Shown here: one piece after another, positions 1 to 64,000 of the stretch
How the letters are laid out: the number at the start of each line of letters is the position of its first letter
Numbering within the stretch: position 1 is the first letter of the stretch
Assembly (NCBI GenBank): GCA_003151825.1
Contig: PLYO01000032.1
Coordinates: forward strand, 23,555 to 87,554
Source: Ignavibacteriota bacterium
Lineage (GTDB): Bacteria; Bacteroidota; Ignavibacteria; Palsa-1295
Length of the DNA: 64,000 bases
Direction of reading: 5' to 3'
The notes under the pieces: model-generated
What the model was told of the DNA's origin: nothing
What the model saw: only the letters and a program-made list of their open reading frames with translations
Database searches by the model: none
Made by a program: the position numbers and the translations under genes

Positions 1-949
1 GGAGCGCGAGCAGTTGATCGTACCAATACTCCACTCCGGTGGACCACATGAACGAATGCATCGTGCTATCGTCCCACGACGTGATGAACGATTTCGGCAG
101 AGGGTCAGCGGTGATGGCGCCCGCATCCTCATGGACGAGCATCTTGCCCAGATCGGAGGCCAGCGTGATTTCATTGTATTCATCGCTATAAAGCTTATAC
201 GATGCGCCGACGCGGAGTTCGGTCGGGAGCGGATCCGCCTGGAGCGCATCGACGTACTTGATCTTCGGTCCGACATCGGCCAAAATAAAGCCAACCTGGA
301 GCGCATTTGCGATACCGTCGATGTAAGTGGAATCGGGTTTCCAGAGCGCGCTCAGATCGAACGAGACCGACTCACCGACGCCATTCGATTGCTCGTTAGC
401 CACATGGAGTGTCGAGAGCGTGGATTGGATATAGCGTAAGCTGCCGCCAAAACCCCAATCATCCGCAAGTTTCGTCGCGTAGGCCAGGGTCACGGCATAT
501 TCAAATGAATTGAAGGTGGCAAGCGCAGTTGGCGAATTTTCGGTCGTGTAAATAAATGTGCCGAGATTCAGGAAGATAATGCTTGCCCCGATCGTCCCGC
601 CAAACTTATCGTTGTCATTCCACTTGAAGTTCAGATTTTCATAAAAGAGATCGCTTTGGTTGAATTGCGGGAGCCATTGCGAATGCGTGAACGCTACTGC
701 CGTGCCAGTTTGAAAGGCGAGGCCCGCTGGATTATAATAAATGGCGCCGACATCATCCGGAATACTCGTGCCGACATCCCCCATGCCACTCGATCGGGCG
801 TCCGGCGCGATCAACATAAACGGCACCGCCGTGGAAACGATGGCGGAAGAGGTCTGCTGCGCGCGCGCGCTCCCTGGAAGGGCAAGGAATAACGTCGCGA
901 GCGCGAGCGCACAATTCCGGAAAAATGTTCCTTGTTTTGAGAGTTTCAT
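1..949 (-). CDS. porV: PorV/PorQ family type IX secretion outer membrane protein (3' end beyond window)
   Basis: Open frame read by hand on the minus strand from ATG at 949: MKLSKQGTFFRNCALALATLFLALPGSARAQQ... then PFMLIAPDARSSGMGDVGTSIPDDVGAIYYNPAGLAF, the PorV/PorQ N-terminal signature. Lies directly downstream of porU. Missing from the ORF track because it runs off the window. Confidence 0.85.
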   Translation of the reverse strand, partial: MKLSKQGTFFRNCALALATLFLALPGSARAQQTSSAIVSTAVPFMLIAPDARSSGMGDVGTSIPDDVGAIYYNPAGLAFQTGTAVAFTHSQWLPQFNQSDLFYENLNFKWNDNDKFGGTIGASIIFLNLGTFIYTTENSPTALATFNSFEYAVTLAYATKLADDWGFGGSLRYIQSTLSTLHVANEQSNGVGESVSFDLSALWKPDSTYIDGIANALQVGFILADVGPKIKYVDALQADPLPTELRVGASYKLYSDEYNEITLASDLGKMLVHEDAGAITADPLPKSFITSWDDSTMHSFMWSTGVEYWYDQLLAL

Positions 950-1032
950 TCGTTGTATCGTCCTTCTGTTTGGTTGAATCGTCCTTCTGGTCATTGGTTT
1001 CCGCCTACTTCTCCTATTAAATTTGGTTTCTT

Positions 1033-4000
1033 TTAACGCAATACCACGCATTTACCCGTGGCGAACGAAGATGTTCCATCGCCCACGTCCTGCGCGTTGA
1101 CAACGAACATGTATGCGCCATTGGCGACATTCGTCTCGCTCGCATCCCGGCCATCCCACGGAATTTCGATCACGCTTTCACTTGAGGAGGCCGTGAGCGT
1201 GCGCACGAGACGGCCATCGGTGTCATAAATTGAAAGTGTTACATTGACAAGGCTGCCCGCCTGCCCTGGCTGCACAAAGCTGAAGGTCGTGTGGTCTTGC
1301 AATGGGTCCGGCACAACCGAGATATTGTATAATTCGTAGGGTAGATCGTTCTTCGCGACAAAATCGACGCTGGCAAAGGATGCGTAATCGTAAGTATTGA
1401 ATGCCCGGACGTGCAGTGTATGATGTCCGGCAGGAAGCTCGATGGGCTGCTGGCTCGTTCCCGAAGTAAAATCATTCTCTTTGGAGACGTAGCTGCCGGA
1501 GAGATCGATTGCCGAGCCCTCGGCGTCATCGACCCATGCCGTAAAACTGTGGCCGATGCTGGCCGTCGAAGTGTTAAGACCATACAGATCGGTCACATCG
1601 ACGATGATCGTCGAATGCATCGAGACGTCATCGCCGCTTTGGAAAGAGCGGCTGCCGAGCCATACGTTGAGCGCAGGGCCGCTCGTATCCTGGACGGCCT
1701 CCTGTGCGGAATCCGGGCTGATAAGCCGAATGCCTGCGTTATCGCCGAGCGCGGTGCGTCCCTCCGCGCCCGAATACGCATAACCCGAAAGGGTGGCGAA
1801 TCCGGAATCGAGCTTTGCATCACGAGGAATAATAAAACTAACGGTGAATTGCCCATTGGTAACCGTTGCCGTGCCGCTGTAGAGAATTGGTCCTTCGATC
1901 AAATAGTGATCAACCCATTGAGACGTATCGGGCAGGAAGGTGGAAGTTGCAATTACCTGCGTTGGGGTGTCGAAGAGTGTAACAGTAACAGTACCGTTGA
2001 AGGAATTATCTATTGCGGAACCCTGCGAACTGTCACTGCGGATGCTGCCCGCAATCCGCACCTTAGAGAGCGCTGGCACTCGGAGCGTATCGCTTGCGAG
2101 CGAACTGCCGTTGATCGAATCGAACGTTACATAAAGCTTTGGAAGAAGAAGCCGTTGCGCGGGATCGCCAAGAAGATAAAAATCTACAAAGTCGCCGCCA
2201 TCGGATTTGCCGGCGACGAGCGCCTCGCCCACCGTCGAAGTCCCGTGGCCCGAGTCCTGCTGGAACAGCGTTTGATAAAACCCCTGGACAAGCGGCTCGC
2301 CGCTGGTGACCGAGCGGGAGGTTCCGAGCAGCCCGATCGCGCCGCCGTCCGGCTTCATCAGGAAGAGCTCCCCGCCGGAGAACACCGAGAAATCATCGTA
2401 GCGGCTAAAATCGCACGTCGCGGTGGTTACGTACGCAAGCCGGTCGAAATTGGTAAGTTGGTCGATCGACGAAGGAACGTTTAAAACAGATTCGTGAGTC
2501 CATACTTCCGGGTTTCCATGACCGACAAACGAGAAAAGTACCGTCCCTGAATTGAACGCATTCATAATCGCCGTATTAACTTCGGGCTTCAACCGCTGAC
2601 CATTCGAAGCATAAACCGTCGGATAACTGACCTCATAAACCTTATGTACGAGCACACGATCCTGTAAGTGGGTTATTTCGTTCTGGGTATCTGCAAAGTG
2701 ATTGAGCTGATCGATCGGGGGCGAGAATTCCGGGTCATTGTGGTCATCGGCAAGGAACGTCCCGAGCGAGCGCCATGTGCCCGAGTCGCTGCCATGCTCG
2801 TATTCCTGGACTTTTGCTACGTAGGCTTTGGCATCGGCCTCGTTGCGGGCCGAGATGCGGCCGACGGCAAGGTCATACTGTTGTGCCGGCTCGCTGTCAG
2901 AAAGGTGAACGAAGAATGCGTCGTCCGGATATGGGTCGCCGATACCTGTACGAAAACCGCCGGGGTAGGTCATAGGCTCGTACTCCCAGGGTGGAAGATA
3001 GTCCGGCGCGGATGTTTGGCGGTTTTGATAATCGCAGTGACCGCCTCCGAGCAGTGTAAGATAAAGTGGCCGTGTCTGTGCATGGCGCTGTGTATAGGCC
3101 ATAAAATCGCGCAATGCGACGATGTCGCTGTTGCCATACCCAAATTCCTGATAAATTTGTTCGATGGTTACGACTGCCGCAGACATGGCTTCGGTCGCTT
3201 GGCCGCCTTCTTCGCGGAGTGCCGCGAGTTTATTCGCTTCCGTGAGGAATGCTTGCGGAGCGACGATAATCTCGTCCGCGCCGGTTTGGCAGATCGAGGT
3301 ACGGAGCGATGGCGCAGCCAATGAAGCGATAGCCGGCGAAAGCACCGATTGAGCGGAGAACGCGATGAACCGGCGCATTGCATGAGGCTGGCCTTGCAGA
3401 AGAGCGGTTATAATGTCACTACTTGCGCTTGCGACGATATGCGGAGCAAGCGAATTCGTCACGTCCCAAAGCTCGCCGCCGCTGGCGCCGGTGAACTGAT
3501 ACTCGAACGCGATGCCCGTATCGATCAACATGAACGGAATGGACTGCGCACCGATAGCCGTGTTCCGGCGATACGCTAACTCGATAAAATCGAGCCAGGC
3601 ATTCGCGGTCACGCTGGAGCTGGTAAAGGTTAGCGAAACGTTGAGCGGCGCCTGGATACCACGATCGAGGACGAGCGTGGAGTCCCAATCGCGGGAGGGA
3701 GAACCGCCGACACGACAGGGAAGCGTACCGACGGGCTGGTTATTTATCTGAACCATAACAAAACCGGAATCGGCGGTGTCGATCTGACCGTCGTGGGCAA
3801 CGCGAATAATGGACGAATCGCCGGTATAGCCCGGAGCGTCAACGCTGACCTGAAGAGGTTGACCCTGAATGATTGCCTGATCGAGCATTTCACGGCCAAT
3901 GTTGCTACCGGTGACGCCAATCTCCAGCGTCCTATCCACTTCGCGGCACACGGCGGTGAGTACCTCGTTGCTTGGGATCGGCGTGCGTTGCAGCGCGTCC

Positions 4001-5247
4001 GCCTGGGTATTTACTCGCAGCCCCTGACCGAGCAGGGCGCCGCCGACCTTTAGTAAGAAATGCCCGGTCGATGTATAGGGATTGAGATTATGATACAGGC
4101 CGTTCAGGCGATCGGTGTCAATTTGCATGTATTTCCATACGCTCACGCCATTAGCATAAAAATAAAGATCGGTGACCGTCCCTCCATTCGTTCGAACGTC
4201 GATCGGCGCTTGGATCCATTCGCCGCTCGAATCGGTCGGGCCTTCGAGCGAGGTTTGGACTTCCGAGCCAAGCATTGCTCCGCCGATACCGAAGAGTTCT
4301 ATCGTGCTCGGGTCGATGGTGCCCGTGATGCCATTATTGGCCAGGTCCTGCGCGCTGATACGATAGATGCCCTCGTCGGTTGTCGTAATCTGAAGCCATT
4401 GCCCGCTGCCCTCCACATCCATCGGACTTACTGATAGACTCTTTCCGGCTTCCGATGCTTTGATAGCCGATGGCCACTCCACCATTCCGCGCGTATAAAA
4501 GCTCGTGACCGTTCCATTCACGAAAAGGGTACGGAAAAATTCCGATTCCTGGGAAGAGATCGTAACGCCCGCCGAAGCATTCGGCGCGGTGTTCGAAGCA
4601 TCGGAGAAGGTAATGCGCAGCGTAAGTGACTTTACCCGCGTCACGCTGCGCGAACTGGCATCGTATTGGATTGGAGAAATAAGAATGCGTTCCGAGAAGG
4701 CGGTACGGAAACGGCTTACCGGGCTAATATCGAATAACTCGCCCGCCGCAGTGGCATTATAGCGATCTTCGTGGATGAGATACTGCTTGATGAGGTCCCC
4801 GTTTTTCTTCCGATAAGTTGGTACGGGAGCAAGATCGATTCCGGGAAGGACTTCGAGCGACTGGCTGACGATTGTTACCGTCGCGGGTTGCCGGCTTGGC
4901 GCGAGCAATGGCAGCGCGAGCCGCATCACCTCCGCCGCGCCTGTGGAATCGGTGAGGATTCCACCCGGAAACGTCATTTCCGTATAAGCGCGGCCTACAC
5001 TATCTCGCACCGTTTGCGACGAGTACCTCGGCTGAATGCGAACGATGATTTCCTCCGGCTTTACCGAGAGGACACGATAGCTCTTCGGGCCGGCCACTTG
5101 CGAGCGCGCGGGTTGAGCGAAGAATTGAAACCCAAAAATAAAGGAAAGTGTGAGGAAGGCGAGCGTTCTTGGATAAAGTCCAGACATGACCTTAGGACGC
5201 TCCTGGAGCGCATCCGGCTTAAGACGGCAAATGATGTGGTTCCGCAT
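1033..5247 (-). CDS. porU: Type IX secretion system sortase PorU (C25 gingipain-like peptidase)
   Basis: 1404 aa; YLTLLGGGHCDYQN..., VLFSFVGHGNPEVWTHESVL, TTATCDFSRYDDFSVFSGGELFL (C25 His and Cys motifs); FlgD-like C-terminus. The true start may be downstream at MSGLYPRTLAFLTLSFIFGFQ. Confidence 0.85.
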   Translation of the reverse strand: MRNHIICRLKPDALQERPKVMSGLYPRTLAFLTLSFIFGFQFFAQPARSQVAGPKSYRVLSVKPEEIIVRIQPRYSSQTVRDSVGRAYTEMTFPGGILTDSTGAAEVMRLALPLLAPSRQPATVTIVSQSLEVLPGIDLAPVPTYRKKNGDLIKQYLIHEDRYNATAAGELFDISPVSRFRTAFSERILISPIQYDASSRSVTRVKSLTLRITFSDASNTAPNASAGVTISSQESEFFRTLFVNGTVTSFYTRGMVEWPSAIKASEAGKSLSVSPMDVEGSGQWLQITTTDEGIYRISAQDLANNGITGTIDPSTIELFGIGGAMLGSEVQTSLEGPTDSSGEWIQAPIDVRTNGGTVTDLYFYANGVSVWKYMQIDTDRLNGLYHNLNPYTSTGHFLLKVGGALLGQGLRVNTQADALQRTPIPSNEVLTAVCREVDRTLEIGVTGSNIGREMLDQAIIQGQPLQVSVDAPGYTGDSSIIRVAHDGQIDTADSGFVMVQINNQPVGTLPCRVGGSPSRDWDSTLVLDRGIQAPLNVSLTFTSSSVTANAWLDFIELAYRRNTAIGAQSIPFMLIDTGIAFEYQFTGASGGELWDVTNSLAPHIVASASSDIITALLQGQPHAMRRFIAFSAQSVLSPAIASLAAPSLRTSICQTGADEIIVAPQAFLTEANKLAALREEGGQATEAMSAAVVTIEQIYQEFGYGNSDIVALRDFMAYTQRHAQTRPLYLTLLGGGHCDYQNRQTSAPDYLPPWEYEPMTYPGGFRTGIGDPYPDDAFFVHLSDSEPAQQYDLAVGRISARNEADAKAYVAKVQEYEHGSDSGTWRSLGTFLADDHNDPEFSPPIDQLNHFADTQNEITHLQDRVLVHKVYEVSYPTVYASNGQRLKPEVNTAIMNAFNSGTVLFSFVGHGNPEVWTHESVLNVPSSIDQLTNFDRLAYVTTATCDFSRYDDFSVFSGGELFLMKPDGGAIGLLGTSRSVTSGEPLVQGFYQTLFQQDSGHGTSTVGEALVAGKSDGGDFVDFYLLGDPAQRLLLPKLYVTFDSINGSSLASDTLRVPALSKVRIAGSIRSDSSQGSAIDNSFNGTVTVTLFDTPTQVIATSTFLPDTSQWVDHYLIEGPILYSGTATVTNGQFTVSFIIPRDAKLDSGFATLSGYAYSGAEGRTALGDNAGIRLISPDSAQEAVQDTSGPALNVWLGSRSFQSGDDVSMHSTIIVDVTDLYGLNTSTASIGHSFTAWVDDAEGSAIDLSGSYVSKENDFTSGTSQQPIELPAGHHTLHVRAFNTYDYASFASVDFVAKNDLPYELYNISVVPDPLQDHTTFSFVQPGQAGSLVNVTLSIYDTDGRLVRTLTASSSESVIEIPWDGRDASETNVANGAYMFVVNAQDVGDGTSSFATGKCVVLR

Positions 5248-5708
5248 CGACTTTTATTTCCGATCTATCATACACACCTCTCACCGCTCCGCGAGTGATG
5301 CGTAGCGATGAGCATGGGTCCGTGTAAAAACAGCCAAAAGATTTTCTGGCTGCGGATGAATGTTTACCTTTCGATCAGTGAGCACTCATCTCGCTGGTGT
5401 CTTAAAAATCGTAGAAATGGTCGATAGGTTCGCGGTTTTTAATAAAGAAGAGGAGCCATTCGCATCGCCGACGATGCTTCCGCGCCATCAATGATAATTC
5501 GTGGAGCGGTATTCAAGGCACATGAGCAAACGTTAAGAATGCGAAAGAGTTTCGCTCCAATTCGGAGATTGTGAGTTGCTCATAGATTGCCGCCGCCAAG
5601 CCGGATTATGGGCAAGACTCGGCTTCAAATTTGGCGAAAATGAGCGGAATTGAAAGAATTTTCCTTTCGCACTTGCTTTGGCCTTTAAAAATGTGTAAAT
5701 TAGCATCC

Positions 5709-6527
5709 ATGAATTATATCATCCGAAGCATTTCGAAGGCGCTTTTTATCCTGCTCCTTGCACTATCCATGCCGAATATCGGCAGAGGACAGAGCATCCA
5801 GTTCTCACATCCCGGCGGCGCTGAATCCGCGCTTCCGGAACGCAGCGCCCGCCGTATCGAGCGGTTTCTCGCGCATCAATTCCCCATGCGGCAAATGAGG
5901 CGATGCGCGCGCGAAGCCGGTGAACGCATGGAACCAAAGTCAGCACTAAGCCGAAGCGTGACCTATCGAGTCGTTTCGCAGGACGGATTGAGCTTTGTAC
6001 TTGTGGGTTATTCCGCTGAATGGAATGAGCCGGTGAACGAACTCGCCATCTATCGGATGGAACCCGATGGGCCAAATCAGGTGTGGCGCTCGCGGCCGTG
6101 GGAAGGATGTTTCTCTGATTTGCACTTTTTCACCGTGGCGGAGCGTGACAAAAATATTGTGCTTTTTCAGGAGGGCGGTAGCGAGGGCGAGTTCGGGCTT
6201 GCGAGCGTATTCACATTTACAAACGCGCCGCAGGGTTTGTACCTTCGCGATCTCACTCCGGAACTGCCCTGGCTTCGCGCCCGCGCGCACTTTCCGTTCC
6301 GAGCGCTCTATGCGGAACGAATCTCGATGCGCACGATAGATAATTCCTCGAAGCATTCCGGCAAAGGCGACATCGTGCTTTCGGCCAGCGATGAGGAATA
6401 CAATCTCGGCATGGCCCGTCTTGTCCGGCCCGGACGATCGTGGAAGTATAATACAGCGCATAATCGTTTCGAGCGCATGAACACGATGTATGTGCCGGGA
6501 CTGCCCGAAGCAACGAGCAACAGATAA
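5709..6527 (+). CDS. Secreted protein of unknown function
   Basis: ORF 5631..6527; internal Met at 5709 gives a signal peptide (MNYIIRSISKALFILLLALSMPNIGRG). Confidence 0.6.
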   Translation: MNYIIRSISKALFILLLALSMPNIGRGQSIQFSHPGGAESALPERSARRIERFLAHQFPMRQMRRCAREAGERMEPKSALSRSVTYRVVSQDGLSFVLVGYSAEWNEPVNELAIYRMEPDGPNQVWRSRPWEGCFSDLHFFTVAERDKNIVLFQEGGSEGEFGLASVFTFTNAPQGLYLRDLTPELPWLRARAHFPFRALYAERISMRTIDNSSKHSGKGDIVLSASDEEYNLGMARLVRPGRSWKYNTAHNRFERMNTMYVPGLPEATSNR

Positions 6528-6546
6528 TGTGAACGCCTAACATCTC

Positions 6547-7053
6547 ATGCATTGGTTTGCCGCCAGAAATTTGCCAAGGATTTTGTTATCGCTGATGGTT
6601 ATTGCCATCGGCGGCTGCGTGGTTAATTTAAAGACCACACTCCAGAAACGGGAGCGGATTCATGTCGATGCGCACTACCGGTATCCGGGCAGGAACGAAT
6701 TTAGCTCGTCGGAACGATTTTATAAGAAGGAAATCGATAGCGGGCATTTTGCGCAGACCGTCTGCTCGCTCGATCCCGGACAGCAGTTGTTGGTGCTGAA
6801 CAAGGCCGTTGTGCTGCATTTTTATCAGATGCCGGATACGTTTTATCATGCGGATCGTGCCCAATCCGGCCCGCCGCAATTCTTACGGATCTGGGCCGAT
6901 ACGTTAGATAAAACCGTCTATTGGAGCGGCTCGATGCAAGACCTGCAACCGGCGGATAATCATTTGCAGGAGCTTGTCGAATATATAGACTCCATCGTAA
7001 AATCGACGGACGACTACCAGGGATTGCCAAAATCGAAACTGACGGGGGAATAG
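6547..7053 (+). CDS. Putative lipoprotein, unknown function
   Basis: 168 aa with N-terminal hydrophobic segment and GGC lipobox-like motif. Confidence 0.55.
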   Translation: MHWFAARNLPRILLSLMVIAIGGCVVNLKTTLQKRERIHVDAHYRYPGRNEFSSSERFYKKEIDSGHFAQTVCSLDPGQQLLVLNKAVVLHFYQMPDTFYHADRAQSGPPQFLRIWADTLDKTVYWSGSMQDLQPADNHLQELVEYIDSIVKSTDDYQGLPKSKLTGE

Positions 7054-7062
7054 TCCGCGGCG

Positions 7063-9243
7063 TTATTCCTTCACAAATTGCACCCGCGAGTGACCATCGC
7101 TGATGGAATACACGCCTTGCGGAAGCCCACTCACATCGAGGTCATGATCGCCATTTGCGCTATGCAGCCACGTTCGGCCAAGCAGATCGGAGATGACGAT
7201 GTCATTCGAGCTTGACTCGATGTGTAATAGGCCGGTCGCGGGATTTGGATAGATGGCAAAATTGGATGTTAATTCATTCGAGACCGGAGCTACGCTTGCT
7301 GGCGCGTCAGGAATAAACTCCACAAGCCCCTGTCCGTTCGTGCCGAACCAGACATTGCCGATGCGATCGGCCATTCCTGTCCAAATGTCTTCGGTTCCGA
7401 TGTTGGAATTAGAAGTGGTAAATGCGGTCCACGAGTTGCCATCGAATACTGAAGCGCCAGTTCCATTGCCACCGAGCCAGACATTCCCGCGCGAATCAAT
7501 CGCGGTTACAGAGGCATACGGAACAATTTGTGGATCGGTCACTAATGTCCATTTCGTTCCATCCCAATGGTAGGGGCCGTTTTCCGTGGCGGCCCACACG
7601 CCGCCTTTTACATCGGCTGATAGGCTATTCGTGTAACTCGCATTTAGCGCCGTCGAATGCTGCCAAGCCTCGCTGCCGGCCATGAATTCGAATATTCCTG
7701 CAACACCATAACATCCCGCCCACACATTGTCGGCGGTATCCAGCGTGAGCGCCATGGCCTGAGGATAAACGTCTGGCTCGACCCACGTCTTCCATCCTAT
7801 GCCATCGAATCGTGCAATGCCAGAATGATCCCCGGTATTTCCTTCCCAGCCATTGCCGACCCACAGAGCGTGGTGCCGCTGATCCCACATCAAAGAGTAG
7901 ATCACGTTCGAGAACGTATCTACCTTATGCAAATCAATGAGCGTCGCCGTGCTGCCATCGAATTTTGTGATGCCGCCTCCGCCCGATCCAACATAAACGT
8001 TGCCGCTGCTATCGGCGCACAGAGCCAGCACACCGCTCGTACCATTTACCAGGCTGTCATAGATGGTCCAATTGGCGCCGTCGTACATATAGAGCATGTG
8101 GTAATAGCGCATCCCGAACCAATCGCGCCCTTTGCTATCGACGGTCATCGCATAGACTTCATCGTTCTCGAACGGGCAACCGGAAAAATTATTATAAATA
8201 GCCCAAGCTGTATCCTTACCATACGCAATACCGCCGCCGCCATTGCCGGCAATCCATAAGGAATCGCCAATAGGGATAACGGAACAGTCGCCAAAGAAGG
8301 GACGTCTTTGTTGTTGATGCAGTACCGAATCGATCCAAATGATGCCATACGCATCGCCGCCCCACATCATGCCCGCAGTATCTTCTTCGAGATCGAATGT
8401 AGCGTTATTGGTCGCAAGGTCTTCGTAGAGTTCCCACCCGAGACCTGGTATCTGGCGGTTTACAATTTCTGCAAAACCAATCCACAGCGCGCCGGTGTGA
8501 TCGACGGTCATGCACCAGGGATTATCCGGATCGAGTTCGTGAGCAAGCACCGTATCGATCTCTTTTATGGTGTGAGTTACAGTGTCGAAGGTCGTATCGT
8601 ACACCCAATGTCCATCGAGCGTGTCATTATGCACTTCCCAGTTCGACGTGCCATCGAATTTCAAAATATACCCGCGATCGATCGAAGTAAGATTATAGCT
8701 CGTCCCGACCCAAATATTTCCTTGCCGGTCAGCGGCGACGGCCTCGATGCTATTGCTGGCCAGCGGCGCGTTTAGCGAATCGTATTTCGTCCACGCACCT
8801 TTGTCATACTTCAGCAGCCCATTGCCCGTTGCAACCCAGAGACGCCCCAGGCTATCGACGGCAAGAATACCGCCGTCGCTGCCGGGCAACGGGCTGTTGG
8901 TCGAATTGAACACACTCCAATTCCCATTTTTGAATTTTGCCAGGCCACCGCTCTGTGTCGAGACCCATAACGTGTCGTTTTTGTCCACCGCCAATTTCCA
9001 AACGTCGTTAGACGGAATCGCGGAGTTGTCGGTCGTGTAGAGCGCGAGGATGGTATCCTTCGCTCGGTCGAACTTCAAAAGCCCGGCGTCGGTTGCGACC
9101 CACAAATAGGGCCCATCGCCGACCATGGCACGCGGCGTCGTGGAATTGATAAAATGCCGCCAGGTTCCCGCAGGCTGCTGCGCCGATGCGAGTGAGGAAA
9201 CGCTGAGTAATCCAAGTAGTAGAATCAAGTATGATGTTTTCAT
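7063..9243 (-). CDS. Two-component-regulator-propeller-like secreted protein with T9SS type A sorting tail
   Basis: 726 aa; repeated blades (LWVATDAGLLKFD, LWVSTQSGGLAKF, LWVATGNGLLKYD, IWVGTSYNL); C-terminal NFAIYPNPATGLLHIESS...GVYSISDGHSRVQFVKE. Confidence 0.8.
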   Translation of the reverse strand: MKTSYLILLLGLLSVSSLASAQQPAGTWRHFINSTTPRAMVGDGPYLWVATDAGLLKFDRAKDTILALYTTDNSAIPSNDVWKLAVDKNDTLWVSTQSGGLAKFKNGNWSVFNSTNSPLPGSDGGILAVDSLGRLWVATGNGLLKYDKGAWTKYDSLNAPLASNSIEAVAADRQGNIWVGTSYNLTSIDRGYILKFDGTSNWEVHNDTLDGHWVYDTTFDTVTHTIKEIDTVLAHELDPDNPWCMTVDHTGALWIGFAEIVNRQIPGLGWELYEDLATNNATFDLEEDTAGMMWGGDAYGIIWIDSVLHQQQRRPFFGDCSVIPIGDSLWIAGNGGGGIAYGKDTAWAIYNNFSGCPFENDEVYAMTVDSKGRDWFGMRYYHMLYMYDGANWTIYDSLVNGTSGVLALCADSSGNVYVGSGGGGITKFDGSTATLIDLHKVDTFSNVIYSLMWDQRHHALWVGNGWEGNTGDHSGIARFDGIGWKTWVEPDVYPQAMALTLDTADNVWAGCYGVAGIFEFMAGSEAWQHSTALNASYTNSLSADVKGGVWAATENGPYHWDGTKWTLVTDPQIVPYASVTAIDSRGNVWLGGNGTGASVFDGNSWTAFTTSNSNIGTEDIWTGMADRIGNVWFGTNGQGLVEFIPDAPASVAPVSNELTSNFAIYPNPATGLLHIESSSNDIVISDLLGRTWLHSANGDHDLDVSGLPQGVYSISDGHSRVQFVKE

Positions 9244-10352
9244 GGTAATAATCGATAAGAAAGTCCAAAATCGAAAAAATTACGGACGTTTTGCGGCGCG
9301 GTGTAGGTGCCGGAATTAAGCTGTTCGCGCGAATAGGAAAGGACTGCGCTCAAGTTATCCCACGGGTTCCATTCGAGACCCGCCGAGGCTCTCCAGAGAA
9401 ATCCCGCGCTGGGTTTGCTTGCAAAGCCGGTCGCAAATGGCTCAATGCCGAGAATTTCAAGATCGTTTGCATGGAATGTGTAATAAATTCCCGGCAGCGA
9501 GATAGGATTGTCGGAATATTGCCAGGTCGTCTGATGAGTATATGTAATTTTGCCCGTGGCGGGATTGTATGCCTCCCATGTCACAGTGGTCGAAGAAATT
9601 TGCCGATAGATGTGCTGTGAATATCCAATCCCTGCTTCCTGAAACCGGTCGAAGCGATAGCCAGCTTGGTAATTCAGATCGTTCGCGCTCGTCGCGGCGA
9701 ATTCGGGATGCGCGGGATCGACTGGAATGCCGGGTTGCTCGAACGAGACGGACGCTGTCAGGCCGGAATAATCGAGCGGAGCATCAACTAACTGCAGTCG
9801 TTCGACACCAACGCCGATAGGCACGAAAGCCGCGCTCGGAATAATGCGCGGCAACTCCCTTGGTTCCACGAAGTCAACTGGCAGATCGTCATCGAGCCAT
9901 GCGTTCGTTGCCGCTGATATGTCGCTGTTTGAAGCGATGCGTTCATGAGTTTCTGCTGCACTCAGTGAAAACAAATTAGCTGCGGTCCTTTGAGTCCTTT
10001 TGCTCGAAACATGCCGTGTGGGAACGACAATGGCTAACTTCTGACCCGATACGGATGCGGCTATCTCCTGAGAGGACATCACGGCAGCCGGCGATGCCGG
10101 CCCGAGCGCCGAGAATGCGATCCAGGCGCTCCCGCCAGCCAGAAGCAATGCCGCGATTAACGTGGCGGCAAAATATTTGTGAAAGAAAAGCGCAAGATCG
10201 AGTCGCACCGAATCCAAGAGCGCCAGAGGCCGGAATCCAACGGTGCTCTTCGAGCGCAATTCTTCGCTCAGTAAATCGAGCGAAGGGCGTGGCCGCGCAT
10301 CGGTCTCGACGAGCGTGCGCAGCTTATCCCGTAAAGTTATTGGCTTATTCAT
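9240..10352 (-). CDS. Membrane protein of unknown function, possible anti-sigma partner of the adjacent sigma factor
   Basis: Start at MNKPITLRDKLRTLVETDARPRPS preferred over the track start at 10496; one TM segment (FAATLIAALLLAGGSAWIAFSAL); overlaps the 3' end of the sigma-factor ORF. Confidence 0.55.
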   Translation of the reverse strand: MNKPITLRDKLRTLVETDARPRPSLDLLSEELRSKSTVGFRPLALLDSVRLDLALFFHKYFAATLIAALLLAGGSAWIAFSALGPASPAAVMSSQEIAASVSGQKLAIVVPTRHVSSKRTQRTAANLFSLSAAETHERIASNSDISAATNAWLDDDLPVDFVEPRELPRIIPSAAFVPIGVGVERLQLVDAPLDYSGLTASVSFEQPGIPVDPAHPEFAATSANDLNYQAGYRFDRFQEAGIGYSQHIYRQISSTTVTWEAYNPATGKITYTHQTTWQYSDNPISLPGIYYTFHANDLEILGIEPFATGFASKPSAGFLWRASAGLEWNPWDNLSAVLSYSREQLNSGTYTAPQNVRNFFDFGLSYRLLP

Positions 10353-11049
10353 GTGTAGCAATCGCGAAAAATTGGTTGATGGATGGGCTATCGATTTTTT
10401 TCTGTTCTTCACTCTGAGTGGAATTGGTGCGATCGAGTCGTCGCTCGCCCGAGTCTTCCGCCACTCCGAGTTTCCTCGCCAGTTCGCGGCGTCCACGGCG
10501 CAGGCGCGATTTCACTCCCGAAAGCGTGCCACCCTGGATCGCGCGGATTTCTTCGAGCGAAAAACCGGTTATTTCGAAAAGCGTAACGGCCTCGCTCTGT
10601 TTTATCGGCAGCGACGCGATTGCTTCTCGCACGAGCCGCGCGTCCATCGAAGCTTCCGGTGAGCCGTCCGTGGCGGCAATCTCGTTAGCTTCGTCGCTCG
10701 CGATATGTCCGAACCACCTGGCGCGCCGCTGCCTGTGGCGCTCGATGCGCGTCGCCACCGTGAACAGGAAGCTCGTGAAAGCTTGCGGATCTCGGATGGT
10801 ATGGAAGCGTTCGTAAGTCGCTAAGATCGTTTCGCTCATGAGGTCGTTGGCGTCGTCGTAATCCCTCGTCATGGCAAGCGCGAACCGCCAGAGTCGGTCG
10901 TGAACCGGACCCAGCAGCGCCAGAAATGCTTCCTGCTTCGCTTGTGTCATGCTCGTGTCATGCGTGATGTACGTAGGTGGAATGGGATGCCCGAAAAGTT
11001 TCTTGGGCATGGTAATAATTATTTTAGTTACAACACTTGAGGGGACCAA
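10345..11049 (-). CDS. ECF-type RNA polymerase sigma-70 factor
   Basis: LWRFALAMTRDYDDANDLMSETILATYERF (region 2) and LPIKQSEAVTLFEITGFSLEEIRAIQGGTLSGVKSRLRRGRREL (region 4). Confidence 0.85.
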   Translation of the reverse strand: MVPSSVVTKIIITMPKKLFGHPIPPTYITHDTSMTQAKQEAFLALLGPVHDRLWRFALAMTRDYDDANDLMSETILATYERFHTIRDPQAFTSFLFTVATRIERHRQRRARWFGHIASDEANEIAATDGSPEASMDARLVREAIASLPIKQSEAVTLFEITGFSLEEIRAIQGGTLSGVKSRLRRGRRELARKLGVAEDSGERRLDRTNSTQSEEQKKIDSPSINQFFAIATHE

Positions 11050-11155
11050 TTATATTCGAGGGTTTGAATTTTGGCGTGAGTGAAAAAATATCCGAAATCG
11101 CACAGCCGCCGAAAAATCGTCGTATATTAGTAGCGTCTTATATGTGCACCTGTCC

Positions 11156-11251
11156 GGGGAAGGTAAGAAGTAAGAGTTAAGAAGTAAGAAATGGGGAGGA
11201 TCGGGGGAAGGTAAGAAGTAAGAGGTAAGAAGTAGGAAATGGGGAGGGGAG
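11156..11251. repeat. Two-copy direct tandem repeat, period 48 bp
   Basis: ggggaaggtaagaagtaagagttaagaagtaagaaatggggaggatcg followed by ggggaaggtaagaagtaagaggtaagaagtaggaaatggggaggggag. Confidence 0.85.
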
Positions 11252-11509
11252 CATTGTTCATTGAAAATCGAGCGTGGCGATAGTTTTCTTTAGGAACGAG
11301 TTCTGTGCGAAAATGACTTATTCACACAAGTGGCGAAATTGGCTCGGAAACGAGTGGTCATCGGGAACTCTCAAGAAAAAAAACGGCACCTATTTCTTTG
11401 AGAAAAGTAAAAATGATTAAAGTCGGTAGAGTCGAGAAGAATCTGCACCGTTTCTGAACTTTTTCCTTCAAATGGGCATTTTAGGCCTTCCAAGAAAAGA
11501 AAGACCATT

Positions 11510-11788
11510 ATGTTCGCTATCGTAGAAATATCCGGAGAGCAATTCAAAATCGATGACAGCATGACCACGCTGCGCGTGCCCTACATGGCCGGCGCGGCGG
11601 AGGGGCAGGAGGTTTCGCTGGATAATGTGCTGTTTTCGGACGGCAAATCGGGCGCGAAGCCGCTCGCCACGGTGCGCGGACATATTCGCGGCGAGAAAGT
11701 CATCGTATTCCACAAAAAGCGCCGCAAGCGTTATCGCAAAACCAACGGGCATACCCAGCGGTACACGGAATTGGCAATCAGTTGGTGA
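11510..11788 (+). CDS. rplU: 50S ribosomal protein L21
   Basis: MFAIVEISGEQFKI...VIVFHKKRRKRYRKTNGHTQRYTELAI; followed by rpmA. Confidence 0.97.
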   Translation: MFAIVEISGEQFKIDDSMTTLRVPYMAGAAEGQEVSLDNVLFSDGKSGAKPLATVRGHIRGEKVIVFHKKRRKRYRKTNGHTQRYTELAISW

Positions 11789-11802
11789 CCTCGCTGCGGA
11801 TG

Positions 11803-11840
11803 ACCTCTCCCCAGCCCTCTCCTTAGTAAGGAGAGGGAGT
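11803..11840. repeat. Palindromic repeat (CTCTCC..GGAGAG family)
   Basis: cctctccccagccctctccttagtaaggagagggagt; same family as 16710-16750, 26862-26902 and 33486-33640. Confidence 0.75.
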
Positions 11841-11856
11841 TTAAATATAAGAGAAT

Positions 11857-11897
11857 TTAGCACTTAGCACTTTAGCACTTTAGCACTCAGCACTTCC
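11857..11897. repeat. Short tandem repeat tagcactt(tagcactt)n
   Basis: ttagcacttagcactttagcactttagcactcagcacttc between rplU and rpmA. Confidence 0.75.
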
Positions 11898-11899
11898 CC

Positions 11900-12163
11900 A
11901 TGGCACATAAAAAAGGAATGGGATCGACGCGGAACGGGCGCGATTCCAATGCACAACGGTTAGGCGTAAAGAAATTCGGCGGCGAGTTCGTCCGCTCCGG
12001 CAATATCCTCATCCGCCAGCGCGGAACGAAATATCATCCCGGCGAGAACGTCATGCGTGCCAAAGATGACACGCTCTTCGCCGTTGCCGATGGCAACGTG
12101 AAGTTCGAGCGTTTCCGACTGGGCCGCACGCAGGTGAGCGTATATCCGCAGGCTGCCGCGTAG
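11900..12163 (+). CDS. rpmA: 50S ribosomal protein L27
   Basis: [51 protein letters not shown]. Confidence 0.97.
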
Positions 12164-12237
12164 TCGTGACCTTCAGGTCACGGTGTGATTATTCTCGAAA
12201 TTGGCTTCGCCACCGTGACCTGAAGGTCACGACTACA
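12160..12237. repeat. Inverted repeat gtagtcgtgaccttcaggtcacggtg ... caccgtgacctgaaggtcacgactac
   Basis: 26-bp arms, perfect inverse; each arm also contains the short palindrome gtgaccttcaggtcac. Second locus at 49943-50005. Confidence 0.9.
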
Positions 12238-12248
12238 CTGCTCTGGCA

Positions 12249-12701
12249 ATGAGTTTACAGGAAAAAATCAACGAGGATTTGAAGTCCGCGATGAAAGCGG
12301 GCGAGAAAATTCGCACGGAAACCTTGCGTAGTCTTCGCGCGGGAATCATCGAGTTTGAAAAAAGCGGTGCGGGCCGCGAGATGAGCGCCGACGACGAGAT
12401 GAAAATTCTCACCACGAACGCAAAGAAACGCCGCGAAGCCATTGAGTTTTACGATAAGAACAATCGCCCGGAACTTGCGGAAAAAGAACGCGCCGAGCTT
12501 GCTGTGATTCAGGCATATCTGCCGCAGCAATTGACGCGGGAAGAAGTTTCGGTGCGCGTGGCGGATGTGATCCGGGAACTTGGCGCGGCGGGCCCGCAGG
12601 ACGCAAACAAAGTGATGCCCGTGCTGATGAAAGAGATGAAAGGCAAAGCGGATGGCAAGCTTGTGCAGGAACTCGTGAAGGAGCAACTTGCCGCAATGTA
12701 A
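12249..12701 (+). CDS. GatB/YqeY domain-containing protein
   Basis: MSLQEKINEDLKSAMKAGEKIRTETLRSLRAGIIEFEKS...AELAVIQAYLPQQLTREEV...MPVLMKEMKGKADGKLVQELVKEQL. Confidence 0.9.
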   Translation: MSLQEKINEDLKSAMKAGEKIRTETLRSLRAGIIEFEKSGAGREMSADDEMKILTTNAKKRREAIEFYDKNNRPELAEKERAELAVIQAYLPQQLTREEVSVRVADVIRELGAAGPQDANKVMPVLMKEMKGKADGKLVQELVKEQLAAM

Positions 12702-12707
12702 GTTCCA

Positions 12708-13190
12708 GTGATTCTCGATGTAATAATTCTCGTTCTCCTTGTGCTTGCCGCGATTGGCGGCTGGCGTTCAGGCGCGATGACAATGCTGGTTTCGGTGGTT
12801 GTGCTCGCCGTTGCGGCGATAGCGGCTTCGATGCTTGCGATGAAAGTGGGAGGAACTCTTCACGTTGGCCCGAACTGGACGTGGCCGGTAATCGGATTTT
12901 TGCTAACGTTTCTCTTGCTCCTGATCGCCGGGAGCTGGGTGAAGCGCCTCATTCGCCCAAAGGATGGTTTGTTGCGCGGGATGGATGGAATCGCCGGTGC
13001 GTTGCTCGGACTTTTGCGCGGTGTCGTTATACTCGGATTGCTGTTCGCACTTTTCCAGCTTGTACATCTGCCGCCGGATAAGATCACATCGGGATCTATT
13101 CTTTACCCATTGCTCCTCAAAGCCGCGACGCTGCTGATTGCTGTTCTGAAGCCCTACATTCATGCTCCGAGCGGGAGCGTTGTCGTTTGA
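12708..13190 (+). CDS. CvpA family protein
   Basis: Four hydrophobic segments, VILDVIILVLLVLAAIGGWRSGAM..., typical CvpA start; upstream of mutS2. Confidence 0.75.
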   Translation: MILDVIILVLLVLAAIGGWRSGAMTMLVSVVVLAVAAIAASMLAMKVGGTLHVGPNWTWPVIGFLLTFLLLLIAGSWVKRLIRPKDGLLRGMDGIAGALLGLLRGVVILGLLFALFQLVHLPPDKITSGSILYPLLLKAATLLIAVLKPYIHAPSGSVVV

Positions 13191-13217
13191 TCGCGCATTC
13201 ATCTTCGATTAACGCCA

Positions 13218-15725
13218 TTGGCAACTGAGGAAGCATATCAGGATTCGACAGAAGATTTTGAGGATTCCGCTGGATTCCATTCTCGACTTGCGAATGAATT
13301 TCTTCAAGCTATATCTCCCACCTTCCGCCATGCCGCGCGCGAACTGGAATTCGAGAAAATTTTTCTTGCCCATCTTCAGCTAACTCACACGTTGCCGGGC
13401 AAGCAAGCATTAGTCCGGGAACTTCTTCCGAAATCCGATCCGGTTGCCATCGATCGCTCGCTTTCGGAAATCCGCGCGATGCGTTCGTTCCTGATCTCTG
13501 GCGAAACGCCTCGATTTTCCGGGCTGACCGATATTGCCCCCACGCTGCGCAAAGTAGAGATCGAAGGCAGCACGCTTATTATAGAAGAAGGCTTTCGCCT
13601 GCTCGGCGCGATGAAAGCCATGCGCGCGATGCGGGAATTTTGCTCCCGCCGTGCCGAGGAAGCGCCCGAGCTTTGGAAGACAGCCATGCATCTCTTCGAT
13701 GATAAGCTGCTTGAAATGCACTTCGATGCCGTCTTCGACGATGCGGGGAAAATTCGTGACTCCGCAAGCCCGGAGCTTTCGAAGATTCGCCGGGACATGC
13801 TTCGCACCTCGGAAATCCTTCGCTCGCGGCTTATGGCCATCGTGCGGCGCCTGTCGGAAGACGAATTTGTGCGCGAGGAAATTATCACGCAGCGAGAAGG
13901 CCGCTATGTTGTGCCCATTAAAGTCGAGCACAAGCGGCGTGTGCCGGGATTTATCCACTCGGTTTCGCAGACAGGCCAGACCGTCTTCATTGAGCCAAGC
14001 GAAACGTTGGAACTCAACAACGAGCTGCGCTCGCTGGAGTTCGCCGAGCAAAGAGAGATTGATCGTATCCTGCGCCTGCTTGCGGAACGGGTGCGCGGCT
14101 CGATTCCGAATCTTCGTTCCTCGCTCGAAGCAGCCGCGCATTTGGACGCCATTCACGCAAAGGCGGCGTATGCGCTTCGCATTGTTGCCGAAGACGCCAT
14201 GCTTGAAACGCAATCGACGAAACGTGAGCGTATGTTTACACTTACGAATGCGCGGCACCCGTTGCTCATCGAGAAAATTGGCAGGGATCGGACCGTTCCA
14301 CTCTCGCTTCAACTCGATGAAGATCGCCGCACGCTTGTTCTTACCGGCCCGAATGCCGGAGGCAAAACTGTCTTGCTCAAAACGGTTGGGATTCTTTCGC
14401 TCATGGCCCACGCGGGCCTCCCTATTCCGGTAGGAGCAGATTGCCGCCTTCCAATTATGGATGGAATTTTTGTGGAAATCGGCGACGCGCAGTCCATCAC
14501 CGACGATCTCAGCACGTTTAGTTCCCATGTGCGGTCGCTGGTGGAAATTCTTGGCGATGCAACGCGATCGAGCCTTATCCTCTTAGATGAAATTGGCGGC
14601 GGGACTGCTCCCGAAGAGGGTGGCGCGCTTGCGCAGAGCATCCTCGAACATCTTACGCGCATCGGCTGCTTTACGATTGCAACCACCCACTACGGCCGGC
14701 TTGCGGCTTATGCGGAATCCACGCCAGGCGCGGTAAATGGCTCGATGGAATTCGACCGCGACACGCTTGCGCCCACCTTCCGATTTCGCGCGGACGTGCC
14801 AGGCAGTTCTCATGCCTTCGACATTGCCGAGCGATTTGGACTTGGACACAACCTCGTTCAGCACGCGCGGCAACTCATCGGCGAGCAAAGCAATCGTATC
14901 GAGGACTTGACAGCTTCGCTCGAAGTATTACAACAAGAAGCGCGCGCGCGAAAAACTGAAGCGGAGCGCGAACTTGGTGCCGCCCGTGCCGTACGAATGG
15001 ATTTCGAACGTAAGCGAGATGAAGCCGAGGAGATTCGCCGCACGGCAAAGAAACGCGCCTCCGAAGAAGCCGAGGAGATATTGAAGCGCGCAAATCAATT
15101 TGTAGAGCGTGCCGTCCGTGAAGCAAAGGAAGCAGTCGCAAAGCCAGAGGTGGCCAGCGAAAATTTGCGAGCCATGCGTCTCCGTCAGGAGCAGGAACGA
15201 AAAAAACTCATGGCAGACCTTTCCGTCGCTGAAGTCCCTTCCGTCCCTGAAGACGAAATTGTAATCGGCACAAGCGTTCGCCTCAAATCGAATCCCACTC
15301 AAATCGGGAAGGTTCTTTCTGTAAAAGGAAATGAAATCGAAATCGAGATTGGTTCTCTGCGAATGCGGACGAAACGCGATCAGATCGAAGTAGTGAGCAA
15401 CGCTGATGCGAAAGGGAAAACGCGGGCTGGAAGCGCCGCGCCACGCGAGATTTCTACTGCCACGAAATATCTTTCGACAACCGTCGAGCGACGCATCGAC
15501 TTGCGTGGCGAATATGGCGATGACGCCGTCATCAAAGTCGATCGTTTCCTTGCTGATGCCTCTGCGCATGGGCTGGAGCGCGTCGAAATCATTCACGGGC
15601 ACGGCACCGGCGCGCTGAGCCACCGGATCACGCAGCACTTACGCGGCCATGAGTTCGTTCAAAGTTATCGCTTCGGAGAGCCGCGCGAAGGCGGCGCTGG
15701 CGTTACAATTGTGGAAATAAAATAA
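13218..15725 (+). CDS. mutS2: Endonuclease MutS2 (MutS-related ATPase with Smr domain)
   Basis: Walker A LTGPNAGGKTVLLKTVG, LILLDEIGGGTAPEEGGALAQSIL, C-terminal Smr motif IDLRGEYGDDAVIKVDRFL...VEIIHGHGTGAL; TTG start. Confidence 0.95.
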   Translation: MATEEAYQDSTEDFEDSAGFHSRLANEFLQAISPTFRHAARELEFEKIFLAHLQLTHTLPGKQALVRELLPKSDPVAIDRSLSEIRAMRSFLISGETPRFSGLTDIAPTLRKVEIEGSTLIIEEGFRLLGAMKAMRAMREFCSRRAEEAPELWKTAMHLFDDKLLEMHFDAVFDDAGKIRDSASPELSKIRRDMLRTSEILRSRLMAIVRRLSEDEFVREEIITQREGRYVVPIKVEHKRRVPGFIHSVSQTGQTVFIEPSETLELNNELRSLEFAEQREIDRILRLLAERVRGSIPNLRSSLEAAAHLDAIHAKAAYALRIVAEDAMLETQSTKRERMFTLTNARHPLLIEKIGRDRTVPLSLQLDEDRRTLVLTGPNAGGKTVLLKTVGILSLMAHAGLPIPVGADCRLPIMDGIFVEIGDAQSITDDLSTFSSHVRSLVEILGDATRSSLILLDEIGGGTAPEEGGALAQSILEHLTRIGCFTIATTHYGRLAAYAESTPGAVNGSMEFDRDTLAPTFRFRADVPGSSHAFDIAERFGLGHNLVQHARQLIGEQSNRIEDLTASLEVLQQEARARKTEAERELGAARAVRMDFERKRDEAEEIRRTAKKRASEEAEEILKRANQFVERAVREAKEAVAKPEVASENLRAMRLRQEQERKKLMADLSVAEVPSVPEDEIVIGTSVRLKSNPTQIGKVLSVKGNEIEIEIGSLRMRTKRDQIEVVSNADAKGKTRAGSAAPREISTATKYLSTTVERRIDLRGEYGDDAVIKVDRFLADASAHGLERVEIIHGHGTGALSHRITQHLRGHEFVQSYRFGEPREGGAGVTIVEIK

Positions 15726-15728
15726 TTC

Positions 15729-17216
15729 GTGAGCTTTAATAATATCTTCGTTGCAAATCGTGGCGAAATCGCCCGGCGTGTAATTCGTTCCGCAAAGGAA
15801 TCCGGCTACCAAACGAGCGTTGCGTATTCTCCTCATGATGCCTCTGCGCTCTTTGTCCGCGAGGCGGATTTGGCATTTGCTTTTGCCGGAAATACGCCGA
15901 AGGAATCCTATCTCGATATCGAGCAAATTCTGAATGCAGCAAGGAAGGCCGGAGCGAGTGCTGTTCATCCCGGCTATGGGTTTTTAAGTGAGAATGCGTC
16001 GTTCAGCGCGGCGGTAACAGAAGCGGGAATGAAATTTATCGGTCCCGGGCCGGAGGCCATCGAATTGCTCGGCGATAAAACGAAAGCACGCGCGCTGGCG
16101 CGAAAGCTTGGCATTCCAACGTCGGACGGAACGACACAGGAACTGAAATCGGATGTCGAAGCAATAGAATCCGCGCGGGCTATCGGCTATCCCGTGCTGC
16201 TCAAGGCAGCGGCGGGCGGCGGTGGAAGAGGAATGCGCCTAGTCGAACGCGAGGAGGAGCTATTGCAGAATCTCGAACGCGCGCGCGATGAGGCTCGGAG
16301 CGCCTTCGGCGACGATAGGATTTATCTCGAAAAATATATCGTAAAGCCGCGTCATATCGAGTTCCAGATGCTGGCGGATCGACATGGGAACGCTATTCAT
16401 CTCGGTGAGCGCGAGTGCTCCATTCAGCGCAGGCATCAAAAGCTGATCGAGGAATCGACTTCGGTGATTCTCACGCCGGAATTGCGACGCGAAATGGGCG
16501 AGGCCGCGATTGCGCTTATTACGAGCGCAAAATATGAAGGCGCGGCGACGGTGGAATTCTTAGTCAGTCAGGACTTAAAATATTATTTTCTCGAAGTGAA
16601 CACGCGGCTACAAGTCGAGCATCCCGTGACGGAATTTGTGACGGGCCTCGATCTGGTCCGCGAGCAATTCCGCATCGCGGAAGGCGAAAAACTTACATTT
16701 TCTCCTTTTCTTACCCCCCCGCCTTTCCAAGGCGGGGGACGGGGGGTGGTTGCCCCGCATGGACACTCCATCGAAGTACGCATTCAATCCGAGGATGTAT
16801 GGAACGATTTCTTTCCGAGCTTGGGTAAAATCGAGTACGTTCGTCACCCCGGCGGGGCGTTTGTGCGCAACGATAGTGCGATGTTCGCGGGACTTGTGGT
16901 GTCGGGCTTTTATGATTCCCTGCTCTCGAAATTAATCGTGTGGGATAGAAACCGCGAGGAAGCAATCCGCCGCATGACGCGGGCACTCGAAGAAATGCGC
17001 GTGGCCGGCGTTGCCACAACCATCCCGTTCGGACTGTTCGCCATGCGGAACGCGCGATTCCAAAGCGGCGAATTATCCACGGCCTTCGTGGAAGAAGAAT
17101 TCACTCCCGAAGCCCGCGAGCGGGAACTTGCCCGTTACACCGCACATGCCGAACCTTATTTTACCGCAGTTCAGAGAGTGCAGGGTGAAAGGAAGGCTCG
17201 CGCGGAATTTGTGTAG
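15729..17216 (+). CDS. accC: Acetyl-CoA carboxylase biotin carboxylase subunit, with in-frame repeat-derived insert
   Basis: ANRGEIARRVIRSAKESGY..., AAAGGGGRGMRLV, LEVNTRLQVEHPVTEFVTGLDLVREQ; GTG start. TPPPFQGGGRGVV between GEKLTFSPF and GHSIEVRIQSED. Confidence 0.93.
   Translation: MSFNNIFVANRGEIARRVIRSAKESGYQTSVAYSPHDASALFVREADLAFAFAGNTPKESYLDIEQILNAARKAGASAVHPGYGFLSENASFSAAVTEAGMKFIGPGPEAIELLGDKTKARALARKLGIPTSDGTTQELKSDVEAIESARAIGYPVLLKAAAGGGGRGMRLVEREEELLQNLERARDEARSAFGDDRIYLEKYIVKPRHIEFQMLADRHGNAIHLGERECSIQRRHQKLIEESTSVILTPELRREMGEAAIALITSAKYEGAATVEFLVSQDLKYYFLEVNTRLQVEHPVTEFVTGLDLVREQFRIAEGEKLTFSPFLTPPPFQGGGRGVVAPHGHSIEVRIQSEDVWNDFFPSLGKIEYVRHPGGAFVRNDSAMFAGLVVSGFYDSLLSKLIVWDRNREEAIRRMTRALEEMRVAGVATTIPFGLFAMRNARFQSGELSTAFVEEEFTPEARERELARYTAHAEPYFTAVQRVQGERKARAEFV
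16710..16750. repeat. Palindromic repeat inside accC
   Basis: cttaccccccccgccttt-type element: ccccccgcctttccaaggcgggggacggggggtgg; same family as 33486-33530. Confidence 0.85.
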
Positions 17217-17302
17217 TGGCGCGTAGCAATGCGCCCTTTTTGCTTAGGCACTCAAAATTACCCTTCCCGCGCGGGCACTTTTGAGATAAATTCCCGCTTT
17301 TC

Positions 17303-19435
17303 ATGCGTATCATGCTTCCCAAATGGCTTCTCGCACTCACCCTCTTCGCCGCGCTCGCGGTGATGCCGGGGTGTGTGCTGCAGGCGCAGTGGGTGCAGAC
17401 GAATGGGCCGTATGGGGGCAACATAAATGCTATAGCTTCTATAGATAGCAGTCTCTTCGTAGCGACCGATAGTGAAATCTATATTTCCCAAAATTACGAC
17501 GGTTCCTGGAAACTTTCAAACCAGGGTTTACCAAAGAACCAATTCATTTCGCTTGTTGCAACAAAGCAAGAAATTTATGCGGCGACCGATAGTGAAATCT
17601 TTCTGAGTATAGATAAAGGCCAATCATGGAGTTCTATAAGGAAGGAGAAAACTTATGCCTTGACGATTAGGGATTCGGAACTATTTGCCTGTGGAAATGG
17701 GCTTTGGAAAACAACCGATAGAGGCACAAGCTGGTCGGAACTTGATAGCGCAACTGGCTTAGTGTCAATATTTGTGGACGGCACGAATATATACGCCGGT
17801 GGTATCGACACATTCCTGTATTCGTACGATGACGGAAGTTCCTGGTCTTCTACCAACAGGTTTGACACATCTGATCTTTCAGCTGCTTACTGTGTGGTCG
17901 ATCGTATCATCGCACAGGACAATACGCTTCTTGTGGATATTTATGCTGGCGGTCCTGGAACACCCTTTGGAGTTTACCGATCTCTCGACAGGGGAAAATC
18001 TTGGTCCTCAAGCCCAATGTCCGGCGTAAATGCCTTTGTTTATGTGGGATCTAAGCTGATCGCATTTGGTGAATCTTATGATCCTACCTATACATCCGAT
18101 GATGATGGAATAAGCTGGCAAGTCCATCCCTCAGATTTAATTCACGGAACCTGCCTTGTTTTTGCTAACGACCTCCTTTTTAGTGGCACATACGATGATG
18201 GTGTATTTGTATCTTCCGACACCGGGGCTACATGGACCCAGAAAAGCATTAGTTTGTCACAACCAGCATATTCGACAAGTGTGGTAAGTTCCAAGGTCTA
18301 TGCTGCATGCAACGACCGGATATTTGTGTCATCGGATGATGGAAATCAATGGAGTATTACCCATGTCTTTGATACACCAAGTTCGGCGACCCCTTATCTT
18401 GGCTCGTCACTTTCAGTAGGTGACTCAACCGTCTTTCTTAGTTCGAGTGTTGGCTTATTCATATCAACTAATCGAGGGATCACATGGACATATAGACCTT
18501 CCTCGCCCACTTCTATATATGCTTCGCCTATTGTCTTTATGGATGGCACTTTATTTTGTGTCGCTGCATCTTACGGAATAGATCGGTCATCTGATAGCGG
18601 AGTGACTTGGACGGCTGTTCAGCTTAATAAGCTCGGTGTTCAATCAAATTATGTGAGTTCGCTTATTGCGTTAGGTTCCAAACTTTTTGCCGGTACAGAC
18701 AGCGGAATTTTTGTTTCCGCAGATGTGGGAATTACTTGGAAGGAGAGCGATTCTGGCTTTCCGTTGGGAACGGGTGATAATACTGTTTTGAGTTTTTCCA
18801 TTATCGGATCCAATATTTTTGTAGGAACGGATTATACAGGTGTGTTCCGTTCTACCGACAGCGGGGTTACCTGGTTTGCAGTTAGTCCGATTATCCCTGA
18901 CACAGGCATTGTGACAGTTTTTAATGTAGAACAAGACCTTTTTGCTTTAGCTGGTCCTGATGGATATTCAATAGATGATGGTGGTCTTTTTTTGTCAACC
19001 GATCTCGGCTTTTCATGGGAACAGATTTATAATGGAGCTCCTATTAACTATTATGAGGGCTTTAATTCCCCTGTTGCCGATGGTTATCTTTTTCTTGGGA
19101 CTGAAAGCGGTGTCTGGCGCCATCCTCTTTCGGATTTCGGCATTAGTTCCGTCGCGCAAACGCCGCCATCTCCCCAACACGAAATCCAAAGCTACCCCAA
19201 TCCCTTCTCGCAATCCACCGAGATCACATTCACCTCTCAAGCTGCCGGGTATGTGGATGTTTCGGTTGTGAATCTTTTAGGCGTAGAGGTCGCGCGGCTG
19301 TATTCGGGTGAGTTGGGAGCGGGAGAGCATTCCTTTACATGGAGCAATCCTACCGGCTTGCCGGATGGGATGTATGAGTGCCTCGTTCGCATGAACGGAC
19401 AAGTGGAGACGCTGCCGATGCTGCTTATGCGGTGA
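17303..19435 (+). CDS. YCF48/BNR-repeat-like secreted propeller protein with T9SS type A sorting tail
   Basis: Repeated SxDxGxTW motifs (SIDKGQSW, TTDRGTSW, SLDRGKSW, SSDTGATW, STDSGVTW); tail IQSYPNPFSQSTEITFTSQAAGYVDVSVVNLLGVEV...LPDGMYECLVRMNGQVETLPMLLMR. Confidence 0.85.
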   Translation: MRIMLPKWLLALTLFAALAVMPGCVLQAQWVQTNGPYGGNINAIASIDSSLFVATDSEIYISQNYDGSWKLSNQGLPKNQFISLVATKQEIYAATDSEIFLSIDKGQSWSSIRKEKTYALTIRDSELFACGNGLWKTTDRGTSWSELDSATGLVSIFVDGTNIYAGGIDTFLYSYDDGSSWSSTNRFDTSDLSAAYCVVDRIIAQDNTLLVDIYAGGPGTPFGVYRSLDRGKSWSSSPMSGVNAFVYVGSKLIAFGESYDPTYTSDDDGISWQVHPSDLIHGTCLVFANDLLFSGTYDDGVFVSSDTGATWTQKSISLSQPAYSTSVVSSKVYAACNDRIFVSSDDGNQWSITHVFDTPSSATPYLGSSLSVGDSTVFLSSSVGLFISTNRGITWTYRPSSPTSIYASPIVFMDGTLFCVAASYGIDRSSDSGVTWTAVQLNKLGVQSNYVSSLIALGSKLFAGTDSGIFVSADVGITWKESDSGFPLGTGDNTVLSFSIIGSNIFVGTDYTGVFRSTDSGVTWFAVSPIIPDTGIVTVFNVEQDLFALAGPDGYSIDDGGLFLSTDLGFSWEQIYNGAPINYYEGFNSPVADGYLFLGTESGVWRHPLSDFGISSVAQTPPSPQHEIQSYPNPFSQSTEITFTSQAAGYVDVSVVNLLGVEVARLYSGELGAGEHSFTWSNPTGLPDGMYECLVRMNGQVETLPMLLMR

Positions 19436-19453
19436 GAATTGCATTCGGTCATC

Positions 19454-19750
19454 TTATCGCATGCGCTCTAAATATTTAGCATCGCGGGCATTGTGTTTTA
19501 TCGAAGCGATTGCTATTTCTTCCCCTTTAAGCCGGTAAACCACAAAGAAGGGAAACTTCCTAAGCGGCCAAGCGCGAAGTCCTCGATGTTTTGGTGGATA
19601 CCGAGATGGATCGTTCCGGATTTCGTTATAGATCCGGTTTACTTCCTCTGCAAATCGCTCTGCCGATTGCGGCGTTTGTTGGTCGTCCAGATACCAATGT
19701 ACCGCGCGAATAAAATCTCTTTGAGCGGCAGAAAGGACTTGAAATGTCAC
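19454..19750 (-). CDS. RelE/ParE-family toxin
   Basis: FQVLSAAQRDFIRAVHWYLDDQQTPQSAERFAEEVNRIYNEIRNDPSRYP...LRKFPFFVVYRLKGEEIAIASIKHNARDAKYLERM; ATGA overlap with upstream antitoxin. Confidence 0.85.
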   Translation of the reverse strand: MTFQVLSAAQRDFIRAVHWYLDDQQTPQSAERFAEEVNRIYNEIRNDPSRYPPKHRGLRAWPLRKFPFFVVYRLKGEEIAIASIKHNARDAKYLERMR

Positions 19751-19989
19751 GGGCGGTTTTGCTTGGAAGCCATAATGTACTTACGAGCAGCATATATCGA
19801 CTCTTCGGCACTGATGGCACCCATTTCTCCCCGATCAAAAGCGTGGAGCCGTTCGTAGGCTTCTTCAAAATCTGCGTCAATCGGTGAAAAAGTGCCGAGC
19901 CTCTCTTCGACCTCATCGACCAGCTGGCGCTGGCTCTCGCGGTCTAATTCCAATACTTCCGTGCGGATTTGCTCAAACGATCTATCCAT
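19747..19989 (-). CDS. Antitoxin (addiction-module component type)
   Basis: 80 aa, IRTEVLELDRESQRQLVDEVEERLGTFSP..., paired with RelE/ParE toxin. Confidence 0.8.
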   Translation of the reverse strand: MDRSFEQIRTEVLELDRESQRQLVDEVEERLGTFSPIDADFEEAYERLHAFDRGEMGAISAEESIYAARKYIMASKQNRP

Positions 19990-20039
19990 AAAAAGAAAAC
20001 CTGAAAGCCCCCTTTATGGTTCTTATTACTCCATGCGTA

Positions 20040-20102
20040 TATGAATGTCTCGTCCGCATGAATGGGCAGGTGGAGACGCTGCCGATGCTGCTTATGCGCT
20101 AA
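20040..20102 (+). pseudogene. Fossil C-terminus of a T9SS cargo paralog
   Basis: tatgaatgtctcgtccgc...ctgcttatgcgctaa encodes YECLVRMNGQVETLPMLLMR*, identical in protein to the last 20 aa of 17303..19435; nucleotide differences are synonymous. Confidence 0.75.
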
Positions 20103-20127
20103 AACTTTTGAATTGGTGTTGTCTGAA

Positions 20128-20192
20128 TCAAGATCCTTCGACTCCGTTCATCCCTCGTGCCTCGGGATGAACTACGCTCAGGATGACATGGT
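20128..20192. repeat. Palindromic repeat tccttcgactccg...ctcaggatgac
   Basis: agatccttcgactccgttcatccctcgtgcctcgggatgaactacgctcaggatgacatg; related to 37909-38062. Confidence 0.75.
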
Positions 20193-20225
20193 TGATATTA
20201 CCATGAGTTCGGGGAAATAATCTCG

Positions 20226-20233
20226 TATTTTTG
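20226..20233 (+). promoter_or_regulatory. Candidate Bacteroidota-type -7 element TATTTTTG upstream of murA
   Basis: Matches TAnnTTTG 19 nt before the murA ATG; no clear -33 TTG at the right spacing. Confidence 0.3.
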
Positions 20234-20251
20234 TAGCCAAATAATAAGCAC

Positions 20252-21574
20252 ATGGATGCATTTCGCGTAACGGGCGGTAAGCCGCTCACCGGGACGGTTC
20301 GGGTGAGCGGGACGAAAAATCTTATTTCGAAGGTCATGGTCGCTTCGATGCTTTCGGACGAGGCGAGCACGTTTACGAACGCGCCCGTGCGCTTGGGCGA
20401 AGTGGATATTACTGCGGACATCGCGCGCAGCTTAGGCAGCGAGATCGCCATATCCAGCGATGCGGGCGGTATGCTCACAATGCACACCGCTTCGTTCACT
20501 ACGACGGTCGTGCCGGAACGATTCGCCGGGCTGAACCGCATCCCGATTCTCATGGTCGGCCCGCTCTTGCACCGGACGGGTACGGCTTCGGTTCCCATGC
20601 CAGGCGGCGATAAGATTGGTCAGCGGCCCGTCAATTATCACATCGACGCGCTGGAAAAAATGGGCGCACGCATCGAGTTTGCCGATAATTATTTCCATTG
20701 CACAGCAGATACGCTTACGGGAACTTCTATCACGCTGCCGTTTCCGTCCGTCGGCGCGACGGAGAATATCATCATGTCCGCTGTGCTTGCGCGCGGCACG
20801 ACGATCATCGAGAACGCAGCGGTCGAGCCGGAAATTGTGGAACTAATGCAGTTTCTTCAAACGATGGGCGCGATCATCAATCTCGAAACGAACCGACGCA
20901 TCATTATTGACGGCGTCGATCGGCTGAAAGGCTCGGAACAGCGCATCATGCCCGACCGCATCGAAGCTGCGTCCTTTGCCTGCGCGGCCATCGCAACAAA
21001 AGGCGATGTCTTTATCGAAGGCGCGCTGCAATCGACGATGATGACGTTCTTAAACAACATTCGCCGCGCCGGCGCGGATTTCGACGTCTTGAACGGCGGC
21101 ATACGATTTTTCTACAAAGGCCCACTCAAGCCGCTTGCCATCGAAACCGACGTACACCCGGGCTTTATGACGGATTGGCAGCAGCCGTGGGTGCTCCTCA
21201 TGACGCAGGCGCACGGCATGTCCGTCGTTCACGAAACTGTTTATGAAAATCGTTTCGGTTACACGCGGGAACTTCAGAAGATGGGCGCGCAAATCCAGCT
21301 TTACAAATCGTGCTTAGGTGGGAACCCGTGCCGGTTCAAATCCTTGGTGCATCCGCATTCCGCCGTTATTCTCGGGCCGACGAAATTGAAAGGCAGCCGA
21401 ATCGTGATTCCCGATCTTCGTGCGGGATTTGTTTATCTCATTGCCGCTTCGCTTGCCGAAGGGGAGTCCATCATCACAGGAATTCATCACGTCGAGCGGG
21501 GATACGAGCACATTCAGCAAAAGTTGGAAGATATCGGCGTGACGATCGAGAGGATTAAAGTGAAGGAGGAATAG
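20252..21574 (+). CDS. murA: UDP-N-acetylglucosamine 1-carboxyvinyltransferase
   Basis: MDAFRVTGGKPLTGTVRVSGTKNLISKVMVASML..., DLRAGFVYLIAASLAEGESIITGIHHVERGYEHIQQKLEDIG. Confidence 0.95.
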   Translation: MDAFRVTGGKPLTGTVRVSGTKNLISKVMVASMLSDEASTFTNAPVRLGEVDITADIARSLGSEIAISSDAGGMLTMHTASFTTTVVPERFAGLNRIPILMVGPLLHRTGTASVPMPGGDKIGQRPVNYHIDALEKMGARIEFADNYFHCTADTLTGTSITLPFPSVGATENIIMSAVLARGTTIIENAAVEPEIVELMQFLQTMGAIINLETNRRIIIDGVDRLKGSEQRIMPDRIEAASFACAAIATKGDVFIEGALQSTMMTFLNNIRRAGADFDVLNGGIRFFYKGPLKPLAIETDVHPGFMTDWQQPWVLLMTQAHGMSVVHETVYENRFGYTRELQKMGAQIQLYKSCLGGNPCRFKSLVHPHSAVILGPTKLKGSRIVIPDLRAGFVYLIAASLAEGESIITGIHHVERGYEHIQQKLEDIGVTIERIKVKEE

Positions 21575-21602
21575 GGGAAGGAAACTTCTGCATTTCCGAC
21601 AC

Positions 21603-22946
21603 TCACTCCTTGTTGCTGGAACTGTGTTTATCGGATTTCCCTCGCTCCGATACAAAGCGTCTGGCGTCCTGAGCCCGGCTCATGATGCCACGGGCGGAAA
21701 GGTTTAGCTCCTTACGCATCGCGAAGAATTGTAGAAATGCAAGGAGCGTCATGGAGATAAAGACCGCCAGCGCCTCGCCACGCGAAGCCATGCGTGGAAC
21801 TAAGAAATAGCTCGCTATGAAGAACGTAGCAACGGCGCCGAGCGTCGCAAGGAAAAGATCTTTGGCTTTGCCCATGCCGATGAGCGCATTGGTTCCGACG
21901 AGTGCAAGTGGCAGTGTGAAGCCGGAAAGAATCATTATTTGAAAGACAACCGCGCCCGCATCGTATTGCCCCTGATACAGCACCCGGAACAGCACCGGAG
22001 CGCCGATGGCGAGCGCGAAGGAAATGGGAACTAAGAGTACGAAGGCAGAAAAGAGGAGCTGCTCGATGAGCGTGGAAAGCCCATCGAAATCGCGCTGTGT
22101 GTAAAGCTTGGAAGTCATGGGCACTACGAGGAGCGTGGCGCCTTCGCGGACGGCGTCCAAAAACCGGTAGATCGTTTTTGCGGCATTATAGACTGCGACC
22201 TCGCTCGGCGTGTAGAAAAATCCGACGATCAGCACGTCCGACCATTGCTGCAAGGTGAGCAGAGCGCTCGTTCCAGCCTGATACTTAGCAAAGACCAACA
22301 TGCGACGGTACTCATGCCGTGGTACACTGAGCAGCGGCATCGAAAAAAACGCCTTAGAACAAAGAAAGAGGGCCACGATGCTCGACAGCGCCGCGCCAAT
22401 CATGTTGAGGTATAGGAAGTCCATCGCCGTATGAAACATGCCGAGCGCGCTGGCGAGCACCGTGAGTATCAAAATGGAACCAAAAAAAGCCAGATCGACC
22501 CAGAAAATTGCATTGATTTGAAGCTCGATTTGCAAGTAGCGAATGCCGACGTTACGAAAAACACTAAGCGCAACGAGCAGTGGGAGGAATGCGAGCATCG
22601 CACCGAGTTCCGGGCTGGTAAATATCGAAGCCAGACTCGACGCAACTGCTGCAATGATAAAGCCGGAGGCAACAATGGCGACCGTATAAAGATTAAAACC
22701 GCCGGCGAGAACATGAGGAACTTCCGCTTCATGCTCCGTAGCAAATTTTACCATCGGCTGCAAAAAGATGGAATCGGAAAGAACGCAAAGGATCAAAAAA
22801 ATGGATTGAAAAAGCGAGAACGCGCCCCACTCCGGGCGTGGCAGAACATTCACGACGAGGACGATCACTCCAAAGCCATAGAGCAGGAGCAGCGTCTTAT
22901 CGGCAACAGTCCAGATGCCTTTATCGAGATTATCGGAAAGCTTCAT
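21603..22946 (-). CDS. Oligosaccharide flippase / polysaccharide biosynthesis membrane protein
   Basis: 447 aa multi-TM (about 12 hydrophobic segments) with MATE/Wzx-like layout (MLVFAKYQAGTSALLTLQQWSDVLIVGFFYTPSEVAVYNAAKTIYRF). Confidence 0.8.
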   Translation of the reverse strand: MKLSDNLDKGIWTVADKTLLLLYGFGVIVLVVNVLPRPEWGAFSLFQSIFLILCVLSDSIFLQPMVKFATEHEAEVPHVLAGGFNLYTVAIVASGFIIAAVASSLASIFTSPELGAMLAFLPLLVALSVFRNVGIRYLQIELQINAIFWVDLAFFGSILILTVLASALGMFHTAMDFLYLNMIGAALSSIVALFLCSKAFFSMPLLSVPRHEYRRMLVFAKYQAGTSALLTLQQWSDVLIVGFFYTPSEVAVYNAAKTIYRFLDAVREGATLLVVPMTSKLYTQRDFDGLSTLIEQLLFSAFVLLVPISFALAIGAPVLFRVLYQGQYDAGAVVFQIMILSGFTLPLALVGTNALIGMGKAKDLFLATLGAVATFFIASYFLVPRMASRGEALAVFISMTLLAFLQFFAMRKELNLSARGIMSRAQDARRFVSERGKSDKHSSSNKE

Positions 22947-24781
22947 TGGGCGCGGTCAATAGTCATGAGAATTGCAAAGAGTCCTGCTGGATTTGAAGCA
23001 GAGAGTTTCATCATGGTTGCAGACTGGGAAACACGGTAGGATAGCGAAAAGTCATACGGTTCAATGTTAATAGGATCGAATTTCCCATGAAGTGTTATAC
23101 AGAGGCGGTCTCCCGAAGCATTTCGGAAGGAATGGGAACCCGAATTTAATGAAGAGGAGGATGCGGTATCCATTGTCCATTCCGGCGCGAGATGCAAGCT
23201 CCATTCCGCGCGGCCTGGAATGAGTTGAAGGAACCGGTCCACGATGAGTGCCGACGTGGAACGGATTTTGATGCTCCTTCGATGCTGAGGCCACTCGCCA
23301 TACTGGGCGGTTGCTGTGGCATTAGAAGTGGTACAGGTCGATCCAAGCAGCATGGCATCGGGCCGGACGAGTTCCCAGCCAAAATTAGCGCGCGGCTTTG
23401 GGCCTGTTGGTGGCAACTCACCATCCGCAAGAACAACAAGGCCGTTATGGGAACTCGCGAGACGGTAACGATCGCGCGCGGCGGGATTGCCATTGTAAAC
23501 GAAAGTTCCGGAATCTGTAAGGATTGAACGACCGGCAAGATAAATAATTGGACTCAGGAAATCGTCGTGAGCATGAGAAGAAAATCCAGAGCCGCCCATG
23601 CCAAAAGCACCTGCACGCAGAAACAGAAATGCATTGGGAAGGTGGGCTGCAACGATCTGCGCGCTGGGGTAGCTGCTTAGCAATGGTTTGGTGGCAAGCG
23701 TCGAAGCGGGACCAAAGAGGAAGCTTTTCCAGGCATCCCTATCGCCTTCCAACCAAAGCGCCCAGCCATCATCGGCGTCGCCAAAGCGGACGACCTGGCT
23801 ATCCATCGTCATGCTTTCCAAGAAGGACTTCATATTCGAAAGGCGAACCTTGTATTGTTGGCTGAATGGATGATCGTGGCTCGTTGCGATGCGATCTGCC
23901 AGATCGAAAAAATGGGTAACAAACTGGTGATAGCAACTCGAAGCCTCTCGCGTCACGCCGTCGGGAAAAGTCTGGCGGATAATTTCCCGTTCCAGAATGC
24001 GTCGAGCCTGCGCAGCATATCGCTCGGCTTCAGTAAACTCCCAAAGCGCTGTGGCGGCAAAAAGCCCTGTAGCTTCGCCGATGAGATGGTTTATCGGAAC
24101 TACTCTATCCGTCGAAAGATCGGCGCTAAGGTAGAGAATCTGTTCGTAAATAGAGCGCGCGATCTTCGGGTGCTCGCTCGTCGGGAAGCCAGCTTTTTTC
24201 AAGAGTAGAAGGGTCGTCGTCCAGGCGATAATCCGAATGGAAATTTCAAGCGCGCTCGACCAATTGACGGTTGAGGCGAACGGATTACCTTCGATCCATG
24301 AGAGTAGACGACGCTCCACTTCCGCCGCATATTTTTTTTCACCTGTGAGCAGCGCGGCTTGCCCTAATATGGGGAGGTCTTTAAAGCGATTGATTTCGAA
24401 GACAATTTTTGCGTCGTGTGGGGTATCGCGGTCGTGCAGCTTGCGTTCGGTGTAATGCCGGCGGGGCCAGTAGCGTTTTTCGATGGGATCGAATTCCCAG
24501 ACGCGGTCCAAGTCTCGGGTATGGTTTGGGAACTCGAAAAAAAAGTTGTCGTCACGCAGCATGGCGTCCGCAAGGCGCAAAATTGCGCTGCGGTCCGATT
24601 CGAGTCCGGCCATGGAGGGAGTAAGGATTATTTCCTTCAATCGAGCACGGCCGCCGCTTTTGGGAACCCGGAGCAACATCGCGCGGTACCGCACCCATTT
24701 TATTATTTTGCGAGCGGAAAGGGCGAACATTCCCCATAATCCCAGACGCCGAAGGGAGCTTTTTAAGTTTGGATATCCCAT
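22943..24781 (-). CDS. Heparinase II/III (alginate lyase) family protein
   Basis: 612 aa; WSSALEISIRIIAWTTTLLLLKKAG, EASSCYHQFVTHFFDLADRIA, SSHAHDDFLSPIIYLAGRSILTDSGTFVYNGNPAARDRYRLASSHNGLVV. ATGA overlap with flippase gene. Confidence 0.88.
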   Translation of the reverse strand: MGYPNLKSSLRRLGLWGMFALSARKIIKWVRYRAMLLRVPKSGGRARLKEIILTPSMAGLESDRSAILRLADAMLRDDNFFFEFPNHTRDLDRVWEFDPIEKRYWPRRHYTERKLHDRDTPHDAKIVFEINRFKDLPILGQAALLTGEKKYAAEVERRLLSWIEGNPFASTVNWSSALEISIRIIAWTTTLLLLKKAGFPTSEHPKIARSIYEQILYLSADLSTDRVVPINHLIGEATGLFAATALWEFTEAERYAAQARRILEREIIRQTFPDGVTREASSCYHQFVTHFFDLADRIATSHDHPFSQQYKVRLSNMKSFLESMTMDSQVVRFGDADDGWALWLEGDRDAWKSFLFGPASTLATKPLLSSYPSAQIVAAHLPNAFLFLRAGAFGMGGSGFSSHAHDDFLSPIIYLAGRSILTDSGTFVYNGNPAARDRYRLASSHNGLVVLADGELPPTGPKPRANFGWELVRPDAMLLGSTCTTSNATATAQYGEWPQHRRSIKIRSTSALIVDRFLQLIPGRAEWSLHLAPEWTMDTASSSSLNSGSHSFRNASGDRLCITLHGKFDPINIEPYDFSLSYRVSQSATMMKLSASNPAGLFAILMTIDRAQ

Positions 24782-24791
24782 GCATTGGAGG

Positions 24792-25292
24792 CTAATAATT
24801 CGATTCGTCTTGCCAGCTTACCGCTTGCCATAAATGAGAAATACTATCCTGGTGAAGATGGAAAACGGCGCTGCCATCGGCTTGCTCGATGTCCGCCTCG
24901 TTGAAGGTTACTGCGAGCGAGAATTGCCGTGTGACAGTCGAGTCTAACGGGCTGCCTTCGGCGTCCAATATGTCGCCCCATAAGAGTGTCAACGTAGTAT
25001 TTTGGAAAAGCTGCGCGGTGACACTCATTTCATCGTCGCGACCCCACTGAATATCGACGCCCTGATCGTAGTCGTGAAAGCTGAAAATAAAATTCGGCGC
25101 GAGCAGGCTGCCATAGAGCGTGGTATCCCTGAATTGATAGGCATATTGAAACGACTGAAAATATCCATTGACGGTATGCGGATCGCCAAATTGAGTAGTC
25201 GAGCCGGTGTCGCTCACAGCCGGAGCAAAAGGATTACATGCCGCCACTATGGCAAGCATGGCAACCAAGAGAAAAACCGAAAGGCGGCTCAT
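24792..25292 (-). CDS. Putative lipoprotein, unknown function
   Basis: Start chosen at MSRLSVFLLVAMLAIVAACNPF (lipobox); ends HLWQAVSWQDESNY. Confidence 0.6.
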   Translation of the reverse strand: MSRLSVFLLVAMLAIVAACNPFAPAVSDTGSTTQFGDPHTVNGYFQSFQYAYQFRDTTLYGSLLAPNFIFSFHDYDQGVDIQWGRDDEMSVTAQLFQNTTLTLLWGDILDAEGSPLDSTVTRQFSLAVTFNEADIEQADGSAVFHLHQDSISHLWQAVSWQDESNY

Positions 25293-25906
25293 GAGGAGAG
25301 ATCGACCTTTAGGTCGCTCCAAGTTGGCCCGGTGCCGGAGCGTGGAAGACCATCGGTCCAGGAGACGATACGCCATTCTTTCGTTCCCTCGTCCGTCGTG
25401 ATAAAGGCAAGCTGAAATTGCAGTGAGCCTTGCACAACGCCGGGAATTACACTCGAAGATGTCGAGGCTGGGGTGTAGACCACATAATTGTAGGAAAGCG
25501 AAGCGGAATTAGCCGACTGGTCGATTACTGTATCGGTGAGCAGCAAGGTAATCTGGCTATTTGGCGGCAATTGACCTGCGAGCGTTGTGACCCAAGCGCC
25601 TTCGTTCGTGACGCTCCAATTACTTGGGGTGAAAATTCCCCTCGACGATGGACTGATGTTTGATGAGGGGGAGAACGAAAAAGTCATTGTACCGTTGCTG
25701 GCTGCTTCCGTCGGGCTGATAAAAACGCGTTTATAGTCTGGAGCATCCAGAATCTTGAGCGCGCCCGTTAAATTCTGGATGAGATAACCGGGCGTGGTGG
25801 CCGGGGTCCAAATGAACGTGGCAGATGCGTCGGGAGGCTGCGGCGCCCGCGTGGAAAAAATGCATCCCGCGAGGAAAGTGAGGCCGAGCAAAGGAAGGCG
25901 TTTCAT
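25289..25906 (-). CDS. Putative lipoprotein, unknown function
   Basis: MKRLPLLGLTFLAGCIFSTRAPQPP (lipobox); overlaps start of the next lipoprotein gene. Confidence 0.65.
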   Translation of the reverse strand: MKRLPLLGLTFLAGCIFSTRAPQPPDASATFIWTPATTPGYLIQNLTGALKILDAPDYKRVFISPTEAASNGTMTFSFSPSSNISPSSRGIFTPSNWSVTNEGAWVTTLAGQLPPNSQITLLLTDTVIDQSANSASLSYNYVVYTPASTSSSVIPGVVQGSLQFQLAFITTDEGTKEWRIVSWTDGLPRSGTGPTWSDLKVDLSS

Positions 25907-26640
25907 ATAGATGCAAACATAATGAGTCTCGGAGACGTGTCCTGAAGGAAAGCCTTACCGTGGTAGGAGCCAAATACATGCCGAAGAGTCAACCCCGCGC
26001 CCTGAAACATTCGTTCGAAATCACTTAAATCGAATAACCTCACGGATTCGATATACTCCTTCGCTTCGAATGAGTTTCGGATGAGCAGGCGTTTCTCGAT
26101 GCGCCCATCCTCGATCCAGCGCGTTTGCTCGATATGAATTCCATTGGGCGTGACCTGCTCGTCATGAGCTACGAGATGGGTGCGTACCCACTGGCTGTTC
26201 AAAAAGTCGATCACGAACCACCCCTTATTTTTCACAAGTTGCCGCGCGACATTTATAATCATTTCCTCATTTTCCTCGTCGGTTTCGAAATAGCCAAAGC
26301 TGGTAAAGAGGTTCAACGCAAGATCGAAGGATTCGTCAGGAATCTGGCGCATATCGCGCTCCAAGAATTGAATGGAAAGTTGAAGCCTAGTCGCTTCTTC
26401 GCGAGCATCGGCAAGCAGCGTGGGAGAGAGATCGATGCCGGTTATATCGTGGTACCCGCGCTTGGCAAAGGAGATTGCATGACGCCCGGAGCCGCAGCCA
26501 ACATCGAGCACGCGCCGCTCCGGTTTATGGCCGATGGTCCGCTCGATGAGGTCGATCATTTCCTCGGCCTCGCTTTCGTCACGGTGCTCATAGACGACCC
26601 GATAATTCGCGTCGAGAAACCAGTTTTTATACCACGTCAT
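25903..26640 (-). CDS. Class I SAM-dependent methyltransferase
   Basis: RRVLDVGCGSGRHAISFAKRGYHDITGIDLSPTLLADA; FDLALNLFTSFGYF. Confidence 0.9.
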   Translation of the reverse strand: MTWYKNWFLDANYRVVYEHRDESEAEEMIDLIERTIGHKPERRVLDVGCGSGRHAISFAKRGYHDITGIDLSPTLLADAREEATRLQLSIQFLERDMRQIPDESFDLALNLFTSFGYFETDEENEEMIINVARQLVKNKGWFVIDFLNSQWVRTHLVAHDEQVTPNGIHIEQTRWIEDGRIEKRLLIRNSFEAKEYIESVRLFDLSDFERMFQGAGLTLRHVFGSYHGKAFLQDTSPRLIMFASI

Positions 26641-26657
26641 GGACTGTGATTGATTTA

Positions 26658-27305
26658 TTAGACTGACGTTCGTCCTTCTATCGCTCTGGCAAGCGTGGCT
26701 TCATCGGCGAATTCGAGATCGCTGCCAATCGGGATTCCGCGCGCAATGCGCGTGACCCGATCGACGAGTGGCAATAGGAGCTTCGCAAGATAAAGCGTCG
26801 TGGCTTCGCCTTCGACGTTGGGGTCCATGGCCAAGATGATTTCACGTACTTCGACCTGCTCTACCTCTCCCCGGCCCTCTCCTTGGAAAGGAGAGGGGGT
26901 TGGCTCACGCAAGCGCGAGAGTAACTCATGAACTTTAAGTTGATCCGGGCCGACGCCTTCCAGCGGCGAGAGTGAACCACCCAAAACATGATACAATCCT
27001 TTGAATTCGTTCGTCCGTTCGATCACGAGTACATCGCTTGGCTCTTCCACTACGCAGATGATGGATCGGTCGCGCCGCGCATCGCGGCAGATTGGACAGG
27101 GATCCACTTCGGTGATGTTGGCGCAGACGCTGCACATGCGCACTCGTTGTTGCAGCGTGCCAATGGCCTCGGCGAGCGCGAGAACATCTTCACGTGGTTG
27201 TTTCAGCAGAAAAAGCGCGAGGCGCTGCGCCGTCTTGCGGCCAATGGTCGGTAGCCGCGAAAAGCGTTCGATGACCGTTTCGAGAGCGGGGGATGTGTAG
27301 AGCAT
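26658..27305 (-). CDS. recR: Recombination protein RecR, with in-frame repeat-derived insert
   Basis: Start [34 protein letters not shown]; zinc finger [16 protein letters not shown]; Toprim [15 protein letters not shown]..., [20 protein letters not shown]; extra [18 protein letters not shown] between LLSRLRE and [10 protein letters not shown]. Confidence 0.95.
26862..26902. repeat. Palindromic repeat inside recR
   Basis: acctctccccggccctctccttggaaaggagagggggttgg; nearly the same as the intergenic element at 11803-11840. Confidence 0.88.
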
Positions 27306-27308
27306 AAG

Positions 27309-27416
27309 TCGAACCTGAACCTGGATTACGCTGATTTTGCTGATTACGCGGATAAGGAAGAACCACGAAATCTCCAAAATCAATCAGCGAAATCAGCGTA
27401 ATCCCGGTTCTTACAA
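27309..27416. repeat. Inverted repeat of the GATTACGCTGATT / AATCAGCGTAATC type
   Basis: aacctgaacctggattacgctgattttgctgattacgcg ... aatcagcgaaatcagcgtaatcccggttc. Confidence 0.8.
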
Positions 27417-27851
27417 TTCTTTTATGAAGCGTTTCGTTTTTTCTTCGTAGCCGAGATTTAGATAAAATTGATGCGTATCCAGCCTTTGCATCCCGCTTGC
27501 CACGGCTATGCGTACACATCCGGCTTCTTTGGCAAACGATTCGGCATGCTCGATCAATTGGCGACCAATTCCGCGTCCACGCTTGGGTTCGAGCACACAC
27601 ATCGCTGTAATCGTTCCAATGCTTCCTTCTCGATGAAATGCGGGTGCGGAATCGAAAGATAAAAAACCGAGAACAGTTCCACTTTCTTCGGCAACGAAGA
27701 CTTTCGAAGATACTCGTTCCGAAAGTTCTCGAAGTTTCTTAATAACGAAAGCACCATCCTGCGGATAACCAAGCTGGGTAAGCAATATACTTAACGCAGG
27801 GGCATCGTCGTTTCGCGCGTCACGAATGGCAATGTCAGAGGACATAAACAA
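27411..27851 (-). CDS. GNAT family N-acetyltransferase
   Basis: ITAMCVLEPKRGRGIGRQLIEHAESFAKEAGCVRIAVASGMQRLDTHQFYLNLGYEEKTKRF. Confidence 0.9.
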   Translation of the reverse strand: MFMSSDIAIRDARNDDAPALSILLTQLGYPQDGAFVIKKLRELSERVSSKVFVAEESGTVLGFLSFDSAPAFHREGSIGTITAMCVLEPKRGRGIGRQLIEHAESFAKEAGCVRIAVASGMQRLDTHQFYLNLGYEEKTKRFIKEL

Positions 27852-27902
27852 ATCCGAAAAATCGTCCGCGTAATCCGCTTTAATCCGTGTAATCCCGGTT
27901 CA
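27850..27902. repeat. Second, shorter copy of the GTAATCC/GGATTAC repeat type
   Basis: atccgaaaaatcgtccgcgtaatccgctttaatccgtgtaatcccggttcag. Confidence 0.6.
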
Positions 27903-28220
27903 GGTCCCCGGAAATCCTGGTGGCAATAGGGAGCGGGCGGCATCGTTCATCGAGCTATCGGCCAGTTCACGCGCGCGTTCCAATGCGCGATTGACGCCGG
28001 CAACGACTAAGTCTTCCAGCATCTCTGCTTCCTTCGGGTCGATGATTTCTTTATCGATTTGGATGGAGACGATTTCGAGCTTTCCATTTGCGGTCACTTT
28101 GACCACTCCGCCGCCGGACTCCATGGTGACGGTTTTCGTGCCTAAGTCTTCCTGGACATGCGCCATTTGCTCCTGCAATTGCTGGAGGCGGTCAAGAATT
28201 TTGGAGAATTCTTCGGGCAT
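27900..28220 (-). CDS. YbaB/EbfC family nucleoid-associated protein
   Basis: LQQLQEQMAHVQEDLGTKTVTMESGGGVVKVTANGKLEIVSIQIDKEIIDPKEAEMLEDLVVAGVNRAL. Confidence 0.93.
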   Translation of the reverse strand: MPEEFSKILDRLQQLQEQMAHVQEDLGTKTVTMESGGGVVKVTANGKLEIVSIQIDKEIIDPKEAEMLEDLVVAGVNRALERARELADSSMNDAARSLLPPGFPGT

Positions 28221-28222
28221 GG

Positions 28223-28402
28223 TTATTCTTCGAATGAGGCCTCGATGGTTACTTCGTCATCTTCACCGATTTGCACATGAAGGACGTTCGGCCGGCAGCA
28301 GACCGCGCAGTCCTCGATATATTCCTGATCGAATCCCTGCGATTCATCGACCACAGTCTCGATTTCTTCACCGCATACGGCACAGATATAGGAAGCAAGC
28401 AC
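28223..28402 (-). CDS. CPXCG-type cysteine-rich small protein
   Basis: Not in the ORF track; read by hand from GTG at 28402: VLASYICAVCGEEIETVVDESQGFDQEYIEDCAVCCRPNVLHVQIGEDDEVTIEASFEE*. First motif is CAVC rather than CPxC. Confidence 0.75.
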   Translation of the reverse strand: MLASYICAVCGEEIETVVDESQGFDQEYIEDCAVCCRPNVLHVQIGEDDEVTIEASFEE

Positions 28403-28453
28403 GAACTTCTAACATCCTTGTCGTGAGAATTAGTCCTAAGAGATTTGCTTTTG

Positions 28454-29722
28454 TTATCTTCGATACGGCGCGGCGAGATACCGCGTTGCGTCACTATGGT
28501 CGCGGTTATGGTCGGGGAGTTCGAGGACACGCTGGTACATGAGCGTGGCAGTTTTCCGATCGTTACGCAAGTCGTAGGCTTCTCCCATGAATAGCTCGGC
28601 ATCGGTGACGTACCACTCCAGATCGCCGGATTTGTCGATCTTGCGGCTCAGGAGATCGCTATTGTACAGATAATAAAGCGCGGTGTCCATATTGCCGTTG
28701 AGCTTCTTTAGCTGCGCCACGCCGATAAAGAACATCGCCTCGCGCGCCTGACGGATGGTGTAGGCCTCGCGCCGCTCGCTCGCGCGATCGAGCATGACGC
28801 GATAAATCGAATCGTACTCGGGAACGTTATTTTCCGTAAATGCCGCAAAGCCGAGATAGTGAAGGAACTGGACGTTATTCGGATACTTGGTTGCAAGCTC
28901 TCGTGCCAAGGCATACGCCCGTTGATAATTTCTTTCGTTTGCGTAGTAGATGTGCATTAACTCGAATTTCGCTTCTACGCTGGCGTAGGTTGCATGGGCC
29001 GCGGCCATCTCAAGCATTTGCAGACCCACGGCTTTATTACCGGCAGGGAACATGAGCGAGATGACCGGGGCCAGCGTGGGGTTTTCCTCTTTTTCCGATT
29101 CGACATAATAATTATAGACGCCCCGTCCAAAAAGAATATCGGAATTATCGGGCATGATGTCTTCCAATTGGTCTAAATATTCGACTCCTGTTTTCGCGTC
29201 GCCGAGAATAAGCTTGATAATGTCCATGGCGTCATTCGGCCCAACACGATATTCATAAATGCGCGCTCTCATGCCGATAGCGCCGCCCTTGTAAAAAAGA
29301 CCGGCAATATCTTTGGAGTTATGCGCGAGCAAGGTGTCCGCCCGATCGACCGACTTTTGCAGCCAGCCGCGGTACTCGGCGTCGAATGAGGTATTGTCGG
29401 GATTGGTGATGGCGCGCCAGAACATGACGGTCGCGCGATAAAAATATCCGGCGGGATGCTCCGGGTGTTCCGCAATAACGGAATCGAAAACGGAATCCGC
29501 ACGCGCGAACTCCATATTGTAGATCAAGTCGATGCCGCGATGGATCTGCCGGTCCATGAGACCCGATTGCAAAAACCACTGTGCCTGAAGAGGACGGCAC
29601 ACCGCGCAGCACGCGAGCGCGAAACAACACGCGCCAAGCCGAACGAGCCGAAACCGGGAAAAGCATGCAATCATCCGGTTACTTATATTCCGAATCGGAG
29701 TGAATTGTTTCGGCGGTGGCAA
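28454..29722 (-). CDS. Tetratricopeptide-repeat-like secreted protein
   Basis: Signal-like N-terminus; helical repeats (FARADSVFDSVIAEHPEHPAGYFYRATVMFWRA; RAYALARELATKYPNNVQFLHYLGFAAF). Confidence 0.65.
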   Translation of the reverse strand: MPPPKQFTPIRNISNRMIACFSRFRLVRLGACCFALACCAVCRPLQAQWFLQSGLMDRQIHRGIDLIYNMEFARADSVFDSVIAEHPEHPAGYFYRATVMFWRAITNPDNTSFDAEYRGWLQKSVDRADTLLAHNSKDIAGLFYKGGAIGMRARIYEYRVGPNDAMDIIKLILGDAKTGVEYLDQLEDIMPDNSDILFGRGVYNYYVESEKEENPTLAPVISLMFPAGNKAVGLQMLEMAAAHATYASVEAKFELMHIYYANERNYQRAYALARELATKYPNNVQFLHYLGFAAFTENNVPEYDSIYRVMLDRASERREAYTIRQAREAMFFIGVAQLKKLNGNMDTALYYLYNSDLLSRKIDKSGDLEWYVTDAELFMGEAYDLRNDRKTATLMYQRVLELPDHNRDHSDATRYLAAPYRR

Positions 29723-29768
29723 GAATGAAAATTAACGATGGGGCGAGTAAAAATTCACAATAAAACAC

Positions 29769-29813
29769 GGAGCCGCCTGAGCTATCACAATCCGTAATAG
29801 CAGAGGCGGCTCC
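29769..29813. repeat. Hairpin ggagccgcct...aggcggctcc
   Basis: ggagccgcctgagctatcacaatccgtaatagcagaggcggctcc downstream of the HU gene; could also act as a terminator. A further gcgggcataagcccgc hairpin follows near 29835-29850. Confidence 0.7.
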
Positions 29814-29851
29814 GCAACAGTCCGTAAGATCGCGGGCATAAGCCCGCGGCC

Positions 29852-30151
29852 TCACCTCGCGCCCAAGATGGCGTCCTTGGCCTGTTTCCCGACCCGGAAC
29901 TTGACGACCCTGCGCGCGGGGATCTTAATCGCCTCGCCGGTCTGCGGGTTGCGGCCCATGCGCGCCTTGCGGTCGGCAAGCACGATCTTGCCTAAGCCGG
30001 GGATGGTAAATCCCTTTTTCGCTTCTTTGTAGGCAAGGCTGTTCAAAGTGTCCAAAACGCCGCCAATCTGGCGTTTTGTGAGTTCGTTCTTCGTCGCGAG
30101 GTGATCCACGATCGCGGCTTTCGTCATTTGTTTTGTGGTTGCTTTCGCCAT
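29852..30151 (-). CDS. HU family DNA-binding protein
   Basis: MAKATTKQMTKAAIVDHLATKNELTKRQIGGVLDTLNSLAYKEAKKGFTIPGLGKIVLADRKARMGRNPQTGEAIKIPARRVVKFRVGKQAKDAI. Confidence 0.95.
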   Translation of the reverse strand: MAKATTKQMTKAAIVDHLATKNELTKRQIGGVLDTLNSLAYKEAKKGFTIPGLGKIVLADRKARMGRNPQTGEAIKIPARRVVKFRVGKQAKDAILGAR

Positions 30152-30160
30152 AGAATAATT

Positions 30161-30168
30161 CAAAAATA
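30161..30168 (-). promoter_or_regulatory. Candidate Bacteroidota-type -7 element (TATTTTTG on minus strand) before HU gene
   Basis: CAAAAATA on the plus strand, 10 nt upstream of the HU ATG. Confidence 0.3.
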
Positions 30169-30481
30169 AGTGTAAAAAAAACGTGGTTCAGAACGGCGGA
30201 CGATTGATCGTGCAAGCACGACCTACCATTCGCAAGGAGAACGATTGCTCATCCTCCGGCGGTCCCGCGATGCTGTTTCACCGGCCACACAAAGTCAGTT
30301 AGAACAGCGCCTCGGATGCGGCATAACTTTCGCTTTTGCCGTTGCTCACCCGTCAATTTCCTGATTAGGCTCACAGTACCGTCCTACGAATTTACGACAT
30401 TTTTTGGCCCGCGCATGAAAAAGCGTTTTTCCGAAGCCCTTGGTGGGTCAGGCTTTTCGGCAATTTCTCCCCGCTCGAAAC

Positions 30482-31909
30482 TCAGTAAAACGGTAAATGA
30501 ACTTGCCCAGATTGATCGAGGCCAGGCTGAAAACTTCCCTTCACATCGATGCCGCCATTATTCGGATTTACAAAAGTTCCACCTTGCTGCGCGTGAATCA
30601 AGATACGCGCCCACTGGTGCTGGCCGACAGGAGGTTGGTCGCCGTTCATCATCAAATACACAATGACGCCGCCGTTGACGCCGCGGTTCGTGGTATATTT
30701 CGGCAGAGCAATTGGGGCATTCGAAAATTGCGTCGGGTCGGCAAGCGGAGCAGTATAAAAAACAGAGTCCAATGAGGAGTCAACGTCCATACGGGTGAGG
30801 AAGCCAGCGCCATTCGGCGATTGCACCGTGAGCGTTACGATGCTGTCGGCGCCGACAGTGACGATCACTTGCCCCGTGTTATCCGTCGAGTCCACGGCTA
30901 AATCGTATTGTTGATTGAGCGATCCGAAATACATCGTCTTCAAATTCGGAACTAAAAGATAGCCCGCATTCCAGACGGAAGTGTCGTTGCTGGTTTTCGG
31001 AACCATTTCCGCGCCGGCCCAGACGATATGGTTCGTATCGGGACCGAACAAAGGAAGATTGTAAAAGAAGGTCGAGTCTCTGCGCTCGGACTTGACCCAG
31101 AATTGGTAAGGATATTCCTGCGAGGTGACAAACGTGCCGGAGGCCGGCGGTACGCCAACTTGAATGGTGCTGTCGTTACCACCCTTCGGCACGGTAATTA
31201 ACAGATGGCCGGAATCGTTTGCGAGCGTCGAGAGCGTAGTGTCCCGATAAAAAACGACATATTGCAAAAATCCTGTATCTTTGTCGGTGACGGGATCCGT
31301 CCAGCGCAACAACATCATGGTTGGCCCGGTCGAAGTAGCGCGGAGATTGGTCGGGTTCTGCATGGGCAGCGGGTCGAACAGCCCGATGTACACCGAGGAA
31401 TCGACGCTTATGATCGTCGTGTCCTTTGTGCCCGTCTTTTCACTATAGACGGTGAGAGCATACGTACCCTCCGGGATGCCTGAATTTGGAGCCGCACCGA
31501 TAAGAGATGCGAAGGTATAGAATGTATCCGTAAGCCGGACGGGTAGCCCGGATGGGCGGAAAATAGTAATGGTATCCACAATTGCTCCTAAACTGTCCGA
31601 TTTAGTTAGATAGTAACCGTTTGTATCCGCCATCTGGAGCGTCACAAAATATCCCTTGAAATTAAGCTGCGTATCGGCGATTGAGCGGTTCCACTTGACG
31701 AGCATCGAGCCCTTGGGCGGCGAGGAGAGTGGAATATACCCTGATATTGGCGCCGAGAAAAAAGCATTCGTCGGAGCAACGACCGTTTCCGGCCGCACCT
31801 GGAATGGCTGCACGGGATCGGAAATGCAGCCGGCAAGCGACGCACAAACGGCTATGACCGGCATGAGCCATATTGCCCGCCTTACGAGAGGAGCATGAAA
31901 ATGCATCAT
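30482..31909 (-). CDS. Fn3-like lipoprotein, unknown function (paralog group)
   Basis: 475 aa; lipobox SLAGCIS; Fn3-like stretch NPTNLRATSTGPTMMLLRWTDPVTDKDTGFLQYVVFYRD. Confidence 0.65.
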   Translation of the reverse strand: MMHFHAPLVRRAIWLMPVIAVCASLAGCISDPVQPFQVRPETVVAPTNAFFSAPISGYIPLSSPPKGSMLVKWNRSIADTQLNFKGYFVTLQMADTNGYYLTKSDSLGAIVDTITIFRPSGLPVRLTDTFYTFASLIGAAPNSGIPEGTYALTVYSEKTGTKDTTIISVDSSVYIGLFDPLPMQNPTNLRATSTGPTMMLLRWTDPVTDKDTGFLQYVVFYRDTTLSTLANDSGHLLITVPKGGNDSTIQVGVPPASGTFVTSQEYPYQFWVKSERRDSTFFYNLPLFGPDTNHIVWAGAEMVPKTSNDTSVWNAGYLLVPNLKTMYFGSLNQQYDLAVDSTDNTGQVIVTVGADSIVTLTVQSPNGAGFLTRMDVDSSLDSVFYTAPLADPTQFSNAPIALPKYTTNRGVNGGVIVYLMMNGDQPPVGQHQWARILIHAQQGGTFVNPNNGGIDVKGSFQPGLDQSGQVHLPFY

Positions 31910-31948
31910 TTCACAAAACGGAAAAGCCGCAGCAATGTTCCACGATGC

Positions 31949-33400
31949 CTAATGCGGCGGATTTCTCAATACAGACTTGATATTGTTTACCGGATGGCTC
32001 GCTATAGGCTTGACATTGCCCGACGGTTTTTTCGGAGCAGGTTTCGCATAGCGTGGGCGCCCGCGGCCGGCATAAGGCGTGTTCGCCGCGTTTTGATATG
32101 ACACGTTCACCGTGATATACTTAAACCCGTTTGAAGAAATGCTGTAAAGCCTCGAGGTCGTCGCATCCGGGACGATTTCGATTAGCGCGAGATTGCTATT
32201 GACCGTTTGGCACATTAGCACGAGCGAGCCGCGTAACGTATCCCCGGAGTCGTTCGGGATCACTATCGGAGTAACAGTCACGGCAGAGAGGGATGATGTA
32301 TAATTCGAGTCGCGGTAATTATTATTCAGGCCTCCGCGAACGAAAATGTAATTGGGATTAATCATCGTAGCATTCCCATTCGCATTAGCGCTGTCGCCGG
32401 CATCCAACGAAAGACGGGAAGGAACCGCAGTATCCTCAGCCAGCACTAAATCGGGTTTCACCGCGCCCGGCAATACGATAGCTTTCGCCGCAGGTGCGGT
32501 AAGCTGAAGTCCGCGAGGATCGCCTAACGTGTCAGCCATTTCGTAAATTTTGATCCCAGGGGTACGTTCGGCGGTCATCCAGGTGATCGTATCCGATATG
32601 CCCGTACTCATGTGAATGGAGATGCCGTATTGGACTCCTTCGCTAAGACCTGTTACCACTCCGGTGGTGTCGGGCGCTGATACCGTAGCAGTCGAAACGA
32701 CGGTAGTTCCATTCATCGCAACAATCGTATCGACTCCATTATCGCTTATCCCGCGCGACCACTTCGCGCCGATGGACGAAACACTCATCGCGTTTACCAT
32801 GAGTTTGAATGGAATGCCGGGTACGGTATAGGAAATGGCAGTGGAGCGCCCGGTCGCGGAGGCGACAATGATGATATACCTCTGTCCCGGCAGGAGTCCG
32901 GTAGCAGAGCCGGTAGAACCCATCGTAATCACAATCGGATCGGCTAAGGCACCTATGCTGTCTAAAACGAAGAGCGTGTCCGTGGTTGTGTCGGTCGGAG
33001 TTCGTGTCCAGCCGATGGTAATCGTCAGGCCGACGATGGAGGTGACCGAGACGTTAGTTGGAACGTTGGTGACCCCAAACGGATAGTGATAGGGCAACGA
33101 GCGGCCCGTTACGGTGCCGATGATTATCGTGTAAGTAGTCCCGCTGATAAGTCCCGATATAAACGCGGAATCAATCGGGTATGCTACAATCGTTGTGTCG
33201 AACCCTAATCCGTTATTCAGGAGAATCACCGTGTCGGGCGTGATGTCGGTTGGATCTCGCGTCCAATAGACCTCGATGGATTTGGGCGGTCGCGTGGATG
33301 CGGACACTCCGGTCGGTTTATTCCCGGTGATTGACGTCTGCATCGTGCAGCCGGCAAGCAAAGCACAGCCCGCCAGCAGAGGTAAAAACCACTTCGTCAT
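31949..33400 (-). CDS. Fn3-repeat lipoprotein, unknown function (paralog group)
   Basis: Start MTKWFLPLLAGCALLAGCTMQTS; repeats of VSASTRPPKSIEVYWTRDPTDITPDTVILL / VSVTSIVGLTITIGWTRTPTDTTTDTLFVL; tail VTVNVSYQNAANTPYAGRGRPRYAKP. Confidence 0.7.
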   Translation of the reverse strand: MTKWFLPLLAGCALLAGCTMQTSITGNKPTGVSASTRPPKSIEVYWTRDPTDITPDTVILLNNGLGFDTTIVAYPIDSAFISGLISGTTYTIIIGTVTGRSLPYHYPFGVTNVPTNVSVTSIVGLTITIGWTRTPTDTTTDTLFVLDSIGALADPIVITMGSTGSATGLLPGQRYIIIVASATGRSTAISYTVPGIPFKLMVNAMSVSSIGAKWSRGISDNGVDTIVAMNGTTVVSTATVSAPDTTGVVTGLSEGVQYGISIHMSTGISDTITWMTAERTPGIKIYEMADTLGDPRGLQLTAPAAKAIVLPGAVKPDLVLAEDTAVPSRLSLDAGDSANANGNATMINPNYIFVRGGLNNNYRDSNYTSSLSAVTVTPIVIPNDSGDTLRGSLVLMCQTVNSNLALIEIVPDATTSRLYSISSNGFKYITVNVSYQNAANTPYAGRGRPRYAKPAPKKPSGNVKPIASHPVNNIKSVLRNPPH

Positions 33401-33485
33401 TGTTCCGAGAGTAGAGGAGTGAAGCATCGCCAAACAAAAACGGAAATGCCGCAGCAATGTTCCATAATAGCTTCCCCGAGTTCAA

Positions 33486-33640
33486 TGAAAAAACCCCCGC
33501 CTTTTCAAGGAGGGGGTTGGGGGGTGGTCAAATCCGAACCGAAGAATCACCCCCTGCCCCCTCCTTGAAAAGGAGGGGGAGTAATTCAGTGAACTCCCCC
33601 TCACCCAGCTTTGGGAGAGGGGCTGGGGGTGAGGCCCCTT
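33486..33640. repeat. Cluster of three related palindromic repeats
   Basis: aacccccgccttttcaaggagggggttggggggtgg; tcaccccctgccccctccttgaaaaggagggggagt; aactccccctcacccagctttgggagaggggctgggggtgagg. Confidence 0.85.
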
Positions 33641-34796
33641 AATGCGCCGAAATTCTCTCGACAGGTCCCGCATTGTGCGGGCGACCTCGGGCGGCGTAAG
33701 GAGAATCCGCCTGACTTTGGTACGAAACGTTTACCGTTACGTATTTATGGCTATTTGCATCGATGCTATAAAGAAGTCCCGTCAACGGATCTGGAACGAT
33801 TTCTATCAGCGCCAGATTGCCGCTGGCTGTCTGGCAAATAAGGACACGAGAGCCGGTAAGCATCGTGGCAGGAATGTCGTAAGAATTAACGAGCGGTGTC
33901 GTAGTAGTGGCGATATTAAGTTCCGTAGAATAGTCCGCAGTGCGCCAGGCGCTGTCGAGGCCGCCGACAATATAATTCGGATTGGGATCGATATCCGTTA
34001 CATCCCATCCACTGCGATAGACTCCTCCGGATTCGAACGAAATTCCGGCGGCCGCTGCCGAGACCGTGGCCAGCACGAAATCGGCGCTCGAAGCTCCGGA
34101 TATGGATTCGGTTTGCGCGCTGCCATTTTCATCGAGAAGAAGTCCGCTCCGGTCGCTCGCGTTGGGATCGCCAGATTCATAAATCTTTAGCCCCATCGTC
34201 CGTTCGGCGGTCATCCAGGTGATAGTCGGATCGGTCCCAGTCGTCCCAGTGTGAATGGAAATGTCGTAGGATTCGCCTTCACTTAGGCCCGAGACAACAT
34301 CCATGCTTGAAGATGACGGTTTGGTGCTGACCACCGTACCGCCGCTCATAGCAACGATCGTATCGACTCCGACGTCGCCGGCGCCGCGCGTCCATTCCGC
34401 GGCAATGGAGGCCTTGTCGTTCGAATGCACCATAAGTCCGGTCGGAAGCGCGCCTATGGTGTAATAAATTGCCGTCGTGCTGCCGGATGACGACTCGATT
34501 ACAATGCTATACTGAACATTGGTGGTGAGTCCGTTAACAGTGCCGGAGGAGGAGCCGGACGGAGCGTACGCCGAATCTTTTTGCGAGCCACCCGTCACGA
34601 GGATGGTATCCACGGAGGTATCGCCAGAGCCGCGAGTCCAACTCACCGTAATCGAGGTGGTCGTCGCTGAGGTGACTGCAACGTTGGATGGCGGGCCACC
34701 CGCCGGGGGCGTGACCGTTGACGAGCAGCCGGCGAAAAAGAAGCCGGCAACCGCAGCACAAGTAAGGCTTGAAAGAATAGTTGTAAGTTTGTTCAT
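33639..34796 (-). CDS. Fn3-repeat lipoprotein, unknown function (paralog group)
   Basis: Lipobox FFAGCSS; VAVTSATTTSITVSWTRGSGDTSVDTILV; ITWMTAERTMGLKIYE; tail VTVNVSYQSQADSPYAARGRPHNAGP shared with 31949..33400. Confidence 0.7.
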   Translation of the reverse strand: MNKLTTILSSLTCAAVAGFFFAGCSSTVTPPAGGPPSNVAVTSATTTSITVSWTRGSGDTSVDTILVTGGSQKDSAYAPSGSSSGTVNGLTTNVQYSIVIESSSGSTTAIYYTIGALPTGLMVHSNDKASIAAEWTRGAGDVGVDTIVAMSGGTVVSTKPSSSSMDVVSGLSEGESYDISIHTGTTGTDPTITWMTAERTMGLKIYESGDPNASDRSGLLLDENGSAQTESISGASSADFVLATVSAAAAGISFESGGVYRSGWDVTDIDPNPNYIVGGLDSAWRTADYSTELNIATTTTPLVNSYDIPATMLTGSRVLICQTASGNLALIEIVPDPLTGLLYSIDANSHKYVTVNVSYQSQADSPYAARGRPHNAGPVERISAH

Positions 34797-34894
34797 GATA
34801 TTATGAGATTAAAAAATGTAGATGGCCGCCCTCGATAAATGAATAGTCCTTTTAAGCATCATCAAGGAATAAATTTCGTGCCGTTCGACGAACA

Positions 34895-36364
34895 TTATGC
34901 ATGGCTCTCCAATTCCGCCTTCATCAATTCATTGACTATTTCCGGATTGGCCTTGCCCTGCGTCGCTTTCATCACCTGCCCGACAAAGAAGCCAAAAAGA
35001 TTGGTCTTTCCGGCCCTGTATTTCGTTAGATTATCTTGGTTTGCGGCAATAACTTCGAGTATAGTCTTGCGCAGCGCATCCGCATCCGTCACCTGTACTA
35101 ATCCGCGCCGCTCGACGATTTGCTTCGGCGACTCCGTGCTGCCGGGAAGATCGGGGAAAATATCCTTCGCTATTTTATTAGAAATCGTTTTATCCTGTAT
35201 CAGATCGACTAATTCCGATAAGTAATGTGGCTGGAGCTTGAGTTGAAGGATATTTTCCTTGCGCTCCGACATGAGCCGCATTACATCGCCCATGATGAAA
35301 TTGGAAATTGCCTTCCTACTTTCGTCGGATTTCGATGCAAGCGATTGGACGGATTCTTCGAAAAAATCGGCCACGGATTTTTCGGCGGTTAAAACATCGG
35401 CATCGTATTTCGGCAGTTTGTAATCGGCAACAAACCGATCGCGCCGTATGCGCTGAAGCTCCGGGATTTCGCTTCGTACTTCTTCGATATAATCGGGTGA
35501 AACGATAACAGGAAGTAAATCCGGCTCCGGGAAATAGCGGTAATCATGGGCCTCTTCTTTGGTTCTCATGGGGCGCGTAACGCCTTTATTATCATCGAAT
35601 TGCATCGTTTGGTGAATAACAGGTCGCCCAAGCTCGACAAGGCCGATTTGCCGTTCGATTTCGGATTCGATAGCGCGCTGCACGTTACGAAAGCTGTTCA
35701 GATTTTTCACTTCCGTCTTTTGTCCGAATTTTTCAGCGCCACGCAATCGGACCGATACATTAGCATCGCAACGCAGCGAGCCTTCCTCCATATTTCCATC
35801 GCAGATGCCGAGATAGGTTACTATGGATTTAATCGCTGTGAGATACGCATACGCTTCCGCGCTCGATCGCATATCCGGTTCGCTTACAATCTCGATGAGC
35901 GGCACGCCGGCGCGATTGAGATCGACAAGCGTTTCAGCGCCGAAATCGTGGATGGATTTTCCGGCGTCTTCTTCCATGTGAATGCGCGTGATGCCGATGC
36001 GCTTCATTGTGCCATCTTTCAATTCCACTTCGAGGAAGCCATTGTGGCAAATGGGAGTCTCGTATTGCGAAATCTGGTATCCCTTTGGAAGATCGGGATA
36101 AAAATAATTCTTGCGAGCAAAAATAGAACGCGGACGAATCTTGCAATTTGTCGCCAATCCCATGCGAACGATAAACCGCAGCAAATTCTCGTTCAGCGCG
36201 GGTAGCGTGCCTGGGTGACCGAGGCAAATCGGGCAGGTGTTGTGGTTCGGCGGGGAGTTGAATTCAGTCGAGCAGCCGCAAAACGCTTTCGTTGCCGTCA
36301 GCATCTGCGCATGCACTTCGAGTCCGATGACCGGCTCGTATTTTTCGAGGAATTCAGGAGTCAT
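34895..36364 (-). CDS. gatB: Asp-tRNA(Asn)/Glu-tRNA(Gln) amidotransferase subunit GatB
   Basis: YEPVIGLEVHAQMLTATKAFCGCSTEFNSPPNHNTCPICLGHPGTLPALNE; FYPDLPKGYQISQYETPI; MRTKEEAHDYRYFPEPDLLPV. Confidence 0.97.
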   Translation of the reverse strand: MTPEFLEKYEPVIGLEVHAQMLTATKAFCGCSTEFNSPPNHNTCPICLGHPGTLPALNENLLRFIVRMGLATNCKIRPRSIFARKNYFYPDLPKGYQISQYETPICHNGFLEVELKDGTMKRIGITRIHMEEDAGKSIHDFGAETLVDLNRAGVPLIEIVSEPDMRSSAEAYAYLTAIKSIVTYLGICDGNMEEGSLRCDANVSVRLRGAEKFGQKTEVKNLNSFRNVQRAIESEIERQIGLVELGRPVIHQTMQFDDNKGVTRPMRTKEEAHDYRYFPEPDLLPVIVSPDYIEEVRSEIPELQRIRRDRFVADYKLPKYDADVLTAEKSVADFFEESVQSLASKSDESRKAISNFIMGDVMRLMSERKENILQLKLQPHYLSELVDLIQDKTISNKIAKDIFPDLPGSTESPKQIVERRGLVQVTDADALRKTILEVIAANQDNLTKYRAGKTNLFGFFVGQVMKATQGKANPEIVNELMKAELESHA

Positions 36365-36561
36365 GCGCTTAACCCGAGACGGCTCTTCATCTCTCCTAAC
36401 GAGATACCCGGTGCGTTCCCATTTTCTTGCCGAGCTTCTCGAAGCGCGAGGATGTCTTCGGCCTGCTCGATCTCTTCCTGAAGCGCAAGAAATTCCTCAT
36501 AAGGCAAAACGGCGTACTCCTTTTTTCCGCCTCGTGTGATGTATTCCGGGTGTAATGTCAT
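36361..36561 (-). CDS. Antitoxin (Phd/RelB-like small protein)
   Basis: 66 aa MTLHPEYITRGGKKEYAVLPYEEFLALQEEIEQAEDILALREARQENG; 1-bp overlap with upstream toxin, ATGA overlap with gatB. Confidence 0.8.
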   Translation of the reverse strand: MTLHPEYITRGGKKEYAVLPYEEFLALQEEIEQAEDILALREARQENGNAPGISLGEMKSRLGLSA

Positions 36562-36824
36562 TAGTCGTACGTGTTCTCCTTTCGTGGTCTAACCCGCTGA
36601 ATCAGCAACTTGTTTCCTTCCATATCGAAGAGCACACGGTAGCGCCCCACTCGAAGCCGATAGGACTTTTCCGTTCCAGTAAGCTTAATTACGTCGCCGG
36701 CAAGTCCATTGCTCATTGTTTCGATCTTCTCGATGATACGCGATGCCGTGACTATGTCCAGCGACTTCAAGTCACGCTCGGCCCGAGGAAGAAAAACGAT
36801 TTCATACTGAGTCATTCCGTGCAA
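36561..36824 (-). CDS. RelE-family mRNA interferase-like toxin
   Basis: MTQYEIVFLPRAERDLKSLDIVTASRIIEKIETMSNGLAGDVIKLTGTEKSYRLRVGRYRVLFDMEGNKLLIQRVRPRKENTYD. Confidence 0.88.
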   Translation of the reverse strand: MHGMTQYEIVFLPRAERDLKSLDIVTASRIIEKIETMSNGLAGDVIKLTGTEKSYRLRVGRYRVLFDMEGNKLLIQRVRPRKENTYD

Positions 36825-36860
36825 AAATACGGCAATTTCAATAGGTCACTCCGAATTACC

Positions 36861-36891
36861 TTGCGCAAGGCCGGGAAATGCCGTATCTTTG
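36861..36891 (+). promoter_or_regulatory. Candidate Bacteroidota-type promoter TTG-N20-TATCTTTG
   Basis: ttg at 36861-36863 and tatctttg at 36884-36891, only 4 nt before the ATG at 36896. Confidence 0.5.
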
Positions 36892-36895
36892 TGGG

Positions 36896-37885
36896 ATGAA
36901 AAAACTGGCATTCGTATTACTACTTTCATTGAACTCAGTATTAGCAAGGGGTCAAGTTGAAGGCGGAGGCTTTAGTCCATCAAATGGTGGACCAGCTTAC
37001 GTACCCGCTGGAACAGCGGTAGTTTATAATACTGTCGCATCGGTCGAAATAAACGTCCGAGGAAACGTTGACGATGCAGACTTTTCATTCGAAGGCGAGG
37101 GCACAACCACGCCGTCTGGCTTTGAAGCCTATCGCGGCTTAACCACGTGCAACGTTCAAATTACGATTGAGAGCGATATTTCTGAATGCTATAATTGCAA
37201 TCCTTGTGGAATCACCGCAATTGAGGTGGGTAATAGCTCTGTGGGTTTCTTCTACTCATTCGGCCCGGTTGTGTTTTATGATCCTCATATTACTGGGCAT
37301 GCAAAAGCATATTCATTTCAATTACCGTATTCGGATACTATTAATTTTGGAAATACTATGGTCGGCGATTCTGTGAGGTCTCAGTTTCAATTAGCGCTTG
37401 ATTCACTCGGCCAATACCGTGCATTCAAAGCCATAAATGCAGAGCCACCATTCAGGACTACTGACTCAATACCCATGGGATATTCATGTTCGCAATTTTC
37501 TACATCTTCCTTCGTTTGGTTTGTTCCGACGCAACCTGGTCTTTACATCGATACCGTGTATTTTCTCGATCCCCTCACACAGGATTCCATCCCACTCGTG
37601 TTGACCGGGAATGCGTACGATGCAGATGTTGCCGAAAGCACGTCCGATGAATCGGCCATGCAGGTTTATCCAAATCCGTGCGACCGGTTTGCGAATATCG
37701 TGCTGCCGTCGCAAACATTAGAACAAGTTGAGATACGCAACGCGCTCGGCGCCACCATCCAATCTTTTCATGGAATGAATTCTGATTTTACACTCGATGC
37801 TTCGTCTCTGCCGGATGGCATTTATTTTATCGAGGGGCGAACGCTCGGGGCAATTGAGGTGAAGAAATTAGTTGTAATACACTAA
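36896..37885 (+). CDS. Secreted protein with T9SS type A sorting tail
   Basis: MKKLAFVLLLSLNSVLARGQVEGG signal peptide; tail MQVYPNPCDRFANIVLPSQTLEQVEIRNALGATIQSFHG...LPDGIYFIEGRTLGAIEVKKLVVIH. Confidence 0.8.
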   Translation: MKKLAFVLLLSLNSVLARGQVEGGGFSPSNGGPAYVPAGTAVVYNTVASVEINVRGNVDDADFSFEGEGTTTPSGFEAYRGLTTCNVQITIESDISECYNCNPCGITAIEVGNSSVGFFYSFGPVVFYDPHITGHAKAYSFQLPYSDTINFGNTMVGDSVRSQFQLALDSLGQYRAFKAINAEPPFRTTDSIPMGYSCSQFSTSSFVWFVPTQPGLYIDTVYFLDPLTQDSIPLVLTGNAYDADVAESTSDESAMQVYPNPCDRFANIVLPSQTLEQVEIRNALGATIQSFHGMNSDFTLDASSLPDGIYFIEGRTLGAIEVKKLVVIH

Positions 37886-37908
37886 CTATCGAAACTCTGC
37901 TTAGTCCA

Positions 37909-38062
37909 AGCTGTCATCCTGAGCGGAGTTCGGTGGAGCGACAGCGGAACCGAACGGAGTCGAAGGATCTCATGCAGCTTGGCTCAGTGGTGAACGACCG
38001 GAGATCCTTCGACTCCGTTCTTTTCTCCTTCGTCGAAAAGAACTCCGCTCAGGATGACAATA
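37909..38062. repeat. Long inverted repeat of the TCCTTCGACTCCGTT / CCGCTCAGGATGAC family
   Basis: gctgtcatcctgagcggagttcggtgg...gaacggagtcgaaggatct ... agatccttcgactccgttctttt...gaactccgctcaggatgacaat. Confidence 0.85.
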
Positions 38063-38075
38063 TAATAATCCCAGT

Positions 38076-38924
38076 CTAAAACTCCTTTTTCGAAAACACA
38101 AAGCAGCTCATCGCGAGATAGACGATGGCAAGTCCGGCCGTCACGAATAAGGGCGTGAGCGTGACCGGCTGCGATAAAATGACGGAGGAAATCGTCGTGT
38201 TTAGTCCGCGCGCGGGCATGAGGTATCGCATGCCGGTGGCAATCGTTGTAAGAATGCCCTGCGTCGTTTCGCCATTCATCAGGCGGTCGATAAATTCGCC
38301 GAGCGGAATGATGAATCCGACTAAAACATAGAGCGCCAGCACGATAATAATCGCAAACCAACTGCTGCGGGTGAGCACTCCGAAGAGCGTGACGAGGCTA
38401 TACACACCCGCAAACGCCAGCGTGATCGTGAGAATACTCAGCAAAAATCCCATGTTCCATGCTCCGAGCGAAAATCCTGCCACGAGCCACAGTCCGAGCA
38501 CAAGATATGCTACTTCCGCAAGAATGATAAGTACCGCGCCCAGATAACGTCCGGCAATATAGACCCATCGATCCACCGGCTTCGAGAGCAAAAGATCGAT
38601 CGTCCCTTTTTCCATGAGCGACGTGATGAATCCCGCCGTCACAAAGCTGCCTAAAAAAATGCAGATGCCAAGCAGAAACGCGGAGACGCCCATCCAGATA
38701 AAATCCAGAAGCGTCACGCCGAGCAATTGCGGTTGCGGCGCGTTAGGACGGCCATTATGGATGTGATCCGAAGCCGGCGCGAGCAGCCCATGCTGCACCG
38801 CATTCAATTGAAAAAGAAAAACCGCGAGCAGGATGGTGACCGTCGAGACGATGAACATTCCGAGGATCGTTTTCCGCGCAATTCCCTCGCGGACGGTGGC
38901 TTCGATGATGGCTAAGAGTTTCAT
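38076..38924 (-). CDS. ABC transporter permease (ABC-2 type)
   Basis: 282 aa, about 6 hydrophobic segments, MEKGTIDLLLSKPVDRWVYIAGRYLGAVLIILAEVAYLVLGLWLVAG. Confidence 0.85.
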   Translation of the reverse strand: MKLLAIIEATVREGIARKTILGMFIVSTVTILLAVFLFQLNAVQHGLLAPASDHIHNGRPNAPQPQLLGVTLLDFIWMGVSAFLLGICIFLGSFVTAGFITSLMEKGTIDLLLSKPVDRWVYIAGRYLGAVLIILAEVAYLVLGLWLVAGFSLGAWNMGFLLSILTITLAFAGVYSLVTLFGVLTRSSWFAIIIVLALYVLVGFIIPLGEFIDRLMNGETTQGILTTIATGMRYLMPARGLNTTISSVILSQPVTLTPLFVTAGLAIVYLAMSCFVFSKKEF

Positions 38925-38942
38925 ATTGTATTTCTGGTTTTA

Positions 38943-39083
38943 CCATGTCATTGCGAGGAGAATGAAACGACCGAAGGGAGTTTCATTCGACGAAGCAATC
39001 TTTGAAGGTTGTGTTGAAATTGAAGAGATTGCTTCGTCGGGAATTGCTGCGCTTCACTTCGCAATTCCCTCCTCGCAATGACG
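38943..39083. repeat. Long inverted repeat TGTCATTGCGAGGAG...CTCCTCGCAATGACG
   Basis: atgtcattgcgaggagaatgaaacgaccgaagggagtttcattcgacgaagcaatct ... agattgcttcgtcgggaattgctgcgcttcacttcgcaattccctcctcgcaatgacg. Confidence 0.85.
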
Positions 39084-39090
39084 TATAAAA

Positions 39091-40017
39091 TTAGTCATGG
39101 GTCACGGCGCTTCCCTGGATGAGATCTACGAACACATCTTCCAGCGAAGATTTTTTCGGCACCATGCTTTCGATCACGCCGCCGGAGGCGCGGATGGTAT
39201 CCATGATACCATTCAGCAATTCCGGAGATTCGCAGGAGATTTCGAGCGCGGCGCCATTGGTGCTTATGACATTCGTTCCAAGCGCGGCAAGAATAGCCGG
39301 ATTCATATTCGCAATTTGCATCTCATAGACGTGTTCGGTTCGCGTCAAATCGTCGATGGAATCTTCTTTTACAATTACGCCGTGATCCATGATGGCCACG
39401 CGGTCGGAAATGCGCTCGACTTCGCTTAAGAGATGCGAATTGAGGAAAATTGTTTTGCCCTCGTTTTTTAATCGAATCAGAACCTCACGAATTTCCTTGC
39501 GCCCCACGGGATCGACGCCATCCGTCGGCTCGTCGAGCAGGATAAGCTGCGGATCGTTGATGAGCGCCTGCGCAAGGCCCAAACGCTGCATCATGCCCTT
39601 GGAGTATTTGCGGACTTTCGTTTTTCTCCACTCGGTCATGCCGACAATGCTCAGCGTTTCGTCAATGCGTTTGCCCAATACAGGCTGCGCGATTCCCGAA
39701 AGCTTGCCGAAATAGGCGAGCACCTGCTCGCCCGTCAAGTACAGCGGGTAACGATGGTTCTCCGGAAGGTAGCCGATTTTTTCCTTTGCACGAACCGAGC
39801 CGAATGGATAGCCGAGCAAAGTTCCCTCACCCGAATTGAGAAAAACGATGCCGAGCATGCACTTGATGTAGGTCGTTTTTCCCGCGCCATTTTTTCCGAG
39901 GAGGCCGAAGATTTCACCCTGCGCGACGGAAAGGCTCACTCCGCGCAGCGCATGAACGGCTTTCGTGCCGCGTCCGTAGGTTTTTACGATATTATTCGAA
40001 GCGAGTGCGAGATCCAT
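39091..40017 (-). CDS. ABC transporter ATP-binding protein
   Basis: Walker A LLGKNGAGKTT, signature YSKGMMQRLGLAQAL, Walker B LILLDEPTDGVDP. Confidence 0.95.
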   Translation of the reverse strand: MDLALASNNIVKTYGRGTKAVHALRGVSLSVAQGEIFGLLGKNGAGKTTYIKCMLGIVFLNSGEGTLLGYPFGSVRAKEKIGYLPENHRYPLYLTGEQVLAYFGKLSGIAQPVLGKRIDETLSIVGMTEWRKTKVRKYSKGMMQRLGLAQALINDPQLILLDEPTDGVDPVGRKEIREVLIRLKNEGKTIFLNSHLLSEVERISDRVAIMDHGVIVKEDSIDDLTRTEHVYEMQIANMNPAILAALGTNVISTNGAALEISCESPELLNGIMDTIRASGGVIESMVPKKSSLEDVFVDLIQGSAVTHD

Positions 40018-40145
40018 AATGGTGTCAGTAAAGAATGAAGTGAGATTAACGCCGGTAAACGGATGGGAGTTCGGTTGCTATTATCGAACGACTTAGCAGG
40101 ATAGATGTTCGATCGTCGGCGATAGTCTCTAATTAACACAAAAAA

Positions 40146-40838
40146 ATGCAATCCAATAAAAAAACCGCGCGAATCGCGGGGGTGCTTTATCTGCTCGTCG
40201 GAATCTTCGGCGGATTTGCCGAAGGATATGTGGAACCGAAAATGTATGTGGTCGGAAATGCGGCGGTAACGGCTGGAAACGTTATCGCGAACGCGGGACT
40301 CGTCCGCATGGGCGTCGTTGCCGATTTGCTGGATCAAACATTCTTTGTCTTCCTCGCCTTGACGCTCTATACGCTTCTCAACCATGTAAACAAGAGCGTG
40401 GCACGAGCAATGGTCGTGCTCGTCATACTGGCTGTTGGAGTTAGTTCCCTCAATGCGGTATTCGAGTTCGAAGGCTTGCGGGTCGCAACCGAGAGCGGAT
40501 TTACGGCAGCCTTTGGTTCCTCCACGAATGGCGTTGTGCTGATGCTCCTCGATGCTCAGCATTACGGGCTGCTTGTCGCGCAGATATTTTTTGGATTGTG
40601 GCTGGCGCCCCTCGGATACCTTGCCTACAGATCGGGATGGTTCCCAAAGGCGCTCGGCGTCATTCTCATCGTGGGAACCGTTTGCTATCTCGTCGATCTG
40701 CTCGCGGCGTTCGCGCTCCCCGCGTTCGGCCAAACCATCCACGGATTCATCACCATCCCCTCTGCGATTGCGGAGATATGGATGGTGTTTTATCTTCTTA
40801 TTGTTGGCGTGAGAACGGAGCGGGTTTTAGTTCCGTAG
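40146..40838 (+). CDS. DUF4386-like membrane protein
   Basis: TARIAGVLYLLVGIFGGFAEGYVEPKMYVVGNAAVTAGNVIANAGLVRMGVVADLLDQTFFVFLALTLYTLL. Confidence 0.8.
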   Translation: MQSNKKTARIAGVLYLLVGIFGGFAEGYVEPKMYVVGNAAVTAGNVIANAGLVRMGVVADLLDQTFFVFLALTLYTLLNHVNKSVARAMVVLVILAVGVSSLNAVFEFEGLRVATESGFTAAFGSSTNGVVLMLLDAQHYGLLVAQIFFGLWLAPLGYLAYRSGWFPKALGVILIVGTVCYLVDLLAAFALPAFGQTIHGFITIPSAIAEIWMVFYLLIVGVRTERVLVP

Positions 40839-40849
40839 GAGCGTGATAC

Positions 40850-41031
40850 TTGTAGCCGTGGGTTTCAACCCACGGTATGGGAACAATAACGCATGTCGAG
40901 CTCCGTCAGGAGCGAAATATTCTCTGATGAATAGTATGCCGCTCCTACGGAGCTTATGGCTCTTTCGCGCATCGCAACCCCCGGTTGAAACCGTGGGCTA
41001 CAAATATTTCGCTCCTACGGAGCGGGATACG
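40850..41031. repeat. Nested inverted repeats (TAGCCGTGGGTTTCAACCCACGG; GCTCCTACGGAGC)
   Basis: tagccgtgggtttcaacccacggt ... cggttgaaaccgtgggctac; gctccgtcaggagcgaaatattct / aaatatttcgctcctacggagcgg. Confidence 0.8.
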
Positions 41032-41124
41032 GAGGAAGTGATGTCCGGCACCGAACGCCCTCATGTCCCGGTTTGACGCTGGGACGCTCTACGTTTAAGC
41101 GCGCGGCTATGGAGGATATGATCG

Positions 41125-42222
41125 TTAGCTCCCAAATCCCTTCTCTTTTAGCCATGACAGCATCGTATCATAGTATGCTGGTGGCGACACAGCATTGCTA
41201 AGATCTTCCCTGATGCCGCCGGTTTTACATTGCAGCATCCCATGATCGCAATTCGGAAGAACCTTTGTACGAAGACTTGCACCCGGATTTTTACCGATCG
41301 TTCTCTTATACAATGCCAGCGTCTTTTTCCAATCGACATTACAATCTTTTTCACCAAAAATGGCAAACACCGGACAATTGATTTTACTGAGCATTTTGTC
41401 AAACTCCGGTACATAGATCGCTAAACCTGTTTTATCGTCGAAAATAATTTCTCCGGTTTTAATTTTCTTTTGCCATTGCAAATACCCTTCTTCGGTGGGC
41501 ACGCTATTACCATTCAAATAGATGACAAACGAATCGCGCCTGAAGTCTTCCGTTGCTTTTAAATTTTCTTCAAATGTTCCACCCGCTCGCGCAATTTCAA
41601 TGCCTTTAAACCATTCGCCCACTAATTTTTTTGTTTGCGCTTTACTTCTTCCCTCGATCAAAAAATTCTTTTCCAGCAAGTAACCATAGTTCTCTTCGCC
41701 GTCCGTGCCGCTGACCGAAATCCAAAAGGCAATCGGATACTGAGTTATCACTAACGGACAGATCCACCCTGCCCTGCTGATGCCCCATAATCCGATCTTT
41801 TCTGAGCCGGGAACGTTCCTGGATTTTACTTCCATAATGGCGGCAATGACTTCGCTTGCCTCATTTTGAACAGTCTGGTTATAGTCGAAAACGCCTTCGC
41901 TTTTGCCACAACCGGCTTTATCCCAGAGAAGGCAGGCAATACCCTGCCTGGCAAAGCGGGTTCTAAGATCATGATAAAAACCATCTTTGGCCATATTTGT
42001 TTTTCCGCTACCGGGGGCAATAACGATCAGTGCGCTTGCTTTTTTTTGCGCAGGCATATCGATCAGTCCGCTGTAACGCTTGCCCTCAAAAGAAAAAGTA
42101 AGGGTGTCGGTTTGCATTTGTGCCCGAGTACTTCCACAAGATAGAAGCAGGAATAACAGGAGTGTCTTGTTCATGAAAAATTTTATTACTTGGCTTTGAT
42201 TCATCATCGAAGTTTCCATCAT
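41125..42222 (-). CDS. Alpha/beta hydrolase (dienelactone hydrolase-like), secreted
   Basis: SALIVIAPGSGKTNMAKDGFYHDLRTRFARQGIACLLWDKAGCGKSEG; IGLWGISRAGWICPL; CPVFAIFGEKDCNVDWK; NCDHGML. Start probably at MNKTLLLFLLLSCGSTRAQ. Confidence 0.8.
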   Translation of the reverse strand: MMETSMMNQSQVIKFFMNKTLLLFLLLSCGSTRAQMQTDTLTFSFEGKRYSGLIDMPAQKKASALIVIAPGSGKTNMAKDGFYHDLRTRFARQGIACLLWDKAGCGKSEGVFDYNQTVQNEASEVIAAIMEVKSRNVPGSEKIGLWGISRAGWICPLVITQYPIAFWISVSGTDGEENYGYLLEKNFLIEGRSKAQTKKLVGEWFKGIEIARAGGTFEENLKATEDFRRDSFVIYLNGNSVPTEEGYLQWQKKIKTGEIIFDDKTGLAIYVPEFDKMLSKINCPVFAIFGEKDCNVDWKKTLALYKRTIGKNPGASLRTKVLPNCDHGMLQCKTGGIREDLSNAVSPPAYYDTMLSWLKEKGFGS

Positions 42223-42309
42223 CTACGCCCATCCCTTCACAACTGTTTCGGGACTTTAAAGGGTAATCCCGATTTTTTTTGGTTTGCCTCGTTGCCCAGG
42301 GTTGCGCTT

Positions 42310-42500
42310 CGCTACACCCCGATCAGGTCGAGGGCAGGCTCTGGGCTGCGGGTACTTCGTGGCTCCGCCACTTGGGGGCTGCTTCCCGACGCGCTGATTG
42401 TGTCGTCCCCCCCAGTCAAGTTGTGGGCAGGCTCTCCGGGGCAGTCGGGCTGGAAGCACCGACCCTTCGGCAAGCTCAGGGCAGGCTCTTCGCGCGCGGA
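42310..42500. repeat. Mosaic of GGGCAGGCTC-containing repeats
   Basis: caggtcgagggcaggctctggg; cagtcaagttgtgggcaggctctcc; cttcggcaagctcagggcaggctcttcgcg; reverse frames give RACPELAEGS-type peptides. A further partial copy at 43121-43145. Confidence 0.75.
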
Positions 42501-42563
42501 TAGTGTCGTCCGCATCGCCCGGCGCGGCGGGCCGCTGTTTTTGGCGTGTGGCTGGAGCGGGCA

Positions 42564-42595
42564 TTTGGTTCGGTGCCAATTTATCCGTATCTTTG
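42564..42595 (+). promoter_or_regulatory. Candidate Bacteroidota-type promoter TTTG-N20-TATCTTTG
   Basis: tttg at 42564-42567 and tatctttg at 42588-42595; aggagg RBS-like site just before ATG 42663. Confidence 0.55.
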
Positions 42596-42662
42596 TGTAC
42601 AGTTGTTCGCGTTAAGCGGACATGTATTGTAACCATTCAGTCACAAAATAGGAGGAACAAAG

Positions 42663-42932
42663 ATGATTACCGGTAGCAAAGAATACGATGTTTACGTTCT
42701 CAAGGAGCACAGTGGATTTTGGCGCTGGATTTTCTGGTGGATGAAACCATCGTATGAGATCGTGGTCGGACAATCGTTCGCCACTGCGGAAGAAGCGGCA
42801 AAGTCCGCCCAGATCAAAACGAATGCGTCGGGTGGAAGAGTCATTGGCATCGCTGCGGACGCGATGGTTTGCTGTTTCGAGGAAAATATCATCATCCGAG
42901 AGCAGACGCCCGGCGCGGGAGAGAACGGCTGA
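42663..42932 (+). CDS. Small protein of unknown function
   Basis: 89 aa with RBS-like aggaggaacaaag immediately upstream and consensus promoter at 42564-42595. Confidence 0.65.
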   Translation: MITGSKEYDVYVLKEHSGFWRWIFWWMKPSYEIVVGQSFATAEEAAKSAQIKTNASGGRVIGIAADAMVCCFEENIIIREQTPGAGENG

Positions 42933-42945
42933 ACCGGACAACGCC

Positions 42946-43094
42946 GTAGGCGTGGCCCGTTTGTAGAAGCCGATTCGAATTAAAATCCAAGCTCCGTGAG
43001 GAGCGACCTTTTCGCTGGCCGCTCCTGACGGTGCTTATTCGTTAAATCAAAAAATCTGTTTTCTACAAACGGGCCGTCCCTAACGGGACCTACA
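42946..43094. repeat. Nested inverted repeats (GGCCCGTTTGTAGAA / TTCTACAAACGGGCC; GAGGAGCG / CGCTCCT)
   Basis: cgtaggcgtggcccgtttgtagaa ... gagcgaccttttcgctggccgctc ... ttctacaaacgggccgtccctaacggg. Confidence 0.8.
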
Positions 43095-43793
43095 TCCAGC
43101 CAAATTCATGATGGGCACCCATTCGACAAGCTCAGGGCAGGCTCTATTTCGGAAAGAAATTTTCAATTATTTTCAGGAATCGCTTGACATTGGCATTTTT
43201 ATTTCGTAAGTTGCGCGTGTTTGATAGGCACCTATTTCAATGTATGAATGACAAATGATGAATGGGGAAGAGATCGATTGGTTTTCTGTATGAAGGAGAA
43301 TTATGAATAAAAAAATAAAAATGGCGAAATTGGCTCGGAAATGCCACAGTTCATGAACTCCAAACTGCCCCCGCACAAACGGCACTTTTTTTCCTGCAGC
43401 AAAGATAAATGTGGAAAACGATTCTCTTATTTCTTCATTTTAATTTTGCGTTATGGGCAGGAGTTCACGGCAGAACTGGCAGTCGGTTGTGCGGGCAGCG
43501 TGGCTAGGCATCGATCTAAAAAAATAATCTTTTGAAATGGAACAAAGCCTGGCGAAAATATGTCAACGGAAAGGAACGCCAATAGAACCGAACGGTGTTC
43601 GGCATTTCAACAGGGAATTAACCGAGCCTACAAAGCATTATCTTGAACCTATAAAGCATAATCTTCCCCACCGGCAGGTAAGACCTGCATTTCACTATTG
43701 CGATTTGCATCGAAGTTTTCAAAGACCGCCTCGATTCGCAGCAGCACCTGCTGCCCCGAAGGCGCACCAATTCATTCTAATCAATAAACAATC

Positions 43794-44729
43794 ATGCCTC
43801 TATACAATACCAAACCAAAAGACGGCCTCACCGACGCCGTTGACCGATTGCGCTCCGAACTGGGCATAATCAAAGAAGAACTGCGTGTTATCGAAATGCG
43901 CAAACCCGCACTCGAATCCCGCGCCCAACGCATATCCGAAGCCCTGCAAATGCTCATGGGCGACGGCTCGACCGGCGATCCGCGATGGATGCAGATGCCG
44001 CGCGTTACCGAAGGCGGCCTCGATCGCGATGAATCTGTCTTGAACTACTCGCCGCCCACTCCACGAGTGCCCCGGGAAAAGCATCAGATTGGGCCGCTCA
44101 AAAAGCCGGAAATTACAGAGGATGCAATCCTCTCGATGGCAGATTATGCCGAGCGCTCCAAACACCCGGTCAAATCGGCAGAACTCTATGAGCATCTTGT
44201 CCGAGAAGGCCTGATGGAGCCGATTGACACCGAGATGCCGTATAAATCTTTCGCCATTACGCTGCGCAATGTTTCGCAGGAATTTATCGAGTATGACCGT
44301 GGCACGAAGACCTGGAGCCCAAAGGATCGTTCACCACGTGCTAAACTCCGCGAGGCGCTTGAAAAGGGAGATGGCACGCGTGTTACTTCCTCCAATTCGC
44401 TTGGACTCAGCCGCGAAGATCACCCCTTTATCAAAGCGGTCAACGGGGTGTTTAAGGCGAACCGTTGGGAGCCAATGGCGATCAACCGGTTGTATGACGA
44501 ACTCTCGGAAAAACGAGATTTCGGTCTCATCCCAGGCGTGGGGAGCATTGCTGACTTTGCAACGTCGCTTGCAAGTTACAACGATTTCTTCCAGTGGGAC
44601 GACTCCACGGCAACTTATCGTGCGATCAAGCCGGAAGCCAAGCCGGAAATTCCCGCGTCCAGACCGGAAGTCTCGGCAGGCGTGGCTGGCCTCTATACCG
44701 TGAAATCGAATGGCGGCGTAACGGTTTAA
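43794..44729 (+). CDS. Uncharacterised protein with N-terminal coiled coil and possible winged-helix (HARE-HTH-like) segments
   Basis: 311 aa; AILSMADYAERSKHPVKSAELYEHLVREGLMEPIDTEMPYKSFAITLRNVSQEFIEYDRGTKTWSP resembles a HARE-HTH layout; second helical segment HPFIKAVNGVFKANRWEPMAINRLYDELSEKRDFGLIPGVGS. Confidence 0.6.
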   Translation: MPLYNTKPKDGLTDAVDRLRSELGIIKEELRVIEMRKPALESRAQRISEALQMLMGDGSTGDPRWMQMPRVTEGGLDRDESVLNYSPPTPRVPREKHQIGPLKKPEITEDAILSMADYAERSKHPVKSAELYEHLVREGLMEPIDTEMPYKSFAITLRNVSQEFIEYDRGTKTWSPKDRSPRAKLREALEKGDGTRVTSSNSLGLSREDHPFIKAVNGVFKANRWEPMAINRLYDELSEKRDFGLIPGVGSIADFATSLASYNDFFQWDDSTATYRAIKPEAKPEIPASRPEVSAGVAGLYTVKSNGGVTV

Positions 44730-44749
44730 GCAAATTGCTCTTTGAAAAC

Positions 44750-44780
44750 AAATCCCCGAAGCATTGCTTCGGGGATTTAT
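44750..44780 (+). terminator. Rho-independent-type terminator hairpin
   Basis: aaatccccgaagcattgcttcggggattt, followed by attctc; 20 nt after the stop of 43794..44729. Confidence 0.75.
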
Positions 44781-44804
44781 TCTCAATTCCCTATTTCGAG
44801 GGCC

Positions 44805-45830
44805 ATGGAAATAACCTTACCGCCCGAACAGAAAAATCCATCGGCATGGTATGGGCCTGATTGGGTGACCCGCGAAAACGAGTGGATCGCGTTCCTGTTA
44901 CCGGAGGAAATTGGGGAATTGGAATCGGCGGCAGCACAATGGGATGAATCTCATAAAACAGGAAATATCGAAACCATCGTTGTGGGGGATTTTATTCTGC
45001 CCACGCTCGCTCCAAAGCTGTTAGAGCTCCGTGAGGAATTAATTCATGGGCGCGGTTTTGCTCTTCTCAGAGGGTTACCCGCTGCCAACTATACCGAGCG
45101 GGAGGCGGCAATTATTTTTTGCGGACTGGGTTCGCATCTTGGTCTTGCAAGACCGCAGAATGCACAGGGACATCTCCTCGGGCATGTGCGGGATATGGGG
45201 ATGTCGAGCAAAGACCCTAACGTTCGCGTGTATCAAACGAAGGAACGCCAAACCTTCCATACCGATTCAACGGATGTGGTTGGACTTCTCTGCTTGAATA
45301 ATGCAAAAACAGGAGGACTATCGCAGTTAGTAAGCTCGAACACTATTTTCAATGAAATGCATAAGCGCCGGCCCGATTTGCTCCGATTATTAATGGGGCC
45401 AATTGCTACCGATCGAAGAGGGGAAATTCCAAAAGGGATGCTGCCGTATTATCTAATCCCTGTTTTTAACTATTACAAAGGGTATCTGACGGCCATTTAC
45501 CAGCGCCAGTATATCGACTCGGCACAGAGGTTTCCTGATGCGCCGAGGCTCACTCCGGCGCATGTCGAAGCGCTCGATTTATTCGATGAACTTGCCAATA
45601 GTCAGGAACTCAATTTTTCGATGAAGTTAGAAAAGGGCGACAAGCAGTTTGTCTATAATCATACTCTTTTGCATGATCGCACCGGGTTTGAGGACTGGCC
45701 GGACACTGCGCAAAAACGTCACCTACTCCGTTTGTGGCTAAGCGTTCCCGGCGACCGTCCTCTGCCAGACATATTTGCCGAGAAATTCGGCAGCGTCGAA
45801 ATTGGGAATCGGGGTGGGATTTTTGTGTAG
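44805..45830 (+). CDS. TauD/TfdA family dioxygenase-like protein
   Basis: HGRGFALLRGLP..., TFHTDSTDVVGLLCLNNAKTGGLSQLVSS (HxD), ...HDRTGFEDWPDTAQKRHLLRLWLSVPGDRPLP. Start at MEITLPPEQK preferred over track start 44742. Confidence 0.85.
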   Translation: MEITLPPEQKNPSAWYGPDWVTRENEWIAFLLPEEIGELESAAAQWDESHKTGNIETIVVGDFILPTLAPKLLELREELIHGRGFALLRGLPAANYTEREAAIIFCGLGSHLGLARPQNAQGHLLGHVRDMGMSSKDPNVRVYQTKERQTFHTDSTDVVGLLCLNNAKTGGLSQLVSSNTIFNEMHKRRPDLLRLLMGPIATDRRGEIPKGMLPYYLIPVFNYYKGYLTAIYQRQYIDSAQRFPDAPRLTPAHVEALDLFDELANSQELNFSMKLEKGDKQFVYNHTLLHDRTGFEDWPDTAQKRHLLRLWLSVPGDRPLPDIFAEKFGSVEIGNRGGIFV

Positions 45831-45963
45831 CGCACAACTCCCGTAATTCGTAATTGATATGGGTGCCCATTACAGCATATACAAATATAAGCAATCCAAA
45901 AGGCAAAGTCAAGGGAAATCGAAGTTATTTTTTGAAAATCACATTACAGCAATCGATAGACGA

Positions 45964-47349
45964 TTAAAGATCATACCCGGCTTGTTTGGCTCTTTGTCGA
46001 ATATAGTCTAAAATCTTCGGACGCCAGACATTAACGAGGCTGTGAATTTCCTCTTCACTTAGACCTTCGCCATAAGGTCGCGGAGACTCCGGGTAAGCGA
46101 CCTCGGAATAAATTCCAAAACTTCCTTCATAAAAAATTATCTCTATAAGACGAATTCGGATTTCTCGAATGTCTAAATTTGCATCCTTGCTTCTCTCCCA
46201 AAGAAATTCAAGATGCACATCTCTCGTTTTGTTAAAGTCAACGTCTGAAAGATTTTCGAGATCAATATCGGGCCCATTTCCTTCGAAGTCCCTAATTCGT
46301 GCCTGTACTCTCCTGCTATTAAACAGTTCGTCAAATGACTGCAAGGTTTTTTCTGCGTAGGCAGATAGTGGAGGCAGTACTAATTCAATCGTTTCGCGAA
46401 TGAAGTCTCCGCGAGGTATTACCTTCTTCATAATAGGATTCCGAAGACTCGCTTTAAGCAGTGCAATCTCTTTATCAACGTCCTCCAACGATTCCCCGCG
46501 CGCGTCGCGAAGCCACAATTCCTGGGATGCGATTTCCTGCTTCGCAATGTAAGAGACAAAGGCATCCAAATCCTGACCATCGGCTTGCCGCAATGCGCGA
46601 TAATAATTTTCTTTATCCTCAGTTTTTACGATGACGACCGGAAATCCGTTCTTCATGAGCACAAGATTCATCAGAATCCGCGCCATGCGGCCATTGCCAT
46701 CGTCGAAGGGATGAATCCGCACGAAGCGATAGTGAAGTGGTGATGCAAGTATGATAGGATGCAATTCGTTTTTTGCATCCTCCGCTCGACACCATTCAAC
46801 GAGCTCTTGCATTTCGGCTGGGACAGCAGATGGTTGTGCGAAATAAAATGTTTCACCCGTTGCGGTTCGAACGTGATTTGGCTCTTGTTTATATCTGCCT
46901 GGGACGACCATTTTCGTCAATTTACTATCAGGTGTTCCAGTCGAGATAGAATACGGCTCTGTGCCAAGAATTTTTTTATGAATTTCACGGATCGTATGTT
47001 CCGTGAGTTGCATCTCGGAATGAATGAGGTCTTCCGGTCCAAGAATGGCCTCATTATGCCCCTTTATTTCGAGCGAATCGCGAAGCGGTTTGCCACCCGC
47101 CGTTATGCCGTGAAGGAGGAATGCCTTTGTCTCGCCATAATCGTAAGAATTTCCTTCGATGTTGTTGCTATGATAGTTCCAGTCGATGCGAAATCGCTGC
47201 ACGATGCGACCGAGAGTATCGGGATCGAGCGGGCGTAGCGAGGCAATCTCTTTTTGGTGATTATCGATGCGCGACAGCAAAATTGATAATTCCGACGCAG
47301 ATGGGTGCGCGACGGGATCGTGTGCAATAGCGGTTCTGCCCGGAATCAT
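45964..47349 (-). CDS. Fic family protein (putative AMPylase, N-terminal inhibitory motif)
   Basis: Fic core HPFDDGNGRMARILMNLVLMKNGFPVVIV; upstream SNNIEGN matches the (S/T)xxxE(G/N) inhibitory motif. Confidence 0.93.
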   Translation of the reverse strand: MIPGRTAIAHDPVAHPSASELSILLSRIDNHQKEIASLRPLDPDTLGRIVQRFRIDWNYHSNNIEGNSYDYGETKAFLLHGITAGGKPLRDSLEIKGHNEAILGPEDLIHSEMQLTEHTIREIHKKILGTEPYSISTGTPDSKLTKMVVPGRYKQEPNHVRTATGETFYFAQPSAVPAEMQELVEWCRAEDAKNELHPIILASPLHYRFVRIHPFDDGNGRMARILMNLVLMKNGFPVVIVKTEDKENYYRALRQADGQDLDAFVSYIAKQEIASQELWLRDARGESLEDVDKEIALLKASLRNPIMKKVIPRGDFIRETIELVLPPLSAYAEKTLQSFDELFNSRRVQARIRDFEGNGPDIDLENLSDVDFNKTRDVHLEFLWERSKDANLDIREIRIRLIEIIFYEGSFGIYSEVAYPESPRPYGEGLSEEEIHSLVNVWRPKILDYIRQRAKQAGYDL

Positions 47350-47398
47350 GCGGATAATAACAACATCGAAACACCTCTCATTTCAGAGTTTCTATTTA

Positions 47399-49921
47399 TT
47401 ATTCCCCCGCCTTCCGCCACTCCTCGACCAACTCCGCATACTCTTTTGCCAGCGCGTCGGCTTCGGGCTGCGTGGCGGCGTCGGTGAGGACGGTGCAGTA
47501 GGGCCGCTCTTTTTCGGGCAGGATGAGCACCCACGCCTCGCTATTTTTCTTTGGATAAAACTTGATGCCGTCGATCAGGAATCTTTTCATGTTGCGGGAG
47601 TGGTCCATGGCATGTCGCATGACGCGGCCCAGCTCTTCGGGCGGGCAGGATACCTGTTTGCGCGACTGCGCGCGGCGCGGCATACCGTCGGCAACTTCGC
47701 CTAAGTCTTTATCCAGCACGGCCAGCATTTCGAGCGTCTTCGCCACCGTAAACAGCCCATCGACAGCGAAGAAATAATCCGGGAAAATCGCGCCTCCGAG
47801 CGTTCCGCCAACGAAGCTGATGCCTTCTTCGCTCGCGGCGCGCATCATGTCGGCGTGCGTATTCTTCGTGTAAGAGAGTTCCACGCCATACTCCCGCGCA
47901 AGCACCTCGACCTCGCTCGTGGCCGAAACGGGAACCGCAATGGTGGTAACTTTTCGCCCGCGTTTCTCCTCGCTTTCGAGGAAAAGCTTCGTCATCAGCG
48001 TGAGCAAATTGTTGTTGATGTAAATCTGGCCGCTCTCATCGGCAATTCCGACGCGCTCGCCGCCGGCGTCCAAGATAAATCCAATTTGATAGTCGAGTGA
48101 TTTCACGACATTGGCAAGATGCCGGGTGGACTTGTCAAATTCCTCGCGGCCGCGAGTAAGGCGGGAAGGTTCGAGATACGCATTGATCGAAATAACTTCG
48201 CTTCCGAACGCGCCCAGGATATTCGGAAAGATCGTCGAGGCAATGCCGTTGGCGTAATCGATGGCGAGCTTGAACTGCGAGCGCGTGATGAGTTCGACAT
48301 TGAGCGCGCCGGTGAAGCGCTTGGTGTAAATTTCTCCGGTGTGCGCTGGGAACTCTATCGTGCCGACTTTATCGAACGGCGCGCGCGGAAAATCCTCGCC
48401 AAAGAAAAATCGCTCGATGGATTTTCCCTTGCTAGAAGGAAGATCGTAACCGCCCGAATCGAAAAAAATCATGTCCGAGCGCCGCCGGTCCATCGGATTT
48501 TTGCGGACATGCACGCCGCCGGAATGCCGCGCGTCGCGCAGGTGATGCCGCGTGAGCGGAATCGGAGTTTGCTGCATATCGACGGCGTTCACGCCCGCGC
48601 TCATGAGTCCGCTGACCAACGCGCGCGAAATCACGCGCGAGCCGGGATCGCTGTCGCGGCTGATGACGATGCGCTGTCCCATCCCGACCTGCGCGCCCAG
48701 CGCCGCGCCGACTTTCGCGGCAAATTCCGGGATGAGTTCGATGTTCGAAGTTCCCGAAATGCGGGAGTTAGTAAAAAGCTCCCGGTTCCATCGGTCTTCC
48801 CAGACGAGGCTTGTTTGCAAAGTCGCGCCGGCCTCGACCCGCTTGCCGGGCCACAGTTTAACATTCGGCAGAATATGCGCGCCTTCGGCAACCTGGGAAC
48901 CTTCGCCGATAAAAACATTTTCATCGACCGTCGCACGGTCGCCAATCAGCACATTGAAGCACGCGACCGCATGGCTCATACTCGCATTGCGTCCCACGCG
49001 CGTTCCGTTCCAGAGGATAGAATTTTCCACGATAGCGCCGGCCTCGATGTGGCAACTCGCGCCGATAATCGAATTGGTGACGATCGCGCCTTCTTCGATT
49101 TTCGTATCCCGGCCAATCGCATTCTGCCCTCGAAAGCGCGCGCCTTCTATCTCGCAGCCTGTTTCGACAATCGCGCCATTCGTTCGCTCGCCCGCGATCT
49201 CCAAATTGACGAGGCCGAGCAGCGCGTCCATGTGCGCTTCGTGATATTCGGAAAGATTCCCGACGTCGCGCCAGTATCCATCGGCGATATATCCCGCGAG
49301 CGCGCCCGGCTTTTTGAGCAGCTCAGGGAACAGGTCCTTGCTGAAATCGAACTCGCGCTTGTAGGGAATTTCCGAATAGGCTTCGGGTTCCAAAATATAA
49401 ATTCCCGTGTTGATCGTGTCCGAAAACACTTCGCCCCACGACGGCTTTTCTAAAAAGCGCGTGACTTCAGAATCGGGATTTGTCATCACGATCCCAAATT
49501 GTAGCGGATTCTTGGCATGCGTCAGAACAATCGTCGCCAGTGATTTTTTCTTTTCGTGAAACCTGATGGCGGCGGAAAGATCGAAATCCGTCAGCACGTC
49601 GCCGGAGATGACGAGTACCCGCTCCGTCATTCCAAGCTGTTCCGTGGCATTGCGCACGCTGCCGGCCGTTCCGAAATCCGCTTCGGCGCGAACGTAGCTC
49701 ATCGCGCAGCCAAAGGCCGAGCCGTCGCCGAAATGCGCAGTGATTGCATCCGGATGAAAATAGAGGAGCGAGGTGAGATCGGTCATGCCATGCCGCGTGA
49801 GCAAGCGGACGATATGCTCCATCATGGGCTGGTTCATCATGGGAACCATTGGTTTGGGCATGTTCATCGTCAGCGGCCTCAGCCGCGTCCCGAATCCGCC
49901 CGCCATGATGATTGCTTTCAT
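47399..49921 (-). CDS. Fused sugar-phosphate nucleotidyltransferase / phosphomannomutase-like protein
   Basis: MKAIIMAGGFGTRLRPLTMNMPKPMVPMMNQPMMEH; hexapeptide-repeat middle; C-terminal phosphohexomutase-like part with SRDSDPGSRVISRALVSGLMSAGVNAVDMQQTPIPLTRH. Confidence 0.88.
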   Translation of the reverse strand: MKAIIMAGGFGTRLRPLTMNMPKPMVPMMNQPMMEHIVRLLTRHGMTDLTSLLYFHPDAITAHFGDGSAFGCAMSYVRAEADFGTAGSVRNATEQLGMTERVLVISGDVLTDFDLSAAIRFHEKKKSLATIVLTHAKNPLQFGIVMTNPDSEVTRFLEKPSWGEVFSDTINTGIYILEPEAYSEIPYKREFDFSKDLFPELLKKPGALAGYIADGYWRDVGNLSEYHEAHMDALLGLVNLEIAGERTNGAIVETGCEIEGARFRGQNAIGRDTKIEEGAIVTNSIIGASCHIEAGAIVENSILWNGTRVGRNASMSHAVACFNVLIGDRATVDENVFIGEGSQVAEGAHILPNVKLWPGKRVEAGATLQTSLVWEDRWNRELFTNSRISGTSNIELIPEFAAKVGAALGAQVGMGQRIVISRDSDPGSRVISRALVSGLMSAGVNAVDMQQTPIPLTRHHLRDARHSGGVHVRKNPMDRRRSDMIFFDSGGYDLPSSKGKSIERFFFGEDFPRAPFDKVGTIEFPAHTGEIYTKRFTGALNVELITRSQFKLAIDYANGIASTIFPNILGAFGSEVISINAYLEPSRLTRGREEFDKSTRHLANVVKSLDYQIGFILDAGGERVGIADESGQIYINNNLLTLMTKLFLESEEKRGRKVTTIAVPVSATSEVEVLAREYGVELSYTKNTHADMMRAASEEGISFVGGTLGGAIFPDYFFAVDGLFTVAKTLEMLAVLDKDLGEVADGMPRRAQSRKQVSCPPEELGRVMRHAMDHSRNMKRFLIDGIKFYPKKNSEAWVLILPEKERPYCTVLTDAATQPEADALAKEYAELVEEWRKAGE

Positions 49922-49942
49922 AGAATATTCGAACCTGTGACC

Positions 49943-50005
49943 TTGTAGCCGTGACCTTCAGGTCACGGTGAAAATTCCACCGTGACCTGAAGGTCACGGC
50001 TACAA
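49943..50005. repeat. Inverted repeat ttgtagccgtgaccttcaggtcacggtg ... caccgtgacctgaaggtcacggctacaa
   Basis: Second locus of the 12160-12237 family, with one compensated base change (gtagTcg/gtagCcg on both arms). Confidence 0.9.
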
Positions 50006-50074
50006 AGAGAACTTGTAAGCCCGCAAGTGGGTTAACAATTATTGTGAGTGAATCAATGCTAACCAAAATCTGAA

Positions 50075-50536
50075 ATGAAACTCTACTTGTCGAATTCTAT
50101 CCTAACTTTCGCCTTCATCGTTTTTTGTTTATTGCTCGGTTCTTCCGCAGCGCAGGCACAATTTTCGCGCCCGGTCGTGGTGATGAAAGGCTCGGTAGTC
50201 ACCGCCGATCAAAAACCGGCGACCGTCCGGCTTTCCGTCCACGAAACCGGTGAAACGCAAGCCGATGAAGACACCTCAAACGAGATCACGACCTGCGCCA
50301 TTCAGGAAATGACGGCAGGACGCGCCAATTCCGAATCCGGGCGCTACCTGCTCATCCTCAAGCCCGGCAAAAAGTATTGGGTTCACATCGAGGGGACGTT
50401 CGTGCAATCCATCGACTCGCTTATTCAAATGCCCAAAACGGATAAGGGGCTTACGATCGAGCGGAATTTTGTCGTCAACTGGCGGCAAAATCCTGACGGC
50501 ACGAACGCGTCTGATCCCGCGGCGAAGAAGGATTAG
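50075..50536 (+). CDS. Secreted protein of unknown function
   Basis: 153 aa; signal peptide; VVVMKGSVVTADQKPATVRLSVHETGE...SESGRYLLILKPGKKYWVHIEG, similar to domains found near OmpA-like proteins. Confidence 0.6.
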   Translation: MKLYLSNSILTFAFIVFCLLLGSSAAQAQFSRPVVVMKGSVVTADQKPATVRLSVHETGETQADEDTSNEITTCAIQEMTAGRANSESGRYLLILKPGKKYWVHIEGTFVQSIDSLIQMPKTDKGLTIERNFVVNWRQNPDGTNASDPAAKKD

Positions 50537-50539
50537 CTG

Positions 50540-51268
50540 CTACACCACCGTCCCAAATAACGCTCCGATACCGGCCGTTACGGCAAGCGCAAGCGCGCCC
50601 CAGAAGGTGACGCGCAGCGCGCCCTTCGCCATACTCGCGCCGCCGGTTTTTGCCGCAACAGCGCCGAGCGTCGCAAGAAAAATGAGCGATGCGATGGAAA
50701 CTGCAGGAATGAGCATCGCAGCAGGCATGATGAGAACGACAAGCAATGGCAATGCCGCTCCGGTAAAAAAGGAGGCTGCCGAAGCTGCCGCTGCCTGAAC
50801 CGGGCGCGGTTTGACCGCCTCACTAATTCCCAACTCGTCGCGCGCATGAGCGCCAAGCGCATCGTGGGCCATGAGTTCATCGGCGACTTGTCTGGCAAGA
50901 GTGGGATTTAATCCGCGCTCAACATAGATTTTTGCCAGTTCTTTATGTTCGAATTCCGGATTGGTGATAATTTCCTTACGCTCCACTTTTAGATCGGCTT
51001 CTTCGGTATCCGCCTGGGAACTAACAGAGACATATTCACCGGCAGCCATCGACATCGCGCCCGCAACAAGGCCGGCCACGCCGGCGATCAAAATGTTGCC
51101 GCGGGCAGCATGTGCTGCCGCTACGCCCACGATCAAACTCGCGGTTGAAAGGATGCCATCATTCGCACCCAATACTGCGGCACGCAGCCAGCCGGTGCGG
51201 TTGGTATTGTGACGTTCAGGGATGTGGTGAGAGGAATTCATTAGGCTAAATACTTTCGCATCATTCAA
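50540..51268 (-). CDS. VIT1/CCC1-family transporter-like protein
   Basis: WLRAAVLGANDGILSTASLIVGVAAAHAARGNILIAGVAGLVAGAMSMAAGEYVSVSSQADTEEADL. Confidence 0.92.
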   Translation of the reverse strand: MNDAKVFSLMNSSHHIPERHNTNRTGWLRAAVLGANDGILSTASLIVGVAAAHAARGNILIAGVAGLVAGAMSMAAGEYVSVSSQADTEEADLKVERKEIITNPEFEHKELAKIYVERGLNPTLARQVADELMAHDALGAHARDELGISEAVKPRPVQAAAASAASFFTGAALPLLVVLIMPAAMLIPAVSIASLIFLATLGAVAAKTGGASMAKGALRVTFWGALALAVTAGIGALFGTVV

Positions 51269-52490
51269 ATCTCAGCGCATCGATCGGGTTCATATTCGCG
51301 GCTTTGAGCGCGGGATAGAGGCCGAAAACAATTCCCACAAGCGAGCACACGCCGAGACCAATGCCGATCCAGAGCGTCGGAACATACACGCTCGCGTGGA
51401 TGAACACGGCGAGTATATTCCCGATGCCGATTCCAATCGCAATCCCGATCAGTCCGCCAACTTCGCAAAGGACAACTGCCTCGGTCAGGAATTGTCCTGC
51501 AATATCGGCTTTCGTTGCTCCGAGTGCTTTACGGATACCGATTTCTTTGGTGCGCTCGGTTACGGAAACGAGCATGATGTTCATAATTCCGATGGAGGCA
51601 GCTAAAAGCGAGATTGCGCTGATGCCAAATCCCGCGTAGGAAAGATATTTCGAGAACGAATCGAATTGTGTGGTGAGCGATGTATTATTCTCGACTTCAA
51701 AATCGTTTTCCGCGCCGGGTTTATCGCCGCGCACGGAGCGCAAAGCGCCGATGATCTCGTCCTGCGTTTCATCGAACACGGCTTTCGAGCGCGCGCGAAC
51801 CGTCATCTGAAGCGAGGTATAAGCCGGCTGAATAAAATATTTTATTTCGTTCGTGACCGGAATCAGCGCGAAGCCATCCTGACTCTGTCCCATCCCGCCA
51901 CCTTTTCGTTCGAAGACTCCGATAACCAAATAATTGTGATCGTTCATGCGGACGGTCTGCCCGATCGGATCTTCGCCATGCTTAAACACGCGATCGACGA
52001 TGTCCTGACCGAGCACAGTTACATCACGGCCATATTGCACATCTGCCGGAGTAAGCATTCTACCTTTTGCGACGTCGCGGCTGTGATTGATGCTATAATT
52101 TTCGTCGGAACCATAAAGCTGGAATTGCGGATCGCTTTTTTCATTCCCAAATGCGACGGTCAGCGGTGTGTACATATTTTCCGCACTGATGGCAAGCGGA
52201 AGTTCGGCGCTTTGCCGGGCGAATTTAATCTGTTCGTACGTGATCGGCTTGCGCTTCATATATTTCTTCCAATCGCTGTTGCCGAGCTGAATGGACGGCC
52301 ATTTTTTTACGGTAAACGTTTCCGAGCCAAGCTGCGAAAGCGAGGTATCGACGCTATTGGTGAGCGCGCCGAGCGCCGTCATTACGCCGATAATCGAAAA
52401 CACGCCGACGACGACTCCAAGCAGCGTGAGCGCGCTCCGCAGCTTGTTCGCGCGCAGGGAATCGAAAGCTTGACGTATGTTCTCTAACAT
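51261..52490 (-). CDS. MacB-like ABC transporter permease
   Basis: LRANKLRSALTLLGVVVGVFSIIGVMTA; IGIMNIMLVSVTERTKEIGIRKALGATKADI. Confidence 0.93.
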   Translation of the reverse strand: MLENIRQAFDSLRANKLRSALTLLGVVVGVFSIIGVMTALGALTNSVDTSLSQLGSETFTVKKWPSIQLGNSDWKKYMKRKPITYEQIKFARQSAELPLAISAENMYTPLTVAFGNEKSDPQFQLYGSDENYSINHSRDVAKGRMLTPADVQYGRDVTVLGQDIVDRVFKHGEDPIGQTVRMNDHNYLVIGVFERKGGGMGQSQDGFALIPVTNEIKYFIQPAYTSLQMTVRARSKAVFDETQDEIIGALRSVRGDKPGAENDFEVENNTSLTTQFDSFSKYLSYAGFGISAISLLAASIGIMNIMLVSVTERTKEIGIRKALGATKADIAGQFLTEAVVLCEVGGLIGIAIGIGIGNILAVFIHASVYVPTLWIGIGLGVCSLVGIVFGLYPALKAANMNPIDALRFE

Positions 52491-53738
52491 TTATTCGTAT
52501 CGCAATGCATCCACCGGATCGAGCTTACTCGCGCGCCAGGCGGGAAGGATTCCGCTCGCGACGCCAATGGCTACCGAAAGTCCGAGTCCCATGAAAATCA
52601 GCGCGAGCGAAAAATGTAAATGCACGTTGGAATCGGCGTCAAGCACGTTATGATTGATATAGACCGACGCGGAATACGCGATGAGTAGTCCGAGCGAGCC
52701 GGCGATCAGGCAGAGCATCGAAGCTTCCGAAAGAAACTGTGTGAGGATCACACGGCGGCGCGCGCCGATAGCTTTACGAATTCCGATTTCGCGCGTCCGC
52801 TCTTTCACACTAACAAACATGATATTCATAATTCCTATGCCGCCAACAAGCAGCGATAGGCCGGTGATCGTCAGGCCAACGGCAGTAAGCACACTTGTTA
52901 TTCCGTCGAACACCTGATTGAATTGATCCATGCTGTTAATGCCGAAATTATCTTTGTCGCCAGGTTTCAAGTGGCGAACCATTCGCATTTGGTATTCCGC
53001 TTCGGCTTTGGTATTATCTTTATCGAGGACATCCTTTGCTTTAACCTGGAGTGTAAGCGATCGATCGGGTTCGCCATAGGCATTGATAAGCGTTTGAAGC
53101 GGCATGAGGATGTGATTATCGATTCCAAAATCTCCGAACAATCCACCGACCTCTTTCGCCACGCCGATGACTTCGAGCGAATACCCGCTGGCGCGGATGC
53201 TCTTGCCGATAGGATTGGATTTATGAAAAAGCTGGACCCAGATATTATGACCGATGACGCATACGGGCCGTGCGCTTGCCAATTCTTCCGTCGCAAAAAA
53301 ACGGCCCTGATCTATTTCGACGGAGCTGGTGATTTCATATCCCGCATCCGCGCCAGCAGCAGTGATATCGTCTAACTCATTCGTTTTGTATTTTAGATTT
53401 ACGTCCTGCATCGCCGTTGCGCTAATGGCTTTGGCGGTCGTCATTTTTTGGCGCAGCAGATTGGCATCCTGAGCGGTAAGTGCAGGACGGTTCTTTTGCG
53501 TCATCCAATCCTGGCTCATCCAATTAAATTTGTCGATGTAATACACGTCGGTTCCCATCGAGCTGGTGGTATAATGGAACATTTCGGTAATGCCGGTTAG
53601 GAACGAACTCATCAGCGTGACGGTCACGATGCCGATAATAATGCCGAGCATGGTAAGCGCGGAGCGCAGCGGATTGGCCCGGAGCGCGGTGCGCGCCATC
53701 GCAATTCCTTCGATCGTATCCTGAATGAAGCGTGGCAC
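52491..53738 (-). CDS. MacB-like ABC transporter permease
   Basis: LRANPLRSALTMLGIIIGIVTVTLMSS; IGIMNIMFVSVKERTREIGIRKAIGARRRVILTQFLSEA. Confidence 0.93.
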   Translation of the reverse strand: MPRFIQDTIEGIAMARTALRANPLRSALTMLGIIIGIVTVTLMSSFLTGITEMFHYTTSSMGTDVYYIDKFNWMSQDWMTQKNRPALTAQDANLLRQKMTTAKAISATAMQDVNLKYKTNELDDITAAGADAGYEITSSVEIDQGRFFATEELASARPVCVIGHNIWVQLFHKSNPIGKSIRASGYSLEVIGVAKEVGGLFGDFGIDNHILMPLQTLINAYGEPDRSLTLQVKAKDVLDKDNTKAEAEYQMRMVRHLKPGDKDNFGINSMDQFNQVFDGITSVLTAVGLTITGLSLLVGGIGIMNIMFVSVKERTREIGIRKAIGARRRVILTQFLSEASMLCLIAGSLGLLIAYSASVYINHNVLDADSNVHLHFSLALIFMGLGLSVAIGVASGILPAWRASKLDPVDALRYE

Positions 53739-53758
53739 AATGAGGATGGAAATTCAGG

Positions 53759-54553
53759 TCAATCTAAGATGCGTTCGCTTGCCGGAATATAGTCGTCATG
53801 TTCGACGAGGCCATCTTTAATGCGAACAACACGCTCGGCGTGGCGCGCAATTTCTTCTTCGTGTGTCACGACGATCAGCGTATTGCCCTGATCGCGCAGT
53901 TCTCGGAACAAGCGCATGATGTCCTCGCCGGTTTTCGAATCGAGATTGCCCGTTGGTTCGTCCGCAAGGATAATCGAAGGCCGCGTAACGAGTGCGCGGG
54001 CAACTGCTACGCGTTGCCGCTGACCTCCGGAAAGCTCATTCGGCTTGTGTCCTGCGCGGTCGGCGAGACCAACCTGTTCGAGCGCCTGAAGCGCGCGTTC
54101 GCGCCGCTCGTCTTTTCCAACGCCGGCGTAAATTAGCGGGAGCTCGACATTATGAAGCGAATCACTTCTCGGCAGAAGGTTGAAGGTTTGAAAAACGAAA
54201 CCAATCTCACGATTTCGAATTTCGGCGAGATCGTCATCGTCCAATCCGGCGACGTTGGAGCCATTGAAAAAATAATTTCCTGTGGTGGGCGAGTCGAGAC
54301 AGCCGATCAGGTTCATCAGCGTCGATTTGCCGGAGCCCGACGGTCCCATGATGGCGACATATTCGTTGCGCTGGATGCGCAGGTTGATGCCGCGCAACGC
54401 ATGCACCTGTTCCGAGCCCATGTCGTAGGTCTTCCACAGATCCTCGGTCGAGATCATGTAGGAGTCGGGCGCAGACCCATTTGCAACCTTATCAATTGGC
54501 AAAATTTCGGCAGTCGCCATCTTGCTCTCCTTATGCGGATCGGGCTCGAGCAC
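53759..54553 (-). CDS. MacB-type ABC transporter ATP-binding protein
   Basis: [58 protein letters not shown]. Confidence 0.95.
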
Positions 54554-54602
54554 GCACGCTCCTATGGCCGTTCTATCTTGGACGTACTAACCTGGCAGAG
54601 GT

Positions 54603-54684
54603 TAGGTGTCAGGTGTCAGGTCTTAGGTCTTGGGACTTGAGGTTTTCCTAAGACCTAAGACCTGACACCTGACACCTGACACCT
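54603..54684. repeat. Large inverted repeat built of GGTGTCA/GTCTTAG heptamer-like units
   Basis: taggtgtcaggtgtcaggtcttaggtcttggg ... cctaagacctaagacctgacacctgacacctgacacc. Confidence 0.88.
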
Positions 54685-54689
54685 TCTTT

Positions 54690-56162
54690 CTAACTGCTTT
54701 CGTCTTCTTTTTTCGGGGCCGAATTATCTATTTTGACACTCGTCCCCGGTTTCAGGGTACGCAAAACCTTGTAGCTGCCGGTGACGACTTCGTCACCCTC
54801 TTGCACACCCTTGGTGACCTCGATATCCGTGGTGCCACTGATGCCGGTATCCACCGGAACGAATTCGGCTTTCTTCTTGCGGATCACGAACACGCCCTGC
54901 ACTTCTTCGTTGTTTTTCGGCTTCGATGCTTCCGCCGGAGCGCGGGTGGCTGCTTCTACGCTGCCCTTGCCCGCATCTTTGGGCACGAGATCGGCCGGCG
55001 TGCGGACCGTGAGCGCTTGAATCGGAATGCTGAGCACGCTGCTGCGGACCGCGGTCGTAATTTTGGCGGTCGAGGAGAGTCCCGGACGCAAATCCGCTGG
55101 CGGATCGGTGAGCGTTACGACGACTTTGAAGTCTTTCGCTTCCTCGCTCGTCGAAGTGGCCTGAGAAGTCGCCACGCCGGTCGAGCGCACGATCGCGTTG
55201 TCGCCGATTTCGCTGACGACGCCGTGGAAGGTTTTGTGCGGAATGGCGTCAATGGTCACGTCCGCGGGCTGGCCGAGACGCACGTTGACGATGTCGGTCT
55301 CGTCCACCTTCACCTCGGACGTGATCACCGACATGTCGGCCAGCGTCATCAGCGTGCTGCCCGGAGAATTCTGGATTCCGATGACCACCGTCTCGCCTTC
55401 GCGCACGGGAAGATTCGTGATGACGCCGTCAAAGGGTGCTTCGTAGGTCGTCTTTTGCAGCACGTCGGTAAACCGGGTCAGGTTCGCCTGATTCTGCGTG
55501 ATGTGCTTGTCCATCGAATCTTTCTGCGCTTTGGCTTGGGCCACCTTAGCTTCGGCTTGGGCCAATCCGGCATCGGCGGACTCCCACGCGGCTTTCTTGA
55601 CGTCGTAATCCTGCTTGGCGATGAGGGCCGCGTTGTACAGACCCTGGGCGCGTTCCCAGTCGAGCTTGGCGTGGACGGCGTCGGACTTGGCGCGGTTCAG
55701 GTCGGCGAGCGAGGTCTTTAGGGCGGCATCGCCGGCGACGGCGTCGGTTTCCGCCGCCTGCACGGAAGCACGGGTAGCATTGACGTCAGCCGAGGACTGC
55801 ACGTTCTCGAGCTGAGCCAGCAATTGCCCCTCCTTCACGTGGTCGCCTTCCTTGACGTGCAGCTTGATGATCTTGCCGAAGGCATTGGCTCCGATGTTCA
55901 CGTAGGTCTTCGGCTTGATTTCACCCGAAGCGCTGACCACCGAAGCCAGGTTCTGCTTTTGCACCTTCCCCGTTTGCACCGTCACCACGTTTTTTTGGCT
56001 CTGGTAAACGCTCACGGCGACGATGATCCCGAGCACCAGCGCAGCGCCAATCCCGATCAACACTTTCTTCCAGGTCTTCATAGCGAGTTCTTCATGCTTC
56101 ATTACGAGGTCTTCATGACTTAGAGAAAAAGTCTGATTAAGTCCCCGGGGGCCTCCGTGCAC
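54690..56162 (-). CDS. HlyD/RND-type periplasmic adaptor subunit
   Basis: KTWKKVLIGIGAALVLGIIVAVSVYQSQ...VVSASGEIKPKTYVNIGANAFGKIIKLHVKEGDHVKEGQLLAQLE; APFDGVITNLPVREGETVVIG; TDIEVTKGVQEGDEVVTG. Confidence 0.92.
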   Translation of the reverse strand: MHGGPRGLNQTFSLSHEDLVMKHEELAMKTWKKVLIGIGAALVLGIIVAVSVYQSQKNVVTVQTGKVQKQNLASVVSASGEIKPKTYVNIGANAFGKIIKLHVKEGDHVKEGQLLAQLENVQSSADVNATRASVQAAETDAVAGDAALKTSLADLNRAKSDAVHAKLDWERAQGLYNAALIAKQDYDVKKAAWESADAGLAQAEAKVAQAKAQKDSMDKHITQNQANLTRFTDVLQKTTYEAPFDGVITNLPVREGETVVIGIQNSPGSTLMTLADMSVITSEVKVDETDIVNVRLGQPADVTIDAIPHKTFHGVVSEIGDNAIVRSTGVATSQATSTSEEAKDFKVVVTLTDPPADLRPGLSSTAKITTAVRSSVLSIPIQALTVRTPADLVPKDAGKGSVEAATRAPAEASKPKNNEEVQGVFVIRKKKAEFVPVDTGISGTTDIEVTKGVQEGDEVVTGSYKVLRTLKPGTSVKIDNSAPKKEDESS

Positions 56163-56628
56163 CCCTGTGTACCCTGTGGTTCAAGGTTTTCGATGGTACA
56201 TAATCAGAGTTCCTCTAAGTCTGAGCGGCGAATCTCGCCTTCTTCAGCAGACGGTTCCAAAGTTCCCATGGCCTTGGTCATGGAACGGCGGAAACGCACC
56301 ATAGTTGCGCATGAATAGTTACGTGCCGACAAGGGGTAAAGTTCCCGAATTCCCGCGAAGCAGGTCGCTCCCAGTATCGGTCCGGTCGGCTTACGGAGGT
56401 CAGACCCGCGGCGCAATTCATTATATCGTGCCGAGTGTCCGGGCATCGCGCCTGGGAAGGGGTACCTACGCCACCTCTGCCCGACCGTAAGCCCCGGATT
56501 CTTATGGGATTTAAAACAGAGGATCGACGCAGGAAATCTTTTTCCCGACAGGCCACTTCTCCTTGCCTTGTTGTATCCAAAGAACATAGAATTAAGCACC
56601 TGTAGTTTCTCGTGAGGTAGGCCCTTCT

Positions 56629-58338
56629 ATGTTCTCCGCAGGTCTTCGAAATCGTTGTTCGGCTGGTGTGCTGGCTGGCGTGATGGCGCTGGGTTTTACC
56701 GTCGTTTCCCGAGCTCAGGACAAGGACGCGAAGGGCTCCGAAAGCCAGATCGATCCTTTGAAGCGTCAAATCCCGGAAAAACAGAGGAAGGCTAACGCCA
56801 AGGCGCTCAAAATTGAGTTGAGCAAGACGTATAAGAAGTGGCTGGACGAGGACGTGCGCTGGATCATCACCGACGAAGAAAAATCCGCCTTCATGCAGCT
56901 CTCCAACGACGAAGAGCGCGACCAGTTCATTGAAGCCTTCTGGCAGCGCCGCGATCCCACACCGGACACCGAAGAGAACGAGTTTAAAGAAGAGCACTAC
57001 CGGCGTATCGCGTATGCCAACGAGCACTTCGCCGCCGGTATCCCGGGATGGAAGAGCGACCGCGGCCGGACCTACATCGTGTTTGGGCCAGCGGATGAGA
57101 TCGAGTCCCATCCCTCCGGCGGCAGCTACGAGCGTCCCATGGAAGAAGGCGGCGGCGAGACCTCCACCTTCCCGTTTGAAACCTGGCGTTATCGCTACCT
57201 GGAAGGGATTGGGCAGGAAGTGATGATCGAATTCGTCGATACCTGCATGTGCGGCGACTATCACATGACCATGGACCGCTCGGAAAAGGACGCCTTGAAG
57301 TACACCCCAAATGCCGGCCTGACGCTGTACGAGCAAATGGGCATGTCGAGCAAGGCGAGCCGTTTCACCAACGGCGGCATCGAGCAACTGGGTAGCTCGC
57401 CGTTCAATAAGGATCTGCAGTCCAAGGAATTCGACCGCCTGGAACAGTTCGCCAAACTGCAGGCGGCGCCGGCGGTGAAGTTCAAGGATCTGGAAGAAGT
57501 CGTCAGCCACAAAATCAGCGTCAACCTAATGCCCTTCGATGTGCGAGCCGACTTCGTGAAGGTGACCAGCGACACGGTGCTGGTTCCGGTCACGATTCAG
57601 ATCAAGAACCGCGACGTCACCTTCCAGAACAAGGACGGCGTGGAGCGTGGCACCGTCAACATTTTCGGACGCGTCACCACGCTCACCGGCAAGATCGTGC
57701 AGACCTTTGAAGACACGGTGCAGGTCGATGTGCCCGTGGAATTGCTGCCCAAGACCGCCGAAAATTCTTCGGTGTACTGGAAGGCCCTGCCGTTGCGCAT
57801 CAGCCAGAATCGCTACCGCTTGGACGTCGTCGTCAAGGACGTGAACGGCGACCGCACCGGCAGTTGGAGCCATGCCATCCAGATCCCCGACTTCAGCGAA
57901 GACAAGCTGAGCAGCTCAACCCTCATCATCGCCGACCAGATGGAACCGGTGGCAACCAAGAACGTGGGCACCGGCAATTTCGTGATCGGGACCACCAAAG
58001 TGCGACCGCGCGTGGCCCCTTCCGACGGCAAGCCCATCTCGTTCAAGCGCGACCAAAAGCTGAATTTCTGGATGCAGGTTTACAACCTCAGCGTGGACGA
58101 AAAAACCCACAAACCTTCGGCCACGATCGAATACAATGTGACCGACGCGAACAATAAGGCCTTCATCCATACCGTCGAGTCGACCGACACCATGGGCAAT
58201 GTGGGCGACCAGGTGACGCTGCAGAAGACGCTTTCCGCCGCCAACCTGCCGCCGGGTTTGTACAAGATCGAGATCAAAGTGAACGACAACCTTTCCAAGC
58301 AGACCGTGGATCCAACGGCGACCTTCGCCGTGGAGTAA
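56629..58338 (+). CDS. GWxTD domain-containing protein
   Basis: KKWLDEDVRWIITDEEKSAFMQLSNDEERDQFIEAFWQRRDPTPDTEENEFKEEHYRRIAYANEHFAAGIPGWKSDRGRTYIVFGPADEIESHP. Confidence 0.9.
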   Translation: MFSAGLRNRCSAGVLAGVMALGFTVVSRAQDKDAKGSESQIDPLKRQIPEKQRKANAKALKIELSKTYKKWLDEDVRWIITDEEKSAFMQLSNDEERDQFIEAFWQRRDPTPDTEENEFKEEHYRRIAYANEHFAAGIPGWKSDRGRTYIVFGPADEIESHPSGGSYERPMEEGGGETSTFPFETWRYRYLEGIGQEVMIEFVDTCMCGDYHMTMDRSEKDALKYTPNAGLTLYEQMGMSSKASRFTNGGIEQLGSSPFNKDLQSKEFDRLEQFAKLQAAPAVKFKDLEEVVSHKISVNLMPFDVRADFVKVTSDTVLVPVTIQIKNRDVTFQNKDGVERGTVNIFGRVTTLTGKIVQTFEDTVQVDVPVELLPKTAENSSVYWKALPLRISQNRYRLDVVVKDVNGDRTGSWSHAIQIPDFSEDKLSSSTLIIADQMEPVATKNVGTGNFVIGTTKVRPRVAPSDGKPISFKRDQKLNFWMQVYNLSVDEKTHKPSATIEYNVTDANNKAFIHTVESTDTMGNVGDQVTLQKTLSAANLPPGLYKIEIKVNDNLSKQTVDPTATFAVE

Positions 58339-58360
58339 ACTGCTGCCTGGGTTCCCAGAG

Positions 58361-60163
58361 GTGGTGAACGCGATGTTCCGAAAGTTCGGGTTCCTCGCAG
58401 TCGTCGCCATAATGGTCGCGACCGTGCCTCTTCCGGCGTGGTCGGGAACTGCCTCCGCCCCGATCCCCGGCGCGATCTCCGGATACGTCCGCGATGCCAG
58501 CGGCGCGCCCCAAATGGGCGCGGTGGTGGAAGTCCTCGGCTCCGCGGCCCAGGCGCTGAAGGCCTTCACCTTGAAGGCTTTTACCGATGACCGTGGTTTC
58601 TACTCCGTCCCGGGTCTGCTGCCAGGAACCTACAGCGTCAAGGTAAGCGCGCCTTCGTTTCTCCCTTCGCTGCGCGAGAAAATCGGCGTGCGCGCCGGCG
58701 CCAAGTTGATGGTGAATGTCACGCTGACCACCCTCTACGAAGCCATCCAGCTTGTTCCCCTGCGCACTCCGGTGGACGATGACGACTGGAAGTGGACGCT
58801 GCGTTCGGTCGCCAATCGCCCCATCCTGCGCGTGCTCGAAGACGGCACAACCGTGGTCGCGCAGAGTGGCGAGTCAACCGCCGGCCACGACTTGAAGGGC
58901 GCTTTGTCTTTCATGGCCGGATCGCCCGGACAGGGTTTCGGCAGCCCCGCGGATATGAATGCCGGTTTTGCGGTGGAGCGTTCGCTGCTCTCGAGCGGCA
59001 CCGTGCGCCTCAACGGCAGCGTCGGTTATGGAACCGATGGCCAGAGCATCCCCGCCGCTGTGCTCCGAACCACCTACACGAACCGCTTCAACGGTATGTT
59101 CGAACCGTCCATGTCGATCACGGCCCTCCGGCTGAATTCGCCGGACCAGTACGCCATGCCTGGCGCCGCGCTCGAAGCCCTTTCGGTGACCAGCTCCGAT
59201 CGGATCGTCCTGGGCAGCAAATTGGAGATGAAGCTCGGCAGCGAATTGCAAGCCATCCAGTTTATGGGGCGGGTGCATGCCTTCAAGCCCTTCGGGTCGG
59301 CCGATCTGCACATCACTCCCAACACGCTGCTGGAATATCAATACACCAGTTCCGTCCCGAACCTGGGATTGGAAGATCGTTTGGGCAGGAATAACGATCG
59401 CGCAGGAGACGATCCCCTGGATTCGACTTCCGCCGACCTCAGCGAAACCGCGCCGCGCATGAGCATGACCGGCTTCCTGCCGGCGGTCGAGCGGGCCCGT
59501 CACCAGGAAGTATCGCTCTCCCAGCGCGTCGGCAAGAACAGCATGCAGGTCGCCTTCTACTCCGACAGCATCGTCGATCCGGCGCTGATCGGCATCGGCG
59601 AAATGACGCCGGGCGCAGAATCAGCCGTGTCGGGCGACGTGCTGCCCGATGTGTACTCGGGTACGTTCAGCTATCAGGGGAACGATTTCGCGACGCGCGG
59701 GATGCGCGTGGTCGTGCAGCGCAAGCTGCTATCCGATCTGACCGCTACCCTCGATTATGCCTACGGAGGCGTGCTCGACCTCTCGCGCCCCGACGTCCAA
59801 CTCCAGGACGCACGCCAGTGGATTCGCGCCCAGCAACGCCATGCCGTCGCCGCCAAGTTCAGCGGCGCCGTGCCCAAGGCGAAGACGCGCTGGATCGCCT
59901 CCTACCGTTACACCGGAGGCCACCGCGCGTTAACTCCTGTCGACCTGTTCGATAGTTCGCCCGGCCAAGCCGGTCCTTATTTAAATCTCTTCATCCGCCA
60001 ACCGATACCCGCCAGTTTCCTCGCGGGACACCTGGAAATTCTCATGGACCTGCGCAATCTTCTCGCCCAGGGCTACGTGCCCGTGATGGGACCGGACGGA
60101 CGCACTCTTTATCTGGTGCAATCGGCGCGCTCGGTGCGCGGCGGCGTGGCCTTCAGCTTCTAG
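58361..60163 (+). CDS. Carboxypeptidase-regulatory-like domain outer membrane protein
   Basis: GAISGYVRDASGAPQMGAVVEVLGSAAQALKAFTLKAFTDDRGFYSVPGLLPGTYSVKVSAPSF; beta-rich remainder. Confidence 0.8.
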   Translation: MVNAMFRKFGFLAVVAIMVATVPLPAWSGTASAPIPGAISGYVRDASGAPQMGAVVEVLGSAAQALKAFTLKAFTDDRGFYSVPGLLPGTYSVKVSAPSFLPSLREKIGVRAGAKLMVNVTLTTLYEAIQLVPLRTPVDDDDWKWTLRSVANRPILRVLEDGTTVVAQSGESTAGHDLKGALSFMAGSPGQGFGSPADMNAGFAVERSLLSSGTVRLNGSVGYGTDGQSIPAAVLRTTYTNRFNGMFEPSMSITALRLNSPDQYAMPGAALEALSVTSSDRIVLGSKLEMKLGSELQAIQFMGRVHAFKPFGSADLHITPNTLLEYQYTSSVPNLGLEDRLGRNNDRAGDDPLDSTSADLSETAPRMSMTGFLPAVERARHQEVSLSQRVGKNSMQVAFYSDSIVDPALIGIGEMTPGAESAVSGDVLPDVYSGTFSYQGNDFATRGMRVVVQRKLLSDLTATLDYAYGGVLDLSRPDVQLQDARQWIRAQQRHAVAAKFSGAVPKAKTRWIASYRYTGGHRALTPVDLFDSSPGQAGPYLNLFIRQPIPASFLAGHLEILMDLRNLLAQGYVPVMGPDGRTLYLVQSARSVRGGVAFSF

Positions 60164-60179
60164 CAGCCTGCGGAGAAAT

Positions 60180-60420
60180 CAGGTTTCGCATCCCAAGCGC
60201 TAAGGATCGCAGGTTTCGTATCCGACGCTAAGGATCGCAAGTTTCGTATCAGGGCATCGCTTTAGCGATGCCGCAAGTTTCTCGAATCCCGATTCCCCTT
60301 TAGGGGCTTGCGGAAGAAAGTCGCCGTTGCGCTTCGATTTTGGGTGGAGCAGCGCTTCAGCGCTGCATTAACCGCGTTGTTTAGAATGCGGCTTTAGCCA
60401 CCGAGGGCAGCCGCAGCCCG
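60180..60420. repeat. Direct and inverted short repeats (aggatcgcaggtttcgtatc; catcgctttagcgatg; cccctttagggg)
   Basis: gcgctaaggatcgcaggtttcgtatccgacgctaaggatcgcaagtttcgtatcagggcatcgctttagcgatgccgcaagtttc...attcccctttaggggcttgcgg. Confidence 0.75.
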
Positions 60421-60769
60421 GAACGCGAGCCGCCGCGGTTCGCGCCTCCTGCTCCCCAACCATGCCCCAACCTTCTAGATTCCGTAGATTCACAATCTGT
60501 TATTCCGTATTTCGAAGCCGACTTCCACCGCTTCCGAGCGCCAACCTCTGCGCCCGATCTGACCTCTGGTCGCTTCCGCGCTTCCAGTCGATCAAACTTC
60601 CCGCCCCAATCCCCTTCCTCACACTACTCTGTGAAATTGAGCACTGTTTTTTCGCAAACGCTCGTATATAATGCGGCGTCTTTCCAAATTGGCACCGCGT
60701 TTGCTGCATTGCGCTGCTCGCGAAGCGTAGGCCCGTTCAACGCCCGCGAATACTTAAGGAGACCCCGTA

Positions 60770-63700
60770 ATGAAACTGCGCCTATTGGTAGTCTTTATTC
60801 TGCTTTCGGCAACTCTGCTCGTGGGCCAAACGTTTCGTGGGACCGTTCTCGGCTCCGTAACCGATCCTTCCGGAGCCTATGTAGCCGGAGCGACGGTCAA
60901 AGTGCGCAACGCGGCCACTGGCATCGAGCGCACAACGGTGACCAGCGCCGACGGCAGCTACCGCGTGCCGGAGTTGCCCATCGGCACCTATGCCGTAACC
61001 GTTTCGCAGTCTGGCTTCCAAACCGCAGTCACCAACGACGTCGAAGTGAACGTGGCCACCGAGCGGCGCGTGGATGCCCAGTTGAAAACCGGCCAGGTCA
61101 CGCAGACGGTCGAAGTTTCCGGGGGAGATCTTGCCCAGATCGAAACCACGTCGAACGACCTGGGCGGCGTGCTGACCAGCAAGGGAGTTGCAGATCTGCC
61201 CATCAACGGCCGCGACTACACCAAGTTGATTTTCTTGAATCCCGGCGTCGCCGGGTCGCCCGATCAGATCACCGATTCTCCGGGATCGTTCGGCGAGTTC
61301 TCCATGAACGGCGCGCGCGGACGCTCCAATAATTACATGCTTGATGGCACCGACATGAACGACGGATACCGCAACGATCCCGCCATCAACCAGGGTGGCG
61401 TGTTCGCCGTTCCGTCGGCGATTCTTCCCATCGGCGCCGTCGCCGAGATGAAAGTGCTCTCCAATTTCCAGCCCGAGTACGGACGCAACGCCGGTGCCGT
61501 GGTCAACATCGTGACCAAGAGCGGTACGAATGCTCTGCACGGAGAACTGTTCGAGTATTTCCGCAACAACGCGCTCGATGCGCGCAACTGGTTCAATACG
61601 ACAGATCAGAAGCGGGCGCCCTTCCACAATAATCAGTTCGGCGGCGCTCTCGGCGGCCCCATCGTTAAGGACAAAACCTTCTTCTTCATGGATTACGAAG
61701 GCCAACGCGAGACAGTGGGGACGGTGACCCTCGCCTGTGTGCCGACGGGTACCGGGCCCGGCGGCTCTCTAAGTCCAAATGACGCGAGCAATCAGGTCAT
61801 CAAGAATCTGCTTACCAATGACAACCCTTGGCCCGCTCCGAATATTGCCGGAAGAACCTCGACCGATACCGGTTGCCCACTCGGGCCCAACGCGGCTCTG
61901 ATTACTCCGTCGTACAACAACCTCAGCAGCGTGATCGGAAAGATCGACCACAATTTCAACCAGAACAACATTTTGACCGGCCGCTATTTCTTCGGCGACA
62001 GCACCCAGTCTTTCCCGCTGGCCTTGACCGCATCCGGCGGCCAGCTCCCAGGCTTCAACACCATTACGCCGACCCGCGTTCAGTTGGTCTCTCTTTCTTA
62101 TGTGCACACCATTGGCACCAATAAAGTGAATGAACTGCGCTACGGCTGGAACCGGTTTGCGGAGGGCTTCTTTCCCCAGGATCTGAGCTTCCACCCCACG
62201 TCGATTGGACTCTGCGCTCAAAGCCCAGCGCCCGACGGGAGTTGCCCGGCCGTCGGCGGGCCGCACGATTCTGGCCTGCCCATCCTTCTGGTTTCGACGA
62301 CGCCGACTGGAGCCAGTTTCTTTGCGCAGCCCGGGGCAACCTCTGGTGACTCACGGGCCCGTGTGGATAGCAACAACCAGTTCATCGAGAATTTTTCCTG
62401 GAAGGCCGGCAAACACGACGTGAAGGCGGGGTTTGAATTCCGCCGCACCAGCGTTGAACAGACCTTCGACAAATATTTTCGCGGGAGGCTGAAGTTTAAG
62501 ACCTTGTCGGACTTCCTCGCCGGCAATCCGACTGCCGGGGGTCTACAGTACTCTGGAAATTCCAGACGCCACACCTTCGAAAATGGCTACGGGCTCTATC
62601 TGCAGGATAGCTTCCGTGTAACCCCGCGGGTCACGCTCAACTACGGCCTGCGCTGGGACTACTACGGTGTAATCGCGGAGAAGAACAACTTGCTCTCCAA
62701 CTTCCTGGTGACCAATTTCGATCCCGCAAGCGACACCGGGACGGGCAATTATCTGCAGGTGGGCCAGCCCGGACTGAGCCAATTGTACCAACCGGACAAA
62801 AAGAACTTTTCACCCCGAGCCAGTATCCTTTGGGACCTGACCGGAAAAGGCAAGACCGTGATTCGGGTCGGAGGCGGTATCTTCTACGACGCTTTCTCCC
62901 AAGACATGTTCCTCGGCCACCTGCCCTATCCGGCCTATTATGCCCCCGGTCCCGCCTACGGCAACTTCGGAGGAGCAGCCGCGATTACCGGGGCTGCCTT
63001 GGACCCCAACACCGCCGCTAACGGAATCACCGCCGGCGTACCAGTCTATGGCCCGTCCGACTGCATTAAACAGGAGTGCGACATCTTCGCGGTCGATCCG
63101 AAATTGAAGACTCCTTACATGGAGAACTACAACATCAACATCCAGCAGCAGCTCACCAATAAGACCACGCTCCAAGTGGGCTATGTGGGATCGCAGGGAC
63201 ACAGGTTATTCCGCTTCTACGACATCAGTCAGCCGACTCAGGCTGCGATTACTGCAGCAGATTGCCCGAATGGCATTGCGACATGTGCCACGACGGGAGC
63301 GATCCAAGACTTCGGTGTGCCGCGCGTTTTCGGATACCCCGCTGGTTCGTATTATTTGTTCCAGGAAAAATCCTCTGGGAAGTCGAACTACAATTCACTG
63401 CAAGTCAGCTTCAAGGTCAACGGCTGGCACGGGATCACTTCGGCGCTCAACTACGTGTATTCGAAGTCGCTGGACAACTCGAGCGACCTGGAAGACTTCG
63501 TTGTGAACGCGGCCCAGCCTCAGGACAGCAACCGTCCCAATCTGGAGAAAGGGCCTTCGAACTTCAACATTCCTCAGCGTCTTACCTGGATATTCAGCTA
63601 CGAATTGCCGCAGATGGGCGGTTCCATGCGGGGGTTGAAGAACGGCTGGGGCTTCGATAGTACTGTGTCGCTACAGAGTGGCCAGCCCTTTACCCTCAAC

Positions 63701-64000
63701 TACAATTGCGAAGACGATTACAGCGGCGGAGGTGACTGCTTTGACCGGCCGGACGTTGTCGGTCCCATCGTCTACCATCAGCATAATCCGTACAACTACC
63801 TCGACCTGACGGCCTTTGCTATGCCCTGCACCAACAACGGGACGATCTCAGGCTATGCGTCCGACTGCGTACCCGGTACGCGGCACTATGGCAATCTGGG
63901 CCGCAACTCGTTGGTGGGCCCAACCTACAAACAGTGGGACTTCGCCCTTTACAAGAACACCGCGATCGGCGAGCACGTGAAAGTGCAAATGCGTGCGGAG
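60770..64000 (+). CDS. Oar-like TonB-dependent receptor with carboxypeptidase-regulatory domain (3' end beyond window)
   Basis: Not in ORF track (runs off the end); 1077 codons open from ATG 60770: MKLRLLVVFILLSATLLVGQTFRGTVLGSVTDPSGAYVAGATVKVRNAATGIERTTVTSADGSYRVPELPIGTYAVTVSQSGF...ADLPINGRDYTKLIFLNPGV. Confidence 0.92.
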   Translation, partial: MKLRLLVVFILLSATLLVGQTFRGTVLGSVTDPSGAYVAGATVKVRNAATGIERTTVTSADGSYRVPELPIGTYAVTVSQSGFQTAVTNDVEVNVATERRVDAQLKTGQVTQTVEVSGGDLAQIETTSNDLGGVLTSKGVADLPINGRDYTKLIFLNPGVAGSPDQITDSPGSFGEFSMNGARGRSNNYMLDGTDMNDGYRNDPAINQGGVFAVPSAILPIGAVAEMKVLSNFQPEYGRNAGAVVNIVTKSGTNALHGELFEYFRNNALDARNWFNTTDQKRAPFHNNQFGGALGGPIVKDKTFFFMDYEGQRETVGTVTLACVPTGTGPGGSLSPNDASNQVIKNLLTNDNPWPAPNIAGRTSTDTGCPLGPNAALITPSYNNLSSVIGKIDHNFNQNNILTGRYFFGDSTQSFPLALTASGGQLPGFNTITPTRVQLVSLSYVHTIGTNKVNELRYGWNRFAEGFFPQDLSFHPTSIGLCAQSPAPDGSCPAVGGPHDSGLPILLVSTTPTGASFFAQPGATSGDSRARVDSNNQFIENFSWKAGKHDVKAGFEFRRTSVEQTFDKYFRGRLKFKTLSDFLAGNPTAGGLQYSGNSRRHTFENGYGLYLQDSFRVTPRVTLNYGLRWDYYGVIAEKNNLLSNFLVTNFDPASDTGTGNYLQVGQPGLSQLYQPDKKNFSPRASILWDLTGKGKTVIRVGGGIFYDAFSQDMFLGHLPYPAYYAPGPAYGNFGGAAAITGAALDPNTAANGITAGVPVYGPSDCIKQECDIFAVDPKLKTPYMENYNINIQQQLTNKTTLQVGYVGSQGHRLFRFYDISQPTQAAITAADCPNGIATCATTGAIQDFGVPRVFGYPAGSYYLFQEKSSGKSNYNSLQVSFKVNGWHGITSALNYVYSKSLDNSSDLEDFVVNAAQPQDSNRPNLEKGPSNFNIPQRLTWIFSYELPQMGGSMRGLKNGWGFDSTVSLQSGQPFTLNYNCEDDYSGGGDCFDRPDVVGPIVYHQHNPYNYLDLTAFAMPCTNNGTISGYASDCVPGTRHYGNLGRNSLVGPTYKQWDFALYKNTAIGEHVKVQMRAE

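Follow-up and report, generated by a model that had tools for sequence, protein, structure and literature searches.

An in-frame hairpin repeat in recR belongs to a REP-like family that DUF559 nucleases may spread

The recR gene of this Ignavibacteriota genome carries an in-frame hairpin repeat of a REP-like family. The insert is probably a non-autonomous, solitary member of a REP/REPIN-like element family, the full unit of which would consist of a DUF559 gene between two inverted copies (hairpin-tail, gene, tail-hairpin), with the DUF559 protein spreading the ends. DUF559 may represent an unrecognized enzyme for the spreading of hairpin repeats. The window, i.e., the whole stretch of 64,000 nucleotides that was analyzed, contains the following features:

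26658..27305, minus strand: recR, 215 amino acids, with matches to the Pfam families Toprim_4, RecR_HhH, and RecR_C
26863..26899, minus strand: REP-like element of sub-family A in recR; on the sense strand, hairpin CCCTCTCC-TTTCCAA-GGAGAGGG, spacer CC, and tail GGGGAGAGGT
26875..26897, strand not given: palindromic core (hairpin) of the recR element
26863..26872, minus strand: conserved one-sided tail of the recR element with a sharp end, GGGGAGAGGT on the minus strand
15726-17213, plus strand: accC, biotin carboxylase gene
16717..16737, plus strand: core of an element of the GCC variant, which lies in frame in accC
11816..11836, minus strand: core of an intergenic sub-family A element
33495..33578, strand not given: two sub-family B elements in inverted orientation, tails pointing at one another and centres 63 bp apart

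The insert in recR and its repeat family

The palindromic repeat that a sequence-only reading had placed in frame inside recR is indeed present there and is part of a dispersed family. On the plus strand, the insert is composed of the tail ACCTCTCCCC (26863-26872), the spacer GG, the stem CCCTCTCC (26875-26882), the sequence TTGGAAA, and the stem GGAGAGGG (26890-26897). That the segment is an insertion was borne out by the comparison with homologues, as it is absent from 29 RecR proteins of related genomes from the genus, the family, and the class. The named relatives among them are uncultivated Ignavibacteria, Bacteroidota, and Kapaibacterium genomes. The identity of recR to the same-genus genomes was 82-86%, and the nearest genome reached only about 86% in RecR. 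The insert is located in a length-variable loop with a helix on one side and a Toprim strand on the other. This loop is about 13 amino acids shorter in the same-genus genomes, and the RecR of one relative, G004, has a different, unrelated, and somewhat longer loop at this position. Despite the in-frame insert, the Toprim residues and the zinc-finger cysteines of the product are intact. A structural model of RecR with limited confidence (mean pLDDT 64.5), used solely for this point, predicted the insert to be a disordered loop. The effect of the insert on RecR is presumably neutral.

The element has a length of about 35-41 bp and consists of a hairpin and a one-sided tail, either GGGGAGAGGT or GGGGGTGGT. 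The 23-nt palindrome was found at 99 places in the 3.59 Mb genome when up to two mismatches were allowed, compared to none for the reversed control, and at 164 places compared to 15 when up to three mismatches were allowed. These numbers are far above chance. The same-genus genomes contain 0-7 copies. A catalogue of 113 copies was generated from the window and 60 further stretches around listed copies; the genome total is at least 164. In the aligned copies, hairpin arms of 8-9 bp enclose the sequence TTNNNAA and are followed by a short spacer and the conserved tail. The end of the tail is sharp, with the information content dropping from 1.9 to 0.3 bits past the terminal GGT (100 aligned copies), and the opposite end shows a weak A(A/C)YC motif. 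Sub-family A has the tail GGGGAGAGGT, and sub-family B and the GCC variant share the tail GGGGGTGGT. The earlier reading had assigned the repeats in recR and accC to the same family. The accC copy is real and absent from all relatives; however, the two copies represent two related sub-families and not one identical repeat, i.e., sub-family A (CCTCTCC..) in recR and the GCC variant (CCCCGCC..) in accC.

Copies occur singly, as hairpins of 34-38 bp, or as inverted pairs, with single copies being the majority. Eight pairs have their tails pointing outwards, mostly with 10-16 nt separating the hairpin cores, and 13 pairs have their tails pointing inwards, with 57-78 bp from one core start to the other. 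In the window, a third, diverged palindrome (CTCCCCCTCACCCAGCTTTGGGAGAGGGGCTGGGGGTGAGG) immediately follows the sub-family B pair, at 33592-33640. In six copies (L110:1275, L081:1211, L013:1502, L053:1240, L072:2125, and L101:1857) the spacer is replaced by a second hairpin (e.g. CGCATCGTCGGCGATGCG), as though the elements were built from modules or one repeat had landed inside another.

DUF559 genes between inverted copies

DUF559 was found beside or between copies in 3 of 16 loci of relatives, which led us to examine this family. No enclosed transposase was found between copy pairs 0.2-3.6 kb apart in the relatives. The present genome contains five matches to PF04480, four stand-alone genes (91-106 bits, above the Pfam cut-off) and one weak match, a domain in a helicase-like protein that is not flanked by copies. 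All four stand-alone genes (L208-L211) have inverted copies of the element on both sides, with the tails towards the gene; about 15-180 bp separate these copies from the region matched by Pfam. Because the genome contains about one copy per 22 kb, the two-sided flanking of four genes is not due to chance. Each flank pair is made of one sub-variant, CCTCCTCTGCAAGAGGAGG, CCCCTCCTWAAGAAGGAGGGG, CCCCGCCTTTTTAAGGCGGGG, and CCTCTCCTTACCAAGGAGAGG, respectively, the last of which is the recR sub-family. At the junction between a metallophosphoesterase gene and rnhA, the arrangement element-DUF559-element is present in this genome (G000) and in G004, and seven other relatives have both genes with neither DUF559 nor the element between them. 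In both cases (L209 in G000, L200 in G004) the DUF559 ORF continues through the downstream element into RNase HI, yielding a predicted fusion ORF. Two relatives, G001 and G002, contain 5-7 copies, and no DUF559 gene was detected in them.

The association was also quantified across the class. An inverted-repeat score of at least 15 was obtained for 22 of 56 loci with stand-alone DUF559 genes, and 12 of them scored at least 18. In the controls, none of 108 recR loci reached 15 (maximum 11), and swapped flank pairings scored at least 18 in 0.7% of cases. The repeats at the DUF559 loci consist of C-rich/G-rich palindromes that often carry a similar tail. The other 34 of the 56 loci stayed below 15 and thus lack a flanking repeat by this test, so that some DUF559 proteins have other roles, VsrA of Caulobacter (see below) being an example. 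Among plasmid-borne DUF559 genes, 9 of 12 scored at least 20; the genes with palindromic flanks include those of Sinorhizobium, Azospirillum, two Deinococcus, Pseudanabaena, Qipengyuania, Novosphingobium, and Sphingomonas. In 294 genomes of the class, DUF559 was present in 69 of 74 element-carrying genomes versus 117 of 220 element-free genomes (odds ratio 12, p = 3e-11), and the co-occurrence was retained when each genus was represented by a single genome (median p = 7e-7). G158, which has more copies than any other genome in this survey (138), has seven DUF559 matches, and a flanking repeat was found at two of the three loci that were fetched. The chances seem about even that Vsr/EDxHD-fold DUF559 nucleases mobilize a widespread REP-like class in Bacteroidota-related, proteobacterial, cyanobacterial, and Deinococcus genomes. 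In the class, a large number of DUF559 matches are domains within frames of 800-1400 codons (L215, L217, L220, L227, L228, L230-L233, L236, and L240), and a few of these large frames also have flanking palindromes.

An alignment of six DUF559 sequences revealed, among others, the invariant residues E25, D54, E65, D67, H71, and D80. An AlphaFold2 model of the protein (pLDDT 84.9, pTM 0.80) matched 3hrl, an endonuclease-like protein of Neisseria, and 3r3p, the catalytic domain of the homing endonuclease I-Bth0305I, both with a Foldseek probability of 1.00; Vsr (1vsr, 1cw0) gave weaker structural matches. The sequence profile agrees (3hrl, E = 2e-24; 3r3p, E = 2.5e-5). As judged from the model, the protein has the fold of Vsr/EDxHD-type nucleases. 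EDxHD nucleases are drivers of intron mobility (PMC3943268). In Caulobacter cells that have no methyltransferase, a DNA damage response depends on the Vsr-like DUF559 protein VsrA (PMC12907096), which fits DNA cutting in vivo.

A Y1/RAYT transposase was the first candidate for the mobilizing enzyme and was rejected. According to this explanation, the element would be an ordinary REP/REPIN that is moved by the HUH transposases (RAYT/Y1_Tnp) of the genome, and DUF559 would be incidental. Six Y1_Tnp (PF01797) genes are indeed present, the element is REP-like in its size, hairpin, one-sided tail, and inverted dimers, and Y1_Tnp and the element are weakly correlated (odds ratio 4, p = 0.0009). However, none of the six genes is flanked by the element. 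Five of them (L016, L017, L018, L019, and L021) come with inverted repeats that are unlike the element, two of which are GTAG REPs; several REP-like systems thus coexist in this genome. The sixth (L020) has a weak inverted repeat only. In addition, the element lacks a GTAG or CGTC tag, and G158 has no Y1_Tnp match. The Y1 association was largely lost within DUF559 strata (p = 1.0 and 0.03), whereas the association with DUF559 persisted among Y1-positive genomes (p = 8e-9). Mobilization by HUH transposases is thus improbable.

It is possible, albeit unlikely, that DUF559 is a homing-type nuclease that landed in pre-existing palindromic elements, which spread by another route. The resemblance to I-Bth0305I would fit, and tails-in dimers without DUF559 exist that could be empty sites. 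Yet both flanks of a unit share a sub-variant that differs between units, no pre-existing dimer is visible at the rnhA locus of the relatives without gene and element, and the co-occurrence points to a dependence of copy number on DUF559. That the repeats are assembly or contamination artefacts is hardly conceivable, even though the metagenome-assembled genome comprises 51 contigs and has an estimated contamination of 6.6%, because copies were found on most contigs examined, recR is closely similar to that of the same-genus genomes, and the same kind of DUF559 unit is present in complete plasmid records of other phyla.

We therefore favor spreading of the ends by DUF559. By analogy to RAYTs and REPs, the nuclease would most likely recognize the hairpin or the tail ends; it would probably cut or nick the DNA there and in this way spread the ends to new sites, as RAYTs presumably do for classical REPs. 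As no joining activity is known for this nuclease fold, the spread may rely on host repair of the cuts. The head-head and tail-tail dimers are in line with intermediates, circular or excised, like those suggested for REPs (PMC3733652).

Relation to known repeat systems

The element shares with REPs, REPINs, and BIMEs and their RAYT (TnpA-REP) enzymes a hairpin of 20-40 bp, a conserved one-sided tag, a high copy number, head-head and tail-tail dimers, and a complete unit of one small gene between inverted repeats. It differs in its tag (GGGGAGAGGT or GGGGGTGGT), in the linked enzyme, which is a Vsr-like DUF559 protein and not an HUH protein, and in the intragenic location of about half of the catalogued copies. 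As in the GTAG and CGTC superfamilies of REPs, a palindrome of 20-40 bp occurs in high copy number, singly and as inverted dimers, but neither tetranucleotide was found at the palindrome end in the aligned ends of 100 copies. A REP-RAYT pair (REPtron) is recognized by copies flanking an HUH gene, an arrangement that was found at none of the six Y1_Tnp genes. REPINs are mobile units of two inverted REPs; inverted dimers are present here, but most copies are single. MITEs have lengths of 70-300 bp, terminal inverted repeats, and target-site duplications; the single copies here are hairpins of 34-38 bp.

In-frame repeats in genes have been described before. Di Nocera et al. (PMC3733652) described REPs that lie in frame within genes for housekeeping functions and DNA repair, e.g. 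in Opitutus terrae, and Rickettsia palindromic elements (RPEs) are palindromes of about 150 bp that lie in frame in protein genes (PMC10969869). The intragenic REPs of the former belong to the GTAG or CGTC families, unlike the element described here, and RPEs are considerably longer than its 35-41 bp. CGTC REPs were stated to lack a dedicated transposase, and no mention of DUF559 was seen in the sections consulted of PMC3733652; likewise, those of PMC10969869 report no nuclease link for RPEs. TIRYT/TIRtron units also contain a small gene between inverted repeats, and the GGGGWSAS motif of some of their repeats is fitted by the element tail GGGGAGAG, but their gene encodes a tyrosine (HUH) transposase and not a DUF559 protein (PMC3733652). 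The DUF559 fold is like that of EDxHD homing endonucleases and Vsr. I-Bth0305I is a mobile-intron nuclease, whereas the DUF559 genes here are free-standing, have about 120 codons, and lie between palindromic repeats, with no intron or fused DNA-binding region. In the open-access literature, we found neither a published link between DUF559 and repeats nor a report of a DUF559-type enzyme for REP dispersal. The intragenic insertion alone is a fresh instance of a known phenomenon (PMC3733652, PMC10969869), and the link to DUF559 is the new part.

A testable enzyme for a different, widespread family would make the spread of REP-like repeats outside the RAYT families accessible to experiments. If the proposed role is true, it would provide a function for DUF559, a common but poorly understood domain, and would account for the C-rich/G-rich palindromes dispersed in many genomes as well as the peptides translated from them.

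Copies inside genes and their reading frames

A copy was counted as in-gene when a coding signal was present on both sides in one open frame, using a codon-usage model trained on the long ORFs of the window and the loci. Among the 113 catalogued copies, 53 were in-gene, representing about 45 separate insertions in 42 ORFs, so that about half of the catalogue lies in frame within real genes. Nearly all host ORFs were scanned; most of those scanned match a Pfam family, and the insert is often located inside the domain. The hosts include a class I tRNA synthetase, FtsZ, FtsK, phosphoglycerate kinase (Pgk), ArgJ, transketolase, MnmE, NadA, an SRP54-type GTPase, RsgA, a CoaBC-type flavoprotein, Ppx/GppA, diaminopimelate epimerase, leucyl/phenylalanyl-tRNA transferase, MazG, and others. 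The proposal that the family lies in frame inside unrelated essential genes is thus supported. A transposable element can therefore reach about 45 in-gene insertions, many of them in housekeeping genes, with the frame kept, and the in-gene copies constitute a natural map of insertion-tolerant protein loops.

The sequence-only reading had offered selection for an insertion site or for a frame with a harmless hydrophilic peptide as explanations. No shared insertion site was seen among the in-gene copies. According to the latter, insertion or retention would be selected for one orientation and frame, and recR and accC do both use sense frame 2 (the PFQG frame). However, when all six frames were counted, with one count for each of 45 in-gene insertions, no single frame was favored and both orientations were used: 11 were in sense 0, 7 in sense 1, 11 in sense 2, 10 in antisense 0, 2 in antisense 1, and 1 in antisense 2, and the orientation of 3 was unassigned. 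The three sense frames did not depart from uniformity (p = 0.58). With several frames usable, there is nothing unusual in recR and accC having one in common. The antisense 2 frame of the main variants contains a stop codon, TAA in copies with an ACC loop and TGA in copies with a TTC loop. The two frames that code for Arg-Arg are weakly under-represented (9 of 41, p = 0.02), which is compatible with mild purifying selection after insertion and is the sole hint of selection at the peptide level. Selection for one frame or peptide is very improbable.

A fixed element length modulo 3 was also considered as a signature of frame selection and was rejected, as in-gene and intergenic copies fall into equal length classes. 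It is thus the total insertion, and no particular length of the element, that provides the multiple of three. The in-frame copies are most simply explained by survivorship. Insertion would be untargeted, in all usable frames and between genes, and the in-gene copies would be the survivors; survival inside genes is explained by stop-free frames, short Pro/Gly-rich hydrophilic peptides, tolerant loops, and a net length divisible by three.

RsgA (L111:360-1550) seems to contain two segments derived from the element, PLLLKEEAESRS and PLLFKEGAGGG. In two species of the genus (G000, L095:1868; G004, L198:1025), the CoaBC gene has an element at almost identical positions; either the insertion is old and common to both, or the site is a preferred one. 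Lastly, the ORF of a xerC-like recombinase (L211:2016-3074) contains in-frame low-complexity runs (STQHSALSTQHSALSTQHSALL), another type of repeat that is tolerated in coding sequence.
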